Assembly (NCBI GenBank): GCA_002869065.1
Contig: PKTR01000001.1
Span: 301,118-365,117 of the forward strand
DNA: 64,000 bases
Direction of reading: 5' to 3'
Source: Hyphomicrobiales bacterium
GTDB taxonomy: Bacteria > Pseudomonadota > Alphaproteobacteria > Rhizobiales > Rhodobiaceae
Below are positions 1 to 64,000 of this stretch, one piece after another (positions within the stretch are counted from its first letter, which is position 1; the number at the start of each line of letters is the position of its first letter). Made by a program: the position numbers and the translations under genes. The notes under the pieces are model-generated. The model did no database searches. It was not told where the DNA came from and saw nothing but the letters and a program-made list of their open reading frames with translations.

Positions 1-208
1 GTTATGCTTGGCACCACCGATCTTCCGTTCAGCCCCCAGCCGGGCAGGTTTCAGAGCCGGCACCTATACGCTATTTTGTCGCGAACGCAAGGCTAATCCG
101 CCGTTTGCCGCGATTCGCTCGGACGTCGCACTTGACTCCGCGCGTCCGTACGGCCACTTCCACCGGCGACATCAGCTTGCGGATAACGAAAACGGGGAGA
201 AAACCGCC
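1..208. other. Region upstream of fabD, no gene seen
   Basis: No convincing coding region lies here. A plus-strand reading frame runs through it into fabD, but its predicted residues lack the character of a fatty-acid synthesis protein and the FabD family starts at the downstream ATG. The region presumably holds the fabD promoter. I found no clear -35/-10 pair. Confidence 0.5.
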
Positions 209-1150
209 ATGACCATCGCCTTCACCTTTCCTGGACAGGGTAGTCAGGCGGTCGGTATGGGCAAGGACCTTGCCGATACCTATCCCGAAGCCGCCGCCGT
301 GTTTGAGGAAGTCGACGCCGCGCTCGGTGAAAAGCTCACCGATACGATGTGGAACGGCCCGGCCGATGCGCTCACACTGACGGCGAACGCCCAGCCGGCT
401 TTGATGGCCGTCAGCCTCGCTGCAATGCGGGTGCTAGAGGCGCGCGGGCTCGATCTGGCCGCTTCCGTCTCCTACGTCGCCGGCCATTCGCTCGGTGAAT
501 ATTCCGCGCTCGCCGCCGCCGGCAGCCTGAGCATCGCCGATGCGGCCCGCCTCTTGCGCACGCGCGGGCGCGCCATGCAGGAAGCCGTTCCGGTCGGTGA
601 GGGCGCCATGGCGGCGCTTCTCGGACTCGACCTTGACGCGGCCGCAAAAGTCGCAGCCGAAGCGGCTGAAGGCGCGGTTTGCGAGGTCGCCAACGATAAC
701 GCCGACGGTCAGGTTGTGATTTCGGGCCATCGTGCCGCGATCGAACGCGCGCTCGATATCGCCAAGGCCGCGGGCGCCAAGCGCGCCGTACTCCTGCCGG
801 TCAGCGCGCCGTTTCATTGTTCCTTGATGGCGCCGGCTGCCGACGTCATGGCCGAGGCGCTTGCTGCCGTCGAGATCAAGGCGCCGAAGGTTCCGCTGAT
901 TGCCAATGTGGTCGCCGGCCCGGTCAGCGACGCCGGCCAGATCCGTAACAACCTCGTCGCCCAGGTGACCGGGTCCGTGCGCTGGCGCGAATCCGTCGCA
1001 TGGCTTGCCGGCAACGGTGTTGGCACGCTGGCCGAGATCGGCTCGGGCAAGGTGCTGAGCGGTCTCGCCAAGCGTATTGCCAAGGGCGTCGAAACCGTTA
1101 CCGTCAATGGCCCGGCGGATATCGATCCGCTGCTTGCCCGGCTTGGCTGA
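209..1150 (+). CDS. fabD: Malonyl-CoA:ACP transacylase FabD
   Basis: The enzyme moves the malonyl group from CoA to acyl carrier protein, supplying the elongation unit for type II fatty acid synthesis in the cytoplasm. The product is 313 residues, normal for the family. The N-terminal FPGQGSQ motif is present, the serine nucleophile sits in GHSLG (S94), and the partner histidine in PFHCSL (about H203). I chose the ATG preceded by GGGGAGAAAACC because the protein then begins MTIAFTFPGQ, as family members do; a longer in-frame extension upstream looks non-coding. It opens a fab cluster, with fabG 27 bases downstream. Confidence 0.96.
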   Translation: MTIAFTFPGQGSQAVGMGKDLADTYPEAAAVFEEVDAALGEKLTDTMWNGPADALTLTANAQPALMAVSLAAMRVLEARGLDLAASVSYVAGHSLGEYSALAAAGSLSIADAARLLRTRGRAMQEAVPVGEGAMAALLGLDLDAAAKVAAEAAEGAVCEVANDNADGQVVISGHRAAIERALDIAKAAGAKRAVLLPVSAPFHCSLMAPAADVMAEALAAVEIKAPKVPLIANVVAGPVSDAGQIRNNLVAQVTGSVRWRESVAWLAGNGVGTLAEIGSGKVLSGLAKRIAKGVETVTVNGPADIDPLLARLG

Positions 1151-1177
1151 CCCATTTGAATTTCGCGAAGGAAAAAG

Positions 1178-1918
1178 ATGATGTTTGATCTGAGCGGCAA
1201 GACCGCGCTTGTGACCGGCGCAACCGGCGGCATTGGCGGCGCCATCGCCGAGGCACTGCATGCGCAGGGTGCCACCGTGGTGCTGTCCGGCACCCGTGCC
1301 GAACGGCTCGAGGACCTCGCCTCCAAGCTCGGCGAACGTGTTCACATTGCGGCCGCCAATCTCTCCGACCGCGCCGATGTCGACGGGCTGATCGCCAAGG
1401 CCGAGGCCGCTGCGGGTCAGGTCGATATTCTGGTCAACAATGCCGGCATTACTCGCGACATGCTGTTCATGCGCATGAAGGATGAGGACTGGGACGCCGT
1501 CATCGAGGTCAACCTCACAGCGGGCTTCCGCCTTTGCCGCTCGGCGCTGAAGGGTATGATGAAGCGCCGCTTCGGCCGCATCATCGGCATCACCTCGGTC
1601 GTCGGCACCACCGGCAACCCGGGGCAGGGTAATTATGCCGCAGCAAAGGCCGGCATGGTCGGCATGTCGAAGTCGCTCGCGCAGGAAGTCGCGAGCCGCG
1701 GCATCACCGTCAACACCGTCGCGCCGGGCTTCATCGACACCGCGATGACCGAAGCGCTGAACGACAAGCAGCGCGAGGCGATTCTGACTGCGGTTCCCGC
1801 CGGACGGTTGGGAACCGGCGAGGACGTGGCCGCCGCGGTGGCCTATCTGGCCAGCGATGAAGCGGCCTACGTGACCGGCCAGACGCTGCACGTCAATGGC
1901 GGCATGGCGATGATCTAA
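1178..1918 (+). CDS. fabG: 3-oxoacyl-ACP reductase FabG
   Basis: This NADPH-dependent short-chain dehydrogenase reduces 3-oxoacyl-ACP to 3-hydroxyacyl-ACP, the first reduction of each elongation cycle. The cofactor motif TGATGGIG lies near residue 14. NNAG follows at about 87-90, and the catalytic residues S140, Y153 and K157 (YAAAK) are present. Length is 246 residues, as usual. Two adjacent ATG codons (1178 and 1181) follow a GAAGGAAAAAG ribosome binding site and either could be used. It lies directly behind fabD, and its short spacing suggests cotranscription. Confidence 0.95.
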   Translation: MMFDLSGKTALVTGATGGIGGAIAEALHAQGATVVLSGTRAERLEDLASKLGERVHIAAANLSDRADVDGLIAKAEAAAGQVDILVNNAGITRDMLFMRMKDEDWDAVIEVNLTAGFRLCRSALKGMMKRRFGRIIGITSVVGTTGNPGQGNYAAAKAGMVGMSKSLAQEVASRGITVNTVAPGFIDTAMTEALNDKQREAILTAVPAGRLGTGEDVAAAVAYLASDEAAYVTGQTLHVNGGMAMI

Positions 1919-1927
1919 GGCCGGAAA

Positions 1928-1962
1928 TCCGCCGCCCGGAAGCGCTTTCCACAGGCGGCGGA
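1928..1962. other. Inverted repeat after fabG
   Basis: A perfect 9-base inverted repeat (TCCGCCGCC and GGCGGCGGA) surrounds a 17-base loop that contains its own small dyad, GGAA..TTCC. It begins 10 bases after the fabG stop. There is no downstream T-run, so an intrinsic terminator is not supported. It may be an attenuator or RNA-stability hairpin that lets acpP be expressed separately. Confidence 0.4.
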
Positions 1963-2186
1963 CTAGGCTGTTTGCGTGTCTGGCCAAGCCGGATAAAGTG
2001 TGTTACCAACCGCGCGGTCTTACGACTGAACCATGGTTGGGGTAGTTTCGAGGGCTGGAAATTGCGGCGCAGAATTGTCATTTCGGCGTTTGCGATTATC
2101 TGTTTTCGCTTACAGTGTCATGATGCTTAAAAGACGCGCGATGCCCGTCGAAATCATGAACCGTGAAAGATCGAGGAATAAGTAGA

Positions 2187-2423
2187 ATGAGCGACATCGC
2201 AGATCGGGTGAAGAAGATCGTCGTCGAGCATCTCGGTGTGGATGCCGAGAAGGTGACGGATAACGCCAGCTTTATCGACGACCTGGGCGCTGACAGCCTT
2301 GATACCGTCGAGCTCGTGATGGCTTTCGAAGAAGAGTTCGGCGTTGAAATCCCGGACGATGCCGCCGAGACGATTCTGACCGTCGGCGACGCCGTTGGTT
2401 TCCTGGAAAAGAACGTCGCCTGA
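2187..2423 (+). CDS. acpP: Acyl carrier protein AcpP
   Basis: This is the carrier that holds growing acyl chains on a phosphopantetheine arm during fatty acid and lipid A synthesis. The 78-residue acidic protein carries the attachment motif GADSLD with S37. The ATG at 2187 follows AGGAATAAGTAG and gives the standard [11 protein letters not shown] start. A 268-base gap from fabG suggests its own promoter; the best candidate I see is TTGTCA (2075-2080) with a weak TATCTG 16 bases on, which is not convincing. A small CCCT..AGGG hairpin follows the stop codon. Confidence 0.97.
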
Positions 2424-2478
2424 CCCTTTATTAGGGTTGGTCCACAATTCGGCACTCACAGAAGGTCGGTGGGGGAGG

Positions 2479-3741
2479 ATGCGACGAGTCGTCGTTACTG
2501 GTCTTGGAATGGTTACGCCACTCGGAACCGATGTGGACGTGACCTGGAAGCGCATCCTTGCGGGTGACAGCGGCGCGCGGCGCGTGGAATCTTTCGAGGT
2601 TTCCGATCTCGGGTGTCAGATCGCCTGTCAGGTGCCGGTCGATCCTGCGGAAGAAGGCTATTTCGATGCCGACCGCTGGATGGAGGCCAAGGAACGGCGC
2701 AAGGTCGACGACTTCATCGTCTATGCGATGGCAGCCGCCGACCAGGCGATCGCCGACTCCGGGTGGACCCCGACGAAATACGAAGACCAGATCCGGACCG
2801 GTGTACTGATCGGTTCGGGTATTGGTGGCCTGCAAGGCATCGAAGAAGGGGCGAACACCCTGCGTGATCGCGGCCCGCGCCGCGTTTCGCCCTTCTTCAT
2901 TCCCGGTCGCCTGATCAATCTTGCATCCGGCTACGTCTCGATCCGGCATGGCCTCAAGGGGCCGAATCACGCCGTGGTCACGGCCTGCTCGACCGGCGCG
3001 CACGCCATTGGCGATGCGTCCCGCCTGATCGCGCTCGGCGATGCCGAAGTGATGGTCGCGGGCGGCACCGAGTCTCCGATTTGCCGTCTGGCGCTGGCCG
3101 GCTTTGCCGCGTGCCGTGCGCTCTCGACCGGCTTCAACGACGATCCCCAGCACGCTTCGCGCCCCTACGACCGCCGTCGTGACGGCTTCGTCATGGGCGA
3201 GGGTGCCGGCATCGTCGTTCTCGAGGAATACGAACACGCCAAGGCGCGTGGCGCGAAGATCTACGCCGAGGTCATCGGCTACGGCATGTCCGGCGACGCC
3301 TATCACATCACGGCACCCGCCGAGGATGGCGACGGCGCCTATCGCTGCATGTCGGCTGCAATCGCACGCGCCGGCGTCACCGCGTCCGACATCGACTACG
3401 TCAACGCCCACGGCACATCGACCCCGCTCGGCGACGAGATCGAACTCGGCGCCATTCAGCGGCTTGCCGGGGATGCCGCCGACGGCATGACGATGTCATC
3501 GACCAAGTCGGCGACCGGCCATCTGCTCGGTGCGGCTGGTGCGGTCGAGGCGATCTTCACCGTGCTCGCGATCCGCGACAGCATGGCGCCGCCGACCATC
3601 AATCTCGACGACCCCTCGGTCGAGACAAAGATCGATCTGGTTCCGCACAAGCCCAAGCCGATGTCGATCGACGTCGCGCTGTCGAATTCCTTCGGCTTTG
3701 GTGGGACCAACGCGTCGCTGGTCTTCCGCAAGGTTTCCTGA
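2479..3741 (+). CDS. fabF: 3-oxoacyl-ACP synthase II FabF
   Basis: This condensing enzyme extends acyl-ACP with malonyl-ACP and controls the proportion of long unsaturated chains. The 420-residue product has the catalytic cysteine C170 in TACSTGAH and H311 in NAHGTSTPLGD. K343 and H348 lie in TKSATGHLLG, completing the Cys-His-His set of the KAS II class. The ATG at 2479 directly follows GTGGGGGAGG, a strong ribosome binding site, and gives the usual MRRVVVTGLGMVTPLG start. It is the last gene of the fab block. Confidence 0.96.
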   Translation: MRRVVVTGLGMVTPLGTDVDVTWKRILAGDSGARRVESFEVSDLGCQIACQVPVDPAEEGYFDADRWMEAKERRKVDDFIVYAMAAADQAIADSGWTPTKYEDQIRTGVLIGSGIGGLQGIEEGANTLRDRGPRRVSPFFIPGRLINLASGYVSIRHGLKGPNHAVVTACSTGAHAIGDASRLIALGDAEVMVAGGTESPICRLALAGFAACRALSTGFNDDPQHASRPYDRRRDGFVMGEGAGIVVLEEYEHAKARGAKIYAEVIGYGMSGDAYHITAPAEDGDGAYRCMSAAIARAGVTASDIDYVNAHGTSTPLGDEIELGAIQRLAGDAADGMTMSSTKSATGHLLGAAGAVEAIFTVLAIRDSMAPPTINLDDPSVETKIDLVPHKPKPMSIDVALSNSFGFGGTNASLVFRKVS

Positions 3742-3938
3742 CCGGCTCGCGCCGCGGAATTTCTCACAGACCTCCGGACGTTCGGCCGGCAAGGGCTGTT
3801 CTGGTCCAGGCGACCTCGCAACGTCCGGGTTCGCGCATTCTCACCGGAAGCGCGCCGACAGCGGGCGGGTTCGTCCTTTCGCCATAATCCTTGCACAGGG
3901 TCCCGCCCTTGCCAGGTAGAAACGAACGGGAGCCGAGA

Positions 3939-5156
3939 ATGGCTGATCGCTCCAACGAACCGGGCCTGCGCCCGAGCCCGAAGAGTCCGCGTGAAGCGAT
4001 CGAACCGGAGCAGGCACCGCCGCCGCCATCCCGGTCGCGCCATGTTCGCCATCCGGTGATCATGGTCCTCAACCTGATGATGACGCTGCTCGTCGTCGGT
4101 GTGATCGCCGTCGGTGGCGTTCTCTATTGGGGCAAGAGCAAGTTCGAGGAGCCCGGGCCGCTCGCCGCCGACCGCACGGTCATTATTCCGAACGGCGCCA
4201 CGCTCGATTCCATCACCACCCTGTTGAAGCGCAACGGAGTGATCTCGGAGGGCTGGGTCTTCTCGACCGGCGTCCAGGTCTACAAGCAGGCCAACAAGCT
4301 GAAGGCCGGCGAGTATCTGTTCAAGGCGCGCGCCAGCATGGGCGATGTCATGGAGACGATTGTCCAGGGCAAGGCGATTCTGCATTCCGTGACGGTGCCT
4401 GAAGGCTATTCCAGCAAGCAGATCGTCGCCAAGCTGATGGAGCAGGATCTGCTCACCGGCGATATCGAGGTCGTGCCGGAAGAGGGCACGTTGCTGCCTG
4501 AAACCTACAAGTATACGCGCGGCACGACGCGCCAGCAGATGATCGACAAGATGAAGGCGGCGCACGACCGCGCGGTCAAGGAGATCTGGGGCCGGCGCGC
4601 CGAGAACCTGCCGATCAAGACGCCTGAAGAAATGGTCATCCTTGCCTCCATCGTCGAGAAGGAAACCGGCAAGGCCGACGAGCGCACCCGCGTTGCCGGT
4701 GTCTTCGTCAATCGCCTGAACAAGGGCATGCGGCTCGAGTCGGATCCGACCATTCTCTACGGCCTGTATGGCGGCGACGCCTGGGATCGTTCGCGCACGC
4801 TCTATCGCAGCGAGCTGAACAAGGAAAATCCCTACAGCACCTATCAGATCAACGGCCTGCCGCCGGGACCGATCGCCAACCCGGGCCGTGCGGCGCTCGA
4901 GGCCGTGGTCAACCCGTCGCGCACCAACGATCTGTTCTTCGTCGCGGACGGCACGGGCGGCCATGCCTTCGCCGAGACGCTCGACGACCACAACCGCAAC
5001 GTCAATCGCTGGCGCAAGGTCGAGCGGGATCGCAAGGCAGCCCGCGAGGCGCAGGAAAAAGAAGCCGCGGCCGAGAAGGCAGCGGCTGAGAAGGCGGATG
5101 CCGAAACTGCCGAAGGCGGCGACGCGGCTGCCGAGGACAAGCCCGCGGCGAACTGA
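3939..5156 (+). CDS. mltG: Endolytic transglycosylase MltG
   Basis: MltG is an inner-membrane lytic transglycosylase that cleaves nascent glycan strands and is thought to set their length. The 405-residue protein has a proline-rich cytoplasmic N-terminus, one membrane segment at about residues 39-64, and then the YceG domain. The catalytic glutamate lies in the conserved VEKETG (near residue 240). The RLESDPTILYG segment further supports the family. The C-terminal 45 residues are low-complexity Ala/Glu/Lys and probably disordered. Gene order with yicC and gmk is typical of rhizobial relatives. Confidence 0.93.
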   Translation: MADRSNEPGLRPSPKSPREAIEPEQAPPPPSRSRHVRHPVIMVLNLMMTLLVVGVIAVGGVLYWGKSKFEEPGPLAADRTVIIPNGATLDSITTLLKRNGVISEGWVFSTGVQVYKQANKLKAGEYLFKARASMGDVMETIVQGKAILHSVTVPEGYSSKQIVAKLMEQDLLTGDIEVVPEEGTLLPETYKYTRGTTRQQMIDKMKAAHDRAVKEIWGRRAENLPIKTPEEMVILASIVEKETGKADERTRVAGVFVNRLNKGMRLESDPTILYGLYGGDAWDRSRTLYRSELNKENPYSTYQINGLPPGPIANPGRAALEAVVNPSRTNDLFFVADGTGGHAFAETLDDHNRNVNRWRKVERDRKAAREAQEKEAAAEKAAAEKADAETAEGGDAAAEDKPAAN

Positions 5157-5201
5157 CCGTCCGCAGGACATCGGCCGCCGGTATCGAGGAGCGCAGGGAC
5201 C

Positions 5202-6086
5202 ATGACGCTTGCAAGCATGACCGGCTTTGCCCGCACCGAAGGCAGCCACGGCACCACCCGCTGGGCGTGGGAACTGCGCTCGGTCAATGGCAAGGGCCTT
5301 GATCTGCGCATTCGGCTTGCCAACGGCTTCGAACGGCTCGAACCGCAATTGCGCGAAATGGTGCGCAAGATGTTCGCGCGCGGGTCTGTCTCCGCGAACC
5401 TCACCGTCACCACCGACCGCCCGGCCCAAATGCCGCGCATCAACGAGGAAGCCTGTCTGGCGCTCTATGAGCAGGCGAGCAAGCTGGCGGAACGGGCGGG
5501 AAGTCCGGCGCCGGAATTCTCGACGATCCTCGGCCTGAAAGGCGTCGTCGACTTCGCCGACAGCGAGGACGAAGCCGACCGCGAAGTGCTTGAGGCCGCG
5601 ATGGCGGCTGATTTCGTGCGCTGCCTCGAAAGCCTGCGCGATGCCCGTTTCAGCGAAGGCAAGGCGGTCTCCGATGTCATCCATGGCCATATCGACACCA
5701 TTGCCCGCCTGACCGACGAGGCCGAAAACAACCCGGCCCGCAGCGCCGAGGCGATCCGCGCGCGCCTGGCCGATCTGCTGGAGACGATCACCTCGGCCAA
5801 TGCCGACATCGATCCGCAGCGTTTGCATCAGGAAGCCGCGATGCTGGCAACCAAAGCCGACATCCGCGAGGAACTCGACCGGCTGCACGCCCATGTCGAG
5901 GCCGCCCGCGCGCTGCTCGCCGGTGGCGGCCCGGTCGGCCGCAAGCTCGATTTCCTTGCCCAGGAATTCAACCGCGAAACCAATACGCTGTGCTCGAAAT
6001 CGAACGACGTGACGCTGACGCGAACCGGGCTCGACCTGAAGGCGGTCGTCGATCAGATGCGCGAGCAGATCCAGAATCTGGAATAG
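5202..6086 (+). CDS. YicC-family endoribonuclease
   Basis: YicC-like proteins are cytoplasmic; the E. coli member has been described as an endoribonuclease acting on small RNA. The N-terminus [12 protein letters not shown] and the following [12 protein letters not shown] segment are hallmarks of the YicC N domain. The C-terminal DUF1732 portion is recognised by [17 protein letters not shown] and the closing SND..L.LK pattern. Length is 294 residues, in the normal range. It sits between mltG and gmk, 10 bases before gmk, so the two are probably translated from one message. Confidence 0.9.
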
Positions 6087-6096
6087 GAGAGGGGCC

Positions 6097-6747
6097 ATGG
6101 CCGGCGAAGGGACCATTGCACGGCGCGGCGTGATGCTGGTGCTGTCGTCGCCGTCGGGCGCCGGCAAGTCGACCATCGCACGCACCCTGCTGCAGCAGGA
6201 AAGCAAGCGCATGGAACTCTCTGTGTCGGTCACGACGCGCGAGAAGCGTCCGAGCGAGATCGATGGCGTTCACTACCACTTCATCACCCGCAAGGCCTTC
6301 GAGGCGCTGCGCGACCGCGATGAACTGCTTGAATGGGCCGAAGTGCACGGCAATTACTACGGCACCCCGCGCGAGCCGGTCGAGGCGGCGCTCGAAGCCG
6401 GCCGCGATGTCCTCTTCGACATCGACTGGCAGGGAACGCTGCAGCTCTACGACACCGCGCGCGAGGACATCGTCTCGATCTTTATCCTGCCGCCGTCGAT
6501 GGACGAGTTGGAGTCCCGACTGGTGCGCCGCGCCGAAGACAGCGCCGAGACGATTGCCAAGCGGCTTGCCAATGCGCGCACCGAGATCGCGCACTGGAAC
6601 GAATACGACTTCGTTCTCGTCAATGACGAGCTGGAAAAGGCCTATTCCGAGGTCAACGCAATCCTTACCGCCGCGCGCCTTGAGCGCGGCCGGGCCTCCG
6701 GCATGGCCGGCTTCGTCGCCACCCTGCTGGAAGGCGGCGACGCTTAA
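6097..6747 (+). CDS. gmk: Guanylate kinase
   Basis: The enzyme converts GMP to GDP using ATP, an essential step of purine nucleotide synthesis. The 216-residue protein has the P-loop [10 protein letters not shown] at residues 17-26. The GMP-binding motif [17 protein letters not shown] and the [12 protein letters not shown] segment follow, and DIDWQG marks the LID-side loop. It ends the plus-strand run that starts at fabD and faces the alcohol dehydrogenase gene tail to tail across only 20 bases, with no obvious terminator. Confidence 0.96.
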
Positions 6748-6767
6748 TAAGCTGAGTTTCCGACGGT

Positions 6768-7817
6768 TTACGGCGTCAGCACGATCCGCCCGGTCACCTT
6801 GCCGGCGCGCAGATCGTCGAGGCTCTGATTGGCTTCCGATAGCGGACGAAGATCGACCGGGATCGAGTCCACCTTGCCTTCGCGGACCATGTCGAGCATG
6901 CGCTTTGCCTGATCGAGCGTGCCGACATAGGTGCCCTCGACCGCGATGCCGCGCAGCGGAAACATCGGGATCGGCAGTGAGAACGCGCCGCCCATCAGCC
7001 CGACGACGACGACCTTGCCGCTCTTGCGCAGAACGCTTTGCGCGAAATTGAGCGAGCCTTCCGCGCCGACGAAATCGATCGCGCCGAATACACCGCCGCC
7101 AGTCTCCTTCATGAAGGTGCGGCGAATGCCCTGTTCCGACGGATCGAAGGCGGCAGCAGCGCCCGCGGCAAGCGCCGCCTCGCGCTTTGCCGGATCGATA
7201 TCGGCGACATAGGGCGCGATCCCGAACATCGCCTTGGCAAAGGCGAGGCCCATCATGCCGACACCGCCAAGTCCGACGATCAGAATGGGTCCGCGCTTGC
7301 CAAGATTGCCGAGCCGTTCCAGCGCGCCAAAGGCGGTCAGGCCCGAGCACATGTAACTGCCGGCAAGCTCGCGGGGGACGCCGGTGCAGTCGACGAGGTA
7401 GCGCGGATGCGGCACCATCACATGGGTGGCGTAGCCGCCATCGACCTGAATGCCGATCTGGCGCGGCCGCTCGCACAGATGTTCCTCGCCATATTCGCAG
7501 TTCGGGCAGGTTCCGCAGCCGATCCACGGATAGACGACGCAATGCTCGCCGACGGTGACGCCGCTCGCATCCGGCCCGCAGGCTTCCACCGTTCCCTCGA
7601 TTTCATGGCCAAGCGTGAACGGCAGTTCGCGCCCGTCCTTCACGTCGAGCTGTTTGCCGCCGCCGAGCTCGAAATGCCCTTCGTGCAGGTGAAGGTCGGA
7701 ATGGCAGACGCCGCAATGGGCCACCTTGACCAGAACCTCGGACCCCTGCGGCACCGGCAGCGGAACGTTCGTTTCCTCAAGCGGTGCGCCATAGGCGGTG
7801 ATCGACTGGCGTTTCAT
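6768..7817 (-). CDS. Zinc-dependent alcohol dehydrogenase
   Basis: This is a medium-chain dehydrogenase/reductase that probably oxidises an alcohol with NAD(P). In 349 residues it shows the catalytic zinc site (C35 in CGVCHSDLH and H71-E72 in GHE) and a structural zinc loop of four cysteines in CGTCPNCEYGEEHLC. The Rossmann motif GLGGVGMMG is also present. The substrate cannot be read from the sequence. It follows rsmA on the same strand after 39 bases, so it may be the distal gene of the lptF operon, though its function is unrelated. Confidence 0.9.
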   Translation of the reverse strand: MKRQSITAYGAPLEETNVPLPVPQGSEVLVKVAHCGVCHSDLHLHEGHFELGGGKQLDVKDGRELPFTLGHEIEGTVEACGPDASGVTVGEHCVVYPWIGCGTCPNCEYGEEHLCERPRQIGIQVDGGYATHVMVPHPRYLVDCTGVPRELAGSYMCSGLTAFGALERLGNLGKRGPILIVGLGGVGMMGLAFAKAMFGIAPYVADIDPAKREAALAAGAAAAFDPSEQGIRRTFMKETGGGVFGAIDFVGAEGSLNFAQSVLRKSGKVVVVGLMGGAFSLPIPMFPLRGIAVEGTYVGTLDQAKRMLDMVREGKVDSIPVDLRPLSEANQSLDDLRAGKVTGRIVLTP

Positions 7818-7856
7818 GGAAGCCCCCTGGAAAATTGTTGATTGTTTGAGTGCGGA

Positions 7857-8714
7857 CTATGCCGGCTTGCCCCGCTGTTCCGCAAGGCCTTGGGCGAGCG
7901 CAATGAAGCCCGATATCGGCACCGTCTCCGCGCGTTGCTGCGGATCGAGACCGGCAGACGCGATCAGTGTTTCGGTGTCGGCCTTGAGCGCCTTCAGGCT
8001 TGAGCGCAGCATCTTGCGACGCTGCCCGAAAGCAGCACCGGTGACCTCTTCCAGAAGCGCGCAAGGAACCGGTTCGGGGTCGGGCTTGGGCACCACATGG
8101 ACGATGCTCGAGACGACCTTCGGCGGCGGCGTGAAGGCCTGCGGCGGCACATCGAACAGGATACGCGCGTTCGCCCGCCAGCCGGTGATGACGGCGAGCC
8201 GGCCATAGGCCTTGTCGCCCGGCGCGGCAACGATGCGTTCGGCGACCTCGCGTTGGAACATCAGCGTTGCCGATGACCACCATGCCGGCCACGGTTCGGC
8301 CTGCAGCCAGCCGATCAGAAGCGGCGTGGCGACGTTGTAGGGCAAATTGGCGATGATGGCGGCCCGCTCGCCGCCAAGCGCCGCCGGCCAGTCGACCTCC
8401 AGCGCGTCGCCCTCGATGACGTCAAGCCGACCGGGATAATGCGCTGCGATTTCGGCGAGCGCCGCCATGCAGCGCCGGTCGCGCTCGACCGCGATCAGCC
8501 TCTTGGCGCCTGCCGCCAGAATGGCGCGCGTCAGACCGCCGGGACCGGGGCCGACCTCGACCACGATCGTGTCGCTGAGATCGCCGGCCGAGCGGGCGAT
8601 ACGCGAGGTCAGATTGAGATCGAGCAGGAAGTTCTGGCCGAGAGACTTGCGCGCCGACAGCTCATGCGCGCGGATTACCTCGCGCAGCGGCGGCAAATCG
8701 TCGATCTGCGCCAT
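7857..8714 (-). CDS. rsmA: 16S rRNA dimethyladenosine transferase RsmA (KsgA)
   Basis: RsmA dimethylates two adjacent adenines near the 3' end of 16S rRNA late in 30S assembly. The 285-residue protein carries the [10 protein letters not shown] entry motif and the SAM-binding [10 protein letters not shown]. The catalytic NLPYN identifies the rRNA adenine N6-methyltransferase family. Its ATG overlaps the pdxA stop codon (ATGA), implying translational coupling. The pdxA-rsmA pairing after surA and the lpt genes is the classic proteobacterial order. Confidence 0.96.
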
Positions 8715-9751
8715 CAGGCTGTCTCCGAAGTGCGATGCGCGGCATCGGCCATGTCACCCGCCATCTTCATGGCGGCGATCAGGCTCGTCGGACGGGCAAG
8801 ACCCTTGCCGGCGACATCGAGCGCCGTGCCGTGGTCGGGTGAGGTGCGCACGAATGGTAGACCGAGCGTGACGTTGACCGTCTCGTCGAAGGCGAGCGTC
8901 TTGACCGGTATCAGCGCCTGGTCGTGGTACATGCCGAGCACCACGTCGAAGCGGCTGCGCGCCTCGGCATGGAACAGCGTGTCGGCGGGCAGGGGGCCGG
9001 ATGCATCGATGCCCTGCGTCTGCAACTGCTCGGCAGCCGGACGGATGATCGCGTCGTCTTCAAGGCCGAGCGAGCCGCCTTCGCCCGCATGCGGGTTGAG
9101 GCCGGCAAGTGCCAGGCGCGGGTTCGCAATGCCGAACCGGCTAACCAGATCGTCGGCGACGATACGTGCCGTCTCGACGATAAGGTCGGTCGTCAGCGCC
9201 GAGGGGACATCCTTCAGCGGAATATGGACCGTGACCGGCACCGTGCGCAGCTCCGGTCCGGCAAGCATCATCACCGGCCGGTTTCGGCCCGCACCAAACT
9301 GCTCGGCCAGTGCGCCGAGAAACTCCGTGTGCCCGGGATGTCGAAAGCCGGCGTCGTAGAGCGATTTCTTCTGGATCGGATTGGTGACGATCGCGGCCGC
9401 TTTTCCGGCATGAATATCGGCCACCGAGCGTTCGATGGAGTGCAGCACCGCCGGGGCATTGGCCGGATCCGGCTTTCCCGCGGTGACGGATACCGGATCG
9501 TCCAGTGCGATCACCGGCAGTGCCTGCCAGAATGTGTCGAAAGCCTCCTCGGCAGTGACCTTGGCGATCGGCACCTGATGGCCGAGCTGGCTCGCGAGCG
9601 CGGCAAAGAGCGCCGGGTCGCCATGAACGTAAAAGGGGGGAACGTCCCCCGACTCACGCATCAGCCACGCCGCGAGCGTGATCTCGGGCCCGATGCCGGC
9701 GGGTTCGCCAAGCGTGACCGCGAGCGGAAGTGCTGGCCGCCGTGCGCTCAC
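8714..9751 (-). CDS. pdxA: 4-hydroxythreonine-4-phosphate dehydrogenase PdxA
   Basis: PdxA oxidises 4-phosphohydroxy-threonine in the DXP-dependent route to pyridoxal phosphate. The protein shows [10 protein letters not shown] at its start, [14 protein letters not shown], then [11 protein letters not shown]. The metal-binding [10 protein letters not shown] and [10 protein letters not shown] segments follow. I chose the GTG at 9751 because it follows GGTAGGAGCC and gives 345 residues beginning just before the first conserved strand. A longer frame upstream would overlap surA and adds arginine-rich sequence with no family match. The start lies 5 bases after the surA stop. Confidence 0.94.
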
Positions 9752-9756
9752 GGCTC

Positions 9757-10710
9757 CTACCGGTACTGGACGTTGGCGTTGCGTCGCAGTTCGTTGATGA
9801 AGCGCCGCGAAAGCCGCTCGCCTTCTTCTTCCTGCAGCTTGTCTTTCATCAGGCTCAGCGCGGCGGCGTTGCTTTCCAGAACGCGCTTTTCGCAAACGGC
9901 CAGCATTTCATAGCCGATCTCGGTCTTGCGCGCGTCGGTCAAGCGGCCTTCCTCGACATCTTCGAGGCGCTTGCGGTTTTCCTCGTTGAGGTCGGCCTGC
10001 GTGCGGATGCCGATCTTCTTGACGACGACCTCATGCATGCCGCGGGCCTTCTCCAGATCGGCGGAACAGGACGAAAACGAGCGCTGCAGTTGCTTGGCGG
10101 CGCGAAGCTGTGCGGCGTCGGTGCCGCGCTTCGCCTTCCTCGAGACGACGAAGATGATCTGGTAAATGTTGTATTCGGTGGTTTCGTATTTCGGGACGTC
10201 TTCCTCGCCGTTCTTCTCGCGCAGAGCGGCGATGACGTCCTGCTCCTCGATCTTCACCGAGGCCTGGAAGCGCATCCGCACCACCTGGCGCCAAGCCATC
10301 TGCGCCAGCAAGCGCCGCTTCAGCTCTTCCGGGTCGACGCCCGAACGGCGCAAGATCGAAGCAAGCTGAGACGGCGACATCTTGGTGCGCCTGGCGATCG
10401 TCCCGAATGCGTCATCGACTTGCTCTTTGGAGACGCCGATGCCGAGCCGCTTGGCTTCCTGCAGGCGCAATTTGTCGTCAACCAGCTCCTGACGGGCAAC
10501 GCGGGTTGCCGAACCGCCGAGCTTGCGGTCGATGAGGCGCAAGAGCCGGGCGCGGTTGGCGACCTCATAGCTGGTGATCACGTCGTTGTTGACGACGACT
10601 TCGATCTTCGTTGCTGCAAACGCCTGCTCCCCCGATCCCGGAAAAGTGGCGCCCACGGTGAGAGCCGCTGTGGCAAGGCTGGCGGAAAAAAGCGCGGTAC
10701 GGATCTTCAA
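9757..10710 (-). CDS. surA: Periplasmic chaperone SurA-like protein
   Basis: SurA escorts outer-membrane proteins, including LptD, across the periplasm. The predicted TTG start at 10710 follows GGAGGAGTACCC and gives a lysine-containing signal peptide ending at about AFA. No ATG exists near the N-terminus, so a TTG start is needed either way. The mature part has the SurA N-terminal helical domain (NNDVITSYEVANRARL) followed by a diverged parvulin-like region. At 317 residues it is shorter than the 428-residue E. coli protein and seems to hold one isomerase-like domain at most. Confidence 0.85.
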   Translation of the reverse strand: MKIRTALFSASLATAALTVGATFPGSGEQAFAATKIEVVVNNDVITSYEVANRARLLRLIDRKLGGSATRVARQELVDDKLRLQEAKRLGIGVSKEQVDDAFGTIARRTKMSPSQLASILRRSGVDPEELKRRLLAQMAWRQVVRMRFQASVKIEEQDVIAALREKNGEEDVPKYETTEYNIYQIIFVVSRKAKRGTDAAQLRAAKQLQRSFSSCSADLEKARGMHEVVVKKIGIRTQADLNEENRKRLEDVEEGRLTDARKTEIGYEMLAVCEKRVLESNAAALSLMKDKLQEEEGERLSRRFINELRRNANVQYR

Positions 10711-10859
10711 GGGTACTCCTCCGGTCCGGCGAAACGTCTTGGTTGTTGCCGATTTTGCATAGGAAATTGGCAATTTGAAGGGCAACCCCAATTCCCGTCA
10801 TGTTCAAAGTTGGCCGGATGCATTTACACGAACACGCGTGTTTCGTGATCCGGAAACGA

Positions 10860-13328
10860 TCAATTGAGTGTATCGGTGGTCAACTGGGTGTCGCCCAGCG
10901 TGCGCAGTCCAAGCCGGAAGAAGACCGTGCGATCGGTCGGGTCGCCGTCGAACCGGCTGCGGTCTTCCGAGAAGGAAAGCGACATCGAGAAGCATTCGTC
11001 ATCATAGCCGATGCCGAGGCCGTCGCTGACCATCGCGCCATTGCGGATGTCGTAGCGGATGGCGCCGAAGACGCGCCAGGAATCCGACAGTTTGGTGTTG
11101 AGCGCGGACTGAACTTCCTCGCGGTCGGTCGGGATGCCGAGATCAGGCTGAGCCTTCAGATAGGCATAGGTGAACGAGCCGAGGAACGGTCCGCGTGCCG
11201 TGACCGCCTGGGCTTCAACACGGTTGGTCTCGAAGTCCACATTGTCGAAGCGCGCGCGGGCGCCGAGCTGCAGACCGCGATTGGTGTCCATGTACAGCCG
11301 GGCGACATAGTCGGAGTGGTTATCCTCCAGGCCCGAATTGGCCGTGGCGTTGAGGATATCCGGCGTCGCGAACGAGTTGCGGCCGGCAAGATGGAACGAC
11401 TGGCCGATCAGGGCCGAAATGAAGCCGCCATCGCGTCCCTGAACCTTGTACTGGAAGCCGACATTGGCGCGGGTGCCGCCTTCCGTCCGGTCGAAGCCGG
11501 AGAACTTGTCGGTCTCGAACAGGGTGGTGTCGTCGAAGATGAGGCTTTGCGCGTCCTCGTTCGGCAGCTTGCCGATCGAGGTCTCGTCGGGCCGGGTCAC
11601 GACCTGCGCGATCGGTTCGAACACCTGGCTGCCCCAGCTGTGGCTGGAGATGAACGGATAGCGGTATTCGAGGCCGACAGCCGGCATGACGCGCCCGTAG
11701 ACGCCGTCTTCGGCAAACGGCTCGACATTCGGATTGATCGCCGAAACGTTGGCGGTGTGGTTGATGACGCCGTTGCCGACCGAGGACAGGAAGAACGCAT
11801 CCGCCTGCACCGAGGCGAACGGCGTGAAGACCTGCCCGAGCGGATCGATGAACTGACGCCGCCATTGGGTATCGACCGTGGCGCGCGTGAACGTGCCCTC
11901 GACGCCACGGAAACGCGTCAGCGTCGTGCCGTTCTGGTTGATGCCGAAGGCGTCCGTCTCGGTGCGGGTCAGGCTCGTCAGGTTGAAATCCAGCGACAGC
12001 TCGCCGCCGGCGACCGGATTGCCGAACACCATCGAATAGTCGAGTACGGGATGGACGATCGGCTGCTTGTCCTGCAGGTCGGTCCACTGCGGCGAGAAGG
12101 CGGCGGCAGGGGCGATGCCGCTGCCCTGGCCGGTTCCTTCTTCCTGGAACACGTCGAAGCGGTAGGCGCGCAGATCGAAGAAATTGCGGTCGCCGAGCCC
12201 GGTCAGATAGACGGTCGAGATGACCTCGTCACCGGTGTCGCCTTCGCTCGTATAGTCCTTCAGGAAAGCGCGGTCGCTCATCACCGTCGCATCCCAGCCC
12301 CACTTCCAGCGCGGATTGAAATAGAACTCGCCGGTGGTGCGCAGGCTGCCGCGGTAGGTGCGGTTGCCGCTGGTTCCGGCAAAGGCTTCCCGGTCCGCCT
12401 GCTTCAGGCCGGCCGCGCGGATCGTGTAGGTGCCGTCGAGCAGCCGGTGGCGCCATTCGACCTGGCCAAGCAGGCCCTGCCGGCTGAGCGGGGTCGCGGT
12501 AAACGTCAGGTCCATGTTCGGCCCGAGCACCCAGTGATAGGGGATCGAGACGCCGACGCCGAGCTCGTCGGAATAGACATAGGACGGCACCAGCAGACCG
12601 GTCTTGCGTTTCACCGTCGGGTCGGGGTGCGACAGGAACGGCAGATAGGCGACGGGGACCCCCCAAAATTCGATCCGGGGGTCCTCATAATAGACCATCT
12701 TCTCGGATTCCTTGTGGATGATCTTCTTCGCCTTGATCTGCCACGTCGGCGGGCGGCTCGGATCTTCCGCGCAGGAATCGCACGCGGTGTAGATGCCCTT
12801 CTCGAAAACGGTGGTTTCGGCGTCGGTGCGGGCCGCGCTCTCCGCGGCAAAGCGGGTGCGCTCGATCGACCGTACCCGCAGCGAGCGGATAAACCCTTCG
12901 CGGAAGTCGTCCGACAGATCGACCGCCTCGGCTTCGACCACATTGCCGGTCGGCTCGACCAGGCGTGTACCGCCGGAAGCGCGCAGGCGTCCGTTGGCAC
13001 GGTCAAGCGTCACCTTGTCGGCCTGCAGGGTGTAGTCGCCGTAATAGATCTGGACATTGCCGACGGCGGAAACAGCGTCGCCATCGAAGTCGTAAACCAG
13101 CTCGTCGGCCTCGACGAACATCTCCGGCGAAGCGACGTCGCCGGAGTCGACGAGCTTCTCGAGAGCACTGGTCTGGGCGTGCGCAGGCTGCGGTCCAAGG
13201 CCGGGGAAGGCCGTCGCTCCGGTCAAGACGAGAACGGCCGCGGACGCAAGCAGCATCCGGCGCAAACGCACCCAGTCTGTGACCCTAACCGCTCCGCGGG
13301 GGAGGGAGCTGGACAGCGCGTACGTCAT
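10860..13328 (-). CDS. lptD: LPS-assembly outer membrane protein LptD
   Basis: LptD is the outer-membrane barrel that inserts lipopolysaccharide into the outer leaflet. The 822-residue product starts with a basic stretch and hydrophobic signal sequence ending near PAHAQ. An OstA/LptA-like beta-jellyroll follows (EADELVYDFDGDAVSAVGN), and then a long LptD barrel rich in aromatic and Asp/Gly turns. Two cysteines near CDSCAEDP could form a disulfide. The ATG at 13328 overlaps the lptG stop as ATGA behind a GGAGGA site, so the two are coupled. The downstream gene surA encodes its chaperone. Confidence 0.95.
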   Translation of the reverse strand: MTYALSSSLPRGAVRVTDWVRLRRMLLASAAVLVLTGATAFPGLGPQPAHAQTSALEKLVDSGDVASPEMFVEADELVYDFDGDAVSAVGNVQIYYGDYTLQADKVTLDRANGRLRASGGTRLVEPTGNVVEAEAVDLSDDFREGFIRSLRVRSIERTRFAAESAARTDAETTVFEKGIYTACDSCAEDPSRPPTWQIKAKKIIHKESEKMVYYEDPRIEFWGVPVAYLPFLSHPDPTVKRKTGLLVPSYVYSDELGVGVSIPYHWVLGPNMDLTFTATPLSRQGLLGQVEWRHRLLDGTYTIRAAGLKQADREAFAGTSGNRTYRGSLRTTGEFYFNPRWKWGWDATVMSDRAFLKDYTSEGDTGDEVISTVYLTGLGDRNFFDLRAYRFDVFQEEGTGQGSGIAPAAAFSPQWTDLQDKQPIVHPVLDYSMVFGNPVAGGELSLDFNLTSLTRTETDAFGINQNGTTLTRFRGVEGTFTRATVDTQWRRQFIDPLGQVFTPFASVQADAFFLSSVGNGVINHTANVSAINPNVEPFAEDGVYGRVMPAVGLEYRYPFISSHSWGSQVFEPIAQVVTRPDETSIGKLPNEDAQSLIFDDTTLFETDKFSGFDRTEGGTRANVGFQYKVQGRDGGFISALIGQSFHLAGRNSFATPDILNATANSGLEDNHSDYVARLYMDTNRGLQLGARARFDNVDFETNRVEAQAVTARGPFLGSFTYAYLKAQPDLGIPTDREEVQSALNTKLSDSWRVFGAIRYDIRNGAMVSDGLGIGYDDECFSMSLSFSEDRSRFDGDPTDRTVFFRLGLRTLGDTQLTTDTLN

Positions 13329-14416
13329 CCGTCCTCCCTGTGGAGCAGTATGCTGAAGCCTATCAACGTGGCGACGACTCCCGGTGACCATGCAGCAACG
13401 CCCGGCGGCACGATACCCGCCCCGCCGAGGTCCTTCGCAAATTGATCAACAACATAAAGCACGAAGCCGGCGGTGATGCCACCCAGAATCATCCGTCCGG
13501 TCCCGCCAAAACGCCCGAATCCAAGGGATACCGTGGCAGCAAGCAGGACCATCGCCGCGAGTAGCAGGGGACGAGCCAGAAGCGTCTGATATTGCAGCCG
13601 ATATCGGTAGGCTGGCAGACCGGCGTGAGTCGCCAGTTCGATGAACGAGGGAAGCTCCCAGATCGACACCGTATCGGGGGCCGCGAGGCTCTGGCGAATC
13701 TGCTCCGGCTTGAGGAATGTGCTGAGCAGATACGAGTTGTAGCGCACGGGGTCTGCGCGCAGTTTCTGGACAATGGCGTTCTTCATTGTCCAATGGCTCT
13801 CGGTGAGCACCGCTTCATCGGCATCGATGCGCTGATCGAAGCGTCCGTTCTGGTCGAATGTGAACACGGTAACGCCGACCAGCCGCTGTCCCTGTTCGAG
13901 CGCGACGCGAGCGTTAATGACCGATTCGCCGTCGTCGCCGTTCTGCCTGAGCCATGTATCGCCGGTGGTCTGCAGCAGCACCCGCTGTTCCTTGCCGAGC
14001 AGGATCACGCCGAGTGCGTCGGATTTCGATTTCATCCAGGCCGAGACCGGATTGTAGACACCGACCGCGAACAGGCCGAGGACGATCGCAGCCACGATGA
14101 TCGGCGCTGAGAACTGCCAGACCGAGATGCCGGCCGAACGCGCGACCACGAGTTCCAGCCGGCGCGACAGCGTATGGAAGGCGGCGATGGCGCCGAACAG
14201 CGTGATGAAGGGGAGGGCCTGCTCGGTCAGGCTCGGCACCCGCATCAGCGACATCATCACTGCGCGGCCCATCGTGAACGCGTCCTTTTCCGACGCGCGT
14301 CGCACCAGTTCCAGGAAGTCGAACAGGAAGACGAGGCACGAGACGAGCACGAACAGGCCGACGACCCACTTGATGAAGCGGCCGGCGAAGTAGCGCGAGA
14401 GGGTGATGCCGATCAT
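13325..14416 (-). CDS. lptG: LPS export ABC transporter permease LptG
   Basis: LptG forms, with LptF and the ATPase LptB, the inner-membrane complex that extracts LPS and pushes it along the LptC-A-D bridge. The 363-residue YjgP/YjgQ-family protein has three N-terminal membrane segments, a periplasmic jellyroll domain of about 170 residues, and three C-terminal membrane segments. The LTEQALPFITLFGAIAAF segment in the N-terminal bundle matches the family coupling region. It lies 9 bases after lptF. Confidence 0.94.
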   Translation of the reverse strand: MIGITLSRYFAGRFIKWVVGLFVLVSCLVFLFDFLELVRRASEKDAFTMGRAVMMSLMRVPSLTEQALPFITLFGAIAAFHTLSRRLELVVARSAGISVWQFSAPIIVAAIVLGLFAVGVYNPVSAWMKSKSDALGVILLGKEQRVLLQTTGDTWLRQNGDDGESVINARVALEQGQRLVGVTVFTFDQNGRFDQRIDADEAVLTESHWTMKNAIVQKLRADPVRYNSYLLSTFLKPEQIRQSLAAPDTVSIWELPSFIELATHAGLPAYRYRLQYQTLLARPLLLAAMVLLAATVSLGFGRFGGTGRMILGGITAGFVLYVVDQFAKDLGGAGIVPPGVAAWSPGVVATLIGFSILLHREDG

Positions 14417-14425
14417 CGTCCCCTC

Positions 14426-15598
14426 CTAGGCCGCGGCGCCGTTGCCGCCGAAGCGGGAGGCGATCCAGGAAGAGATCTTCTCGACTCCGATGGAGATGAC
14501 GCGGGGTGTCTCGAGCCGCCTGTCGGTGACGATCAGCCAGGTCGCGAATGCACCCGCCGACAGCGGAACCAGATAGATCAGCGGCGTCACCAGAGGCTTG
14601 GTGATGGAGATGTTGACCGCAGCGAAGCCTATGAAACGAATGCCGAAACAGCCGATCAGCGCGGCCAGAACGCCAAGCCCGCGGCTTTGCCGTGTCGTGC
14701 GGGCTTCACCGAGGAAGACGAGCACCACGAGAACGAACACGATCGGATAGAACGGCTGCATGAAGCGGTCATGCAGCTCGGAACGCAACCGGCCGAGATT
14801 GGCCTGCGCATAGCCGTCATCGGGGTCGGGATTGATCAGTTCGCTGAAGCTGCGCTCGGTCGATTTGTAGACCGGATTGGAGGCCGCCGGCATCAGGCTT
14901 GTCAGATCAAAGCCATAGGATTGGAATTCGACGATCGATATCTCGCCGCTCGGTGTACGGCGCTGGATCGTGCCTTCATGCATCAGGATCAGGGTGCGGT
15001 CGAGCGCGCGCAGAACCTCACCGCGTTCTGCGAGATAGGCGAAGCTCTCTTCCGGATTGCGCCGGTCGTCGAGCAGCAGCCCGGCCAGCGATCCGTCACC
15101 CAGCCGGTCGCGGATATGGAAGGTCAGATTGTCGTCGATCTCGATGAAGCGGCCGGGCTTGATGATGTTGGCGACGAGGTCTGCGCGGATCTGGGTCGTT
15201 TCCGCGCGCAGTGCCCGCAGGCCCGCCGGGCCGATCCAGTGGGCCAGAAGAAAGGCAACGATTCCAACGGCTACGCCGACCGCCATCAGGGGACGAAGGA
15301 GGATCGACGGGGAAGCGCCGGCGGCGTTGATGACCACCAGTTCGCTTTCGCTGTTGAGTTGGTTGAGGACGGTGACGACGGCAATCGCCAGCGCGAAGGG
15401 GGCGACTATGAGGGCCAGCGAGGGGATCGCCAGGAAGGTGATTTTGAGGAACAGGAAGACGGTCTGGCCCTTGGCGGTGACCAGGTCGAGCCGGCGCAGT
15501 GCCTGCGTCATGTAGACAACGCCGATCAGCGTGACGAGCACGACGACAAAGGACACGCCAACGCGAGCCAGGATGTAGCGTTCGATCAGGCGCAGCAT
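14426..15598 (-). CDS. lptF: LPS export ABC transporter permease LptF
   Basis: This is the partner permease of LptG. The predicted start ATG at 15598 gives 390 residues beginning MLRLIERYILARV, the family's usual amphipathic entry helix. Upstream in-frame sequence is Gly/Arg-rich and not part of the family. Three membrane helices, a periplasmic jellyroll and three further helices follow. It is the first gene of the minus-strand lptF-lptG-lptD-surA-pdxA-rsmA run and diverges from pepA, so the promoter must lie in the 335-base gap upstream. Confidence 0.94.
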   Translation of the reverse strand: MLRLIERYILARVGVSFVVVLVTLIGVVYMTQALRRLDLVTAKGQTVFLFLKITFLAIPSLALIVAPFALAIAVVTVLNQLNSESELVVINAAGASPSILLRPLMAVGVAVGIVAFLLAHWIGPAGLRALRAETTQIRADLVANIIKPGRFIEIDDNLTFHIRDRLGDGSLAGLLLDDRRNPEESFAYLAERGEVLRALDRTLILMHEGTIQRRTPSGEISIVEFQSYGFDLTSLMPAASNPVYKSTERSFSELINPDPDDGYAQANLGRLRSELHDRFMQPFYPIVFVLVVLVFLGEARTTRQSRGLGVLAALIGCFGIRFIGFAAVNISITKPLVTPLIYLVPLSAGAFATWLIVTDRRLETPRVISIGVEKISSWIASRFGGNGAAA

Positions 15599-15933
15599 GT
15601 TTCGGCGAAGGCGGTTTTCCGCCCTCTCGTCCCCAATTCCCAAGTTCCCGGAACGCCCCGACCCCTCGAGCGTGTTCGCCAACGGTTCAGCATGGTCCGC
15701 GAATGCCTAACAGCTTGCCAAGGAAGACGGTTAACGAAATCTTGCCGGCGCCGCTGTTCCGTGTAGATCGGACGGCGCCGGAGCGTTGTCAACTCGGGCC
15801 GGTGGCGTCATCGCCGACGCACACCTTGCCCTCGGCCCCGGTCCGCGCCATCTTCATGCCCTGAACTCCCATATCGTTTCCGCCGGCGTCCACTGTCGGC
15901 GCCGCACTTCACCCGAATAAACGAGCAGAAATT
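15599..15933. promoter_or_regulatory. Divergent lptF/pepA intergenic region
   Basis: This 335-base gap separates lptF (minus) from pepA (plus) and should carry both promoters. No gene is supported. The only clear structure is a perfect 9-base inverted repeat, CCGGCGCCG at 15745-15753 and CGGCGCCGG at 15773-15781. I could not identify a convincing -35/-10 pair for either gene. Confidence 0.5.
15745..15781. repeat. Perfect inverted repeat between lptF and pepA
   Basis: The arms CCGGCGCCG and CGGCGCCGG are 19 bases apart and each contains the six-base palindrome GGCGCC. As RNA this could form a stable hairpin in the 5' leader of either divergent transcript. As DNA it could be a dimer-binding site. 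No T-run follows on either strand, so it is not an ordinary terminator. Confidence 0.5.
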
Positions 15934-17436
15934 ATGGCCACGTCTCCCTCGATCTCCTTTGTCAAACAGGGCGCCCCGAAAAAGGGTGTCGCCGTCGTCT
16001 TCGTCGATGAAAAACTCGCGCTCGGTCCTGTCGCCAAGGCGCTCGATGAAGAGGCGGGCGGCGTAATTGCGCGCGCGGCAAAGGCAGCGGCCTTCAAGGG
16101 CAAGGCCCGTTCCACCCTCGACATCGTCGCCCCGGGCGGCCTCGGTCTCGACCGGCTCATGGTCGTCGGTCTCGGCAAGCTCGACGATCTTGGCGAGCAG
16201 GACTGGTGGAACCTCGGCGGCGCGATCATGGGCAAGCTCTCGGCAGCGTCCGTATCCGAAGTGACGATCGTGCTCGAACGCCCGGACGGCGCCGAGATCG
16301 ACGCCGACGACGCGGCCAATGTCGGCCTCGGCATGATGCTGCGCGCGTACAAGTTCGACACCTACAAGTCGAAGAAGAAGGACGAAGATGAGAACGGCGA
16401 CGTGAAGAAGATCGCCATCGCCGTTGCCGATGCCGCCAAGGCCAAGAAAGCCTGGGCGCGCGCCGAAGCCGTCGGCGAGGGTTCGCTGCTCGCCCGCAAG
16501 CTGGTCGACGAGCCGGCCAATGTGCTCGGCCCCGACGAATTCGTAGCCGAGGCCAAGGCGCTGGAAAAGCTCGGTGTTTCGGTTGAGATCCTCGACGGGA
16601 AGAAGATGAGGAAGCTCGGCATGAACGCGCTTCTCGCGGTCGCTCAGGGCTCCGCTCGTCCGCCCTATCTGGTGATCATGAGCTGGAACGGCGGCAAGTC
16701 CGGCGACAAGCCGGTCGCGTTCGTCGGCAAGGGTGTCGTCTTCGACACCGGCGGCATCTCGATCAAGCCGGCCGCCGGCATGGAAGACATGAAGGGCGAC
16801 ATGGGCGGTGCCGCCGCTGTCACCGGTCTGATGAAGGCGCTTGCCGGCCGCAAGGCCAAGGTCAACGCCATCGGCATCATCGGCCTCGTTGAAAACATGC
16901 CGGACGGTCTCGCGCAGCGTCCGGGCGACATCATCGCCGCGGCGAACGGCGTCACCATCGAAGTGCTCAACACCGACGCCGAAGGCCGCCTCGTGCTCGC
17001 CGATGCGCTCTGGTACGCCGAGGAGACGTATTCGCCGAAGATGATCGTCGATCTGGCCACTCTGACCGGCGCCTGCGTCGTCGCGCTCGGCCACGAATAT
17101 GCGGCCCTCTACGCCAATGACGACGATCTCGCCGGTGCGCTGTTCGCCGCAGGTACCGCGAGCGGCGAGAAGGTGTGGCGCATGCCGCTTGCCAAGGAAT
17201 ACGACAAGCTGATCGAGTCGAAGAACGCCGACATCAAGAACACCGGCGGCCGCTGGGCGGGCTCGATCACCGCCGCGCAGTTCCTGCAGCGCTTCGTCAA
17301 GGATACACCCTGGGCGCATCTCGATATCGCCGGCACCGCGATGGGGTCGCCGAAAACCGATATCAGCCAGGGCTGGTCGTCCGGCTTCGGTGTGCGCCTG
17401 CTCGACCGGATGGTCGCCGACACTTACGAAAAGTGA
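15934..17436 (+). CDS. pepA: Leucyl aminopeptidase PepA (M17)
   Basis: PepA is a cytosolic dimetal aminopeptidase that removes N-terminal leucine and similar residues; the E. coli homologue also binds DNA. The 500-residue product has the smaller N-terminal domain and the M17 catalytic domain. Metal-binding segments [15 protein letters not shown] and [12 protein letters not shown] are intact. The signature [14 protein letters not shown] is complete. A lysine/acid-rich linker ([12 protein letters not shown]) near residue 150 joins the domains. holC follows, a pairing seen in many proteobacteria. Confidence 0.95.
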
Positions 17437-17488
17437 TTGGCGAAAAGTGATTGGCGAGAAGTAGGCGGCGGACAAGGCGGGCAGCGTG

Positions 17489-17938
17489 ATGACGGAGGTC
17501 CTGTTCTACCACCTCGAAAGCAAGCGTCTCGAAGAGTCGCTGCCCGAACTGCTGGAGAAATGCGTCGAACGCGGTTGGCGCACCGTGGTCCAGACAGGAT
17601 CGCGGGAACGCCGCGACGCGCTCGACGCGCATCTGTGGACCTATCGCGACGACGGTTTCCTGCCGCATGGCACCGCCGCCGACGGCCACAGCGAGGCCCA
17701 GCCGCTCTTCCTCACCGACGACGGCGAAAACCCGAACAGTGCGACCGTGCGCTTTCTTGTCGACAACGCGGTGCCACCGGATCTCGCGCCCTACGACCGT
17801 GCGGTGTTCGTTTTCGACGGCCACGATGCGGACGCCGTTGCCGAGGCGCGGGTGCGCTGGAAGGAAGCCCGCGATGCAGGCTTCGCGGTGACCTATTGGC
17901 GCCAGAACGACATGGGACGATGGGAGAAGAAGGCGTGA
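17489..17938 (+). CDS. holC: DNA polymerase III chi subunit HolC
   Basis: Chi links the clamp loader to single-strand binding protein at the replication fork. The 149-residue product begins MTEVLFYHLESKRLEESLP, a typical chi start. Later it carries the RPLFLTDD-like strand (here QPLFLTDDGENPNSATV) and the VFVFDGHD strand of the family. The ATG at 17489 is preceded by an adjacent GTG that could also be used. It follows pepA after 52 bases. Its stop codon overlaps the GTG of the next gene. Confidence 0.92.
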   Translation: MTEVLFYHLESKRLEESLPELLEKCVERGWRTVVQTGSRERRDALDAHLWTYRDDGFLPHGTAADGHSEAQPLFLTDDGENPNSATVRFLVDNAVPPDLAPYDRAVFVFDGHDADAVAEARVRWKEARDAGFAVTYWRQNDMGRWEKKA

Positions 17939-18633
17939 GCGAAGCCGGTGACGACGAACTGGAACGGCGCAAGGCGCGGCAGCGGGAGATTGACGCGCTG
18001 CCGGGCTCCCATGGCGACAACATCGCCGAGCGCGCCGCCTGGTTCGAGACCGTTTATGCAAGCGCCGACCACAACACCGGCAATGTGCCGTGGGCGGACT
18101 TGAAGCCGAAGGACGTGCTGACCAACTGGCTGAAGCGCAATCCGGGTGAGGGGCGAACGGCGATCGACGTTGCCTGCGGTCTTGGCGACAACGCCGAGGC
18201 GCTCGCCGGTGCCGGCTGGAAGACGACCGCCTTCGACGTCGCGCCAAGCGCGGTGTCCTGGGCCGAGGAGCGGTTCCCGCGAAGCACCGTCGCCTACCAC
18301 GCCGCCAATCTGTTCGATCCGCCGAAGGATTGGATCGGCGGCTTCGACCTCGTGCACGAATGCTACACGCTACAGTCTTTCGAGGGTGCAATGCGCGAGG
18401 AGGCTTTTGAGGCCATTGGCCGACTGGTCAAGCCGGGCGGGCGCTTGCTGGTCATTGCCCGCGCCCGCGCCGAGGATGAGCTGTTCAAGGGGCCGCCCTG
18501 GCCGTTGCTGCCGGCCGAGTTCGACCGCTTTCTCGATCTCGGCTTCCTCAAGGCGAAAAACCGCTCCTATGTCGTCCAGAAGGGCTATCGCCTGATCGCC
18601 CACCGCTTCATCGAATATCGCCGCACTGGCTGA
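17935..18633 (+). CDS. SAM-dependent class I methyltransferase
   Basis: The SAM-binding motif I reads AIDVACGLGDNAEAL. Post-motif DVAPSAVSWAEERFP and motif IV FDLVHECYTLQ follow, so this is a Rossmann-type methyltransferase of about 232 residues. The substrate is unknown. The GTG at 17935 overlaps the holC stop as GTGA and has AGAAGG upstream, which favours it. An in-frame ATG at 17920 would add five residues. The absence of a signal sequence suggests a cytoplasmic small-molecule or protein methylase. Confidence 0.85.
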   Translation: MSEAGDDELERRKARQREIDALPGSHGDNIAERAAWFETVYASADHNTGNVPWADLKPKDVLTNWLKRNPGEGRTAIDVACGLGDNAEALAGAGWKTTAFDVAPSAVSWAEERFPRSTVAYHAANLFDPPKDWIGGFDLVHECYTLQSFEGAMREEAFEAIGRLVKPGGRLLVIARARAEDELFKGPPWPLLPAEFDRFLDLGFLKAKNRSYVVQKGYRLIAHRFIEYRRTG

Positions 18634-18809
18634 CGCTTGACGTAACGCGCTCTTTTGCAACCGGGTTTCCGCTTTCTTTAACTCCTTGATGGCATCCTGC
18701 CGCAGTCTGGGAGCCTTTCGGCTTGCCGGCATGACCGGCTGTGGCCGGCAATGAGCGGCTGGGCGCCGCGGGGACATTTCCGTTTCGGATGCCAACAGGG
18801 GCAGGGGAT

Positions 18810-20039
18810 ATGCAGGCGGCTACGGTGAAAAAGGGACTGCTGGTGCTCGTCCTGTTGGGACTGAGCGCGATTCTTGTCGGTGCGATCGCCATGCGGGTCA
18901 TCGGCGAAGAGGCGGGGTCGAACTCCTACGCGCTGCTCGCAGAAGCCTTCCTCAATGGCAAACTGTCCGTCGAGCGCTGCTTCGATGGCGACTGCGCCGT
19001 TTTCAACGGCCAGACCTACATCATCTTCCCGCCAGTGCCGGCACTGCTGGTGATGCCTTTCGTTGCGCTGTGGGGCGCCGATTTCGCGCATTTCATGGTG
19101 ATTTCGCTGGCGCTGTTCGTGCTGACGGGCGCGCTGTGGTGGCAGATCTTCCTGCGCATCGGCTGCGACAACGCACTGGCCGCGCTGCTCGTCGTCGCCT
19201 TCCTGTTTTCGACGCCGGTGCACCACGTCACGCTGCGCGGCGACAGCATCTGGTTCTTCGCCCAGATCGTCGCCGTCACGCTCATCACGCTGGCGATCTG
19301 GAGCGCCTTCGTCTGGCGCAGCCCGATTGCCGTCGGCCTTTTCATCGGCCTGGCGTTGCTGACTCGGCAGATGAGCATTCTCTACATGCCGTTCTTCTTC
19401 GTGCTGACGACGCCGGCCGACCGCTCGATCTTTGCCGTCGACCGTGCCGCAATCATACGGCTGCTGAAGCTGGCGCTGTTCCCGGCACTCGCGATCGCGA
19501 TCTACTTCGCCTACAACTATGTCCGCTTCGGCGACATGCTGCAGACCGGCTACGCCTATATCTTCCCCGCGGAGCAGGCCACGGATCAGGACAATTTCAT
19601 CGAGTTCCGCGTTCGCGAAGTCGGTCTGTTTTCAAAGGATTATCTGCTCTACAACGTGCTCTACATGTTCCTGCAGGGACCGCATGTCGAGTTCGCCGGC
19701 AAGTATCTGACGGAACTCAAAGGCCTCGATGCAGGCGGCGTCGCGCTGTTCATCGGCGCGCCGTTCCTGTTGTTCTATTTCCTTGCCAAGTGGGACCGGA
19801 ATTTCCTGTTCGCTTCGCTGACGATCCTCGTCATCGCCGGCGTCACCCTGTTCTACCACTCGAACGGGTTCGCCCAGTACAGCATCCAGCGCTACACGCT
19901 CGACTGGTTGCCGCTGGCAATGCTGTTCGTAGCGGTGGCTGTCAGGAACGAGAACAAGGCCATCCTCGGCCTTCTGGTTGCGCACGGCATGGTGCTGACG
20001 ATCGGCATGCAGGGCGTGGCCTTTCTGGTCAATCGCTGA
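18810..20039 (+). CDS. Polytopic membrane protein, possible GT-C glycosyltransferase
   Basis: The 409-residue product has about ten hydrophobic segments and begins at an ATG behind CAGGGGAT. After the first membrane helix comes an extracytoplasmic loop with GSNSYALLAEAFLNG, a CFDGDC cysteine pair and NGQTYIIFPPVPALL. An acidic first loop followed by a membrane-reentry FPP motif resembles GT-C/family 39 glycosyltransferases, which use polyprenyl-phosphate sugars. LTRQMS after a later helix also fits. I cannot name a substrate. There is no sugar-transfer gene nearby, so it stands alone between a methyltransferase and the convergent DUF2155 gene. Confidence 0.6.
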   Translation: MQAATVKKGLLVLVLLGLSAILVGAIAMRVIGEEAGSNSYALLAEAFLNGKLSVERCFDGDCAVFNGQTYIIFPPVPALLVMPFVALWGADFAHFMVISLALFVLTGALWWQIFLRIGCDNALAALLVVAFLFSTPVHHVTLRGDSIWFFAQIVAVTLITLAIWSAFVWRSPIAVGLFIGLALLTRQMSILYMPFFFVLTTPADRSIFAVDRAAIIRLLKLALFPALAIAIYFAYNYVRFGDMLQTGYAYIFPAEQATDQDNFIEFRVREVGLFSKDYLLYNVLYMFLQGPHVEFAGKYLTELKGLDAGGVALFIGAPFLLFYFLAKWDRNFLFASLTILVIAGVTLFYHSNGFAQYSIQRYTLDWLPLAMLFVAVAVRNENKAILGLLVAHGMVLTIGMQGVAFLVNR

Positions 20040-20088
20040 TTTGGCGCTGACCGGGCACGTGGCTGCGGATTTTCCTAGAGAGATCTAA

Positions 20089-20721
20089 TCAGAACAGCGG
20101 CTTGGCGCGCGGGCGCGGCGCGTCAGGTGAGGGGGTGCCGCCATCGGTGCCGTTCGGGTCAGCCGCCGCGCCGTTCTGATCGGTCGTGCCGTTACCATCC
20201 TGGACTTCCGGCTCGATCGAGGCTTCGCCGTCGCCGGTCAGCGGCGGCACGCTGGTCTGTTCGCCAAGCTCGTCACCGGCCTTCGGCGTTCCCGTGGACC
20301 GCGAGTTCGGATCCGGCACGGTCGACGACGACTTACACTGCGTCAGCCAGATATCGTAGACGGGGTGCTCGACCGCGTGCAGGCCGGGGCTGTCGGCGAA
20401 CATCCAGCCGGTGAAGATGCGGCGCACCTTGTTGTCGAGCGTGATTTCGTCGATCTCGACGAACGACGTCGTCTTTGGCGTTTCCGTCAGCGGCCGATTG
20501 TAGCAGACCCGCGGCGTGACCTGCAGCGCGCCGAACTGCACCGTCTCGTCGATATAGACGTCGAAGGTGATGATCCGCCCGGTGATCTTGTCGAGCCCGG
20601 AGAACTCCGCGACCTTGTTGGCGATTGCCTCGGCCGACGCCGGCGAAAACGACGCAAGGCCGATACCGCCGGCAAGGACGATGCCGGATGCAATTGATCG
20701 GACGGAGCGGGAAATGGCCAT
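20089..20721 (-). CDS. DUF2155 domain-containing exported protein
   Basis: The ATG at 20721 gives a 210-residue protein with a signal sequence ending near PASAEA. It is followed by the DUF2155 domain, recognised by GRIITFDVYIDETVQFG, TPRVCYNR and FTGWMFADSPGLHAVEHP. Two conserved cysteines (CYNR and LTQCK) may pair in the periplasm. The last 60 residues are Pro/Thr/Asp/Gly-rich and look disordered. The domain is widespread in alphaproteobacteria with no established role. It is divergent from the amidase gene. Confidence 0.85.
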   Translation of the reverse strand: MAISRSVRSIASGIVLAGGIGLASFSPASAEAIANKVAEFSGLDKITGRIITFDVYIDETVQFGALQVTPRVCYNRPLTETPKTTSFVEIDEITLDNKVRRIFTGWMFADSPGLHAVEHPVYDIWLTQCKSSSTVPDPNSRSTGTPKAGDELGEQTSVPPLTGDGEASIEPEVQDGNGTTDQNGAAADPNGTDGGTPSPDAPRPRAKPLF

Positions 20722-20857
20722 GGCGCTGATTTTCAAAGTCGTGCGGTGTTTCGCGAGATTCTGATGATCTAACACCCGAATATCGCGGCGAAAAGGTGTC
20801 TTTGTTGCAACGGTACGAGAAATCCGGGCCAATCGTGCCGCTCTTTCGTCAATCCCA

Positions 20858-20865
20858 GGTTAACC
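20858..20865. promoter_or_regulatory. GGTTAACC palindrome, CtrA-type half site
   Basis: GGTTAACC lies 54 bases before the chosen amidase start; its TTAACC followed by AA resembles the CtrA half-site TTAACCAT. CtrA commonly controls cell-division genes in alphaproteobacteria, and the downstream gene is a septal-type amidase. A second half site at the expected spacing is not evident, so the call is weak. Confidence 0.3.
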
Positions 20866-20919
20866 AACATTGGCCTATGGCTTATGGTCGACACGCCTCA
20901 AAATGGGAAAATTGACGCG

Positions 20920-22200
20920 ATGGCCGTGAACGGCATGGTGATCCGGACGGGAAGGGCACTGGCCCTGCTCGCGGCGCTTTGTTTCGCCGCGCCATCCGCC
21001 TATGCCACGGCGAAAGACGGCGTTGCGGATGAGTCCGCGGCCGTTGTTGCCAGTGCCGCCCGTATCGCCGGAGACGACAGCAGAACCCGCTTCATTCTCG
21101 ACCTCGACGGCGATATCGAGTTCACCGCGTTCCTGTTACCCGACCCCTATCGCATCATTGTCGATTTGCCGCAGATCGATTTTTCGCTCGGCGAAACGGC
21201 AAAGGAGCCGGGACGCGGCCTGATTACGGCCTGGCGCTATGGCCGATTCGCGCGGGGCCAGTCGCGCATCGTGCTGGACACCTCGGCGCCTGCGCGAATC
21301 GACAAGTCCTTCGTTCTGCCCGCCGTCGGCGAACAGCCGGCCCGCCTCGTGATCGATCTGGTCAAGACCAGCCACGAGGATTTCCTCGCCGAGGCCGCCA
21401 AGCAGCGTGGCAGTATCGCCGCAAGCCATCACAAGGGTGATCGCCTGCCGGTCCGCACGGGCAGCATCGACCGCCCGCTGATCGTTATCGACCCGGGGCA
21501 CGGCGGCCTCGATACCGGCACGGTCGGGCCGGGCGGCAGCATCGAGAAAGCTGTCGTGCTCGAGTTTTCCCTCGCCCTGAAAAAACAGCTCGAGGCGAGC
21601 GGGCGCTTCGATGTCCGTATGACGCGCAAGGACGACACGTTCATTGCCTTGCGCAAGCGTGTCGACTTCGCCCGCAATCTGAACGCCGACCTGTTCATTT
21701 CGGTTCATGCCGATTCTGTGCGCGAGAAGCATGTGCGCGGTGCATCGGTCTATACGCTGTCGGAAAAGGCGTCGGATCGTGAAGCCGAGTTGCTCGCGGC
21801 CAAGGAAAACAAGTCCGACATCATCGCCGGGCTGGAATATGAGGAGAAGTCGAACGACGTCGCCGATATCCTGATCGATCTGGCGCGTCGGGAGACCAAG
21901 AGCTTCTCGACGTTTTTTGCCAATACGCTGACGGTAGAACTCAAAAGCGCGACGCGGCTGGTCAATCGCCCGCAGCGGGCTGCCGGGTTCCGGGTTCTCA
22001 AGGCGCCGGACGTTCCCTCGATCCTTGTCGAACTCGGATTTTTGTCGAACAAGCACGATGAGCAGCTGCTCACCTCCGAGGAGTGGCGCCAGCGTACCGC
22101 CGAATCCATGCGTGTCGCTGTCGAGCGGTTCTTCGCGCCGCGCTTCGCAGCGTCAGGTCGTGATCGGGCCGTGGCGACTGTTGCGTCGGAACAACAGTAG
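20920..22200 (+). CDS. amiC: Periplasmic N-acetylmuramoyl-L-alanine amidase
   Basis: The enzyme cleaves the amide bond between muramic acid and stem peptide, typically to separate daughter cells. A signal sequence ending near SAYA precedes an AMIN domain (about residues 45-140, RFILDLDGDIEF). The Amidase_3 domain follows, with zinc ligands in VIDPGHGGLD, a glutamate in EKAVVLEFS and a histidine in SVHADS. The catalytic glutamate is in SILVELGFLSN. I chose the ATG at 20920; 20884 and 20935 are alternatives. The next gene encodes PBP1A. An AmiC-type name fits the AMIN-amidase layout but is inferred. Confidence 0.9.
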   Translation: MAVNGMVIRTGRALALLAALCFAAPSAYATAKDGVADESAAVVASAARIAGDDSRTRFILDLDGDIEFTAFLLPDPYRIIVDLPQIDFSLGETAKEPGRGLITAWRYGRFARGQSRIVLDTSAPARIDKSFVLPAVGEQPARLVIDLVKTSHEDFLAEAAKQRGSIAASHHKGDRLPVRTGSIDRPLIVIDPGHGGLDTGTVGPGGSIEKAVVLEFSLALKKQLEASGRFDVRMTRKDDTFIALRKRVDFARNLNADLFISVHADSVREKHVRGASVYTLSEKASDREAELLAAKENKSDIIAGLEYEEKSNDVADILIDLARRETKSFSTFFANTLTVELKSATRLVNRPQRAAGFRVLKAPDVPSILVELGFLSNKHDEQLLTSEEWRQRTAESMRVAVERFFAPRFAASGRDRAVATVASEQQ

Positions 22201-22479
22201 CGTCGCAGCTTTGCCATAAACTTGAAAAACAGTGGCAATGGTCCTACTCGGAAGACGGCGACCGGCAGGGGGTCGACGATAATCAAAGTGAGTCCGGCGA
22301 TCGGGCAGCGGATTTGACGCCGCGATCAGGATCGTTGGAACAGGACCCGAACGGGCGGCAAGAGGTCTATCGCGCTGCGAAAGCGCGCTGGAGCTGCCCC
22401 GTAAAGATGATTTCGACCGCGAAGCAGGCTTCCAAGGGGCTTTGGCTTCTCCCGGTCGAGTGAGATGCGAGCCGGCTGT

Positions 22480-24954
22480 ATGAAGTTTTTCATCAAGCTA
22501 TTCGGATATTTTTTCGGCATCGGCGCGGTGTTTTTCATCGTGCTCGGCGCCGGCGTTTGGCTTTACCTCAACGAGATTTCCCAGGATCTTCCCGACTATA
22601 CGGCGCTGAAGAACTACGAGCCGCCGGTGATGACCCGAATCCATGCAGCCGACGGCAGCCTGATCGCGGAATACGCCCGCGAACGGCGCATGTTCCTGCC
22701 CATCCAGGCGGTTCCCGACCTGCTGAAGAACGCCTTCATGGCGGCGGAAGACAAGAATTTCTACAGCCACCCGGGTATCGATCCGCAGGGCATCGGCCGC
22801 GCGATCGTCGTCAACCTGCGCAACCGCGGGTCCGGCCGGCGCATGGTCGGCGCGTCGACCATTACCCAGCAGGTTGCGAAGAACTTCCTGCTGACCAACG
22901 AATACAGCTACAAGCGCAAGATCCGCGAAGCGATCCTGGCGCTGCGTATCGAACAGGCCTTTTCCAAGGACGAGATTCTCGAACTCTATCTGAACGAGAT
23001 CTATCTCGGCTTCAGCTCCTACGGCGTTGCCGCGGCCTCGCTGCTCTACTTCGACAAATCGGTGCAGGAACTGACGCTCGCCGAGGCGGCCTATCTCGCC
23101 GCGCTTCCGAAAGGGCCGGAGAACTACCATCCGTTCCGCCAGCCCGAGCGCGCCATCGAGCGCCGCAACTGGGTGATCGACCGCATGGTCGATAACAGCA
23201 TGGTGAGCACCGAGGCGGCCGAAAAGGCCAAGGCACAGCCGCTCAAGGTGACGCCGCGCACCACCGGTCCGCACCTGTTCGCGTCGGAATATTTCGCCGA
23301 GGAAGTCCGCCGCCAGCTGGCCGAGCGCTACGGCACCAAGGGCCTCTACGAAGGCGGGCTCTCCGTTCGCACCACGCTCGATCCGAAAATCCAGGAACTC
23401 GCCCGCAAGGCGCTGATGGACGGGCTGGTCGATTTCGACCGCAAACGCCGCGGCTGGCGTGGGCCTGTGGCCCAGCTTCAGCTCGCGCCCGGCGCCGACT
23501 GGGGCGAGCCGCTGTCGAAAATCACCGCCTATTCCGACGTACCCGAATGGCAGCTCGCCGTCGTGCTGTCGAGCGGTGAGGACAGCGCACAAATCGGCCT
23601 GCAGCCCGAGACCCTTGTGTCAGGCAAGCTCTCCAAGACCCGCGCGACCGCGACCGTCCCGCTGGAGCATGTCAAATGGGCTATCTGGGAAGACGGGCCG
23701 AAAAAACGCCAGAAAATCAGGCGCGTCGACGACGTCCTGACGCCGGGTGACGTGGTCTATGTCGAGAAGGACGCAGAAGGCGGCGATACCACCTTTGTAT
23801 TGCGCCAGATCCCGGAAGTATCCGGCGCCATCGTCGTCATCGATCCGCATACCGGCCGTGTTCTCGCCATGGTCGGCGGCTTCTCGTTCTCCGAAAGCGA
23901 GTTCAACCGCGCCACGCAGGCTTATCGCCAGCCCGGTTCGTCGTTCAAACCCTTTGTCTACGCCGCCGCGCTGGACAACGGCTACACGCCGTCGAGCGTG
24001 GTGCTCGATGCGCCGATCTCGCTGCCCATGGGCAATGGCAAGATGTGGACGCCGAAAAACTACGGCGGCAAGTTCTACGGTCCCTCGACGCTGCGCCTCG
24101 GTATCGAGCGTTCGCGTAACGTCATGACCGTGCGGCTTGCCAAGGACATGGGCATGGCGCTGGTTGCTGAATACGCCAAGCGCTTCGGCATCTACGACAA
24201 TCTGATGCCGGTGCTGTCGATGGCGCTCTGCGCCGGCGAGACCACCGTGATGCGCATGACGACCGCGTTCTCGATGCTCGCCAATGGTGGTCGCAAGGTG
24301 ACGCCGACGCTGATCGACCGCATCCAGAACCGCCGCGGCAAGACCATCTACAAGCACGACGAGCGGATCTGCGAGACCTGCGAGGTCAGCGCCTGGCTCA
24401 ATCAGGAAGAGCCGGAACTGATCGACAATCGCGAGCAGGTGCTCGATCCGATGACCGCCTATCAGATCACCTCGATGATGGAAGGCGTGGTCAAGCGCGG
24501 CACGGCGCCGATCGTGCGCGAAGTCGGCAAGCCGGTCGCCGGCAAGACCGGCACCACCAATGATGAGCGCGACGCCTGGTTCGTCGGCTTCTCGCCCGAC
24601 CTCGCCGCCGGCGTCTATGTCGGCTACGACAAGCCGCGCCCGATGGGACGTGGCGCCACCGGTGGCCATGTCGCGGCGCCGATCTTCAAGAACTTCATGA
24701 TCGCCGCGCTGTCCGACAAGCCGGCCGTCGAGTTCCGCGTGCCGCAGGGCATCAACCTGATTGCCATCAACCGGCGTACAGGTCTTCGCGCCTCGCCGGG
24801 CGGCCAGGATGTGATCCTGGAAGCGTTCAAGCCGGGCACCGGCCCGCCCGACACCTATTCGATTATCGGTTTCGAGGACAATATGGGCCAGCCGCACACG
24901 GTCAGCCCGGACGCCGCACGCGCGGTGTTGACCTCACCGGGTGGTCTCTATTAA
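22480..24954 (+). CDS. mrcA: Penicillin-binding protein 1A, bifunctional
   Basis: This class A PBP polymerises glycan strands and cross-links them. After a single N-terminal membrane anchor comes a GT51 domain with EDKNFYSHPGID and the GASTITQQVAKN signature. The transpeptidase domain follows, with SxxK in GSSFKPF, SxN in ERSRNVM and KTGTTND. An OB-like inserted domain lies between them. Two possible starts exist (22465 and 22480); I used the second because the protein then begins with the anchor. The 824-residue length is normal for alphaproteobacterial PBP1A. Confidence 0.95.
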   Translation: MKFFIKLFGYFFGIGAVFFIVLGAGVWLYLNEISQDLPDYTALKNYEPPVMTRIHAADGSLIAEYARERRMFLPIQAVPDLLKNAFMAAEDKNFYSHPGIDPQGIGRAIVVNLRNRGSGRRMVGASTITQQVAKNFLLTNEYSYKRKIREAILALRIEQAFSKDEILELYLNEIYLGFSSYGVAAASLLYFDKSVQELTLAEAAYLAALPKGPENYHPFRQPERAIERRNWVIDRMVDNSMVSTEAAEKAKAQPLKVTPRTTGPHLFASEYFAEEVRRQLAERYGTKGLYEGGLSVRTTLDPKIQELARKALMDGLVDFDRKRRGWRGPVAQLQLAPGADWGEPLSKITAYSDVPEWQLAVVLSSGEDSAQIGLQPETLVSGKLSKTRATATVPLEHVKWAIWEDGPKKRQKIRRVDDVLTPGDVVYVEKDAEGGDTTFVLRQIPEVSGAIVVIDPHTGRVLAMVGGFSFSESEFNRATQAYRQPGSSFKPFVYAAALDNGYTPSSVVLDAPISLPMGNGKMWTPKNYGGKFYGPSTLRLGIERSRNVMTVRLAKDMGMALVAEYAKRFGIYDNLMPVLSMALCAGETTVMRMTTAFSMLANGGRKVTPTLIDRIQNRRGKTIYKHDERICETCEVSAWLNQEEPELIDNREQVLDPMTAYQITSMMEGVVKRGTAPIVREVGKPVAGKTGTTNDERDAWFVGFSPDLAAGVYVGYDKPRPMGRGATGGHVAAPIFKNFMIAALSDKPAVEFRVPQGINLIAINRRTGLRASPGGQDVILEAFKPGTGPPDTYSIIGFEDNMGQPHTVSPDAARAVLTSPGGLY

Positions 24955-24988
24955 TCCCTGATCCGTCGGATTGAGGCGCATTGTGTAC

Positions 24989-25016
24989 GCCGCCGCTGGG
25001 GCAACCTCGCGGCGGC
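24989..25016 (+). terminator. Weak hairpin after PBP1A gene
   Basis: GCCGCCGC and GCGGCGGC form an 8-bp stem with a 12-base loop 35 bases after the mrcA stop. The downstream TGTTGCG is only weakly T-rich, so it is a partial terminator candidate at best. It may also only shield the message end. Confidence 0.35.
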
Positions 25017-25090
25017 TGTTGCGCCGGATACGGCAGTGAAAGACCCGCCAACGCGCCACGAAGGCGACAAGAACAGGTAAGTGTCCAACA

Positions 25091-26207
25091 ATGCGCGCTG
25101 AAATGCAGTCCGTCGTTGACGAAATCAAGCAGGCCATCAGCCTGCTGAGGAGGCATCTTTGACTGGGATGCCGCTCAAGCCCGCCTTTCCGAACTGAACG
25201 AGAAGGTCGAGGACCCCAACCTTTGGGACGATGCGGAAGCCGCGCAGAAGATCATGCGCGAACGCACCCAGCTCGAGGACAGCCTGAAATTCGTCGGCGA
25301 TCTCGACCAGCGTCTCAATGATGGTATGGAGCTGATCGAACTCGGAGAGCTGGAAGACGAGGAAGGCATCGTCACCGAAGCCGAGGAGGGTCTGAAGACC
25401 CTGCATGCCGAAGTTTCCCGCAGGCAGATCGAGATGCTGCTGTCGGGCGAGGCCGACCCCAACGACACCTATATCGAAGTGCATGCCGGCGCCGGCGGCA
25501 CCGAGAGCCAGGACTGGGCAAATATGCTCCTGCGCATGTATCTGCGCTGGGCCGAGCAGAGCGGCTACAAGACAGAGGTGCTGGAAGTTCACGACGGCGA
25601 AGAAGCCGGCATCAAGTCGGCGACCGTGCAGATCAAGGGCCTCAACGCCTATGGCTGGCTGAAGACTGAATCCGGCGTTCACCGGCTGGTTCGCATCTCG
25701 CCCTATGACAGCCAGGCCCGCCGTCACACCAGTTTCGCCAGTGTCTGGGTTTATCCGGTTGTCGATGATGCGATCGCCATCGATGTGCCCGAAAGCGAAG
25801 TGCGCATCGATACCTACCGGGCGTCGGGCGCCGGCGGCCAGCACGTCAACACCACCGACTCGGCGGTGCGTATCACGCATATCCCGACCGGTATCGTCGT
25901 GCAGTGTCAGAACGAACGCTCGCAGCACAAGAACCGCGCCACCGCGTGGTCGATGCTGAATGCCCGTCTGTACGAGTTGGAGCTGCAGAAGCGTGAGGAC
26001 GAGGCCAACGCCAACGCGGCTTCAAAGACCGAAATCGGCTGGGGTCACCAGATCCGCTCCTACGTCCTCCAGCCCTATCAGCTGGTTAAGGATCTGCGTA
26101 CGGGCGTTGAAAACACCAGCCCGGACGACGTCCTCGGCGGCGATCTCGATGCCTTCATGGAAGCGGCCCTCGCACAACGCGTGCATGGTGACGAGAAGGC
26201 CAGCTAG
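25091..26207 (+). CDS. prfB: Peptide chain release factor 2, with programmed +1 frameshift
   Basis: RF2 releases peptides at UGA and UAA. The gene is split: frame 0 runs from ATG 25091 for 23 codons to an in-frame TGA at 25160-25162. Reading then resumes one base later, at GAC 25161-25163, and continues to 26207 for 371 residues in all. The spliced join reads ..[13 protein letters not shown], matching the family. The catalytic GGQ is in [10 protein letters not shown]. The anticodon-like tripeptide region precedes it. The frameshift makes RF2 synthesis depend on its own level. Treating the downstream ATG as a start would lose 54 residues. Confidence 0.96.
25148..25163 (+). promoter_or_regulatory. 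prfB programmed frameshift signal
   Basis: AGGAGG (25148-25153), three bases, then CTTTGAC (25157-25163). This is the classic RF2 autoregulatory site: an internal Shine-Dalgarno-like element three bases before a slippery CTT, followed by TGA C. The anti-Shine-Dalgarno match is a full six bases, which should favour efficient slippage. Confidence 0.95.
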
Positions 26208-26280
26208 AGCATTCTGGCGCGTCAACGCGGGGTGCGAAAAGTTGCAGACCGGCTTCGGCAGCTTCATCACTTGAACGAAC

Positions 26281-26310
26281 AACGGGCGGGGATTTCCCCG
26301 CCCGTTTGTT
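26281..26310. terminator. Bidirectional terminator between prfB and M23 gene
   Basis: An 11-bp perfect stem, AACGGGCGGGG with CCCCGCCCGTT, closes a four-base ATTT loop and is followed by TGTTCT on the plus strand. The flanking GAACAAC gives some U-richness on the other strand. It lies midway between the convergent prfB and M23 peptidase genes and probably serves both. Confidence 0.85.
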
Positions 26311-26344
26311 CTCGTACTCACACGATTTGAGGCGGAACCGGACT

Positions 26345-27658
26345 TCAGCGCAGGAAGGTGCGCAGTTCCTTGCCCGCATCGAGATAGGCGACCGGATCGA
26401 CTGCCTTGCCGCGCACGCGGGTCTCGTAGTGCAGATGCGGTCCGGTGCTGCGACCGGTCGAACCGACGCGTCCCAGTACATGCCCTGCCGGCACATAGGT
26501 GCCCTTCGTGACGAAGATCTTGCTCAGATGAGCATAACGGGTCACGAGGCCCTTGCCGTGGTCGATCTCGACACACCGTCCATAGCCGCCGAAACGGCCT
26601 GCGCGAATGACCTTGCCGGCAGCGGTCGCGCGCACCGGTGTACGGCGCGTGCCCTTGAAATCAATGCCGGTATGCATGGCCGGACGGCCGAGAAACGGAT
26701 CAAGACGCGCGCCATAGTGGCTGGTGACGCTTGAATTGCGGACAGGGCGGCGGATCGGCAGGCTGACGGCGACCTCGCGCAACTTCGTATACCGTTCGAG
26801 CGCCCGTTCCGCGCGGTCGATACGGGTCTGGAAATCGCCGCCGATGAGGGGAACGAAGGGGCCGCCCGTATTCTGCCCGGCGTCATCCTTCGCGGCGTCG
26901 CTTTTGCCCTCGATTTTGTGGGCAAGGCGCACACCAAGACCCTGGATTGTCGAGGCGATTGTGGAGCTGTCGGCCTCGGCGGCAACGGCGATAGCGTCGA
27001 GCGCGCTGGCCTGGCTGCGTGTAATTGTCAGCAGATTGGATTCGAGCTGACCAAGGCGCTTGTCCGGATCGGACAGGGCAGCGGATTTATCCTCAAGCGG
27101 CTTTTCGCTGGGGAAGGGCAGCATGCCTGCCTTCGCCGGTGCCTGTTCGGTGAACTCGCCGCCGATGCCGCCACCGACGCTGCCCGTGACATCGCCATCG
27201 GTGCTCGGCTTGGAAACGGGAATTGCCGTCGCAATCAGCCGAATGCCGCTTTGGCGCGCCTGCTCGATCACGGTGGCGACCTGGCTGTGGCGGCCTTTCA
27301 GCAAATCCTGCTGTGTCAGGAGTCGATCAAGCTTGCTCTCGAACGCTTCCTGATCGAGCAGCTGGCGGCTGGAAATCCGGTCAATTTCCGCGCGAAGCGC
27401 CGCGATACGGTCTTCATAGGCATGCTGCATTCGTGCCTGGCGGGCGAATGCCGCACCGATCAGATCGTCGCGATAAAACAGGTAGGTTGTGGCGCCCAGA
27501 TAGCCGAGGCCGAAAACGAGCACGAACACCAGAGAGGCGACCATCAGCACGGGATGAATCGTCAACGTTCGCACGCGATCGCCATTGGCGACCATGATTT
27601 TCGGGTACTCTCGGCGGCGGCCGAAACTCTGACGGTACTTCGGATGGATATCTGACAT
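26345..27658 (-). CDS. M23 family metallopeptidase, membrane-anchored
   Basis: This is a peptidoglycan endopeptidase of the LytM type, 437 residues. A basic cytoplasmic N-terminus leads into one membrane helix near residues 33-60, then a periplasmic coiled coil (about 70-160) and a Gly-rich linker. The C-terminal peptidase domain has zinc ligands in HTGIDFKG and the HLHYE motif, both complete, so it should be active. The architecture resembles rhizobial polar-growth M23 proteins. A CtrA-like box lies upstream. Confidence 0.9.
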   Translation of the reverse strand: MSDIHPKYRQSFGRRREYPKIMVANGDRVRTLTIHPVLMVASLVFVLVFGLGYLGATTYLFYRDDLIGAAFARQARMQHAYEDRIAALRAEIDRISSRQLLDQEAFESKLDRLLTQQDLLKGRHSQVATVIEQARQSGIRLIATAIPVSKPSTDGDVTGSVGGGIGGEFTEQAPAKAGMLPFPSEKPLEDKSAALSDPDKRLGQLESNLLTITRSQASALDAIAVAAEADSSTIASTIQGLGVRLAHKIEGKSDAAKDDAGQNTGGPFVPLIGGDFQTRIDRAERALERYTKLREVAVSLPIRRPVRNSSVTSHYGARLDPFLGRPAMHTGIDFKGTRRTPVRATAAGKVIRAGRFGGYGRCVEIDHGKGLVTRYAHLSKIFVTKGTYVPAGHVLGRVGSTGRSTGPHLHYETRVRGKAVDPVAYLDAGKELRTFLR

Positions 27659-27733
27659 CGCCTCGACCGCTACGGGTGAACAAGGGAACTCACAAGGTGA
27701 GCCGATCCGTCCCCGTAGTAGAGTTTATTAAGG

Positions 27734-27748
27734 TTAATATTCTTTTAC
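27734..27748. promoter_or_regulatory. CtrA-like box upstream of M23 gene
   Basis: TTAA, seven bases, TTAC: one mismatch from the CtrA consensus TTAA-N7-TTAA. It sits 76 bases upstream of the M23 peptidase start, inside an AT-rich island in otherwise GC-rich DNA. An overlapping ATTAAGGTTAAT dyad starts four bases before it. This suggests cell-cycle control, but the identity of the binding protein is inferred. Confidence 0.4.
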
Positions 27749-27903
27749 CTGGCTGAATTCCGGCCCCATCCGAAGGGTCTGAAATGCGGCAAAGAAATCG
27801 GAGCGATCCGCAACGGATTGGGTACAGGAAAGGCGCGTGAAAACCCTGCAATTCGAAATCGAATTCAGGAGAATAGTCCCAGAAAATCGGGGGTTTCGGC
27901 CGT

Positions 27904-28725
27904 TTAGCTGTTCTGGCTGCTCAACGGGCGATAGAAGCCGGGCGTCAGGCCGGCTTCGCTGCGCGCCCGGTCGTTGAAGGGCGGCTTCAGTGCGCCGCGG
28001 AAATGCCGACGTACCAGCTCCTGGAAGGTCGGTTCGGGAATCGCCCCCTCGCGGTCGCACAGGAATCGGAACCATTTCGCACCGCACGCCACATGGCCCT
28101 TTTCATCGCGGTAGATGATGCGCAGCACCGCAGCGGTTTCTTCATCGCCCGCCTTCACGGCACTGTCGATGAGCGCCGGCGTGATGTCGAGGCCGCGCGC
28201 TTCGAACACAAGCGGAATGACCGCGACGCGGGCGAGCAATGCATGCCCTGTTTCCTGCGCCGCCTGCCACAAACCGGCATGGGCGGGCAGGGCGCCATAA
28301 AAAGATCCGAGCGCCTCTAGCCGGCCGGCGACGAGCCGGTAGTGATAGGCCTCCTCGCGGCCGACCTGAACCCAGTCGTCGTAGAAAGAGCGCGGCATCG
28401 GCTCGGCGGCAAAGCGCCCGACGATATCGAAGGCAAGGTCGATCGCGTTCAGCTCGATATGTGCAATGGCGTGCAGGAGGGCGATGCGTCCCTTGTCACC
28501 GAATGAACGGCGCGGCATGTCGCGCGGTGCGCGCAGTTCCGGTTGGTCGGGACGGCCCGGCTCGTCGGGCATCGCCGGATCGACCGATGCCCGGTGCCGT
28601 GCCAGCCGCCGGGAGAACCACGCTTCAGCGGCTTCGTCCGCAAGCCGTGCCTTTTTGAGCGGATCGCGCGCCGAAACCACGCCCGCCGCCGCCGCCGCAA
28701 GCGTTTGCGGTTTGTCACCGGTCAT
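27904..28725 (-). CDS. DUF455 ferritin-like domain protein
   Basis: The 273-residue protein belongs to the DUF455 family of ferritin-like four-helix proteins, whose molecular role is unclear. Metal-binding-type residues are seen as HAIAHIELNAIDLAFD, GREEAYHY and YRDEKGHVACGAKWF. These are spaced as ExxH-type pairs on different helices, suggesting a di-iron site. There is no signal sequence. It is 58 bases from the Bcp peroxiredoxin gene on the same strand, hinting at a shared oxidative or iron context. Confidence 0.85.
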   Translation of the reverse strand: MTGDKPQTLAAAAAGVVSARDPLKKARLADEAAEAWFSRRLARHRASVDPAMPDEPGRPDQPELRAPRDMPRRSFGDKGRIALLHAIAHIELNAIDLAFDIVGRFAAEPMPRSFYDDWVQVGREEAYHYRLVAGRLEALGSFYGALPAHAGLWQAAQETGHALLARVAVIPLVFEARGLDITPALIDSAVKAGDEETAAVLRIIYRDEKGHVACGAKWFRFLCDREGAIPEPTFQELVRRHFRGALKPPFNDRARSEAGLTPGFYRPLSSQNS

Positions 28726-28783
28726 TGCCGTCGTGCCCTTCTATCCGCCGCACCATCCGCCCCAATCTCACGGGCGCCTGCCG

Positions 28784-29248
28784 TCAGAGTGTCTTGACCG
28801 CTTCCAACACGGCTTCGGCGTGGCCTTTGACCTTCACCTTGCGCCAGACCTTGGCGACGGTGCCGTCCGCGCCAACGAGGAAGGTCGAACGCTCGACGCC
28901 CATATATTTGCGGCCATACATCGATTTCTCGACCCACACGCCATACGCCTCGATGATGGATTTGTCCTCATCGGCGCCGAGCAACACCTTCAGATCGTGC
29001 TTCGCCTTGAATTTGTCGTGTTTCTTTGGCGAATCGGGGGAAATGCCGATGATTGTCGCGCCGGCTTCCGCAAACGCCGGCATCAACGCGGAAAAGTCGA
29101 TTGCTTCCGTCGTGCAGCCCGACGTGTCGTCCTTGGGGTAGAAGTACACCACAACGGGATTTCCGCGGAGTTCGGAAAGGGTTACGGAGCCATCGCCATC
29201 GGTGGGAAGGGTAAAGTCGGGCGCGGCCGCGCCTTCGCTGAGTGCCAT
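28784..29248 (-). CDS. bcp: Bcp-type peroxiredoxin
   Basis: Bcp reduces hydrogen peroxide and organic hydroperoxides using thiols. The 154-residue product has the peroxidatic cysteine C45 in DDTSGCTTEAIDF. The usual resolving cysteine five residues later is isoleucine here, and no other cysteine exists in the protein, so it must act as a one-Cys enzyme reduced by an outside thiol. I chose the ATG at 29248, giving MALSEGAAAPDF; a longer upstream frame has no family support. The DUF455 gene follows. Confidence 0.92.
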   Translation of the reverse strand: MALSEGAAAPDFTLPTDGDGSVTLSELRGNPVVVYFYPKDDTSGCTTEAIDFSALMPAFAEAGATIIGISPDSPKKHDKFKAKHDLKVLLGADEDKSIIEAYGVWVEKSMYGRKYMGVERSTFLVGADGTVAKVWRKVKVKGHAEAVLEAVKTL

Positions 29249-29462
29249 TGTCGAGCCTTTCGCAAGCCGTGTTTGCCTTCGGGGATACACCCGATTATCA
29301 CGGTTATGAAGGGACGCGAAGCGGGTCGGTCAAGGGTATGGCCGATGCGCGGGGAAAGCAGAGCGGCACCATGCAAGGCCGAGTGGCATGGATGAGCCCG
29401 AAAGGCATTGGCGGAATGCCTCGAAACAAGAACGTCCCGTAAATGGAGGGCATGAGCCGGGG

Positions 29463-32400
29463 ATGAAGCTTTTCTCCCAGGGATCCGGTCGTCACCGGGC
29501 TCGGCTGAAAACCGTCTTGGGTGTCGGTTTGCGCGTCGCGGCGATTCTCGCTGCGATAGCCGCGGTCGCACTGCTTCTGCTCGCCTGGAGGTTGTCTTCC
29601 GGCTCGGTTTCGCTCGACTTCATGCGCGATCATCTGCGTGAGCGGGTCGCGGCATCCCTGGGCGATGGCGCTTCGGTCGATGTCAGCGAGGTTTCGCTGC
29701 GCTGGGCGTCTGACGAGGGCTTTGTCGTCACCGTTGCCGACGTCCATATCGTTTCGCCCGAAAGCGGCCTCAGGATAGCCGTCCCAAGCCTCGACATGAG
29801 CGTGACGCCCGCTGATCTCGCCGGTGCACAACTGTCGCCGTCGACCATCGTCGTCCGCACACCGCATTTCCGTCTGCCCGTCGCCCCCGGCGGTGCCGAT
29901 GCCGCGACCGCACAGGATGCCGAGGACAGTTTCGCCTTGGCCAGCCAGCTCCTGCGTACGATCCGCCGCACGGCGATCGAACGCGGACTCGAGCGCCTGC
30001 GCATCGAGGATGGCGAGGTCGCGCTGACATTTGGCGCCGGCACCACGGATCGCCGATTCTGGAGTAATATCGCCCTCGTTGCCGCGTTCGATGCGGAAAA
30101 GAAGGTCCTGTCTGTTGAGGCGTCGGCGGATGGTCAGGCCGGGCGCTGGGACGTGAGCGCCGCTTTCACCCCCGGTGAGAATGGCGCGGACGTCCTGACC
30201 CTCAAGGGCACGCAACTGGCGCCCGCCGATTTCATCCCCGCTCCGGAAGCTCTCTCCGGCGTTCCGATCGCGCATATTCCGCTTTATCCCGATGTCGAGG
30301 TGGTTTTCAGTCCCGAGAACGAAATCGCCGACGCGCATGCCGAAGTGGTGATCGGCGCCGGGCTTCTGTCGGTCGGCGACGATGAGGTGGCGTTGCTCGA
30401 CGAAGCGCGCGTCGTCGTCAACTGGGATCGGAAGGCGAAGGCGTTCCGCATCGAACCCTCGGTCGCGGAGTTCGGCGAAACCCGCTTCCGCTTTGCCGGA
30501 TCGCTGAAGGCGACCTCGCCGGATGCCATCGACCGTTGGCGGTTCGGCATCGAGATCACCGATATGGTGCTCAAGCCGCGCGACGAGGACGGCCCGCCGG
30601 TTGATATCGAGCGCATTGTCGTCGAGGGACGGATCAGCGGCAGCCGCCGTTTTCTTGCGGTCGAACGGGGCGACATCTATGTCGGTGGCCGCAGGGTATT
30701 CGCGGCGGCCGGATCCGCCGGCATCGGGCCGGCCGGGCCGTCGCTGGCGCTCGCCTTCAACGTCGAGCCGATATCCGGTCTGCTCGCCAAGCGCCTGTGG
30801 CCGGGTTTTGCCGCAAAACCCGTGCGGCGCTGGATCATGGACAATCTGATCGACGCCGAGACCGTCAGCGGTCAGGCGGTCATCGCGCTTGGCCCGGAGG
30901 AAATGGACGGCGATCCGGCCACATATGGCTGGCCGGACGACGCAATGGACATTGCGTTCAAGGTCGAGAATGCGGTTTTAAGAACCGTCGGCGACCTCCC
31001 GCCAGTGCGGATACCGCTTTCCAAGGGGCGGCTGCTCGGGGGCGAGTTCGAGATGACGGCGGCCACGGCCTCAGCAAAGACAGCCGCCGGGCGCAAAGCC
31101 GACATTTCCGACATCCGGTTCTTCGTCGCCGACGTTCGCCCGCCCGGCAAGGACGGCGACCTGTCGTTCAGGATCGCAGGTGACGCGCCGGCTATCGGCG
31201 AACTGGTCGCCGCAAAGCCGATTTCCGCACTGAAGCGCGTAGGCGTGAAGCCCACCGATCTCACCGGGGCGGTCGATGGGTCGCTCGATACACGGATCCC
31301 GCTGGTCAAGGATGTCGAACTCGACGACATCGACTGGCGGTTTGTCGCCAACCTGTCCGACTTCGCCTCGAAGGCGCCGATCCGCGGGCAGAGCGTCAGT
31401 AATGCCAATCTGACGGTCAAGCTCGATCCGCAACTCGCTCAGGTCTCCGGCCGGGCGAAATTCGACGGCCTGGACGCCGATGTCGACCTCATCGAACCGC
31501 TTGACGGGTCTGAAGCCGCCGCCCGCCGCGGCATCACGCTGGTGCTGACCGATGCGGAGCGCAAGAAGCGTGGCATCGACCTCGCGCCGCTTCTGGAGGG
31601 GCCGATCAGTGTTGCCATCGACAGCGGTCCGAACGACAAGCACCGCACCCTTCGTGTCGATCTGACTTCGGCCCGTGTCGCCATTCCAGGTCTTGAATGG
31701 GTGAAGAAGGCCGGCCAGCGCGGCTCCGCCGAACTGACTCTTGCCGAGGCCGAGAGTGGTACCGACGTGACCAAGCTGATTGTCCGTGCCGACGGCCTCG
31801 CAATCGAAGGCTCGGCCCGGATCGACAAGGCGGGGGCCATCCAGTCGGCCAAGATCGACAAGCTCAGGGCCGGAGCGACCAAGGACGCGCGCCTGACCCT
31901 GACCCGGGTCGGCAACGGTTTCTCCATTCGTCTCACCGCCGACACGCTGGATGGCCGACCGATCATACGTTTCATGCTCGGCAGCGGTGGCGGCAATGAC
32001 GGCGACACCACCGATCTGAGCATCAAGGCATCGGTCGGGCGCATCATTGGCCTCAACGACGCCAGCCTGTCGAGCGTCACCCTCGACCTCACGCAGGCCG
32101 GCGGTCACACGGCGCGCTTTGATTTTTCTGGCACTATTGGCGCCTCGGACCGGTTGCGCGCCAGCATTCGTCCCGACGGCGGCAAGCGCAACCTGCGCAT
32201 GGCGACGAGCAATATGGGCTACACGCTTCGCTTCCTCGACCTCTACACCCGCATGCGCGGCGGGCAGGGGCTGCTGGACGCGGTGCTTGTCGGTACGGGG
32301 CGTGCCGCCGGCAAGCTGCAGATCGCCAAATTCGCCATTGCCGAGGATCCGGGCCTGCGGGAAATCCTCAAGCGCACGCAGGACAGCTCGAATGCCAAGG

Positions 32401-32789
32401 AGGGCGCCCGTGTCATCCCGCAAAAGGCGGTCAAGACCGGCAGCGCCACCTTCGACAAGCTCGATGTGACCTTCAGCAAGAACGGCGACCTACTGAAGGT
32501 CGGCGAAGGCGTTCTGCGCGGTGCTGCCGTCGGCGGCACCGTGCGCGGGGCGATCAACCTCAAGAACCAGCGCGTCGACATGACCGGCACGATGGTGCCG
32601 GCCTACGGCATCAACAATCTGTTCGGCCGCATTCCGCTGCTTGGCGAGGTCGTCGGTGGCGGCAGCGATGGCGGCCTGATCGGCATTACCTTCAAGGTCG
32701 AGGGCACGATCGCCAATGCGCGTGTCGTGTCGAACCCGGTCTCCGCCGTGGCGCCGGGCATCTTCCGCAAGATTTTCGAGTACCGGTAG
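29463..32789 (+). CDS. AsmA-like/DUF3971 giant envelope protein
   Basis: At 1108 residues this belongs to the YhdP/AsmA-like group thought to shuttle phospholipids between membranes along a long beta-groove. It has one N-terminal membrane segment (about residues 20-42), a DUF3971 portion and the AsmA-like C-terminal region ending in GNVP-like strands (VPAYGINNLFGRIPLLGEV). The ATG at 29463 follows GAGCCGGGG. It is divergent from bcp across 214 bases. A REP-like repeat cluster follows the gene. The lipid-transport role is inferred from family members. Confidence 0.88.
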   Translation: MKLFSQGSGRHRARLKTVLGVGLRVAAILAAIAAVALLLLAWRLSSGSVSLDFMRDHLRERVAASLGDGASVDVSEVSLRWASDEGFVVTVADVHIVSPESGLRIAVPSLDMSVTPADLAGAQLSPSTIVVRTPHFRLPVAPGGADAATAQDAEDSFALASQLLRTIRRTAIERGLERLRIEDGEVALTFGAGTTDRRFWSNIALVAAFDAEKKVLSVEASADGQAGRWDVSAAFTPGENGADVLTLKGTQLAPADFIPAPEALSGVPIAHIPLYPDVEVVFSPENEIADAHAEVVIGAGLLSVGDDEVALLDEARVVVNWDRKAKAFRIEPSVAEFGETRFRFAGSLKATSPDAIDRWRFGIEITDMVLKPRDEDGPPVDIERIVVEGRISGSRRFLAVERGDIYVGGRRVFAAAGSAGIGPAGPSLALAFNVEPISGLLAKRLWPGFAAKPVRRWIMDNLIDAETVSGQAVIALGPEEMDGDPATYGWPDDAMDIAFKVENAVLRTVGDLPPVRIPLSKGRLLGGEFEMTAATASAKTAAGRKADISDIRFFVADVRPPGKDGDLSFRIAGDAPAIGELVAAKPISALKRVGVKPTDLTGAVDGSLDTRIPLVKDVELDDIDWRFVANLSDFASKAPIRGQSVSNANLTVKLDPQLAQVSGRAKFDGLDADVDLIEPLDGSEAAARRGITLVLTDAERKKRGIDLAPLLEGPISVAIDSGPNDKHRTLRVDLTSARVAIPGLEWVKKAGQRGSAELTLAEAESGTDVTKLIVRADGLAIEGSARIDKAGAIQSAKIDKLRAGATKDARLTLTRVGNGFSIRLTADTLDGRPIIRFMLGSGGGNDGDTTDLSIKASVGRIIGLNDASLSSVTLDLTQAGGHTARFDFSGTIGASDRLRASIRPDGGKRNLRMATSNMGYTLRFLDLYTRMRGGQGLLDAVLVGTGRAAGKLQIAKFAIAEDPGLREILKRTQDSSNAKEGARVIPQKAVKTGSATFDKLDVTFSKNGDLLKVGEGVLRGAAVGGTVRGAINLKNQRVDMTGTMVPAYGINNLFGRIPLLGEVVGGGSDGGLIGITFKVEGTIANARVVSNPVSAVAPGIFRKIFEYR

Positions 32790-32895
32790 GGGACGCTTTG
32801 CAGGCGCCTAGCGCGCTGGTGGAGTCGGTCGTACTAGTAAGGCATGCTCCGCGCCTGACGTGGCTCGCCACTCGCTACCTTTCCAATCTCACTCC

Positions 32896-32925
32896 GCGTC
32901 ATCCTCCGGCTTGACCGGAGGATCG
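32896..32925. repeat. REP-like hairpin, left copy
   Basis: A 30-base unit with a perfect 9-bp stem (ATCCTCCGG and CCGGAGGAT) around CTTGA, flanked by GCGTC and CG. It is the exact reverse complement of the unit at 33012-33041. Confidence 0.85.
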
Positions 32926-33011
32926 CTTTCAACACGATTGCTGATGAGGTTCTGGACCAGTGCCGGCGATGCGCTTTTTCTGACCCCGCTGCTGCCGTAT
33001 TCGCCGCCACC

Positions 33012-33041
33012 CGATCCTCCGGTCAAGCCGGAGGATGACGC
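33012..33041. repeat. REP-like hairpin, right inverted copy
   Basis: Exact 30-base reverse complement of 32896-32925, with 86 bases between them. The head-to-head pairing of hairpin units is the layout of bacterial interspersed mosaic elements. Confidence 0.85.
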
Positions 33042-33110
33042 AGGAGAGGGGGTGGCGCGCGGCATGTCGGAATGGGTTGGAAGGCGCGGACTTTCTCCGT
33101 GCGCTCCCCC

Positions 33111-33134
33111 GTCACCCCGGCCGTGAACCGGGGT
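33111..33134. repeat. Third REP-like hairpin, different sequence class
   Basis: GTCACCCCGG-CCGTGAA-CCGGGGT forms a 7-bp stem with a 7-base loop. It shares the GTCA(T/C)CC opening of the other two units but has a different stem, so it may belong to a sibling family. Confidence 0.65.
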
Positions 33135-33231
33135 CTGCGGCACCTATCAAAACGGCAAACAGTTGCCGGTATGGCAGAACATTTCGCTGGACGGCAGTGA
33201 GCGCGGGAGGCGTCTCCCGCCGCAATGCCCG

Positions 33232-34485
33232 TCAGACGACGCGCAGGAGCACGTGCCGCTTCTTGCCGAGCGAGAGCTTGATAACACCGTCGGCATTGAC
33301 GTCATCGAGACCGATGCTTGCCCGCTCGTCGCTGACCGCCGTGTCGTTGACGCGCAGTCCGCCGCCACGCACCTGACGGCGCGCCTCGCCGTTCGACTTG
33401 ACGAGATCGGCATGCACGAAGGCAGCCAGAACGCCGAGCCCTTCGGCGAGCGTGTCGCGAGCGATCTCAACGGTCGGAAGCGCGTCGGCAAGGGCGCCTT
33501 CCTCGAACGTCTTGCGGGCGGCATCGGCTGCTTCTTCAGCGGCGGCGCGGCCATGCAGCATCGCCGTTGCCTCGTTGGCCAGCACCTTCTTCGCCTCGTT
33601 GATATCCGCGCCGTCGAGCGCTTCGAGGCGGGCGATTTCGTCGAGCGACAGTTCGGTGAAGAGCTTCAGGAAGCGGCCGACATCGGCGTCCTCGGTGTTG
33701 CGCCAGAACTGCCAATACTCGTAGGGGCTCTTCATGTCGGCGTTGAGCCAGACGGCACCGCTCGCCGTCTTGCCCATCTTGGCGCCCGAGGCGAGCGTGA
33801 TCAGCGGCGAAGTCAGCGCGAACAGTTCGGCGCCGACAACGCGGCGGCCGAGATCGATGCCCGACAGGATGTTGCCCCACTGGTCGGAGCCGCCCATCTG
33901 CAGCCGGCAGCCGGTGCGCCGGTTCAGCTCCACGAAATCGTAGGCCTGCAGGACCATGTAGTTGAATTCGAGGAAGGAAAGGTGCTGCTCGCGCTCGAGC
34001 CGCAGCTTGACCGACTCGCGCTGGATCATCTGGTTGACCGAGATGTGGCGGCCGATCTCGCGCAGGAAGTCGACGTAGTGCAGGCCGAGCAGCCAGTCGG
34101 CATTGTCGATCATGATCGCGTCGCTCGGCCCGTCGCCGAAGGTCAGGAAGGATTCGAAGACCTTCCTGATGCCGGCCTTGTTGGCGTCGATCTCCTCGCC
34201 GCTCAACAGCTTGCGCGACTCGTCCTTGCCGGAGGGGTCGCCGACCCGCGTGGTGCCGCCGCCCATCAGCACGATCGGCCGGTGGCCGCTCTTCTGCAAA
34301 TGGCGCAGCATCATGATCTGGACGAGCGAGCCGACATGCAGGCTAGGCGCCGTGCAGTCGAATCCGATATAGGCGGTGACCGTTTCCTTGCCCAGGGTCG
34401 CGTCGAGACCTTCGCCGTCGGAGCACTGGTGGATGTAGCCCCGCTCGGAAAGCGTCTTGAGAAAGTCGGACTGAAATGCGGTCAT
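33232..34485 (-). CDS. tyrS: Tyrosyl-tRNA synthetase
   Basis: The enzyme charges tRNA-Tyr. In 417 residues it has the class I HIGH-type motif as HVGS (50-53), the tyrosine pocket [10 protein letters not shown], and the KMSKS-type loop AKMGKT. A C-terminal S4 RNA-binding domain includes [10 protein letters not shown]. The length and domain order are those of the bacterial TyrRS group. It is divergent from anmK across 87 bases. Confidence 0.96.
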
Positions 34486-34572
34486 CGTCCCGTTTGTCCT
34501 CTATAGTCAGTCTGTTCGCCGCCGCAGCTTCTAGCGTGGCCGGACGGTCGTTGTCACCATGGAGTCCTCAGC

Positions 34573-35676
34573 ATGCCAACCTTCCGCGCAATCGGACTGA
34601 TGAGCGGGACCTCCATGGATGGCGTTGATGTGGCGCTTATAGAGACCGATGGCGAAGAAATCACTACCTTCGGGCCGGCAAGCTTTCAGCCTTACGACGA
34701 AAGCGATCGCGCGATGCTGCGTGAAGCCCTCGATCGCGCCACGAAGCTGACGGACCGCAACGACCGGCCGGCGCCGCTCGACGAGGCCGAACAGCTGGTG
34801 ACGGAGTGCCATCGCCGCGCCGTGGAGGCCTTTCTCGCCGAGCATGGCGTGGCGCGTCGGACGGTGGATATCATCGGCTTCCACGGACAGACCGTGTTTC
34901 ACGATCCCGCCCGTGGGCTGACCGTGCAATTGGGCTGTGGCAAGGCGCTCGCACACGCGCTCGGTATCCCGGTCGTCTACGACCTGCGCTACGCCGATGT
35001 CGCGGCGGGCGGTGAGGGGGCGCCGCTCGCCCCTGTCTATCATGGCGCGCTGGCGAAGAAGGCCGGAGACGTGCCCGCCGTCTTCCTCAATGTCGGCGGC
35101 GTCGCGAATGTCACCTTCATCGCCGAGGACGGCGCGCTGCTCGCCTTCGACACCGGCCCCGGCAACGCGTTGATCGACGACTGGATGCTGCGGCATAGCG
35201 GCGCGGCACGCGACGAAAACGGCGAAACGGCCCGTTCCGGCGCACCGATTGCCACAAAGACGCTGAAAGCGCTGATGGCCGATCCCTATTTCGAGCTGGC
35301 GCCGCCGAAGTCGCTTGACCGCAACCATTTCGATATCGCCGCCCTCGACGGCCTGTCCGTCGCCGATGGCGCGCGCACTCTGGTCGATTTCACGGTCGAA
35401 TCGATTGCCGCTGCGAGCCGGCATTTCCCGCAGGAGCCGAAACGCTGGGTGGTGTGCGGTGGCGGCCGGCACAACGCGTTCCTGATGGAACGGCTTGGCG
35501 AACGGATTGCCGAACCTGTCGTCGCGGCCGAGGAACTCGGCTTCGATGGCGACGCGATCGAGGCGCAGGCCTTTGCCTTCATGGCCGTGCGGCGGCTGTT
35601 GATGATGCCGATCAGCTATCCCGGCACCACCGGCGTATCAGAGCCGCTGACGGGCGGGATCATCGCGCAGCCGTAA
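34573..35676 (+). CDS. anmK: Anhydro-N-acetylmuramic acid kinase
   Basis: AnmK opens and phosphorylates 1,6-anhydro-MurNAc recovered from peptidoglycan turnover, giving MurNAc-6-phosphate. The 367-residue product starts with the ATP-binding MSGTSMDGVDVALIET. It carries the conserved GFHGQTVFHDP and later FDTGPGNALIDD. The C-terminal VCGGGRHN and FMAVRRL segments are family marks. Recycling would use products of transglycosylases such as MltG in this window. Confidence 0.95.
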   Translation: MPTFRAIGLMSGTSMDGVDVALIETDGEEITTFGPASFQPYDESDRAMLREALDRATKLTDRNDRPAPLDEAEQLVTECHRRAVEAFLAEHGVARRTVDIIGFHGQTVFHDPARGLTVQLGCGKALAHALGIPVVYDLRYADVAAGGEGAPLAPVYHGALAKKAGDVPAVFLNVGGVANVTFIAEDGALLAFDTGPGNALIDDWMLRHSGAARDENGETARSGAPIATKTLKALMADPYFELAPPKSLDRNHFDIAALDGLSVADGARTLVDFTVESIAAASRHFPQEPKRWVVCGGGRHNAFLMERLGERIAEPVVAAEELGFDGDAIEAQAFAFMAVRRLLMMPISYPGTTGVSEPLTGGIIAQP

Positions 35677-35758
35677 CACCAAACCGGCTTCCGGAATCAA
35701 AACGGCCGGACGTTTTCGCCCGACCGCTCCGTATTTCAGAATTGCCGCTGTGCTGCTG

Positions 35759-36415
35759 TCAGGCTTCTTCCTCGACCATCGCCAGACGGCGGTCGAGGTA
35801 GTCCGAGCAGGTGCTGATCAGCTCGTCGACATGGCTTTCGAAGAAGTGGTTGGCGCCCGGCACGATCACCTGATCGATGACGATGCCTTTTTGCGTCTTC
35901 AGCTTGTCGACAAGCGTCTGAACGTCCTTCAGCGGCACCACCTTGTCGCGGTCGCCATGGACGATCAGGCCGGACGACGGGCAGGGCGCCAGGAACGAGA
36001 AATCGTGCAGATTCGCAGGCGGGGCGATCGAGATGAAGCCCTCGACTTCCGGCCGGCGCATCAGCAGCTGCATGCCGATCCAGGCGCCGAACGAGAAGCC
36101 TGCGATCCAGCAGGCGCGGGCGTCGGTGTGCAACGTCTGCACCCAATCGAGCGCGGCGGCCGCATCCGACAATTCGCCAGAACCGTGATCGAACGTGCCC
36201 TGACTGCGCCCGACGCCGCGGAAATTGAACCGCAGCACGGCGAATTCGCGCTGCACGAACATGTAGTACAGCTGGTAGATGATCTGGTTGTTCATCGTGC
36301 CGCCGAACTGCGGGTGCGGATGCAGGATGATGGCAATCGGTGCGTTGCGCTTCTTGGCGGGCTGGAACCGCCCTTCCAGACGGCCCGCCGGGCCATTGAA
36401 GATGACTTCCGGCAT
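35759..36415 (-). CDS. Alpha/beta hydrolase
   Basis: The small 218-residue hydrolase has the nucleophile elbow GFSFGAW, an acid in HGDRDKVVPL and a histidine in PGANHFFESH, so the triad is complete. The early segment AIILHPHPQFGGTMNN matches a well-conserved bacterial dienelactone-hydrolase-like group of unknown substrate. It diverges from the SUF operon, an arrangement common in rhizobial genomes, although no iron-sulfur role is known. Confidence 0.88.
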   Translation of the reverse strand: MPEVIFNGPAGRLEGRFQPAKKRNAPIAIILHPHPQFGGTMNNQIIYQLYYMFVQREFAVLRFNFRGVGRSQGTFDHGSGELSDAAAALDWVQTLHTDARACWIAGFSFGAWIGMQLLMRRPEVEGFISIAPPANLHDFSFLAPCPSSGLIVHGDRDKVVPLKDVQTLVDKLKTQKGIVIDQVIVPGANHFFESHVDELISTCSDYLDRRLAMVEEEA

Positions 36416-36487
36416 GAGTTTATTGGTCTCTTTTGCTGGCTGATGCCTCGCGGCGAACGAAGTCGCCGGGCAATTTCATTCTACGTG

Positions 36488-36522
36488 ATATCCTTGACTT
36501 GGATATAGGTGCTCCCTAGAAA
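36488..36522 (+). promoter_or_regulatory. Candidate suf operon promoter with overlapping inverted repeat
   Basis: TTGACT (36494-36499), a 17-base spacer, and TAGAAA (36517-36522) form a plausible sigma-70-type promoter. A perfect inverted repeat, ATATCC-N7-GGATAT (36488-36506), covers the -35 box. Such a position suits a repressor such as an Rrf2-family iron-sulfur sensor. The repeat does not match the RirA-type TGA-N9-TCA box, so the regulator is left open. Confidence 0.5.
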
Positions 36523-36590
36523 CTTTCTATGGACAATTCGGTCCGACCGGACCTTGACCCCGGCCAGGCTGAAGCGCGAAATCTTCCACG

Positions 36591-36606
36591 GAGCACTCTC
36601 GTGCTC
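36591..36606. other. Small perfect hairpin in suf leader
   Basis: GAGCAC-TCTC-GTGCTC lies 110 bases upstream of the first suf gene, within the predicted 5' leader. No T-run follows. It could be a leader RNA structure. Confidence 0.35.
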
Positions 36607-36715
36607 TGAATGGTGTTTCTTACCAGAAGTGCGGCTGATCACAAGCAGCGAGTTTCTGGGAGAGGCTTGATATTCGCCTTCCGCTTACGGGGTCCCGACT
36701 GTGAGGAGCCCCCGC

Positions 36716-37879
36716 GTGAGCGGAAACCGCCACTATCTCGACTGGAATGCGAGCGCACCGTTACGGCCCGAGGCACGTGACGCGATGATCGCTGCTCTGT
36801 CGGTGGCGGGGAATCCTTCCTCCGTTCATGCCGAGGGCCGCGCGGCGGCGATGACGCTTGCGACCGCCCGCGACAAGGTCGCGCGCCTCGCCGGCGCTGC
36901 GTCCGACCGGGTGACCTTCACCAGCGGCGGCACGGAAGCTAACGCGCTCGCCGTCCGCCCGGACCTCTACGACCGCATCATTATTTCCGCTGTCGAGCAC
37001 GAATCCGTGCTTGGCGCGGCTCGTTCGGGCGCCGCCGAAGTGGTCGAAATTCCTGTCGACACCGCCGGCCGTGTCGATCTCGCCGCTCTCGAAAAGCTGC
37101 TCGAGACAGGTGAGGGCAGGCGCACGCTTGTCTCCGTCATGGCCGCCAACAACGAAATCGGCACGCTGCAGCCGGTGGCGCAGGTCGCCGACCTTGCCCG
37201 CGCCCACGGCGCCACAAGCCACTGCGATGCCGTCCAGGCGCTCGGCAAGGTGCCGCTGACGCTCGATGCACTCGGCGTCGACATGATGTCGATCTCCGCC
37301 CACAAGATCGGCGGGCCGAAAGGCGTTGGCGCGCTCGTCCTGCGCTCCGGTTTCGATATCGCACCGCGCCAGGTCGGAGGCGGCCAGGAGCGCAATCGGC
37401 GCGCTGGCACGGAAAACCTCGCCGGGATCGCGGGCTTTGGCGCCGCTGCCGAGGCCGCGCTTGCAGGCTTTGCCGAGTGGGGCCGCATCGCCCGTCTGCG
37501 CGATCGCCTCGAAGAGTTTGTCATCGGGCTGGGACCGGATGGCAATGTGGCGCCTGTCGTGCTGCGACCGCCGGAACGCCTGACCAACACCGCCTCGATC
37601 GCCCTGCCGGGCATGAAGGCCGAGACCGTCGTAATGATGCTCGACCTCGCCGGAGTAGCCGTCAGCGCCGGTGCCGCGTGTTCGTCGGGCAAGGTGCGTG
37701 CCTCGCACGTTTTGACCGCGATGGGCCTTCCGACAGACATCACCACCGCCGGTATTCGCGTCAGTCTTGGCTGGACGAGTGACGAAGCCGACATAGATGC
37801 TTTTTGCACAGCATGGCGTGACGTGGACCGGCGCTGGCGCACTGCCCGTAACGCGAAGAATGAGCGTCAGGTTGCCTGA
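36716..37879 (+). CDS. Cysteine desulfurase, IscS/NifS-type
   Basis: This PLP enzyme takes sulfur from cysteine for iron-sulfur assembly. The 387-residue product has the PLP lysine K197 in SISAHKIGG and the catalytic cysteine loop [13 protein letters not shown] (C322), the class I form. The GTG at 36716 follows GAGGAGCC; an earlier GTG at 36701 is less likely. It heads the cluster and differs in class from the SufS encoded five genes later, so the operon carries two desulfurases. Confidence 0.9.
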
Positions 37880-37908
37880 GGGCGCCGACGAGAAGGAGTG
37901 AAGACGAC

Positions 37909-39375
<1,467 letters not shown>

Positions 39376-39423
39376 CCGGCAGCCGAACCCGAACGCACCC
39401 TTAAGTACGAGAGACTGAAGACC

Positions 39424-40170
<747 letters not shown>

Positions 40171-40183
40171 CGGGAAAGACGAC

Positions 40184-41509
40184 ATGACCGTCAAGCCGAA
40201 CACTGTCAGGACGCCGGCCGAGGAAGCGCTGATTGCGCGCGCCGCGGCTGCCGTCGACGCCGCCGGGCCGCTCAAGTCCCTGCGCGCGACCGCCGCCGAT
40301 GCGCTCGCCCGCAACGGCCTGCCGCATCGCCGCGTCGAGGCCTACAAATACACCGACCTGAAGCAGGTCATGCGCGATGTGCCGCCGCTGGCCGCGCCCG
40401 CAGACGACGCGACCGCGAAGACCGCGCTCGACGCCGCGCCGTCGTGGGGCGAGGCCGCGCGCTGCCGCATCGTCATGGTCGACGGCCATGTGGTGCCGAG
40501 CCTGGGCGACGCGATGCCCGAAGGTGTCAGCATGATGTCGCTGGCCGACGCGCTCGCCGCCGGCGACGCGATGACCGCGCGCATCGGCACGCTCGCAAAG
40601 CCCGCCGATGACGCAGCCGTCGGCCTCAACACCGCCTTCATGCAGGACGGTGCACTGCTGAACATCGCCGGGGGCGCCGAGGTCGCGACCGCGGTCGAGA
40701 TCGTCCACATCGTCTCGGGCGCCGAACCGGTCGCCTGCTACCCGCGCCATCTGATCGTCGCCGAAAAGGGCGCCAAGGCGCGCATCATCGAGACCTTCTC
40801 CGGTCCTGCGAATTCGACCTATCAGGTTGATGCGGCTTGCGAACTGATCGTCGGCGAGGGTGCCGACATCGCCTATGTGAAGCGCCAGGACGAGGGCGAG
40901 GCCGCGCTGCACCTGTCGAGCCTTGCCGTCGAGATGGCCGCCGACGCCCGCTTTGACTACACCGCTTTTGCCTATGGCGCGGCGGTTTCGCGTGCCCAGG
41001 TGTTCCTTGCCTTTGCCGGCGAGGGCGGCGAGGCGAACATGCGCGGCGTTACCCTTGCCCACAAGCGCCAGCACGCCGACACCACGCTGGTCGTCGATCA
41101 CGCTGTGCCCGGTTGCAACAGCACGGAAGTCTTCAAGACCGTGCTGAACGACGAGGCGAAGGGTGTCTTTCAGGGCCAGATCATCGTTCGCCCCGACGCG
41201 CAGCACACCGATGGCCGCATGATGGCCCGCGCGCTGCTCTTGTCGGAAGACTGCGAAGCCGTCTCCAAGCCGGAACTCGAGATCTACGCTGACGACGTGC
41301 AATGCGCGCACGGCTCGACCTCGGGCGAGGTCGACGAGGAGGCGCTGTTCTACCTGATGGCGCGCGGCATCCCGCGCCAGCTCGCCGAAGCCATGCTGGT
41401 CAACGCTTATCTCGCCGAGGTCATCGAGGCGATTGGCGACGAGGCGCTTGCCGAGCCGCTCAAGGCGCAGGCCGAGCGCTGGCTGACCGAGCGGGAGGCA
41501 GGACGATGA
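40184..41509 (+). CDS. sufD: Fe-S cluster assembly protein SufD
   Basis: SufD pairs with SufB in the scaffold complex. The ATG at 40184 gives 441 residues. The C-terminal core carries the SufBD helix-strand pattern (DGRMMARALLLSEDCEAVSK and ALFYLMARGIP). The histidine expected in AHGSTSGEVDE, used for iron binding in SufD, is present. Its stop overlaps the sufS start as ATGA, so the two are translationally coupled. Confidence 0.95.
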   Translation: MTVKPNTVRTPAEEALIARAAAAVDAAGPLKSLRATAADALARNGLPHRRVEAYKYTDLKQVMRDVPPLAAPADDATAKTALDAAPSWGEAARCRIVMVDGHVVPSLGDAMPEGVSMMSLADALAAGDAMTARIGTLAKPADDAAVGLNTAFMQDGALLNIAGGAEVATAVEIVHIVSGAEPVACYPRHLIVAEKGAKARIIETFSGPANSTYQVDAACELIVGEGADIAYVKRQDEGEAALHLSSLAVEMAADARFDYTAFAYGAAVSRAQVFLAFAGEGGEANMRGVTLAHKRQHADTTLVVDHAVPGCNSTEVFKTVLNDEAKGVFQGQIIVRPDAQHTDGRMMARALLLSEDCEAVSKPELEIYADDVQCAHGSTSGEVDEEALFYLMARGIPRQLAEAMLVNAYLAEVIEAIGDEALAEPLKAQAERWLTEREAGR

Positions 41510-42756
41510 GCGCCGAAACGGCCCTGAAGACCGCCGATCTCTATGACGTCGAAGCCGTGCGGCGCGATTTCCCGATCCTCGCCCGCGAGGTTTACGGCAA
41601 GCCGCTCGTTTATCTCGACAACGGCGCCTCGGCGCAGAAGCCGCAGTCGGTGATCGACGCGATCTCCACTGCCTATAGCCAGGAATACAGCAACGTTCAC
41701 CGCGGCCTGCATTTCCTGTCGAACCTGGCGACCGAGAATTTCGAGAACGCGCGCGAGACCGTGCGCCGCTTCATCAACGCCGCATCGTCGGATGAGATCG
41801 TCTTCACTCGGGGATCGACCGAGGCGATCAATCTGGTGGCGCAGTCGTTCGGCGGCACGCAGCTGGGCGAGGGCGATGAGATCGTCATCACCCAGCTCGA
41901 GCACCACTCCAACATCGTGCCCTGGCATTTCCACCGCGAACGCCGCGGCGCCGTGCTGAAATGGGTGCCGGTCGAGGAAGACGGCTCGCTGACCATCGAG
42001 GCCTTCGAGGCGACGCTCACCGAACGCACGAAGATGGTCGCCATCACGCATATGTCGAACGTCACCGGCACCGTCGTTCCAATCAAGGAAATCTGCCGGA
42101 TCGCGCATGAGCGCGGCATTCCAGTGCTGGTCGATGGCAGCCAGGCGGCTGTGCACATGCCGGTCGACGTGCAGGACCTCGACTGCGACTTCTACGCCTT
42201 CACCGGCCACAAGCTCTACGGTCCGACCGGTATCGGCGTGCTGTATGGCAAGAAGGCGCTGCTCGCCAACATGCCGCCCTATCTCGGCGGTGGCGAAATG
42301 GTCGGCGAAGTGAGCGAGGACCGCATCACCTATGCCGGCCTGCCGCACCGCTTCGAGGCCGGTACGCCGCCGATCGTGCAGGCGATCGGTCTGGCGGCAG
42401 CCATCGACTACGTCGAGGCGCTTGGCCGTGAACGCATCGCCGCCCACGAAGAGCGGTTGAAGGTTTATGCCCACGAACGCCTCGCGCCGATGAACAGCGT
42501 TCGCATCATCGGCAACGCGCCGGGCAAGGGCGCGATCATCTCGTTCGAGATCAAGGGCGCGCACGCGCACGACATCTCGACGGTGATGGACCGTTCCGGC
42601 GTCGCGGTGCGTGCCGGAACCCACTGCGCCCAACCGCTTCTTACGCGCTTCGGCGTTACTTCGACCTGCCGCGCCTCGTTCGGCCTCTACAACACGCTCG
42701 ACGAAGTCGACCGGTTGGCGGAAGCGATCGAGAAAGCCAGTGAATTCTTTGCCTGA
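41506..42756 (+). CDS. sufS: Cysteine desulfurase SufS
   Basis: SufS is the class II desulfurase that feeds sulfur to the SUF scaffold. In 416 residues, the PLP lysine is K236 in FTGHKLYGP, and the catalytic cysteine C374 lies in RAGTHCAQPL. RASFGLYNT follows it. The usual sulfur acceptor SufE or SufU is not encoded in the cluster, so the acceptor must be elsewhere or the first desulfurase contributes. Next is sufT, 10 bases on. Confidence 0.96.
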   Translation: MSAETALKTADLYDVEAVRRDFPILAREVYGKPLVYLDNGASAQKPQSVIDAISTAYSQEYSNVHRGLHFLSNLATENFENARETVRRFINAASSDEIVFTRGSTEAINLVAQSFGGTQLGEGDEIVITQLEHHSNIVPWHFHRERRGAVLKWVPVEEDGSLTIEAFEATLTERTKMVAITHMSNVTGTVVPIKEICRIAHERGIPVLVDGSQAAVHMPVDVQDLDCDFYAFTGHKLYGPTGIGVLYGKKALLANMPPYLGGGEMVGEVSEDRITYAGLPHRFEAGTPPIVQAIGLAAAIDYVEALGRERIAAHEERLKVYAHERLAPMNSVRIIGNAPGKGAIISFEIKGAHAHDISTVMDRSGVAVRAGTHCAQPLLTRFGVTSTCRASFGLYNTLDEVDRLAEAIEKASEFFA

Positions 42757-42766
42757 GAGATACGCG

Positions 42767-43210
42767 ATGACCGAAGATATCAGGACCGACGAGCCGCATG
42801 CGGCCGATACCGAAAGCGGAACTGCAGACATTGGCGAGGACCGCCTCGGCGTCGTCAACACCGAGTTCGGCCAGACCGGATCGGCGATTCCTGAAGCCGA
42901 GTTGGAGCGGTTGACGCACGACATCCGCATGGCGCTGAAAAGCATCTACGACCCGGAGATCCCGGCCGATATTTACGAACTCGGTCTGATCTACAAGGTC
43001 GATGTCGACGACGACCGCAACGTCCAGATCGAAATGACGCTGACCGCGCCTGGATGCCCGGTTGCCGGCGAAATGCCGGGTTGGGTGCAGAATGCGGTCA
43101 GTGCCGTTGCCGGCATCAATCAGGTGACCGTCGACATGGTCTTCGATCCGCCCTGGACGGCGGACCGCATGTCTGACGAAGCCCGCCTGATGCTCGACTT
43201 CTATTACTGA
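42767..43210 (+). CDS. sufT: SUF system protein SufT (DUF59)
   Basis: SufT is a MIP18/DUF59 protein thought to help mature iron-sulfur proteins under iron limitation. The 147-residue product has an acidic, probably flexible N-terminus of about 50 residues. The DUF59 domain follows, with IYDPEIPADIYELGLIY and the LTAPGCPVAGEMP motif holding its cysteine. The closing MVFDPPWTADRMSDEAR is typical. The extra N-terminal segment is common in rhizobial relatives. Confidence 0.93.
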   Translation: MTEDIRTDEPHAADTESGTADIGEDRLGVVNTEFGQTGSAIPEAELERLTHDIRMALKSIYDPEIPADIYELGLIYKVDVDDDRNVQIEMTLTAPGCPVAGEMPGWVQNAVSAVAGINQVTVDMVFDPPWTADRMSDEARLMLDFYY

Positions 43211-43228
43211 TCAAGGAGACGCGCTGTC

Positions 43229-43609
43229 ATGACTTCCGCCCGTCCGTTGCCTTCCGTGATATCGCTGACCCCGGCCGCTGCCGAGAGGGTGCGCGACCTT
43301 GTTGCCAATGCCGATGAGCCCGTCGCCGGCCTGCGCATCGGTGTAAAGAACTCCGGCTGTGCCGGCATGGCCTACACGATGGAGCTGGTCGAGGAAGCCG
43401 TTCCCGGAGATGACCGCATCGACACCGACGGCGTGACTGTCTTCGTCGACTCCAAGGCGGTGCTGTTCCTGCTCGGCACCCAGATGGACTACGAGGAAAC
43501 CAAGCTGCGCTCGGGCTTCGTGTTCAACAACCCGAATCAGACGTCCGCCTGCGGCTGTGGTGAGTCCGTAGAGCTCCACGCCGTCGATATGTCCGCGCTG
43601 AACGGCTGA
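43229..43609 (+). CDS. sufA: Fe-S assembly protein SufA (HesB/IscA family)
   Basis: SufA is an A-type carrier that transfers clusters or iron. The 126-residue protein has the three conserved cysteines C44 (NSGCAGMAY) and C108/C110 (SACGCGES). The start follows AAGGAGACGC, 18 bases after sufT. It is the last gene of the cluster. The 113 bases after it show no clear terminator. Confidence 0.95.
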   Translation: MTSARPLPSVISLTPAAAERVRDLVANADEPVAGLRIGVKNSGCAGMAYTMELVEEAVPGDDRIDTDGVTVFVDSKAVLFLLGTQMDYEETKLRSGFVFNNPNQTSACGCGESVELHAVDMSALNG

Positions 43610-43722
43610 CACCACCATGCGCGTTGGATGGCGGGAAGCACGCCAAACACGCAAAACCCTCCAGCAGGGCCGGAAGGCGACAATACGCGCTTTGCTGGGA
43701 AAGAAGAGCGGAAGAGGGCGCC

Positions 43723-44781
43723 TCAGGCGACCTTGTGACCCTGACGGAAATCCGGGTTTTCTTCATTGACGACCTTGTTGCGTCCGGTGCGTTTGCCCGT
43801 ATAGAGGCACGCGTCCGTCCGCTCGATTAGATCGCCGGTGGTTTCTCCGCCGTGGTAGGTCGCGACACCAATTGAGATCGTCACCCGGCCGAGGCATTCG
43901 CCCGTCGAGCGCTTGACCAGTTCCTTGGCCATCACCGCCTGGCGGATGTGATCGGCAACCGTGGTCGCCTGCTCAAGGTTGGTGTTCGGCAGGATCACCG
44001 CGAATTCCTCGCCGCCGTAACGGCACGGGATGTCTTGACCCTTGACGTTCTGCTTGACCGCCAGTGCGACCAGCCGAAGCACCTGGTCGCCGGTCTGGTG
44101 ACCATAGGTGTCGTTGAACTTCTTGAAATTGTCGATGTCGGTCATCAGAAGCGCGAACGGTACGTCTTCGTTCTTGTACTTCTCGACCGCACGCTCCAGC
44201 GACTGATCGAAATGCTTGCGATTGCCGAGCGTGGTCAGCTCGTCGGTCAGGGACTCGAAGCGGATGGTCTCGAGGCTGTTCTTCAGCTCGTCGATCTGCC
44301 GACGCGAATCCTCGAGCTGGCGTTCGAGCTGCGCATTCGAGTCTTCGTTTTCGCGCGAGGCAACGATCAGCGACTTGACGATCTGGTGGATGCGGTCCTT
44401 GTCGGTGGTCTGCGACAGTTCGTCGTTGGCACCCTCGAGAGAGGTCCGGAAATCGCTCGCCGAGCCAAGCGAGGCTTCAATCATGCTCACGACCTGGCTG
44501 ATTTCGTCGGAAAGCTGAGAGCCGACTTCGTCGATGCGGTCGCTGATGCGGTGCGGCGAAAGGAACTGCTCGTAGAGCTTGTCGACTTCCTCGGTATCGA
44601 GCTGCCCCTTGGTGCGGAGCGCGTCGTTGACGGCCTTGTTGAGCTTGTTGTTGAAACCGGCGGAGTAGGTGTACCAGAACTCGTAATTGCGCGGGAACGC
44701 CGGCTGGGCGTTCCGCTTAATCTGGTTGATCGCTTTTTCACCGAACGAAATAGTCCGCTTGAACTCGTCTGTGTGGCTCAT
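43723..44781 (-). CDS. Diguanylate cyclase (GGDEF)
   Basis: This makes cyclic di-GMP from GTP. The 352-residue protein has no membrane segments. An N-terminal helical region of about 170 residues, with a coiled coil near 150-172, precedes the GGDEF domain, whose active site is RYGGEEF (256-260). The inhibitory I-site normally reads RxxD five residues before the active site; here it is KGQD (247-250), which may weaken product inhibition. The FPRNYEFWYTYSAGFNN segment is shared by a rhizobial cyclase group. A perfect CtrA-type box lies upstream. Confidence 0.92.
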   Translation of the reverse strand: MSHTDEFKRTISFGEKAINQIKRNAQPAFPRNYEFWYTYSAGFNNKLNKAVNDALRTKGQLDTEEVDKLYEQFLSPHRISDRIDEVGSQLSDEISQVVSMIEASLGSASDFRTSLEGANDELSQTTDKDRIHQIVKSLIVASRENEDSNAQLERQLEDSRRQIDELKNSLETIRFESLTDELTTLGNRKHFDQSLERAVEKYKNEDVPFALLMTDIDNFKKFNDTYGHQTGDQVLRLVALAVKQNVKGQDIPCRYGGEEFAVILPNTNLEQATTVADHIRQAVMAKELVKRSTGECLGRVTISIGVATYHGGETTGDLIERTDACLYTGKRTGRNKVVNEENPDFRQGHKVA

Positions 44782-44871
44782 CTAAACGCTCCGGCCGCCG
44801 GTAAACCCCTTACTCGAAATGAGGCGTCGCGAGGGATGTCGTGAATACCCCTCGACTGTAGATTCACCTAT

Positions 44872-44886
44872 TTAACGGCGGGTTAA
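44872..44886. promoter_or_regulatory. CtrA-type box upstream of the diguanylate cyclase
   Basis: TTAA, CGGCGGG, TTAA: an exact match to the TTAA-N7-TTAA consensus of the cell-cycle regulator CtrA, 91 bases upstream of the cyclase start. The neighbouring DEAD-box gene ends 22 bases on the other side, so the cyclase is the likely target. Confidence 0.6.
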
Positions 44887-44907
44887 GTCCGGAGCCGGAA
44901 AGGGAAA

Positions 44908-46329
44908 TTAATTCTCCTGAGGGCGCACGGAGCGCAGCAGAAACGCGGGAACATGGTCGCCCATTCCCACAACCTTGGGTTCGCGATTGGATGATTTTTC
45001 TGTGGAACGCCCGGAAGAGCGAGATTTTTTTCCTCCGCTGCGAGGCTCGCTTCTTTTCGGCTTGGACTCCGCGGATTCCTTCGGCTTTGTATCTTCCGCA
45101 ACGGAAGCTTCGGCCGGTTCCTTGCTGCGGCGATCCCTGCTCGAACGGCTTTTTCCGCCGCGAGCACGGCGTTGCGGCTTTTCTTCCTCACCCTCTTCGG
45201 TAGCAGGAATCTCGCCCATCCACACGATCTTCGTGTCGATCAATTTCTCGATTCCGGCGACATACTTTTCGTCGGATTTAGTTGCGATCGAGATCGCTGT
45301 GCCTGCGCGGCCGGCGCGTCCGGTGCGTCCGATGCGGTGCACATAGTCTTCAGAATGCGTCGGAACGTCGTAGTTGAACACGTGGCTGACGGCCGGAATA
45401 TCGAGCCCGCGCGCCGCGACGTCGCTGGCGACGAGCACGGTCACGGTGCCGTTGCGGAAGCTCTCCAGCGTTTGCATGCGGGCACGCTGGTCCATGTCGC
45501 CGTGCAAGGCGCCGGCATTGAAGCCGTGCCGCTGCAGCGAGCGGGCAACCGTCGCCACGTCGCGCTTGCGATTGCAGAAGACGATTGCGTTCTGCAGCTC
45601 TTCGGCGGAACGGATCAGGTTGCGCAGGACTTCGCGCTTGTCGTGCGGCTGCGAGCCCGACGCGATCAGGCGTTGGGTCACCGTTTCGGCGGTCGATGAC
45701 CGCCGCGACACCTCGACGCGGGCCGGATTATGCAGGAACTGATCGGCCAGTCCCTGAATCTCCGGCGGCATCGTCGCCGAGAAGAACAGCGTCTGCCGGG
45801 TGAACGGGATCAGCTTGCAGATACGCTCGATGTCCGGAATGAAGCCCATGTCGAGCATCCGGTCGGCTTCGTCGATGACGAGAATTTCAATCGCGCTCAA
45901 CAACAGCTTGCCGCGCTCGAAATGGTCGAGCAGGCGCCCCGGTGTCGCGATCACCACATCGGCGCCGCGGTCGAGCTTGCGATCCTGGTCGTCGAACGAA
46001 ACGCCACCGATAAGCAGCGCGACGGTCAGCTTGTGATTGACGCCGTAGCGCCCGAAGGATTCTTCCACCTGAGCCGCAAGTTCCCGTGTCGGCTCAAGAA
46101 TCAGCGTTCGCGGCATGCGGGCCCGCGCGCGGCCCTTCTCCAGCAACGTCAGCATCGGCAGGGTGAAGCCCGCCGTCTTGCCGGTGCCGGTCTGGGCAAG
46201 GCCAAGTACGTCTCGCCGTGCGAGGACGTGTGGGATGGCCTCTTCCTGAATCGGAGTAGGGGTGGTGTAGCCCGTCGCCTCAACAGCCGACAGGACTTTT
46301 TCGCTCAATCCTAGAGAAGCAAAGCTCAT
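44908..46329 (-). CDS. DEAD-box RNA helicase, RhlE-like
   Basis: The 473-residue protein has the full helicase core: AQTGTGKT, PTRELAAQ, the DEAD box in VIDEADRMLDMGF, FFSATMP and HRIGRTGRAG. A 95-residue basic, Ser/Arg/Lys-rich tail follows and probably binds RNA. The tail ends with the ordered-looking GMGDHVPAFLLR. It is likely involved in ribosome assembly or RNA decay; which target cannot be read here. Confidence 0.92.
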   Translation of the reverse strand: MSFASLGLSEKVLSAVEATGYTTPTPIQEEAIPHVLARRDVLGLAQTGTGKTAGFTLPMLTLLEKGRARARMPRTLILEPTRELAAQVEESFGRYGVNHKLTVALLIGGVSFDDQDRKLDRGADVVIATPGRLLDHFERGKLLLSAIEILVIDEADRMLDMGFIPDIERICKLIPFTRQTLFFSATMPPEIQGLADQFLHNPARVEVSRRSSTAETVTQRLIASGSQPHDKREVLRNLIRSAEELQNAIVFCNRKRDVATVARSLQRHGFNAGALHGDMDQRARMQTLESFRNGTVTVLVASDVAARGLDIPAVSHVFNYDVPTHSEDYVHRIGRTGRAGRAGTAISIATKSDEKYVAGIEKLIDTKIVWMGEIPATEEGEEEKPQRRARGGKSRSSRDRRSKEPAEASVAEDTKPKESAESKPKRSEPRSGGKKSRSSGRSTEKSSNREPKVVGMGDHVPAFLLRSVRPQEN

Positions 46330-46529
46330 TCAGTTCGCCGATCGCTCGCCGTGTTGTGGCAAGACCCCGCGGAAACGTGCCGCAGATAGTGGAACCCAGC
46401 CGAATTTGGCTCGAAAATACGGACACCTGCTGAGATGTCAATGAATTGCGCCATGCTTTGGTAAAATGGTTACATTGTGTGTCCTGTGCGCATGACAGGC
46501 GCGCCGCTACCGGCGACACCGACAGGGAG

Positions 46530-47231
46530 ATGAAACCGATGGCTGAACCGCTCGTGCTGGTACCCGGTTTGTTGTGCACCGAGGCGTTGTGGCAGCCGCA
46601 GATCGACGCCCTTGGTGCCGACTGCGAACTCATCATCGCCGACCATCGCAGCCATGATTCGCTTGGTGATATTGCCGCCGCCCTGCTCGAGACGGCGCCT
46701 CCGCGTTTCGCGCTGGCCGGCCTTTCGATGGGCGGTTATGTCGCCCTCGAGGTGATGCGACAGGCGCCGCAACGGGTCAGCCGGCTGGCTCTCCTCGACA
46801 CGACGGCCCGCGCCGACAACGACGAACGCCGCGACATCCGCCGCCGCTTCATCGCGCTTGCCGAAGAGGCCGGGTTGCAGGAAGTCGTCGGCAAGCTGCT
46901 GCCGCAATTCCTCAGCGCGGAACATCTGAAGAATCCGCAGCTGGTGGCCACCATCCGCGAGATGGCCGCCGAAACCGGGTTCGAAGCCTTCGCGCGCCAG
47001 CAGACGGCGATCATGACGCGGCCCGACTCGCTGCCCGATCTGGCCCGCATTGCCTGTCCGACGATGGTGCTGGTCGGCGCCGAAGATGCGCTGACCCCAC
47101 CGGATGCGGCCCACGAGATGCACGAAGCCATCGCCGGCAGCGATCTCGTCGTCGTTCCCGAGTGCGGTCACATCTCGACGCTCGAACAGCCCGAGGCCGT
47201 CAATGAGGCGATGCGCTCCTGGCTCGGCTGA
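46530..47231 (+). CDS. Alpha/beta fold hydrolase
   Basis: The 233-residue hydrolase has a nucleophile elbow GLSMGGYVALE, an acidic residue in VGAEDALTPP and a histidine in ECGHISTLEQP, so the triad is complete. The opening LVLVPGLLCTEALWQPQ is found in a group of small esterase-like proteins. Starts at 46530 and 46539 are both possible; GGGAG precedes the first. The substrate is unknown. Confidence 0.87.
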   Translation: MKPMAEPLVLVPGLLCTEALWQPQIDALGADCELIIADHRSHDSLGDIAAALLETAPPRFALAGLSMGGYVALEVMRQAPQRVSRLALLDTTARADNDERRDIRRRFIALAEEAGLQEVVGKLLPQFLSAEHLKNPQLVATIREMAAETGFEAFARQQTAIMTRPDSLPDLARIACPTMVLVGAEDALTPPDAAHEMHEAIAGSDLVVVPECGHISTLEQPEAVNEAMRSWLG

Positions 47232-47258
47232 ATTGGCTGAAGGATCGCGTCAGGCGGC

Positions 47259-49382
<2,124 letters not shown>

Positions 49383-49596
49383 GCGTATATGCGGCTCCAA
49401 AGCGGGCAAAACGAATCAGTCGCAGTTTGCCATGTCTTTTGTTTGCTGGCGAGTGGCGTGTTCCGGGTATGTTCTTTTCTGTGGACTTCGTCTCACGCAC
49501 CGCTAGTTAGCATTGGACGGGCGTCTTGCGCCACCGATCATCCGGCATAGACTGTCGGGCAAATACGAACTGTACGCCGCACGAGGAGTGACCCCC

Positions 49597-50148
49597 ATGG
49601 CCGCCGTTCCCCCGCCGCTCGAGCTTGGTCTCGATGCCCCGGATTTCACCTTGCCCGATATCGACGGCAATCAGGTCAACCTTGCCGATGCGCGCGGCGA
49701 AAAAGGCACCGTCGTCGTCTTCATCTGCAATCATTGTCCCTATGTGAAGGCGATCACCGACCGTCTCGTTGCCGCCGCCGACGCGATGAAGGCGTTCGGC
49801 GTCAACATGATCGCCATCAATTCGAACGACGCCGACGAATACCCGGAAGACGGCTTCGCCAAAATGAAGCCGTTCGCCGAAAAGGAAGGCTTCAGCTTCC
49901 CGTATCTGCACGACGAGAGCCAGGCGGTCGCGCGTGCCTATGATGCCGTGTGTACGCCGGATTTCTTTGGCTACAACGCCGACATGAAGCTGGTCTATCG
50001 CGGCCGCCTCGACGAGGGCCGCAAGGATCCGCCGCCGGCGGGCGCCAAGCCGGAACTGGTCGACGCCATGCGCATGGTCGCCGAAACCGGCAAGGCGCCG
50101 GACGATCAGATTCCGTCGATGGGCTGTTCGATCAAGTGGAAAGAGTAG
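49597..50148 (+). CDS. Thioredoxin family protein
   Basis: The 183-residue AhpC/thioredoxin-fold protein has the CxxC active site as CNHCPYVK, a form found in a bacterial group that is likely to reduce disulfides or peroxides. A further cysteine lies in VCTPDFFGY and another near the end in MGCSIKWK. The ATG at 49597 follows GAGGAGTG. No signal sequence is seen. A strong terminator closes the gene. Confidence 0.88.
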   Translation: MAAVPPPLELGLDAPDFTLPDIDGNQVNLADARGEKGTVVVFICNHCPYVKAITDRLVAAADAMKAFGVNMIAINSNDADEYPEDGFAKMKPFAEKEGFSFPYLHDESQAVARAYDAVCTPDFFGYNADMKLVYRGRLDEGRKDPPPAGAKPELVDAMRMVAETGKAPDDQIPSMGCSIKWKE

Positions 50149-50187
50149 GGGGCGGTCCCGCCTAAAAACGGACTGCGCTGATAGAGG

Positions 50188-50225
50188 AAGCCCTCCGGCC
50201 GCAATCGGTCGGAGGGCTTTTGTTT
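50188..50225 (+). terminator. Intrinsic terminator after thioredoxin-like gene
   Basis: AAGCCCTCCG and CGGAGGGCTT form a 10-bp stem around a 12-base loop, followed by TTGTTT. It also lies just before the RND permease stop on the opposite strand and may end both convergent transcripts. Confidence 0.88.
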
Positions 50226-50227
50226 GC

Positions 50228-53200
50228 CTATTCGGCGGCTTGTGGCACCGCATCGCCATCATCGGCGGCTTTCGCGGCGGCATCGTTCGCCGCCTCGGGA
50301 GCCTTCGCCGTGGACGCCGCGTCTTCCTCGTCGTCGACCGGCTGTGCGACGAGACCGAACATGCGGCCCCACACCGTCGGCAGCGCCAGCATCGTCGGGA
50401 TGAAGATCAGCGTCAGCAACGTCGAGAAGCCGAGGCCGGCGATCACGGCAGTCGACAACTGAACCCACCAGATCGCGGTGATGCCGCCAACGCTGGTCGT
50501 CTGGTTGAAGAAGTCGAAGCTGACCTGGCTCGCCATCGGCACCAGGCCGGCGATCGTGGTGATGGTGGTCAGCAGGATCGGCCGCAGCCGCTGAGCCGCC
50601 GTCTTCAGCACAGCCTCGACCGTTTCCACACCGTCCTCGCGGAAGCGGTTATAGGTGTCGATCAGCACGATGGCATTGTTGACGACGATGCCGGCCAGCG
50701 CGACCACGCCCGTTCCCGTCATGATGATCGAGAACTTCTGCCCTGTCGCCAGCATGCCGATCAGCACGCCGAACACCGACATCACCACCGTCGAGAGGGT
50801 CAGCAGCGTCTGGTAGTACGAGTTGAACTGCGTCACCAGGATGATGAACATAAGGAACAGCGAGCCGAGCATCGCCTTGCCGAGGAAGTCGCCGGCTTCC
50901 TTCTGGTCCTCGTCGGCGCCGCGGAAGCGGAAGAATATATTGTCCGGCCAGTCCTGCGTCTTCAGCCAGGCATCCAGTTCGCCGACCTTCGCGTCTGGCG
51001 AAACGCCCTGTTCCTTCAAGGCGTTCGCCTTGACGGTCATGGCGTAGAGGCCGTCCTTGCGGGTGATCGAAGACACCTTCGGCTGCGGCGTGCGGGTGAC
51101 GAAATTGGCGATCGGCACGAGGCCGTTCTCTGTCCGCAGTCGCAACTGGTCGAAGCGATCCAGCGTGCGCTGGCTCTCCGGCAGGCGGACGCGGATATCC
51201 ACCTCGTCCTCGGAATCGTCCGGACGGTAGCGGTCGATCAGGAGACCGTTGGTGACGAGCTGCACCATCGACCCAACCGAGGCGATGGCGGCGTTGAAGC
51301 GGCCGGCTTCCTCGCGGTCGATGCTGAGCTGCCATTCGATGCCGGGCAGGGGGCGGCCGTCCTCGATGTCGCGGATGCCGTCCATCGTGTCGACATGGGC
51401 GCGCACCTTGCCGACAATGTTGGTCAGCAGGTCGTAATCTGTTGAGCTGACCTGAAGCTGCAGGTCCTTTCCGCTCGGCGGGCCGCCTTCGATCTTGCGG
51501 ATCTCGACGCGCAACCCGGCAATCGGTCCCGTGCGTGCGCGGATATCCTTGAAGATGTCGACCGCTTTTCGCCGGCAGCAATAGTCCGCGAGCTCGATCT
51601 GCATCTCGCCGATCAGGTCCGCGGGGCGGTCCTGTACGCCGTTGATGATCGAGCCGCCGCTGTCCTGGCCGCTCGGATAGGCCTTGGTGACGACGTTCTT
51701 GATGCCGGGGATCTGAAGCACTTCGCCTTCGACCTCGCCGACAAGCGCGCTGGCCTCGCTCGCCGACAAATTGCCGCGTGCCGAGACGAGCACGACGGCG
51801 ACGTCCGGCTCTTCCTCGACGAAGAACTCGACGCCGGCATTGTTGGCGCTGAAGGTGGTGAACACCACCGCGCCGATCGCGATCATGGCGACGATGACGA
51901 CGACATTGCCGGCCGGATGCGTGACCAGCGGCGCGATGAAGCGTAGATAGGCGCCGGTCATTCCGCCGATCAGCTCAGGATGGAAATGCCCCGGCCCGGA
52001 AAGCCGCTGAGCGGCTTCCATGTCGCGCGCCGCGCGTTGCCGGGCTCGCCGCTTCTGCCACACGACGAGCGGGCGCAGAACCGGACGCAGCAGGAAGGTG
52101 AGGGCGATGCCACCGATGATCAGAATGGCGAGCGGCAGGGCCTTCGCAATCGCGCCGGTTCCGTCGCCAAGGCCAAGCGCGCCCGCAACCGCGGGCAGGG
52201 CGCCGGAAACGACGATTGCGCCGACGGCGGCTGTGGCAAAGCCGACCGCAAGGCTGATCATGCCGAGAGCGCGGCGCCCGAACCAGCCCGACAGGCGGGC
52301 AACGATGGCGCCCGTCGCCGGCAGGAACAGCATCGCGGTCACCAGCGCAGCCGACAGCACGATGATCACCATGATCGGCAGGTAGCTCATGAACTCGCCG
52401 GAAACGCCGGGCCACAGCAGCATCGGCAGGAAGGCGGCGAGCGTCGTTGCGGTCGATGACACGATCGGCCACAGCATCAGCTTGGCGGCGCGGATATAGG
52501 CCTCGTCCGGCTCCATGCCTTCGGCCATTTTCCGGTCGGCGTATTCGACGACGACGATGGCACCGTCGACCAGCATGCCGACGGTCAGCACCAGGCCGAA
52601 CATGACCATCATGTTCACCGTCATGCCGGCGAAGCCGAGGATCAGGAAGCCGATCATGAACGAGGTTGGGATCGCCGCGCCAACGAGCAGCGCGGAGCGC
52701 ATGCCGAGCGCGCCGACGACGAGCACCATGACGAGGAAGACGGCCGTCATGATCGCCGACTCCAGCGAGCTGTGCACCTCGTTGATGAAACTCGACTGGT
52801 CGAGCAGGTAGTTGACCTTGATGGTCTTCGGCCAGCTTTTCACGAAGTCGTCGACGACCTTCCGCACCTGATCGTTGTTGTCGATGATGTTGGTGCCGAG
52901 CCGCTTGACCACCTCGATGGCGATTGCCTGCTGCCCGTTCACCTTGGTGATCGAGGTGCGGTCCTTGAAGGTGCGGCGGATTTCGGCGACGTCGCCGAGT
53001 GTCACGACACCCTCGCCGTTCTGCTTGATCGGCAGCGCGTAGACGTCGGCGCGGCTTTCGATGAGGCCGGGAACCTTGACGTTGAAGCGGCCCTTGCCGG
53101 TGTCGAGGAAGCCGGCGGGGACGAGCTGGTTGTTGCGCGTCAGCGCATTCAGCAGTTCCTGCTGGGTGACATCATAGGACTCGAGCTTCATCGTATCGAT

Positions 53201-53758
53201 GAGCACTTCGAGCATTTCCTCGCGGTGGCCGGAGAGATTGGCCTCGAGCACCGTCGGGATCGCCTCGATCTGGTCCTTCAGCTTGCGCGCGTGCGTATAA
53301 AGCGTGCGTTCCGGCACATTGCCCGACAGCGTCACAACGATGGTCGGAACGAGGCTGAAATTGGTCTCGGTGATGGTCGGCTCGTCCGCCTCCTCGGGCA
53401 GCTCCGCCTTTGCCTGGTCGACCTTGTCGCGGACGTCGGCAAGCGCCTCGTCCTTGTCGAAATCAACAGTGAATTCAAGGATGATCGCCGCGTGGCCTTC
53501 CGAGGCGACGGCGGTGATTTCCTTCAGCCCGTCGAGACCGCGCAGGGCGGTTTCCATCGGCCGCACCAAGAGGCGCTCGGAATCTTCCGGCGAAATGCCC
53601 TGTTGCGGCACCGAGACGATGAACACCGGCACGTCGATGTCCGGGTTCGCGTCCTTCGGAATGCTGGTGTAGGCGACGATGCCGGCGATCACCATCGCGA
53701 CCATCAGCGTGAGGATCGAGCGTGGCCGCCTGAGCGCGGATTCGAGCGGTCCCGTCAT
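50228..53758 (-). CDS. RND efflux transporter permease
   Basis: This inner-membrane proton antiporter of the RND superfamily (AcrB/HAE1-like) is 1176 residues long, longer than the usual 1030-1050. The transmembrane proton-relay motif reads MLVDGAIVVVEY (D398-G399), with glycine replacing the second aspartate. Two extra hydrophobic stretches (about 499-520 and 538-560) sit in the central cytoplasmic loop after TM6. A Cys-Cys pair lies at 727-728. The acidic/Ala C-terminal tail is low-complexity. It overlaps the adaptor by four bases (ATGA). Confidence 0.92.
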   Translation of the reverse strand: MTGPLESALRRPRSILTLMVAMVIAGIVAYTSIPKDANPDIDVPVFIVSVPQQGISPEDSERLLVRPMETALRGLDGLKEITAVASEGHAAIILEFTVDFDKDEALADVRDKVDQAKAELPEEADEPTITETNFSLVPTIVVTLSGNVPERTLYTHARKLKDQIEAIPTVLEANLSGHREEMLEVLIDTMKLESYDVTQQELLNALTRNNQLVPAGFLDTGKGRFNVKVPGLIESRADVYALPIKQNGEGVVTLGDVAEIRRTFKDRTSITKVNGQQAIAIEVVKRLGTNIIDNNDQVRKVVDDFVKSWPKTIKVNYLLDQSSFINEVHSSLESAIMTAVFLVMVLVVGALGMRSALLVGAAIPTSFMIGFLILGFAGMTVNMMVMFGLVLTVGMLVDGAIVVVEYADRKMAEGMEPDEAYIRAAKLMLWPIVSSTATTLAAFLPMLLWPGVSGEFMSYLPIMVIIVLSAALVTAMLFLPATGAIVARLSGWFGRRALGMISLAVGFATAAVGAIVVSGALPAVAGALGLGDGTGAIAKALPLAILIIGGIALTFLLRPVLRPLVVWQKRRARQRAARDMEAAQRLSGPGHFHPELIGGMTGAYLRFIAPLVTHPAGNVVVIVAMIAIGAVVFTTFSANNAGVEFFVEEEPDVAVVLVSARGNLSASEASALVGEVEGEVLQIPGIKNVVTKAYPSGQDSGGSIINGVQDRPADLIGEMQIELADYCCRRKAVDIFKDIRARTGPIAGLRVEIRKIEGGPPSGKDLQLQVSSTDYDLLTNIVGKVRAHVDTMDGIRDIEDGRPLPGIEWQLSIDREEAGRFNAAIASVGSMVQLVTNGLLIDRYRPDDSEDEVDIRVRLPESQRTLDRFDQLRLRTENGLVPIANFVTRTPQPKVSSITRKDGLYAMTVKANALKEQGVSPDAKVGELDAWLKTQDWPDNIFFRFRGADEDQKEAGDFLGKAMLGSLFLMFIILVTQFNSYYQTLLTLSTVVMSVFGVLIGMLATGQKFSIIMTGTGVVALAGIVVNNAIVLIDTYNRFREDGVETVEAVLKTAAQRLRPILLTTITTIAGLVPMASQVSFDFFNQTTSVGGITAIWWVQLSTAVIAGLGFSTLLTLIFIPTMLALPTVWGRMFGLVAQPVDDEEDAASTAKAPEAANDAAAKAADDGDAVPQAAE

Positions 53759-54897
53759 GACCGGGTCTCCTTGGCCTTCGGTGCGCTGGCAGCCGCCTTG
53801 GCGTCATCCGCGGCGACCGGAGCGACGATTTCGCCCTCGGCGACGTAGTCCTGGCCGACCGTGATCAGCGTGACCGTGTCGGGCAGGCCGGCAACCCAGG
53901 TGCCTTCATCGGTGTTGCCGAGGATCGTGACGGGGAAGAATTTCACGGCGTTGCTATCGTCGATGGAGCGCACGCCGACGCTGCCGTCATCGGCCAGCAC
54001 CAGCAGCGACGACGACAGGACATGGGCCTTGGTCGGCGGCAGGGTGACAAAGGCCGATGCCGTCACGCCGTCGCGCAGCAGCCCGTTGGCATTGTCGATC
54101 TCGATCTCGACGCGGAAGGTGCGCGTTTGCGCGTCCGCCGAATGCGAGATGAACCGGATCTTGCCGTCGGCGGTCTGGCCGTCGACCAGTTCGACGTGCG
54201 CGTCCATGCCGAGCGACAGAGCACCGACATCGCGCTCCGAGACCTGGCCGGTGATCAGCATCGGATCGGCATTGAGCACGGTCGCGCAAACCGAGCCGGT
54301 GCTCAGCGTCTCGCCGATCTCGATCAGCGGCGTCTCGACGATGCCGTCGGAAGGGGAGGTGATGCGGGTGCGGGAGAGTTCGACCTCGGCCTCGGTGACG
54401 GCTGCGGCTGCCGCATCATGCGTTGCTTTCAGCGCGCGCAGTTTGGTTTCTGCGGTGAAGCCCTTCTTGATCAGCTCGCTGGCAGCCTCGTAGTCCAGTT
54501 GCGTCTGGGCGAGTTGCGCGCGGGCCTGCATCACGCGCGCCTCGCGCGCCGCCGTGTCGATGCGACACAACAGATCGCCCTTTTTGACGATGTCGCCTTC
54601 GGTGACCGGCCGCTCGACGACCAGACCGGCTGTTTCCGCACGCACGGCAAGCCGTGCCTCGGCCTCCGTGCGGCCGCGGATTTCCAGCTCGGCGCGCCGT
54701 TCGCCCGCCGTGAAGGTGGCAACCCGCACGCGGAACGGCTCATTGTCGGCGCGTGCAAGCCGCGTCGCGGGGGCTTCCGCGTCGGAGCCGGTATCGCTCT
54801 GGCCGCCGATCACGAGGTTGCCCGTTCCCATCCACACGCCAACGGCGCCAACAATCGCCAGGGCCGTTATGTGCGACCAACGAATGCCCATTACCAT
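53755..54897 (-). CDS. RND efflux periplasmic adaptor
   Basis: The 380-residue membrane-fusion protein bridges the permease to an outer-membrane channel. A membrane anchor or signal near residues 8-26 precedes lipoyl half-motifs and an alpha hairpin (AREARVMQARAQLAQTQLDY). The beta-barrel domain follows, with DGIVETPLIEIGE. No lipobox cysteine is seen. No outer-membrane factor gene is nearby, so one encoded elsewhere is probably used. Confidence 0.93.
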   Translation of the reverse strand: MVMGIRWSHITALAIVGAVGVWMGTGNLVIGGQSDTGSDAEAPATRLARADNEPFRVRVATFTAGERRAELEIRGRTEAEARLAVRAETAGLVVERPVTEGDIVKKGDLLCRIDTAAREARVMQARAQLAQTQLDYEAASELIKKGFTAETKLRALKATHDAAAAAVTEAEVELSRTRITSPSDGIVETPLIEIGETLSTGSVCATVLNADPMLITGQVSERDVGALSLGMDAHVELVDGQTADGKIRFISHSADAQTRTFRVEIEIDNANGLLRDGVTASAFVTLPPTKAHVLSSSLLVLADDGSVGVRSIDDSNAVKFFPVTILGNTDEGTWVAGLPDTVTLITVGQDYVAEGEIVAPVAADDAKAAASAPKAKETRS

Positions 54898-54923
54898 GAC
54901 TTGGTTCTCCGGCCTTTTCGGGA

Positions 54924-55478
54924 CTATTCCGCGGCTTCTTTGGCCGCGTCGCCCGATTTTGTTCCTGCGATTTCCTCAAGCTCGAAGCGGGAGCCTTCGA
55001 GCTGGGCGATCGCGCATGATTTGCAGGAAATGCCGTAGCGCAGCGCCCAGCGCCCGCCGGCATGTTCCGTCGCTGCATAAATCTCCTGCAGCGTTTTCAT
55101 TTCCTCGCGCATCGACTCGATGCGCTCGTCGATCATCGCCGTGATCTTCTCCTTCGGCAGGATGTCGGCGAACATCGCCACGAGCAGGAACTCGGAGCGG
55201 AAGATGTCACGCCCCGGCGGTTCCGCGAGCGCATTTTCCAGCTCTTTGCGCCCGCACTCGGTAATCGAGTAGATCTTGCGCGGCGGTTTGCCCGCATGCA
55301 GCTCCTGACGGACGGTGACGCAACCATCGGCCTCCAGCCGGGCGAGGGCGGGGTAGATGGAACCGAAGCTCGCATCGACGAAGTAGCTGTATTTCCCTTC
55401 CACCGAAGCTTTCTTGATCTCGTAGCCGGTGGCCTCGTCGAAATAGAGGATCGCCAGACAAAGGGTGCGTACGTTCAT
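54924..55478 (-). CDS. PadR-family transcriptional regulator
   Basis: The 184-residue regulator starts MNVRTLCLAILYFDEATGYEI and contains a winged helix with the recognition segment SFGSIYPALARLEADG. A C-terminal coiled-coil dimer domain follows. A CxxC pair (C152, C155 in ISCKSC) near the C-terminus is not a general feature of PadR and could sense redox state or metal. It is 26 bases upstream of the adaptor and read in the same direction, so it likely autoregulates and controls the pump. Confidence 0.9.
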   Translation of the reverse strand: MNVRTLCLAILYFDEATGYEIKKASVEGKYSYFVDASFGSIYPALARLEADGCVTVRQELHAGKPPRKIYSITECGRKELENALAEPPGRDIFRSEFLLVAMFADILPKEKITAMIDERIESMREEMKTLQEIYAATEHAGGRWALRYGISCKSCAIAQLEGSRFELEEIAGTKSGDAAKEAAE

Positions 55479-55863
55479 CGATGCTGCCTTGCCGGTTGTG
55501 ATTTCCGTGCCGTCTCGGGCGGCGTGGCCGCGGCTCCGCGGCCCATATGCTGATCCGGTATATGTCAGGAACACATATATCGAAACGATATAGATATCGC
55601 CGGATATATGCTTGTCCGATATATGTCAACAAAAAAGGACAGAAATCCTTGCGCTGTCCCGGGCATCACAGAGGCGGCGATGGCGAGTTTCATTTGCAGC
55701 TGCGCTCTGGCCGTTTGGCGGGCATGACACGGGGTCGGGCGGCGGCGCGGCAAATTGGCGGAAAAAAGGGACTCGACGGTTTTCTCCGGCTTGCTAATAT
55801 TCCTCATGTGGCATGCATGATTTGCTGTGCCGCGTAGGCAGGCCTTTTCAAAAGAGGATGGCG
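55479..55863. other. Divergent padR/small membrane protein intergenic region
   Basis: This 385-base gap holds the repeat-rich control region described separately and an otherwise featureless stretch (55630-55840). A weak TCGACG-16-TAATAT pair at about 55773-55800 could drive the plus-strand gene. No coding sequence is supported. Confidence 0.6.
55559..55629. promoter_or_regulatory. Repeat-rich operator and promoter of the padR-RND operon
   Basis: An AT-rich 71-base island in GC-rich DNA holds several dyads. TATATGT-N7-ACATATA (55559-55579) contains an ATGT...ACAT pattern like PadR operators, and ATATCG-AAA-CGATAT (55577-55591) overlaps it. Directly repeated GATATATG elements occur near 55603 and 55619. 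A perfect minus-strand -35 TTGACA (55624-55629) lies inside it, with TATATC 15 bases on. This geometry fits repression by the encoded PadR. Confidence 0.7.
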
Positions 55864-56217
55864 ATGACCAAATCGGCGCGGAAACCCTGGAATCCCCTGT
55901 TGAAGCTTCTCTTCATCAACGGTCTTGCCGGCATTCTCGCCGCGGCGGTACTGACTGCCGGTCTCGTCTTCGCCGATGTCGGCGGTTTCGGCCATCTCGT
56001 GTTCAATTCGGCGAGTCCGTTCCTGCCGGTCGCCGTGCTCTTCGCCGGCCTCGCAATCACGCTGGCAAGCGTCGCCATGGGCGTTGCCGTCATGCGGTTG
56101 CCGTTCGATGGCAGCGAACCGGGCTCGCCGCGTCGCATCAAGCCGCAGATCCGCCCCGAACTGGTTGGCGGCAAGCGCGAACTTGCGTTGGCGACCGCCA
56201 AGGGCCGCCGCCGCTAA
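55864..56217 (+). CDS. Small two-helix membrane protein, function unknown
   Basis: The 117-residue protein has a basic N-terminus (KSARKPWNPLLK), two hydrophobic segments at about residues 12-34 and 45-68, and a basic C-terminal tail. The ATG at 55864 is 6 bases after AAAGAGG; an ATG at 55858 is also possible. I do not recognise a domain. It diverges from the padR-RND operon, shares its control region, and is convergent with the sugar kinase gene. Confidence 0.7.
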   Translation: MTKSARKPWNPLLKLLFINGLAGILAAAVLTAGLVFADVGGFGHLVFNSASPFLPVAVLFAGLAITLASVAMGVAVMRLPFDGSEPGSPRRIKPQIRPELVGGKRELALATAKGRRR

Positions 56218-56273
56218 ACACCGAACCGGAGTGCGGCCGGGGTCTCGGGAACCCGACGCCGAGGCCGGCAATC

Positions 56274-57215
56274 TCAATCCATCAATTCGTGCCGCCAGGG
56301 CATGTCTGCGCCTGCACGCCCGCAGACCAGTGCCGCGCATCGCCGCGCAAGCGCGAAGCTCTCCTCGAGGTTTTCAACGCCAAGGCCGGAAAGCCCGTCC
56401 TCGCTAAAGGCACCGTGGTCGTCGAGTCCGGCGAGGAAACCGGCCATGAAGGCATCGCCTGAGCCGATCGTGTCGATCAAGAAGGTCGGCGGTGCCGGCT
56501 TGGTGACGTCGTAGCCGGCCGAGGCAATCCGCGCACCCTTCGCGCCGAGCGTGACGATCGCCAGCGCCGCACCGGCTTCCAGCCAGGCTTCCACCATGTA
56601 GTCGTGCGTAACATCCGGGTACAGCCAGGCGAGGTCTTCCGCGCTCGCCTTGATGATGTCGGCGACTTCCATCATCCGCGTGAGCCGCTCGCGATAGGCG
56701 GGTTCGTCCTCGACCAGCGATGGCCGCACATTGAGGTCGAGCGAGATCAATCTGTGTTCGGCTTCCTCGATCACCATTTCCTCGACCAGAGAGCCAACCG
56801 GCTCGGTGCCGAGCACGTAGGAGCCGACGTGGAGCAGCGAAATCTCGTCGCTCAGGTCTGTAATGTCGGCGGGATCGAAATAGCGGCCGGCTGATGCCGT
56901 ATCGAAAAACGCGTAGCGCGGCTCGCCGTCGATCGTGTCGATGAAGGACAGCGTCGAGGGAAGCGGCGAGCGCACCACCCGGTCGAGATTGACGTCGGCC
57001 TCGGCGAGAGCGTCGAGAAAACCCTTGCCGAACAGATCTGTCGAAATCGCCCAGGAATAGGCCACCGGCGTTCCAAGGCGCCCAAGCCCGAGCGCCACGT
57101 TGAACGGCGACCCGCCAAGCGTCGGCCGAAAGCTGTGGTTGATCGAGCCGGCGGGTTTGGCCCCGGTTGATTGCGCAAGAAAATCGACAACGGCTTCGCC
57201 GACGACCAGAATCAC
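56274..57215 (-). CDS. PfkB-family carbohydrate kinase
   Basis: The 313-residue ribokinase-like kinase phosphorylates a sugar, probably fructose. It has the N-terminal GGSPFNVALGLGRLG and the C-terminal PfkB signature DTIGSGDAFMAGFL, whose aspartate is the catalytic base. The substrate is inferred from similarity to fructokinases. It stands between the membrane protein and divergent paaX, unrelated to phenylacetate breakdown as far as known. Confidence 0.88.
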   Translation of the reverse strand: MILVVGEAVVDFLAQSTGAKPAGSINHSFRPTLGGSPFNVALGLGRLGTPVAYSWAISTDLFGKGFLDALAEADVNLDRVVRSPLPSTLSFIDTIDGEPRYAFFDTASAGRYFDPADITDLSDEISLLHVGSYVLGTEPVGSLVEEMVIEEAEHRLISLDLNVRPSLVEDEPAYRERLTRMMEVADIIKASAEDLAWLYPDVTHDYMVEAWLEAGAALAIVTLGAKGARIASAGYDVTKPAPPTFLIDTIGSGDAFMAGFLAGLDDHGAFSEDGLSGLGVENLEESFALARRCAALVCGRAGADMPWRHELMD

Positions 57216-57348
57216 GAAAAGTCACTCCCGACAGACATCGCGCCACTGAAACCGGAGGTCCGTTGCCGATGCAAGACCGAATGGGCCCGCACCGCTCTGC
57301 TTTTGCGCCACAGTTGCGAAAAGGCGTGGCCGCGCCTATCCAAGAGGC

Positions 57349-58263
57349 ATGACCACGACCGAAGCCGCCAGCGGGGCGGCCACCGCCATCGATCCTGCCG
57401 TAGCGCGCCTGGTTGACCATTTTCAGGCACGCACGCCGATTCGCGCCTGGTCGTTGATCGTCACCGTCTATGGCGACGCCATCGTGCCGCGCGGCGGCGT
57501 GTTGTGGCTCGGCTCGCTGATCGATCTGCTCGACGTCTTCGGCGTCGCGCCGGGTCTGGTGCGCACCGCCGTGTCGCGCCTGACCGCCGACGACTGGCTG
57601 ATGCGCACCCGCGTTGGCCGCAAGAGCTACTACCGGCTGTCGCCGCGCGGCCGTGCTGCCTTTGCCGAGGCGACGCGGCGAATCTATTTCGCCCGCAACG
57701 AGCCGTGGGACGGGCGCTTCCATCTTGCCATTCTCGATGATGGCGGTGAGGGCAACCGTTCCGCCGTGCGCCGCAGCCTTGAGGAAGCCGGCTTCGGTGC
57801 GGTGGCGCCAACCGTGATGATCGCGCCGTCGGGGCGCACGCGCCCAGAACCGGGGCTCGACTACATCCTGATGGAGGGAACCGCCGTTCCCGGCGGCGAC
57901 GCACGGCGGCTTGCCGAGCGCGCCTGGCCGCTTGAGCGTATTGCAGCCGGCTACGAACGTTTCATCGCGCAGTTCGAGCCGCTCGCCGAAGCGCTTGAGG
58001 AGCGCGACCGCCTGTCGCCGCTCGATGCCGTCATCGCCCGCATCCTGCTGGTGCACGAGTTCCGCCGCATCATCCTGCGCGATCCCGAACTGCCGGCGGC
58101 ATTGTTGCCGGAAAACTGGCCCGGCAGTCGCGCCCGCGCATTGAGCGCGCGGCTCTACAAGCGGCTGGTCAACGGCTCGGAAAGCTGGCTCGACCGCCAT
58201 GCCTTTTCCGAGGACGGCCGCCTGCCGCCGCCCGAGCCGGCCTTTTTCGAGCGCTTCGCATGA
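57349..58263 (+). CDS. paaX: Phenylacetate regulator PaaX
   Basis: PaaX represses paa genes until phenylacetyl-CoA binds. The 304-residue product has an N-terminal winged helix (LVRTAVSRLTADDWL) and the conserved arginine-rich wing TRVGRKSYYRLSPRG. A long PaaX C-terminal domain follows, including LVHEFRRIILRDPELP and LPENWPG. The identity rests on these family motifs and the paaK-paaG genes nearby. Its stop overlaps the start of the pseudouridine synthase gene (ATGA). Confidence 0.92.
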   Translation: MTTTEAASGAATAIDPAVARLVDHFQARTPIRAWSLIVTVYGDAIVPRGGVLWLGSLIDLLDVFGVAPGLVRTAVSRLTADDWLMRTRVGRKSYYRLSPRGRAAFAEATRRIYFARNEPWDGRFHLAILDDGGEGNRSAVRRSLEEAGFGAVAPTVMIAPSGRTRPEPGLDYILMEGTAVPGGDARRLAERAWPLERIAAGYERFIAQFEPLAEALEERDRLSPLDAVIARILLVHEFRRIILRDPELPAALLPENWPGSRARALSARLYKRLVNGSESWLDRHAFSEDGRLPPPEPAFFERFA

Positions 58264-59093
58264 CCGAGCGCAATGAACGGCGCGGCCAGAACCCCCGCAA
58301 CAAGTCCGTGCGGCCATCCCGCCCGAGAACGCCGCGCGACGATCGCGCCGAGCGTCCGGCGCGGCCGGAGAGGCCGCCGATAGCCACGCCCGGCATCGAT
58401 CTGCTGCCGCACGTGCTGTTTCGTGACGACAGCCTGATCGTCATCGACAAGCCGGCCGGCATCCCGGTCCATGCGGGGCCGAAGGGCGGCGTGACCATCG
58501 AGCACGGCTTTCCGGCGCTACGCTTCGGCCTGCCGTGGGACCCGCAACTCGGCCACCGGCTCGACAAGGACACATCGGGCTGTCTGGTGCTGGGGCGTGA
58601 TCGCAAGGCGCTCGGCCGCCTCGGCAAGCTGTTCACCGCCAATCGCATTGAAAAGACCTACTGGGCGGTTGTCGAGGGCGGACCGTCGACGGACACGGGC
58701 CGCATCGCGCTGTCGCTGTCGAAGCGGGAAAAGGCGCGCGGCTGGCATATGCGGGTCGACCCGAAGGGCCAGCCGGCGGAGACCTATTTCCGCGTTCTTG
58801 GCCGCTCGGAACGCCTCACATGGCTGGAACTGAAGCCGAAAACCGGCCGCACCCACCAGCTTCGTGTGCATTGCTCGGCGAAGGGCTGGCCGATCCTCGG
58901 CGACACGGTCTACGCCAAGGCGGGAGCCAGCGCGCCGCGCCTGCATCTCCACGCCCGCTCGATCGAGCTGCCGTTCTATCCGAACGCCAAGTCGGTCCGC
59001 GTCACGGCGCCGGTTCCCGACGACATGATCGAAGCGTTGAAGCTGTGCGGCTGGAAGGGCGAGAGCGCGCGCACGCCGCGCGACAGAACCTAG
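58260..59093 (+). CDS. RluA-family RNA pseudouridine synthase
   Basis: The enzyme isomerises uridine in rRNA or tRNA. The 277-residue protein has a basic, disordered N-terminus of about 50 residues. The catalytic motif GHRLDKDTSG (Asp nucleophile) and TGRTHQLRVHC follow. No S4 domain is seen. The start overlaps the paaX stop, so the two are translationally linked. The gene meets the TetR gene head-on with a four-base overlap. Confidence 0.92.
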   Translation: MTERNERRGQNPRNKSVRPSRPRTPRDDRAERPARPERPPIATPGIDLLPHVLFRDDSLIVIDKPAGIPVHAGPKGGVTIEHGFPALRFGLPWDPQLGHRLDKDTSGCLVLGRDRKALGRLGKLFTANRIEKTYWAVVEGGPSTDTGRIALSLSKREKARGWHMRVDPKGQPAETYFRVLGRSERLTWLELKPKTGRTHQLRVHCSAKGWPILGDTVYAKAGASAPRLHLHARSIELPFYPNAKSVRVTAPVPDDMIEALKLCGWKGESARTPRDRT

Positions 59094-59731
59094 CTCTTGC
59101 TCTCGGAGAGCGGCCGGATGGCCTTCAGATTGGTGAGGTCTAGGTTCTTGGTGCCCTCGACGACGAGCTGGGTCGCCATCGCGGCGTAATCCTGCCGGCT
59201 GATCGGCCCGTCCGGGCGGAACCACAGATAGTGCCAGTTGAGCATGCCGAAGAGCGACATGGTGACGGGCTTCAGGGCCTTGCTGCCATGGTCGAGCGAG
59301 GGATTGGCGGCGACCAGCGCGTCGGAGAACAGCCGCACCAGCTCGCGCTCGAGTTCCTTGATGTCTTCCTGACGCTCGGCCGGCAGGCGCTTCAGATCGT
59401 TGATCTGCACCTTGTGCTCGGCGTCGGCGTCGCGATAGGCCTCGAGCAGCGCCGTCGACAGTGCGATCAGCTTCTCGACCGGCTCGCCCTTCGTCTGCGC
59501 CGCCTTGCTGCAGCCTTCGATCAGCGACTGCAGATGCCGCTCGATGATGTCGAACAGCAGCGCTTCCTTGTTGGCGTAGTAGTGATAGAGCAGGGCCTTG
59601 GAGACGCCGCAGACGACCGCGATCTGGTTCATCGAGGCGCCGTCATAGCCGCGCTCGGCGAACAACTTGCCGGACACGTCGAGGATCGCGTCCCGCTTGT
59701 CGTCATAGTCGTCCGCGCGTGGCCGGGCCAT
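59090..59731 (-). CDS. TetR-family regulator, probable PaaR
   Basis: The 213-residue repressor has the TetR DNA-binding helix-turn-helix (MNQIAVVCGVSKALLYHYYANKE shortened here: VCGVSKALLYHYY), beginning after MARPRADDYDDKRDAIL. TetR proteins beside paaK control phenylacetate genes in many alpha- and betaproteobacteria. A matching palindrome lies ahead of paaG in this window. The gene follows paaK downstream of a terminator, so it may have its own promoter in 59732-59908. Confidence 0.85.
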   Translation of the reverse strand: MARPRADDYDDKRDAILDVSGKLFAERGYDGASMNQIAVVCGVSKALLYHYYANKEALLFDIIERHLQSLIEGCSKAAQTKGEPVEKLIALSTALLEAYRDADAEHKVQINDLKRLPAERQEDIKELERELVRLFSDALVAANPSLDHGSKALKPVTMSLFGMLNWHYLWFRPDGPISRQDYAAMATQLVVEGTKNLDLTNLKAIRPLSESKS

Positions 59732-59856
59732 GCTGTACTGTCCTTGAGCTTCGTTGCGGGGGCGGGGCTCGGCCGTCATCAACGGTGTTTCGACCCGACC
59801 TGAGAGGGATGTTGCCGTCCCTTAGCGCAAAATTACTGTGCCGTCTCGGCAAAATC

Positions 59857-59895
59857 AAAAAAGCGGCGCAGTTCGGGGTCGTCCTGCCGCGCCGC
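59857..59895 (-). terminator. Terminator after paaK
   Basis: On the minus strand GCGGCGC and GCGCCGC form a 7-bp stem around a 19-base loop, followed by TTTTTT. The opposite end of the hairpin is followed on the plus strand by CTTTTTC. It lies 14 bases past the paaK stop, separating paaK from the TetR gene. Confidence 0.8.
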
Positions 59896-59908
59896 CTTTT
59901 TCTTGTCG

Positions 59909-61219
59909 TCAGTCCTTCGGACGTTCGTCGATGATGCGCTTGGCCTTGCCGACCGAACGCTCGACCGTATCGGGATCGGTCACGTCGATGCGCGCCGAAA
60001 TGCCGATCACCGACTTGATGTGGTGGGCAAGTTCGCGCGACTGCGCGGCCCGCGTCTCTGCCTCGGTCGCATCCGGGCGGGCTTCGACATAGATCTTGAT
60101 CTGGTCGAGCCGGCCTTCGCGGGTCAGGAGGATCTGGTAGTGCGGCGCGAGGCCCTCGCACTTCAGGATCTGCTCCTCGATCTGGGTCGGGAACACGTTG
60201 ACGCCGCGGATGATCATCATGTCGTCCGAGCGGCCGGTGATCTTTTCCATCCGCCGCATCGAGCGCGCCGTGCCCGGCAGAAGGCGGGTGAGGTCGCGTG
60301 TGCGGTAGCGGATCACCGGCATCGCTTCCTTCGACAGCGAGGTGAAGACGAGCTCGCCTTCCTCACCGTCCGGCAGCACTTCGCCGGTCACCGGATCGAC
60401 GATTTCCGGGTAGAAATGGTCTTCCCAGATATGCAGGCCGTCCTTGGTCTCGACGCATTCGCTGGCAACGCCCGGCCCAATCACTTCCGACAGGCCGTAA
60501 ATGTCGACGGCGTGCATGTCGAAGGCGTGCTCGATTTCCTCACGCATCGCGTTGGTCCACGGCTCGGCGCCGAAGATGCCAACCTTAAGCGAGGATTCGC
60601 GCGGGTCGAGGCCCTGACGGCGGAACTCGTCGAGGATCGAGAGCATGTAGGACGGCGTCACCAGAATGATTTCCGGACGGAAATCCTCAATGAGCTGGAC
60701 CTGGCGTTCGGTCATGCCGCCGGACACCGGGATGACGGTGCAGCCGAGCCGCTCCGCGCCGTAGTGCGCGCCGAGACCGCCGGTGAACAGACCGTAGCCG
60801 TAGGAGACATGCGCCTTGAACCCCTTGCGGCCGCCGGCCGCGCGGATCGAGCGCGCCATGACGCTGGCCCAGGTGTCGATGTCCTTGATGGTGTAGCCGA
60901 CGACGGTCGGCTTGCCGGTCGTGCCGGAGGAGGCGTGCACACGCACGACGTCCTCGCGCGGAACGGCGAACATCCCGAAGGGATAGTTGTCGCGCAGATC
61001 CTGCTTGGCCGTGAACGGGAACTTGCCGAGGTCTGACAGGGTCTTGAGGTCGTCGGGGTGGACGCCGGCGGCGTCGAAGCTTGCCCGGTAATGCGGCACG
61101 TTATCGTAGGCATGACGCACAGACCATTTCAGCCGCTCGAGCTGAAGGGCAGAGATTTCGTCGCGCGAGGCAACCTCGATCGGGTCCAGATCTTCCCGGC
61201 GGGGGCTGAGATCGTCCAC
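59909..61219 (-). CDS. paaK: Phenylacetate-CoA ligase PaaK
   Basis: PaaK activates phenylacetate to phenylacetyl-CoA with ATP, the entry step of the aerobic pathway. The 436-residue adenylate-forming enzyme shows the ASSGTTGKPTVVG phosphate loop and DIYGLSEVIGPG, with GVNVFPTQIEEQIL in the C-terminal domain. The GTG at 61219, preceded by GAGGGAGGAATACA, gives VDDLSPRREDLD. Longer in-frame sequence upstream has no family character. It is the last gene of the paaG-paaI-thiolase-paaK run. Confidence 0.94.
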   Translation of the reverse strand: MDDLSPRREDLDPIEVASRDEISALQLERLKWSVRHAYDNVPHYRASFDAAGVHPDDLKTLSDLGKFPFTAKQDLRDNYPFGMFAVPREDVVRVHASSGTTGKPTVVGYTIKDIDTWASVMARSIRAAGGRKGFKAHVSYGYGLFTGGLGAHYGAERLGCTVIPVSGGMTERQVQLIEDFRPEIILVTPSYMLSILDEFRRQGLDPRESSLKVGIFGAEPWTNAMREEIEHAFDMHAVDIYGLSEVIGPGVASECVETKDGLHIWEDHFYPEIVDPVTGEVLPDGEEGELVFTSLSKEAMPVIRYRTRDLTRLLPGTARSMRRMEKITGRSDDMMIIRGVNVFPTQIEEQILKCEGLAPHYQILLTREGRLDQIKIYVEARPDATEAETRAAQSRELAHHIKSVIGISARIDVTDPDTVERSVGKAKRIIDERPKD

Positions 61220-61283
61220 TGTATTCCTCCCTCTTGTGTCCCCGGTTCTTGTTTTGCTGTCCGGTTTCAAAATTCGTTTGAGT

Positions 61284-62485
<1,202 letters not shown>

Positions 62486-62489
<4 letters not shown>

Positions 62490-62926
62490 ATTCCGCTTCC
62501 TTCGGCTTCGATGAGCGTTCCCTTGATGGTCCGCGACATGCCGCGGAATTCAACGATCGCCACGCCGTTCGCGTTGGTGACCGAGATGTCGTAGATGCCC
62601 GACCGCCCGGCGCGCTGGCGCTCGACGGCATTTGCCGTCAGCACGTCGCCGCTGTGGGCGGGGGCGAGGAAGTTGATCGTGCAGTGCTGCGCCACCGTGC
62701 GCTGGTCATAGGTGTTGCAGGCATAGGCAAAGGCGGAATCGGCGAGCAGGAAGATGTAACCGCCGTGGCAGATGTCGTGGCCGTTGACCATCGAGTCGGT
62801 GATGGTCAGCCTGGCGACCGCATGGCCGGGGCTGACCTCGACGATCTCGATGCCGAGCGAGCGGGCGGCCTTGTCGTCCTCCCACATCGCATCGGCGCAG
62901 GCTTGGGCAAGCTGTTGTGCGTCCAT
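62486..62926 (-). CDS. paaI: Hydroxyphenylacetyl-CoA thioesterase PaaI
   Basis: PaaI is a hotdog-fold thioesterase that releases CoA from dead-end intermediates of phenylacetate breakdown. The 146-residue protein carries the catalytic-region motif [19 protein letters not shown]. It also has [14 protein letters not shown]. It is 18 bases after paaG and overlaps the thiolase gene by four bases, so it is part of the operon. Confidence 0.93.
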
Positions 62927-62944
62927 TGGCGTCTCTTTTGCTCC

Positions 62945-63745
62945 TCAGGCCTTCTTGCGGCCGGTGAAGGACGGCGCGCGCTTTTCCATGAAGGCGCGCA
63001 CGCCCTCGGCATAGTCGGGGGTGCGCCCGGCAGTGCCCTGCAAATCGCGTTCGAGATCGAGCTGCTGGTCGAGCGTGTTGGTGGCCGCCGCGTCGATCGC
63101 CTGCTTGATGAGGCCGTAGCCGACGGTCGGGCCCTTGGCGAAGTTCGCCGCCATGCCGCTTGCCGTGTCCATCAGCGCGTCGTCGTCGACAGCCTTCCAG
63201 ATCAGGCCCCAGTCCTCGGCCTGTTCGGCGCCGAGCGGTTCGGCAAGAAGCGCAAGACCGCGCGCCCGGGCCGGGCCGACCAGATGGGGCAGCGTCCAGG
63301 TGCCGCCGGAATCCGGCAACAGGCCGATCTTGGCAAAGGCCTGGATGAATTTCGCCGACTTGCCGGCCAGCACGATATCGCAGGCAAGCGCGATATTGGC
63401 ACCGGCGCCGGCGGCGACGCCGTTGACCGCGGCGATCACCGGGAAGGGCAGGGCGCGCAGCTTGCGCACCAGCGGATTGTAGAAGGTCTCGATCGTGTAG
63501 GAGAGGTTCGGCGGTGCTCCGTCGCCCGGGTTCACCCGGTCGGACAGGTCCTGACCGGCGCAGAAACCACGTCCGGCGCCGGTGAGAACGAGCGCGCCGC
63601 AGCTCTCGTCGGCTTCCGCTTCTTCAATCGCCGCGCGCAACGCGATGTGCATCGTCTCGTTGAACGAGTTCAGCCGATCAGGCCGGTTCAGCGTGATGAT
63701 CCTGTAGCCGTCGCGAATCTCGACGAGAATCGGTGTCTCTTCCAT
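62945..63745 (-). CDS. paaG: Phenylacetate-pathway enoyl-CoA isomerase PaaG
   Basis: PaaG converts ring-epoxyphenylacetyl-CoA to its oxepin form and also acts as an isomerase later in the path. The 266-residue crotonase-fold protein has the oxyanion-hole segment AAVNGVAAGAGANIALACD. The family DSGGTWTLPHLVGPARA segment is also present. It is the first gene of the minus-strand run paaG-paaI-thiolase-paaK and lies behind the palindromic operator upstream. Confidence 0.92.
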   Translation of the reverse strand: MEETPILVEIRDGYRIITLNRPDRLNSFNETMHIALRAAIEEAEADESCGALVLTGAGRGFCAGQDLSDRVNPGDGAPPNLSYTIETFYNPLVRKLRALPFPVIAAVNGVAAGAGANIALACDIVLAGKSAKFIQAFAKIGLLPDSGGTWTLPHLVGPARARGLALLAEPLGAEQAEDWGLIWKAVDDDALMDTASGMAANFAKGPTVGYGLIKQAIDAAATNTLDQQLDLERDLQGTAGRTPDYAEGVRAFMEKRAPSFTGRKKA

Positions 63746-63848
63746 GGCGCGTTTCCTCCTGCCCAGCCGAAACGGCTGTTTCCCCTTTTATCGTTCGCTG
63801 ATTTTGCACGTACTTGGTACGTTTATCAGCGTTTTTATCGATTGGGGC

Positions 63849-63872
63849 TTGACTGACCGTCCGGTCGGTCAA
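63849..63872. promoter_or_regulatory. TetR-type palindromic operator upstream of paaG
   Basis: TTGACTGACCGT CCGGTCGGTCAA is a 24-base near-palindrome (20 of 24 positions symmetric) in the style of PaaR-type TetR operators. It starts 104 bases upstream of the paaG start and lies at the expected transcription start of the minus-strand promoter. Confidence 0.8.
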
Positions 63873-63901
63873 TTATTATGAGGCGTAATGACGCAAGTCA
63901 A
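63872..63901 (-). promoter_or_regulatory. Candidate paaG operon promoter
   Basis: On the minus strand TTGACT (63896-63901), 18 bases, and AATAAT (63872-63877) make a sigma-70-type promoter. The operator lies immediately downstream, so binding would block transcription. A less ideal plus-strand pair (TTGACT-19-TATTAT) overlaps it, so divergent transcription is possible. Confidence 0.6.
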
Positions 63902-64000
63902 CACGGCTTGACGCGCTTTGCCTCAGCCGCCTGTTTGGCGGGAACAAAAACGCGAACGAAGCCGCGATGAAAACAAGGTTTGGCGTTCTGCCGCTTCGCA

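Follow-up and report, generated by a model that had tools for sequence, protein, structure and literature searches.

The window, which is the whole 64-kb stretch of DNA analysed and comes from Rhodobium, a purple bacterium, harbours a padR regulator gene followed by the genes of an RND efflux pump. The region upstream of padR carries an array of regularly spaced, ATAT-centred half-sites, which in all likelihood acts as a multi-site autoregulatory PadR operator occluding the padR-hlyD-RND promoter. The first-pass annotation had predicted such an operator for the pump operon, and this prediction is well supported by the conservation, the position and the genome-wide specificity of the array. Such a switch is very probably real and conserved, yet largely a conventional case of self-regulation. 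It provides a precise operator prediction for an RND pump operon that is conserved in Hyphomicrobiales and probably under PadR control. The predicted features are listed in Table 1.

Table 1. Predicted features of the padR-hlyD-RND locus and its divergent neighbour (coordinates of the window; dyad scores from the held-out palindromic matrix).
Feature	Position	Strand	Details
RND efflux permease, 1176 aa	50228..53758	-	PF00873, E 7e-154
RND periplasmic adaptor (HlyD/MFP)	53755..54897	-	TIGR01730, E 4.4e-47
padR, PadR subfamily-1 regulator, 184 aa, MNVRTLCLAIL...	54924..55478	-	PF03551, E 1.1e-16; PF10400, E 5.8e-06
Operator array	55544..55629	.	ATAT-centred half-sites in ~15-bp steps over the padR promoter
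Putative operator O3, CATATGCTGATCCGGTATATG	55544..55564	.	dyad 55554; 23.8 bits
Weak junction dyad between O2 and O3	55559..55579	.	dyad 55569; contains ATGT-N7-ACAT; 10.7 bits
Putative operator O2, CATATATCGAAACGATATAGA	55574..55594	.	dyad 55584; 26.4 bits
Candidate -10, TATATC (15-bp spacer) or TATCCG (17-bp spacer)	55601..55608	-	inside half-site; read from sequence
Putative operator O1, TATATGCTTGTCCGATATATG	55605..55625	.	dyad 55615; 24.0 bits
-35 hexamer TTGACA of predicted padR operon promoter	55624..55629	-	perfect match
Candidate own promoter of divergent gene, TCGACG-N16-TAATAT	55773..55800	+	both TCGACG and GCTAATATT unchanged across the three Rhodobium genomes
Small membrane protein, 117 aa	55864..56217	+	divergent neighbour of padR; no Pfam family

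The product of padR possesses the PF03551 winged-helix domain (61.1 bits) and the helical C-terminal domain PF10400 (27.4 bits), both with scores exceeding the curated cut-offs. Together with a length of about 180 aa, this is the domain composition of PadR subfamily 1, and PadR (5x11/6jyi) and AphA (1yg2) are among its nearest solved structures. Orthologs align with the protein from residue 1 (MNVRTLCLAIL), and thus the start codon of padR is fixed. The signature tyrosines, which contact DNA in BsPadR as Y20/Y42 (PMC6457526), are found here as Y19/Y42 and are invariant in 54 PadR orthologs. The operon structure is also kept, with hlyD after padR in 51 of 55 loci and the RND gene in 49; the remaining loci are mostly short stretches.

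The starts of padR (minus strand, 55478) and of the divergent membrane protein gene (plus strand, 55864) flank an AT-rich island. The first-pass annotation described it as 71 bases (55559-55629) with dyads, repeats and a TTGACA, and these bases contain 65% AT, compared with 36% for the window. All of the described elements are present, including ATGT-N7-ACAT at 55562-55576, ATATCG-N3-CGATAT at 55577-55591, GATATATG at both 55603 and 55618, and TGTCAA at 55624-55629, which reads TTGACA on the minus strand. The extent had to be corrected to 55544-55629, since a further CATATG half-site at 55544 moves the array start 15 bp earlier than 55559. Ten out of the 98 ATAT words in the window fall within 55540-55630, and no other 91-bp segment of the window outside the array contains more than two.

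The array covers the TTGACA-based predicted promoter of the regulator's own operon, and O1 is located between and over its -35 and -10. A similar arrangement was observed in many orthologs, in which TTGA[CA] is found 20-24 bp upstream of an ATAT half-site, so that the -10 falls within the array. The hexamers predicted for the padR promoter in the window were not called by a generic sigma-70 scan. Putative operators lying over and just downstream of the predicted promoter would fit repression.

Motif discovery on the ortholog upstream regions returned the odd palindrome cATATATCggaccGATATATg. A palindromic matrix, CATATATCG-N3-CGATATATG, was trained on padR upstream regions from which the three Rhodobium loci had been left out, and its next-best score anywhere else in the 64 kb, after the dyads of the array, was 2.0 bits. 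Palindromes of 21 bp with at most five mismatches occur three times in the array, compared with a mean of 0.05 in 300 dinucleotide shuffles, none of which reached three. The same values were obtained for CATAT-N10-CATAT with at most one mismatch (three in the array, shuffle mean 0.05, 0/300 shuffles reaching three). The ATGT-N7-ACAT dyad, which had been counted among the dyads of the island, turned out to be a weak junction site and is not significant as a single dyad, being matched by 10% of the shuffles. As an operator consensus, ATGT-N7-ACAT was rejected as weak (17/54 ortholog loci, 6.8 in shuffles), and ATGT-N8-ACAT was rejected as well, with five of the 54 loci when one mismatch is permitted and 5.4 expected from shuffles.

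We infer that PadR dimers would bind the 21-bp palindromes. The predicted minus-strand promoter has O1 on its -35 and -10, followed immediately downstream by O2 and O3. The strong dyads are spaced 30-31 bp, about three helical turns, and would therefore lie on the same face of the DNA, from where bound dimers may jointly block RNA polymerase. As the dyad between them is weak, the array is most simply explained by occupancy of alternate dyads on one face of the DNA. The regular spacing also makes cooperative binding plausible. An inducer, presumably a substrate of the pump, would release PadR, and the levels of the pump and of PadR would rise.

Near the pump, at 57349-63745, the window encodes genes which, from their translations alone, resemble phenylacetate catabolism, including PaaX-like and TetR-like regulators, phenylacetate-CoA ligase, thiolase, thioesterase, and enoyl-CoA hydratase. 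Their proximity to the pump makes aromatic acids a guess for the inducer of PadR.

Neighbouring dyads share a half-site, and the sequence of the lattice is hence ambiguous as to the register of occupancy. A conserved design in which the 15-bp lattice with shared half-sites serves a higher-order PadR oligomer, or switching between two registers, is a tentative idea that we consider possible rather than probable. If true, this design would give a graded or switch-like pump response, and the operator logic of this PadR would differ from that of the single ATGT-N8-ACAT box.

The padR orthologs were drawn from 60 relatives and from a genome collection, the relatives of the same genus including Rhodobium orientis. 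Arrays of ATAT half-sites were present in the upstream regions of all 54 distinct padR orthologs. A site of at least 8 bits was found in 54/54 loci, 51 of which are the non-Rhodobium loci used for training the matrix. The step between adjacent dyads is exactly 15 bp in 60 out of 77 cases. The distances from ATAT to ATAT peak at 13-17, 28-32, 43-47, and 59-61 bp, and this period of 15 bp is not seen in the shuffles. The core TTGAxATATATCGnACnAnCATATATC is kept in the three Rhodobium genomes. The first-pass annotation had named free variation of the repeats among relatives as evidence against an operator; the repeats do not vary freely, and the pattern is conserved over the 54 orthologs. In Acetobacterium tundrae, a distant padR homolog (34% identity) likewise has ATATCG/GATATA repeats upstream, behind a TTGACA, which suggests that the motif may reach beyond Alphaproteobacteria.

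For genome-wide specificity, a 36-bp profile built from 27 non-Rhodobium sites was scanned over 61 whole genomes. Of the 31 genomes possessing a close padR ortholog, 28 have their top match no more than 300 bp upstream of this gene, and the three held-out Rhodobium genomes are all among these 28; only the Rhodobium matches are strictly independent, because most of the other genomes supplied sites to the matrix. The strongest apparent exception, on contig 163 of genome G039 (L082), corresponds to a padR start (MNVRT...) cut by the contig end. This gene was not listed by the protein search and was recognised from the array alone, which illustrates that padR orthologs can be located using only the DNA sequence of the array. 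Two further matches away from padR, G053:C11 and G059:C2, were rejected as targets since they lie inside coding ORFs. In the genome of the window, three of the four profile matches correspond to the array. The fourth, C2:909071, is marginal (profile E 0.89, 3.6 bits on the palindromic matrix) and was rejected as a further target, as were the exact core matches C1:110675 and C2:1488036, which are within coding ORFs. A plasmid search with the intergenic region returned no match. Given this confinement to padR, the array is operon-specific, as far as the scan shows, and not a regulon motif.

The first-pass annotation had also suggested that the divergent membrane gene may be controlled together with the pump operon, and an operator shared between the two, for example by looping, is the leading alternative, although an unlikely one. 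In 17 of the 54 ortholog loci, padR is flanked divergently by the membrane gene; these loci include Stappia, Amorphus, and Cohaesibacter, and thus several lineages have retained the two genes side by side. The small membrane protein family itself, with the core PLxRLLxxN...SxAMGxAVMxLP, has members in 24 of 61 Hyphomicrobiales genomes, and no Pfam or NCBIfam model matches it. However, in the 17 paired loci the ATG of the membrane gene is separated from the edge of the array by 128-542 bp, and in Rhodobium its candidate promoter is about 145-150 bp from the array and overlaps no operator. Nor does the operator show joint conservation with the promoter of this gene. Eight genomes possess both genes unlinked and eight further genomes have the membrane gene without a close padR ortholog; in these 16 genomes no match to the array profile was found near the membrane gene. 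Distance, own candidate promoter and array-free unlinked copies taken together, shared control is not supported.

Binding of the array by another protein, such as an IHF-like nucleoid protein or the TetR-like regulator encoded at 59090-59782, is very improbable. Nucleoid proteins can be drawn to AT-rich phased sequences; nonetheless, the array consists of a specific palindrome in exact 15-bp steps, occurs almost exclusively upstream of padR in the genomes, and accompanies padR with or without the divergent gene. AT-rich promoters are also common in GC-rich genomes, but the dyads are almost certainly not incidental to such a composition, because dinucleotide-preserving shuffles yield neither the palindromes nor the 15/30/45 bp periodicity and the pattern recurs across the orthologs.

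For PadR, LadR, and LmrR, the box described in the literature is ATGT-N8-ACAT (PMC4517056; PMC3506622). This canonical box is absent in the window, which possesses ATAT(CG)-type half-sites instead, and it is not enriched in the present orthologs. The box of the array thus departs from the published PadR consensus, and the regular lattice suggests several dimers bound in order. In the literature searched, which included few subscription papers, no precedent was found for an ATAT(CG) lattice or for an alphaproteobacterial PadR-RND system. The regulator itself is similar to the PadR-s1 proteins (Bacillus and Pediococcus PadR, LadR, and AphA) in size, in its two domains and in the signature tyrosines. 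In the autorepression of LmrR at PlmrR, several dimers occupy the regulator's own promoter, with a Hill coefficient of 2.43 (PMC4534193). Similar to LmrR/PlmrR of Lactococcus lactis (PadR-s2), the PadR of the window is a drug-pump regulator with multiple sites at its own promoter, here as predicted from the sequence. In contrast to LmrR, which recognises ATGT-N8-ACAT and is associated with an ABC transporter, the system described here combines ATAT(CG) half-sites, a 15-bp lattice and an RND pump.
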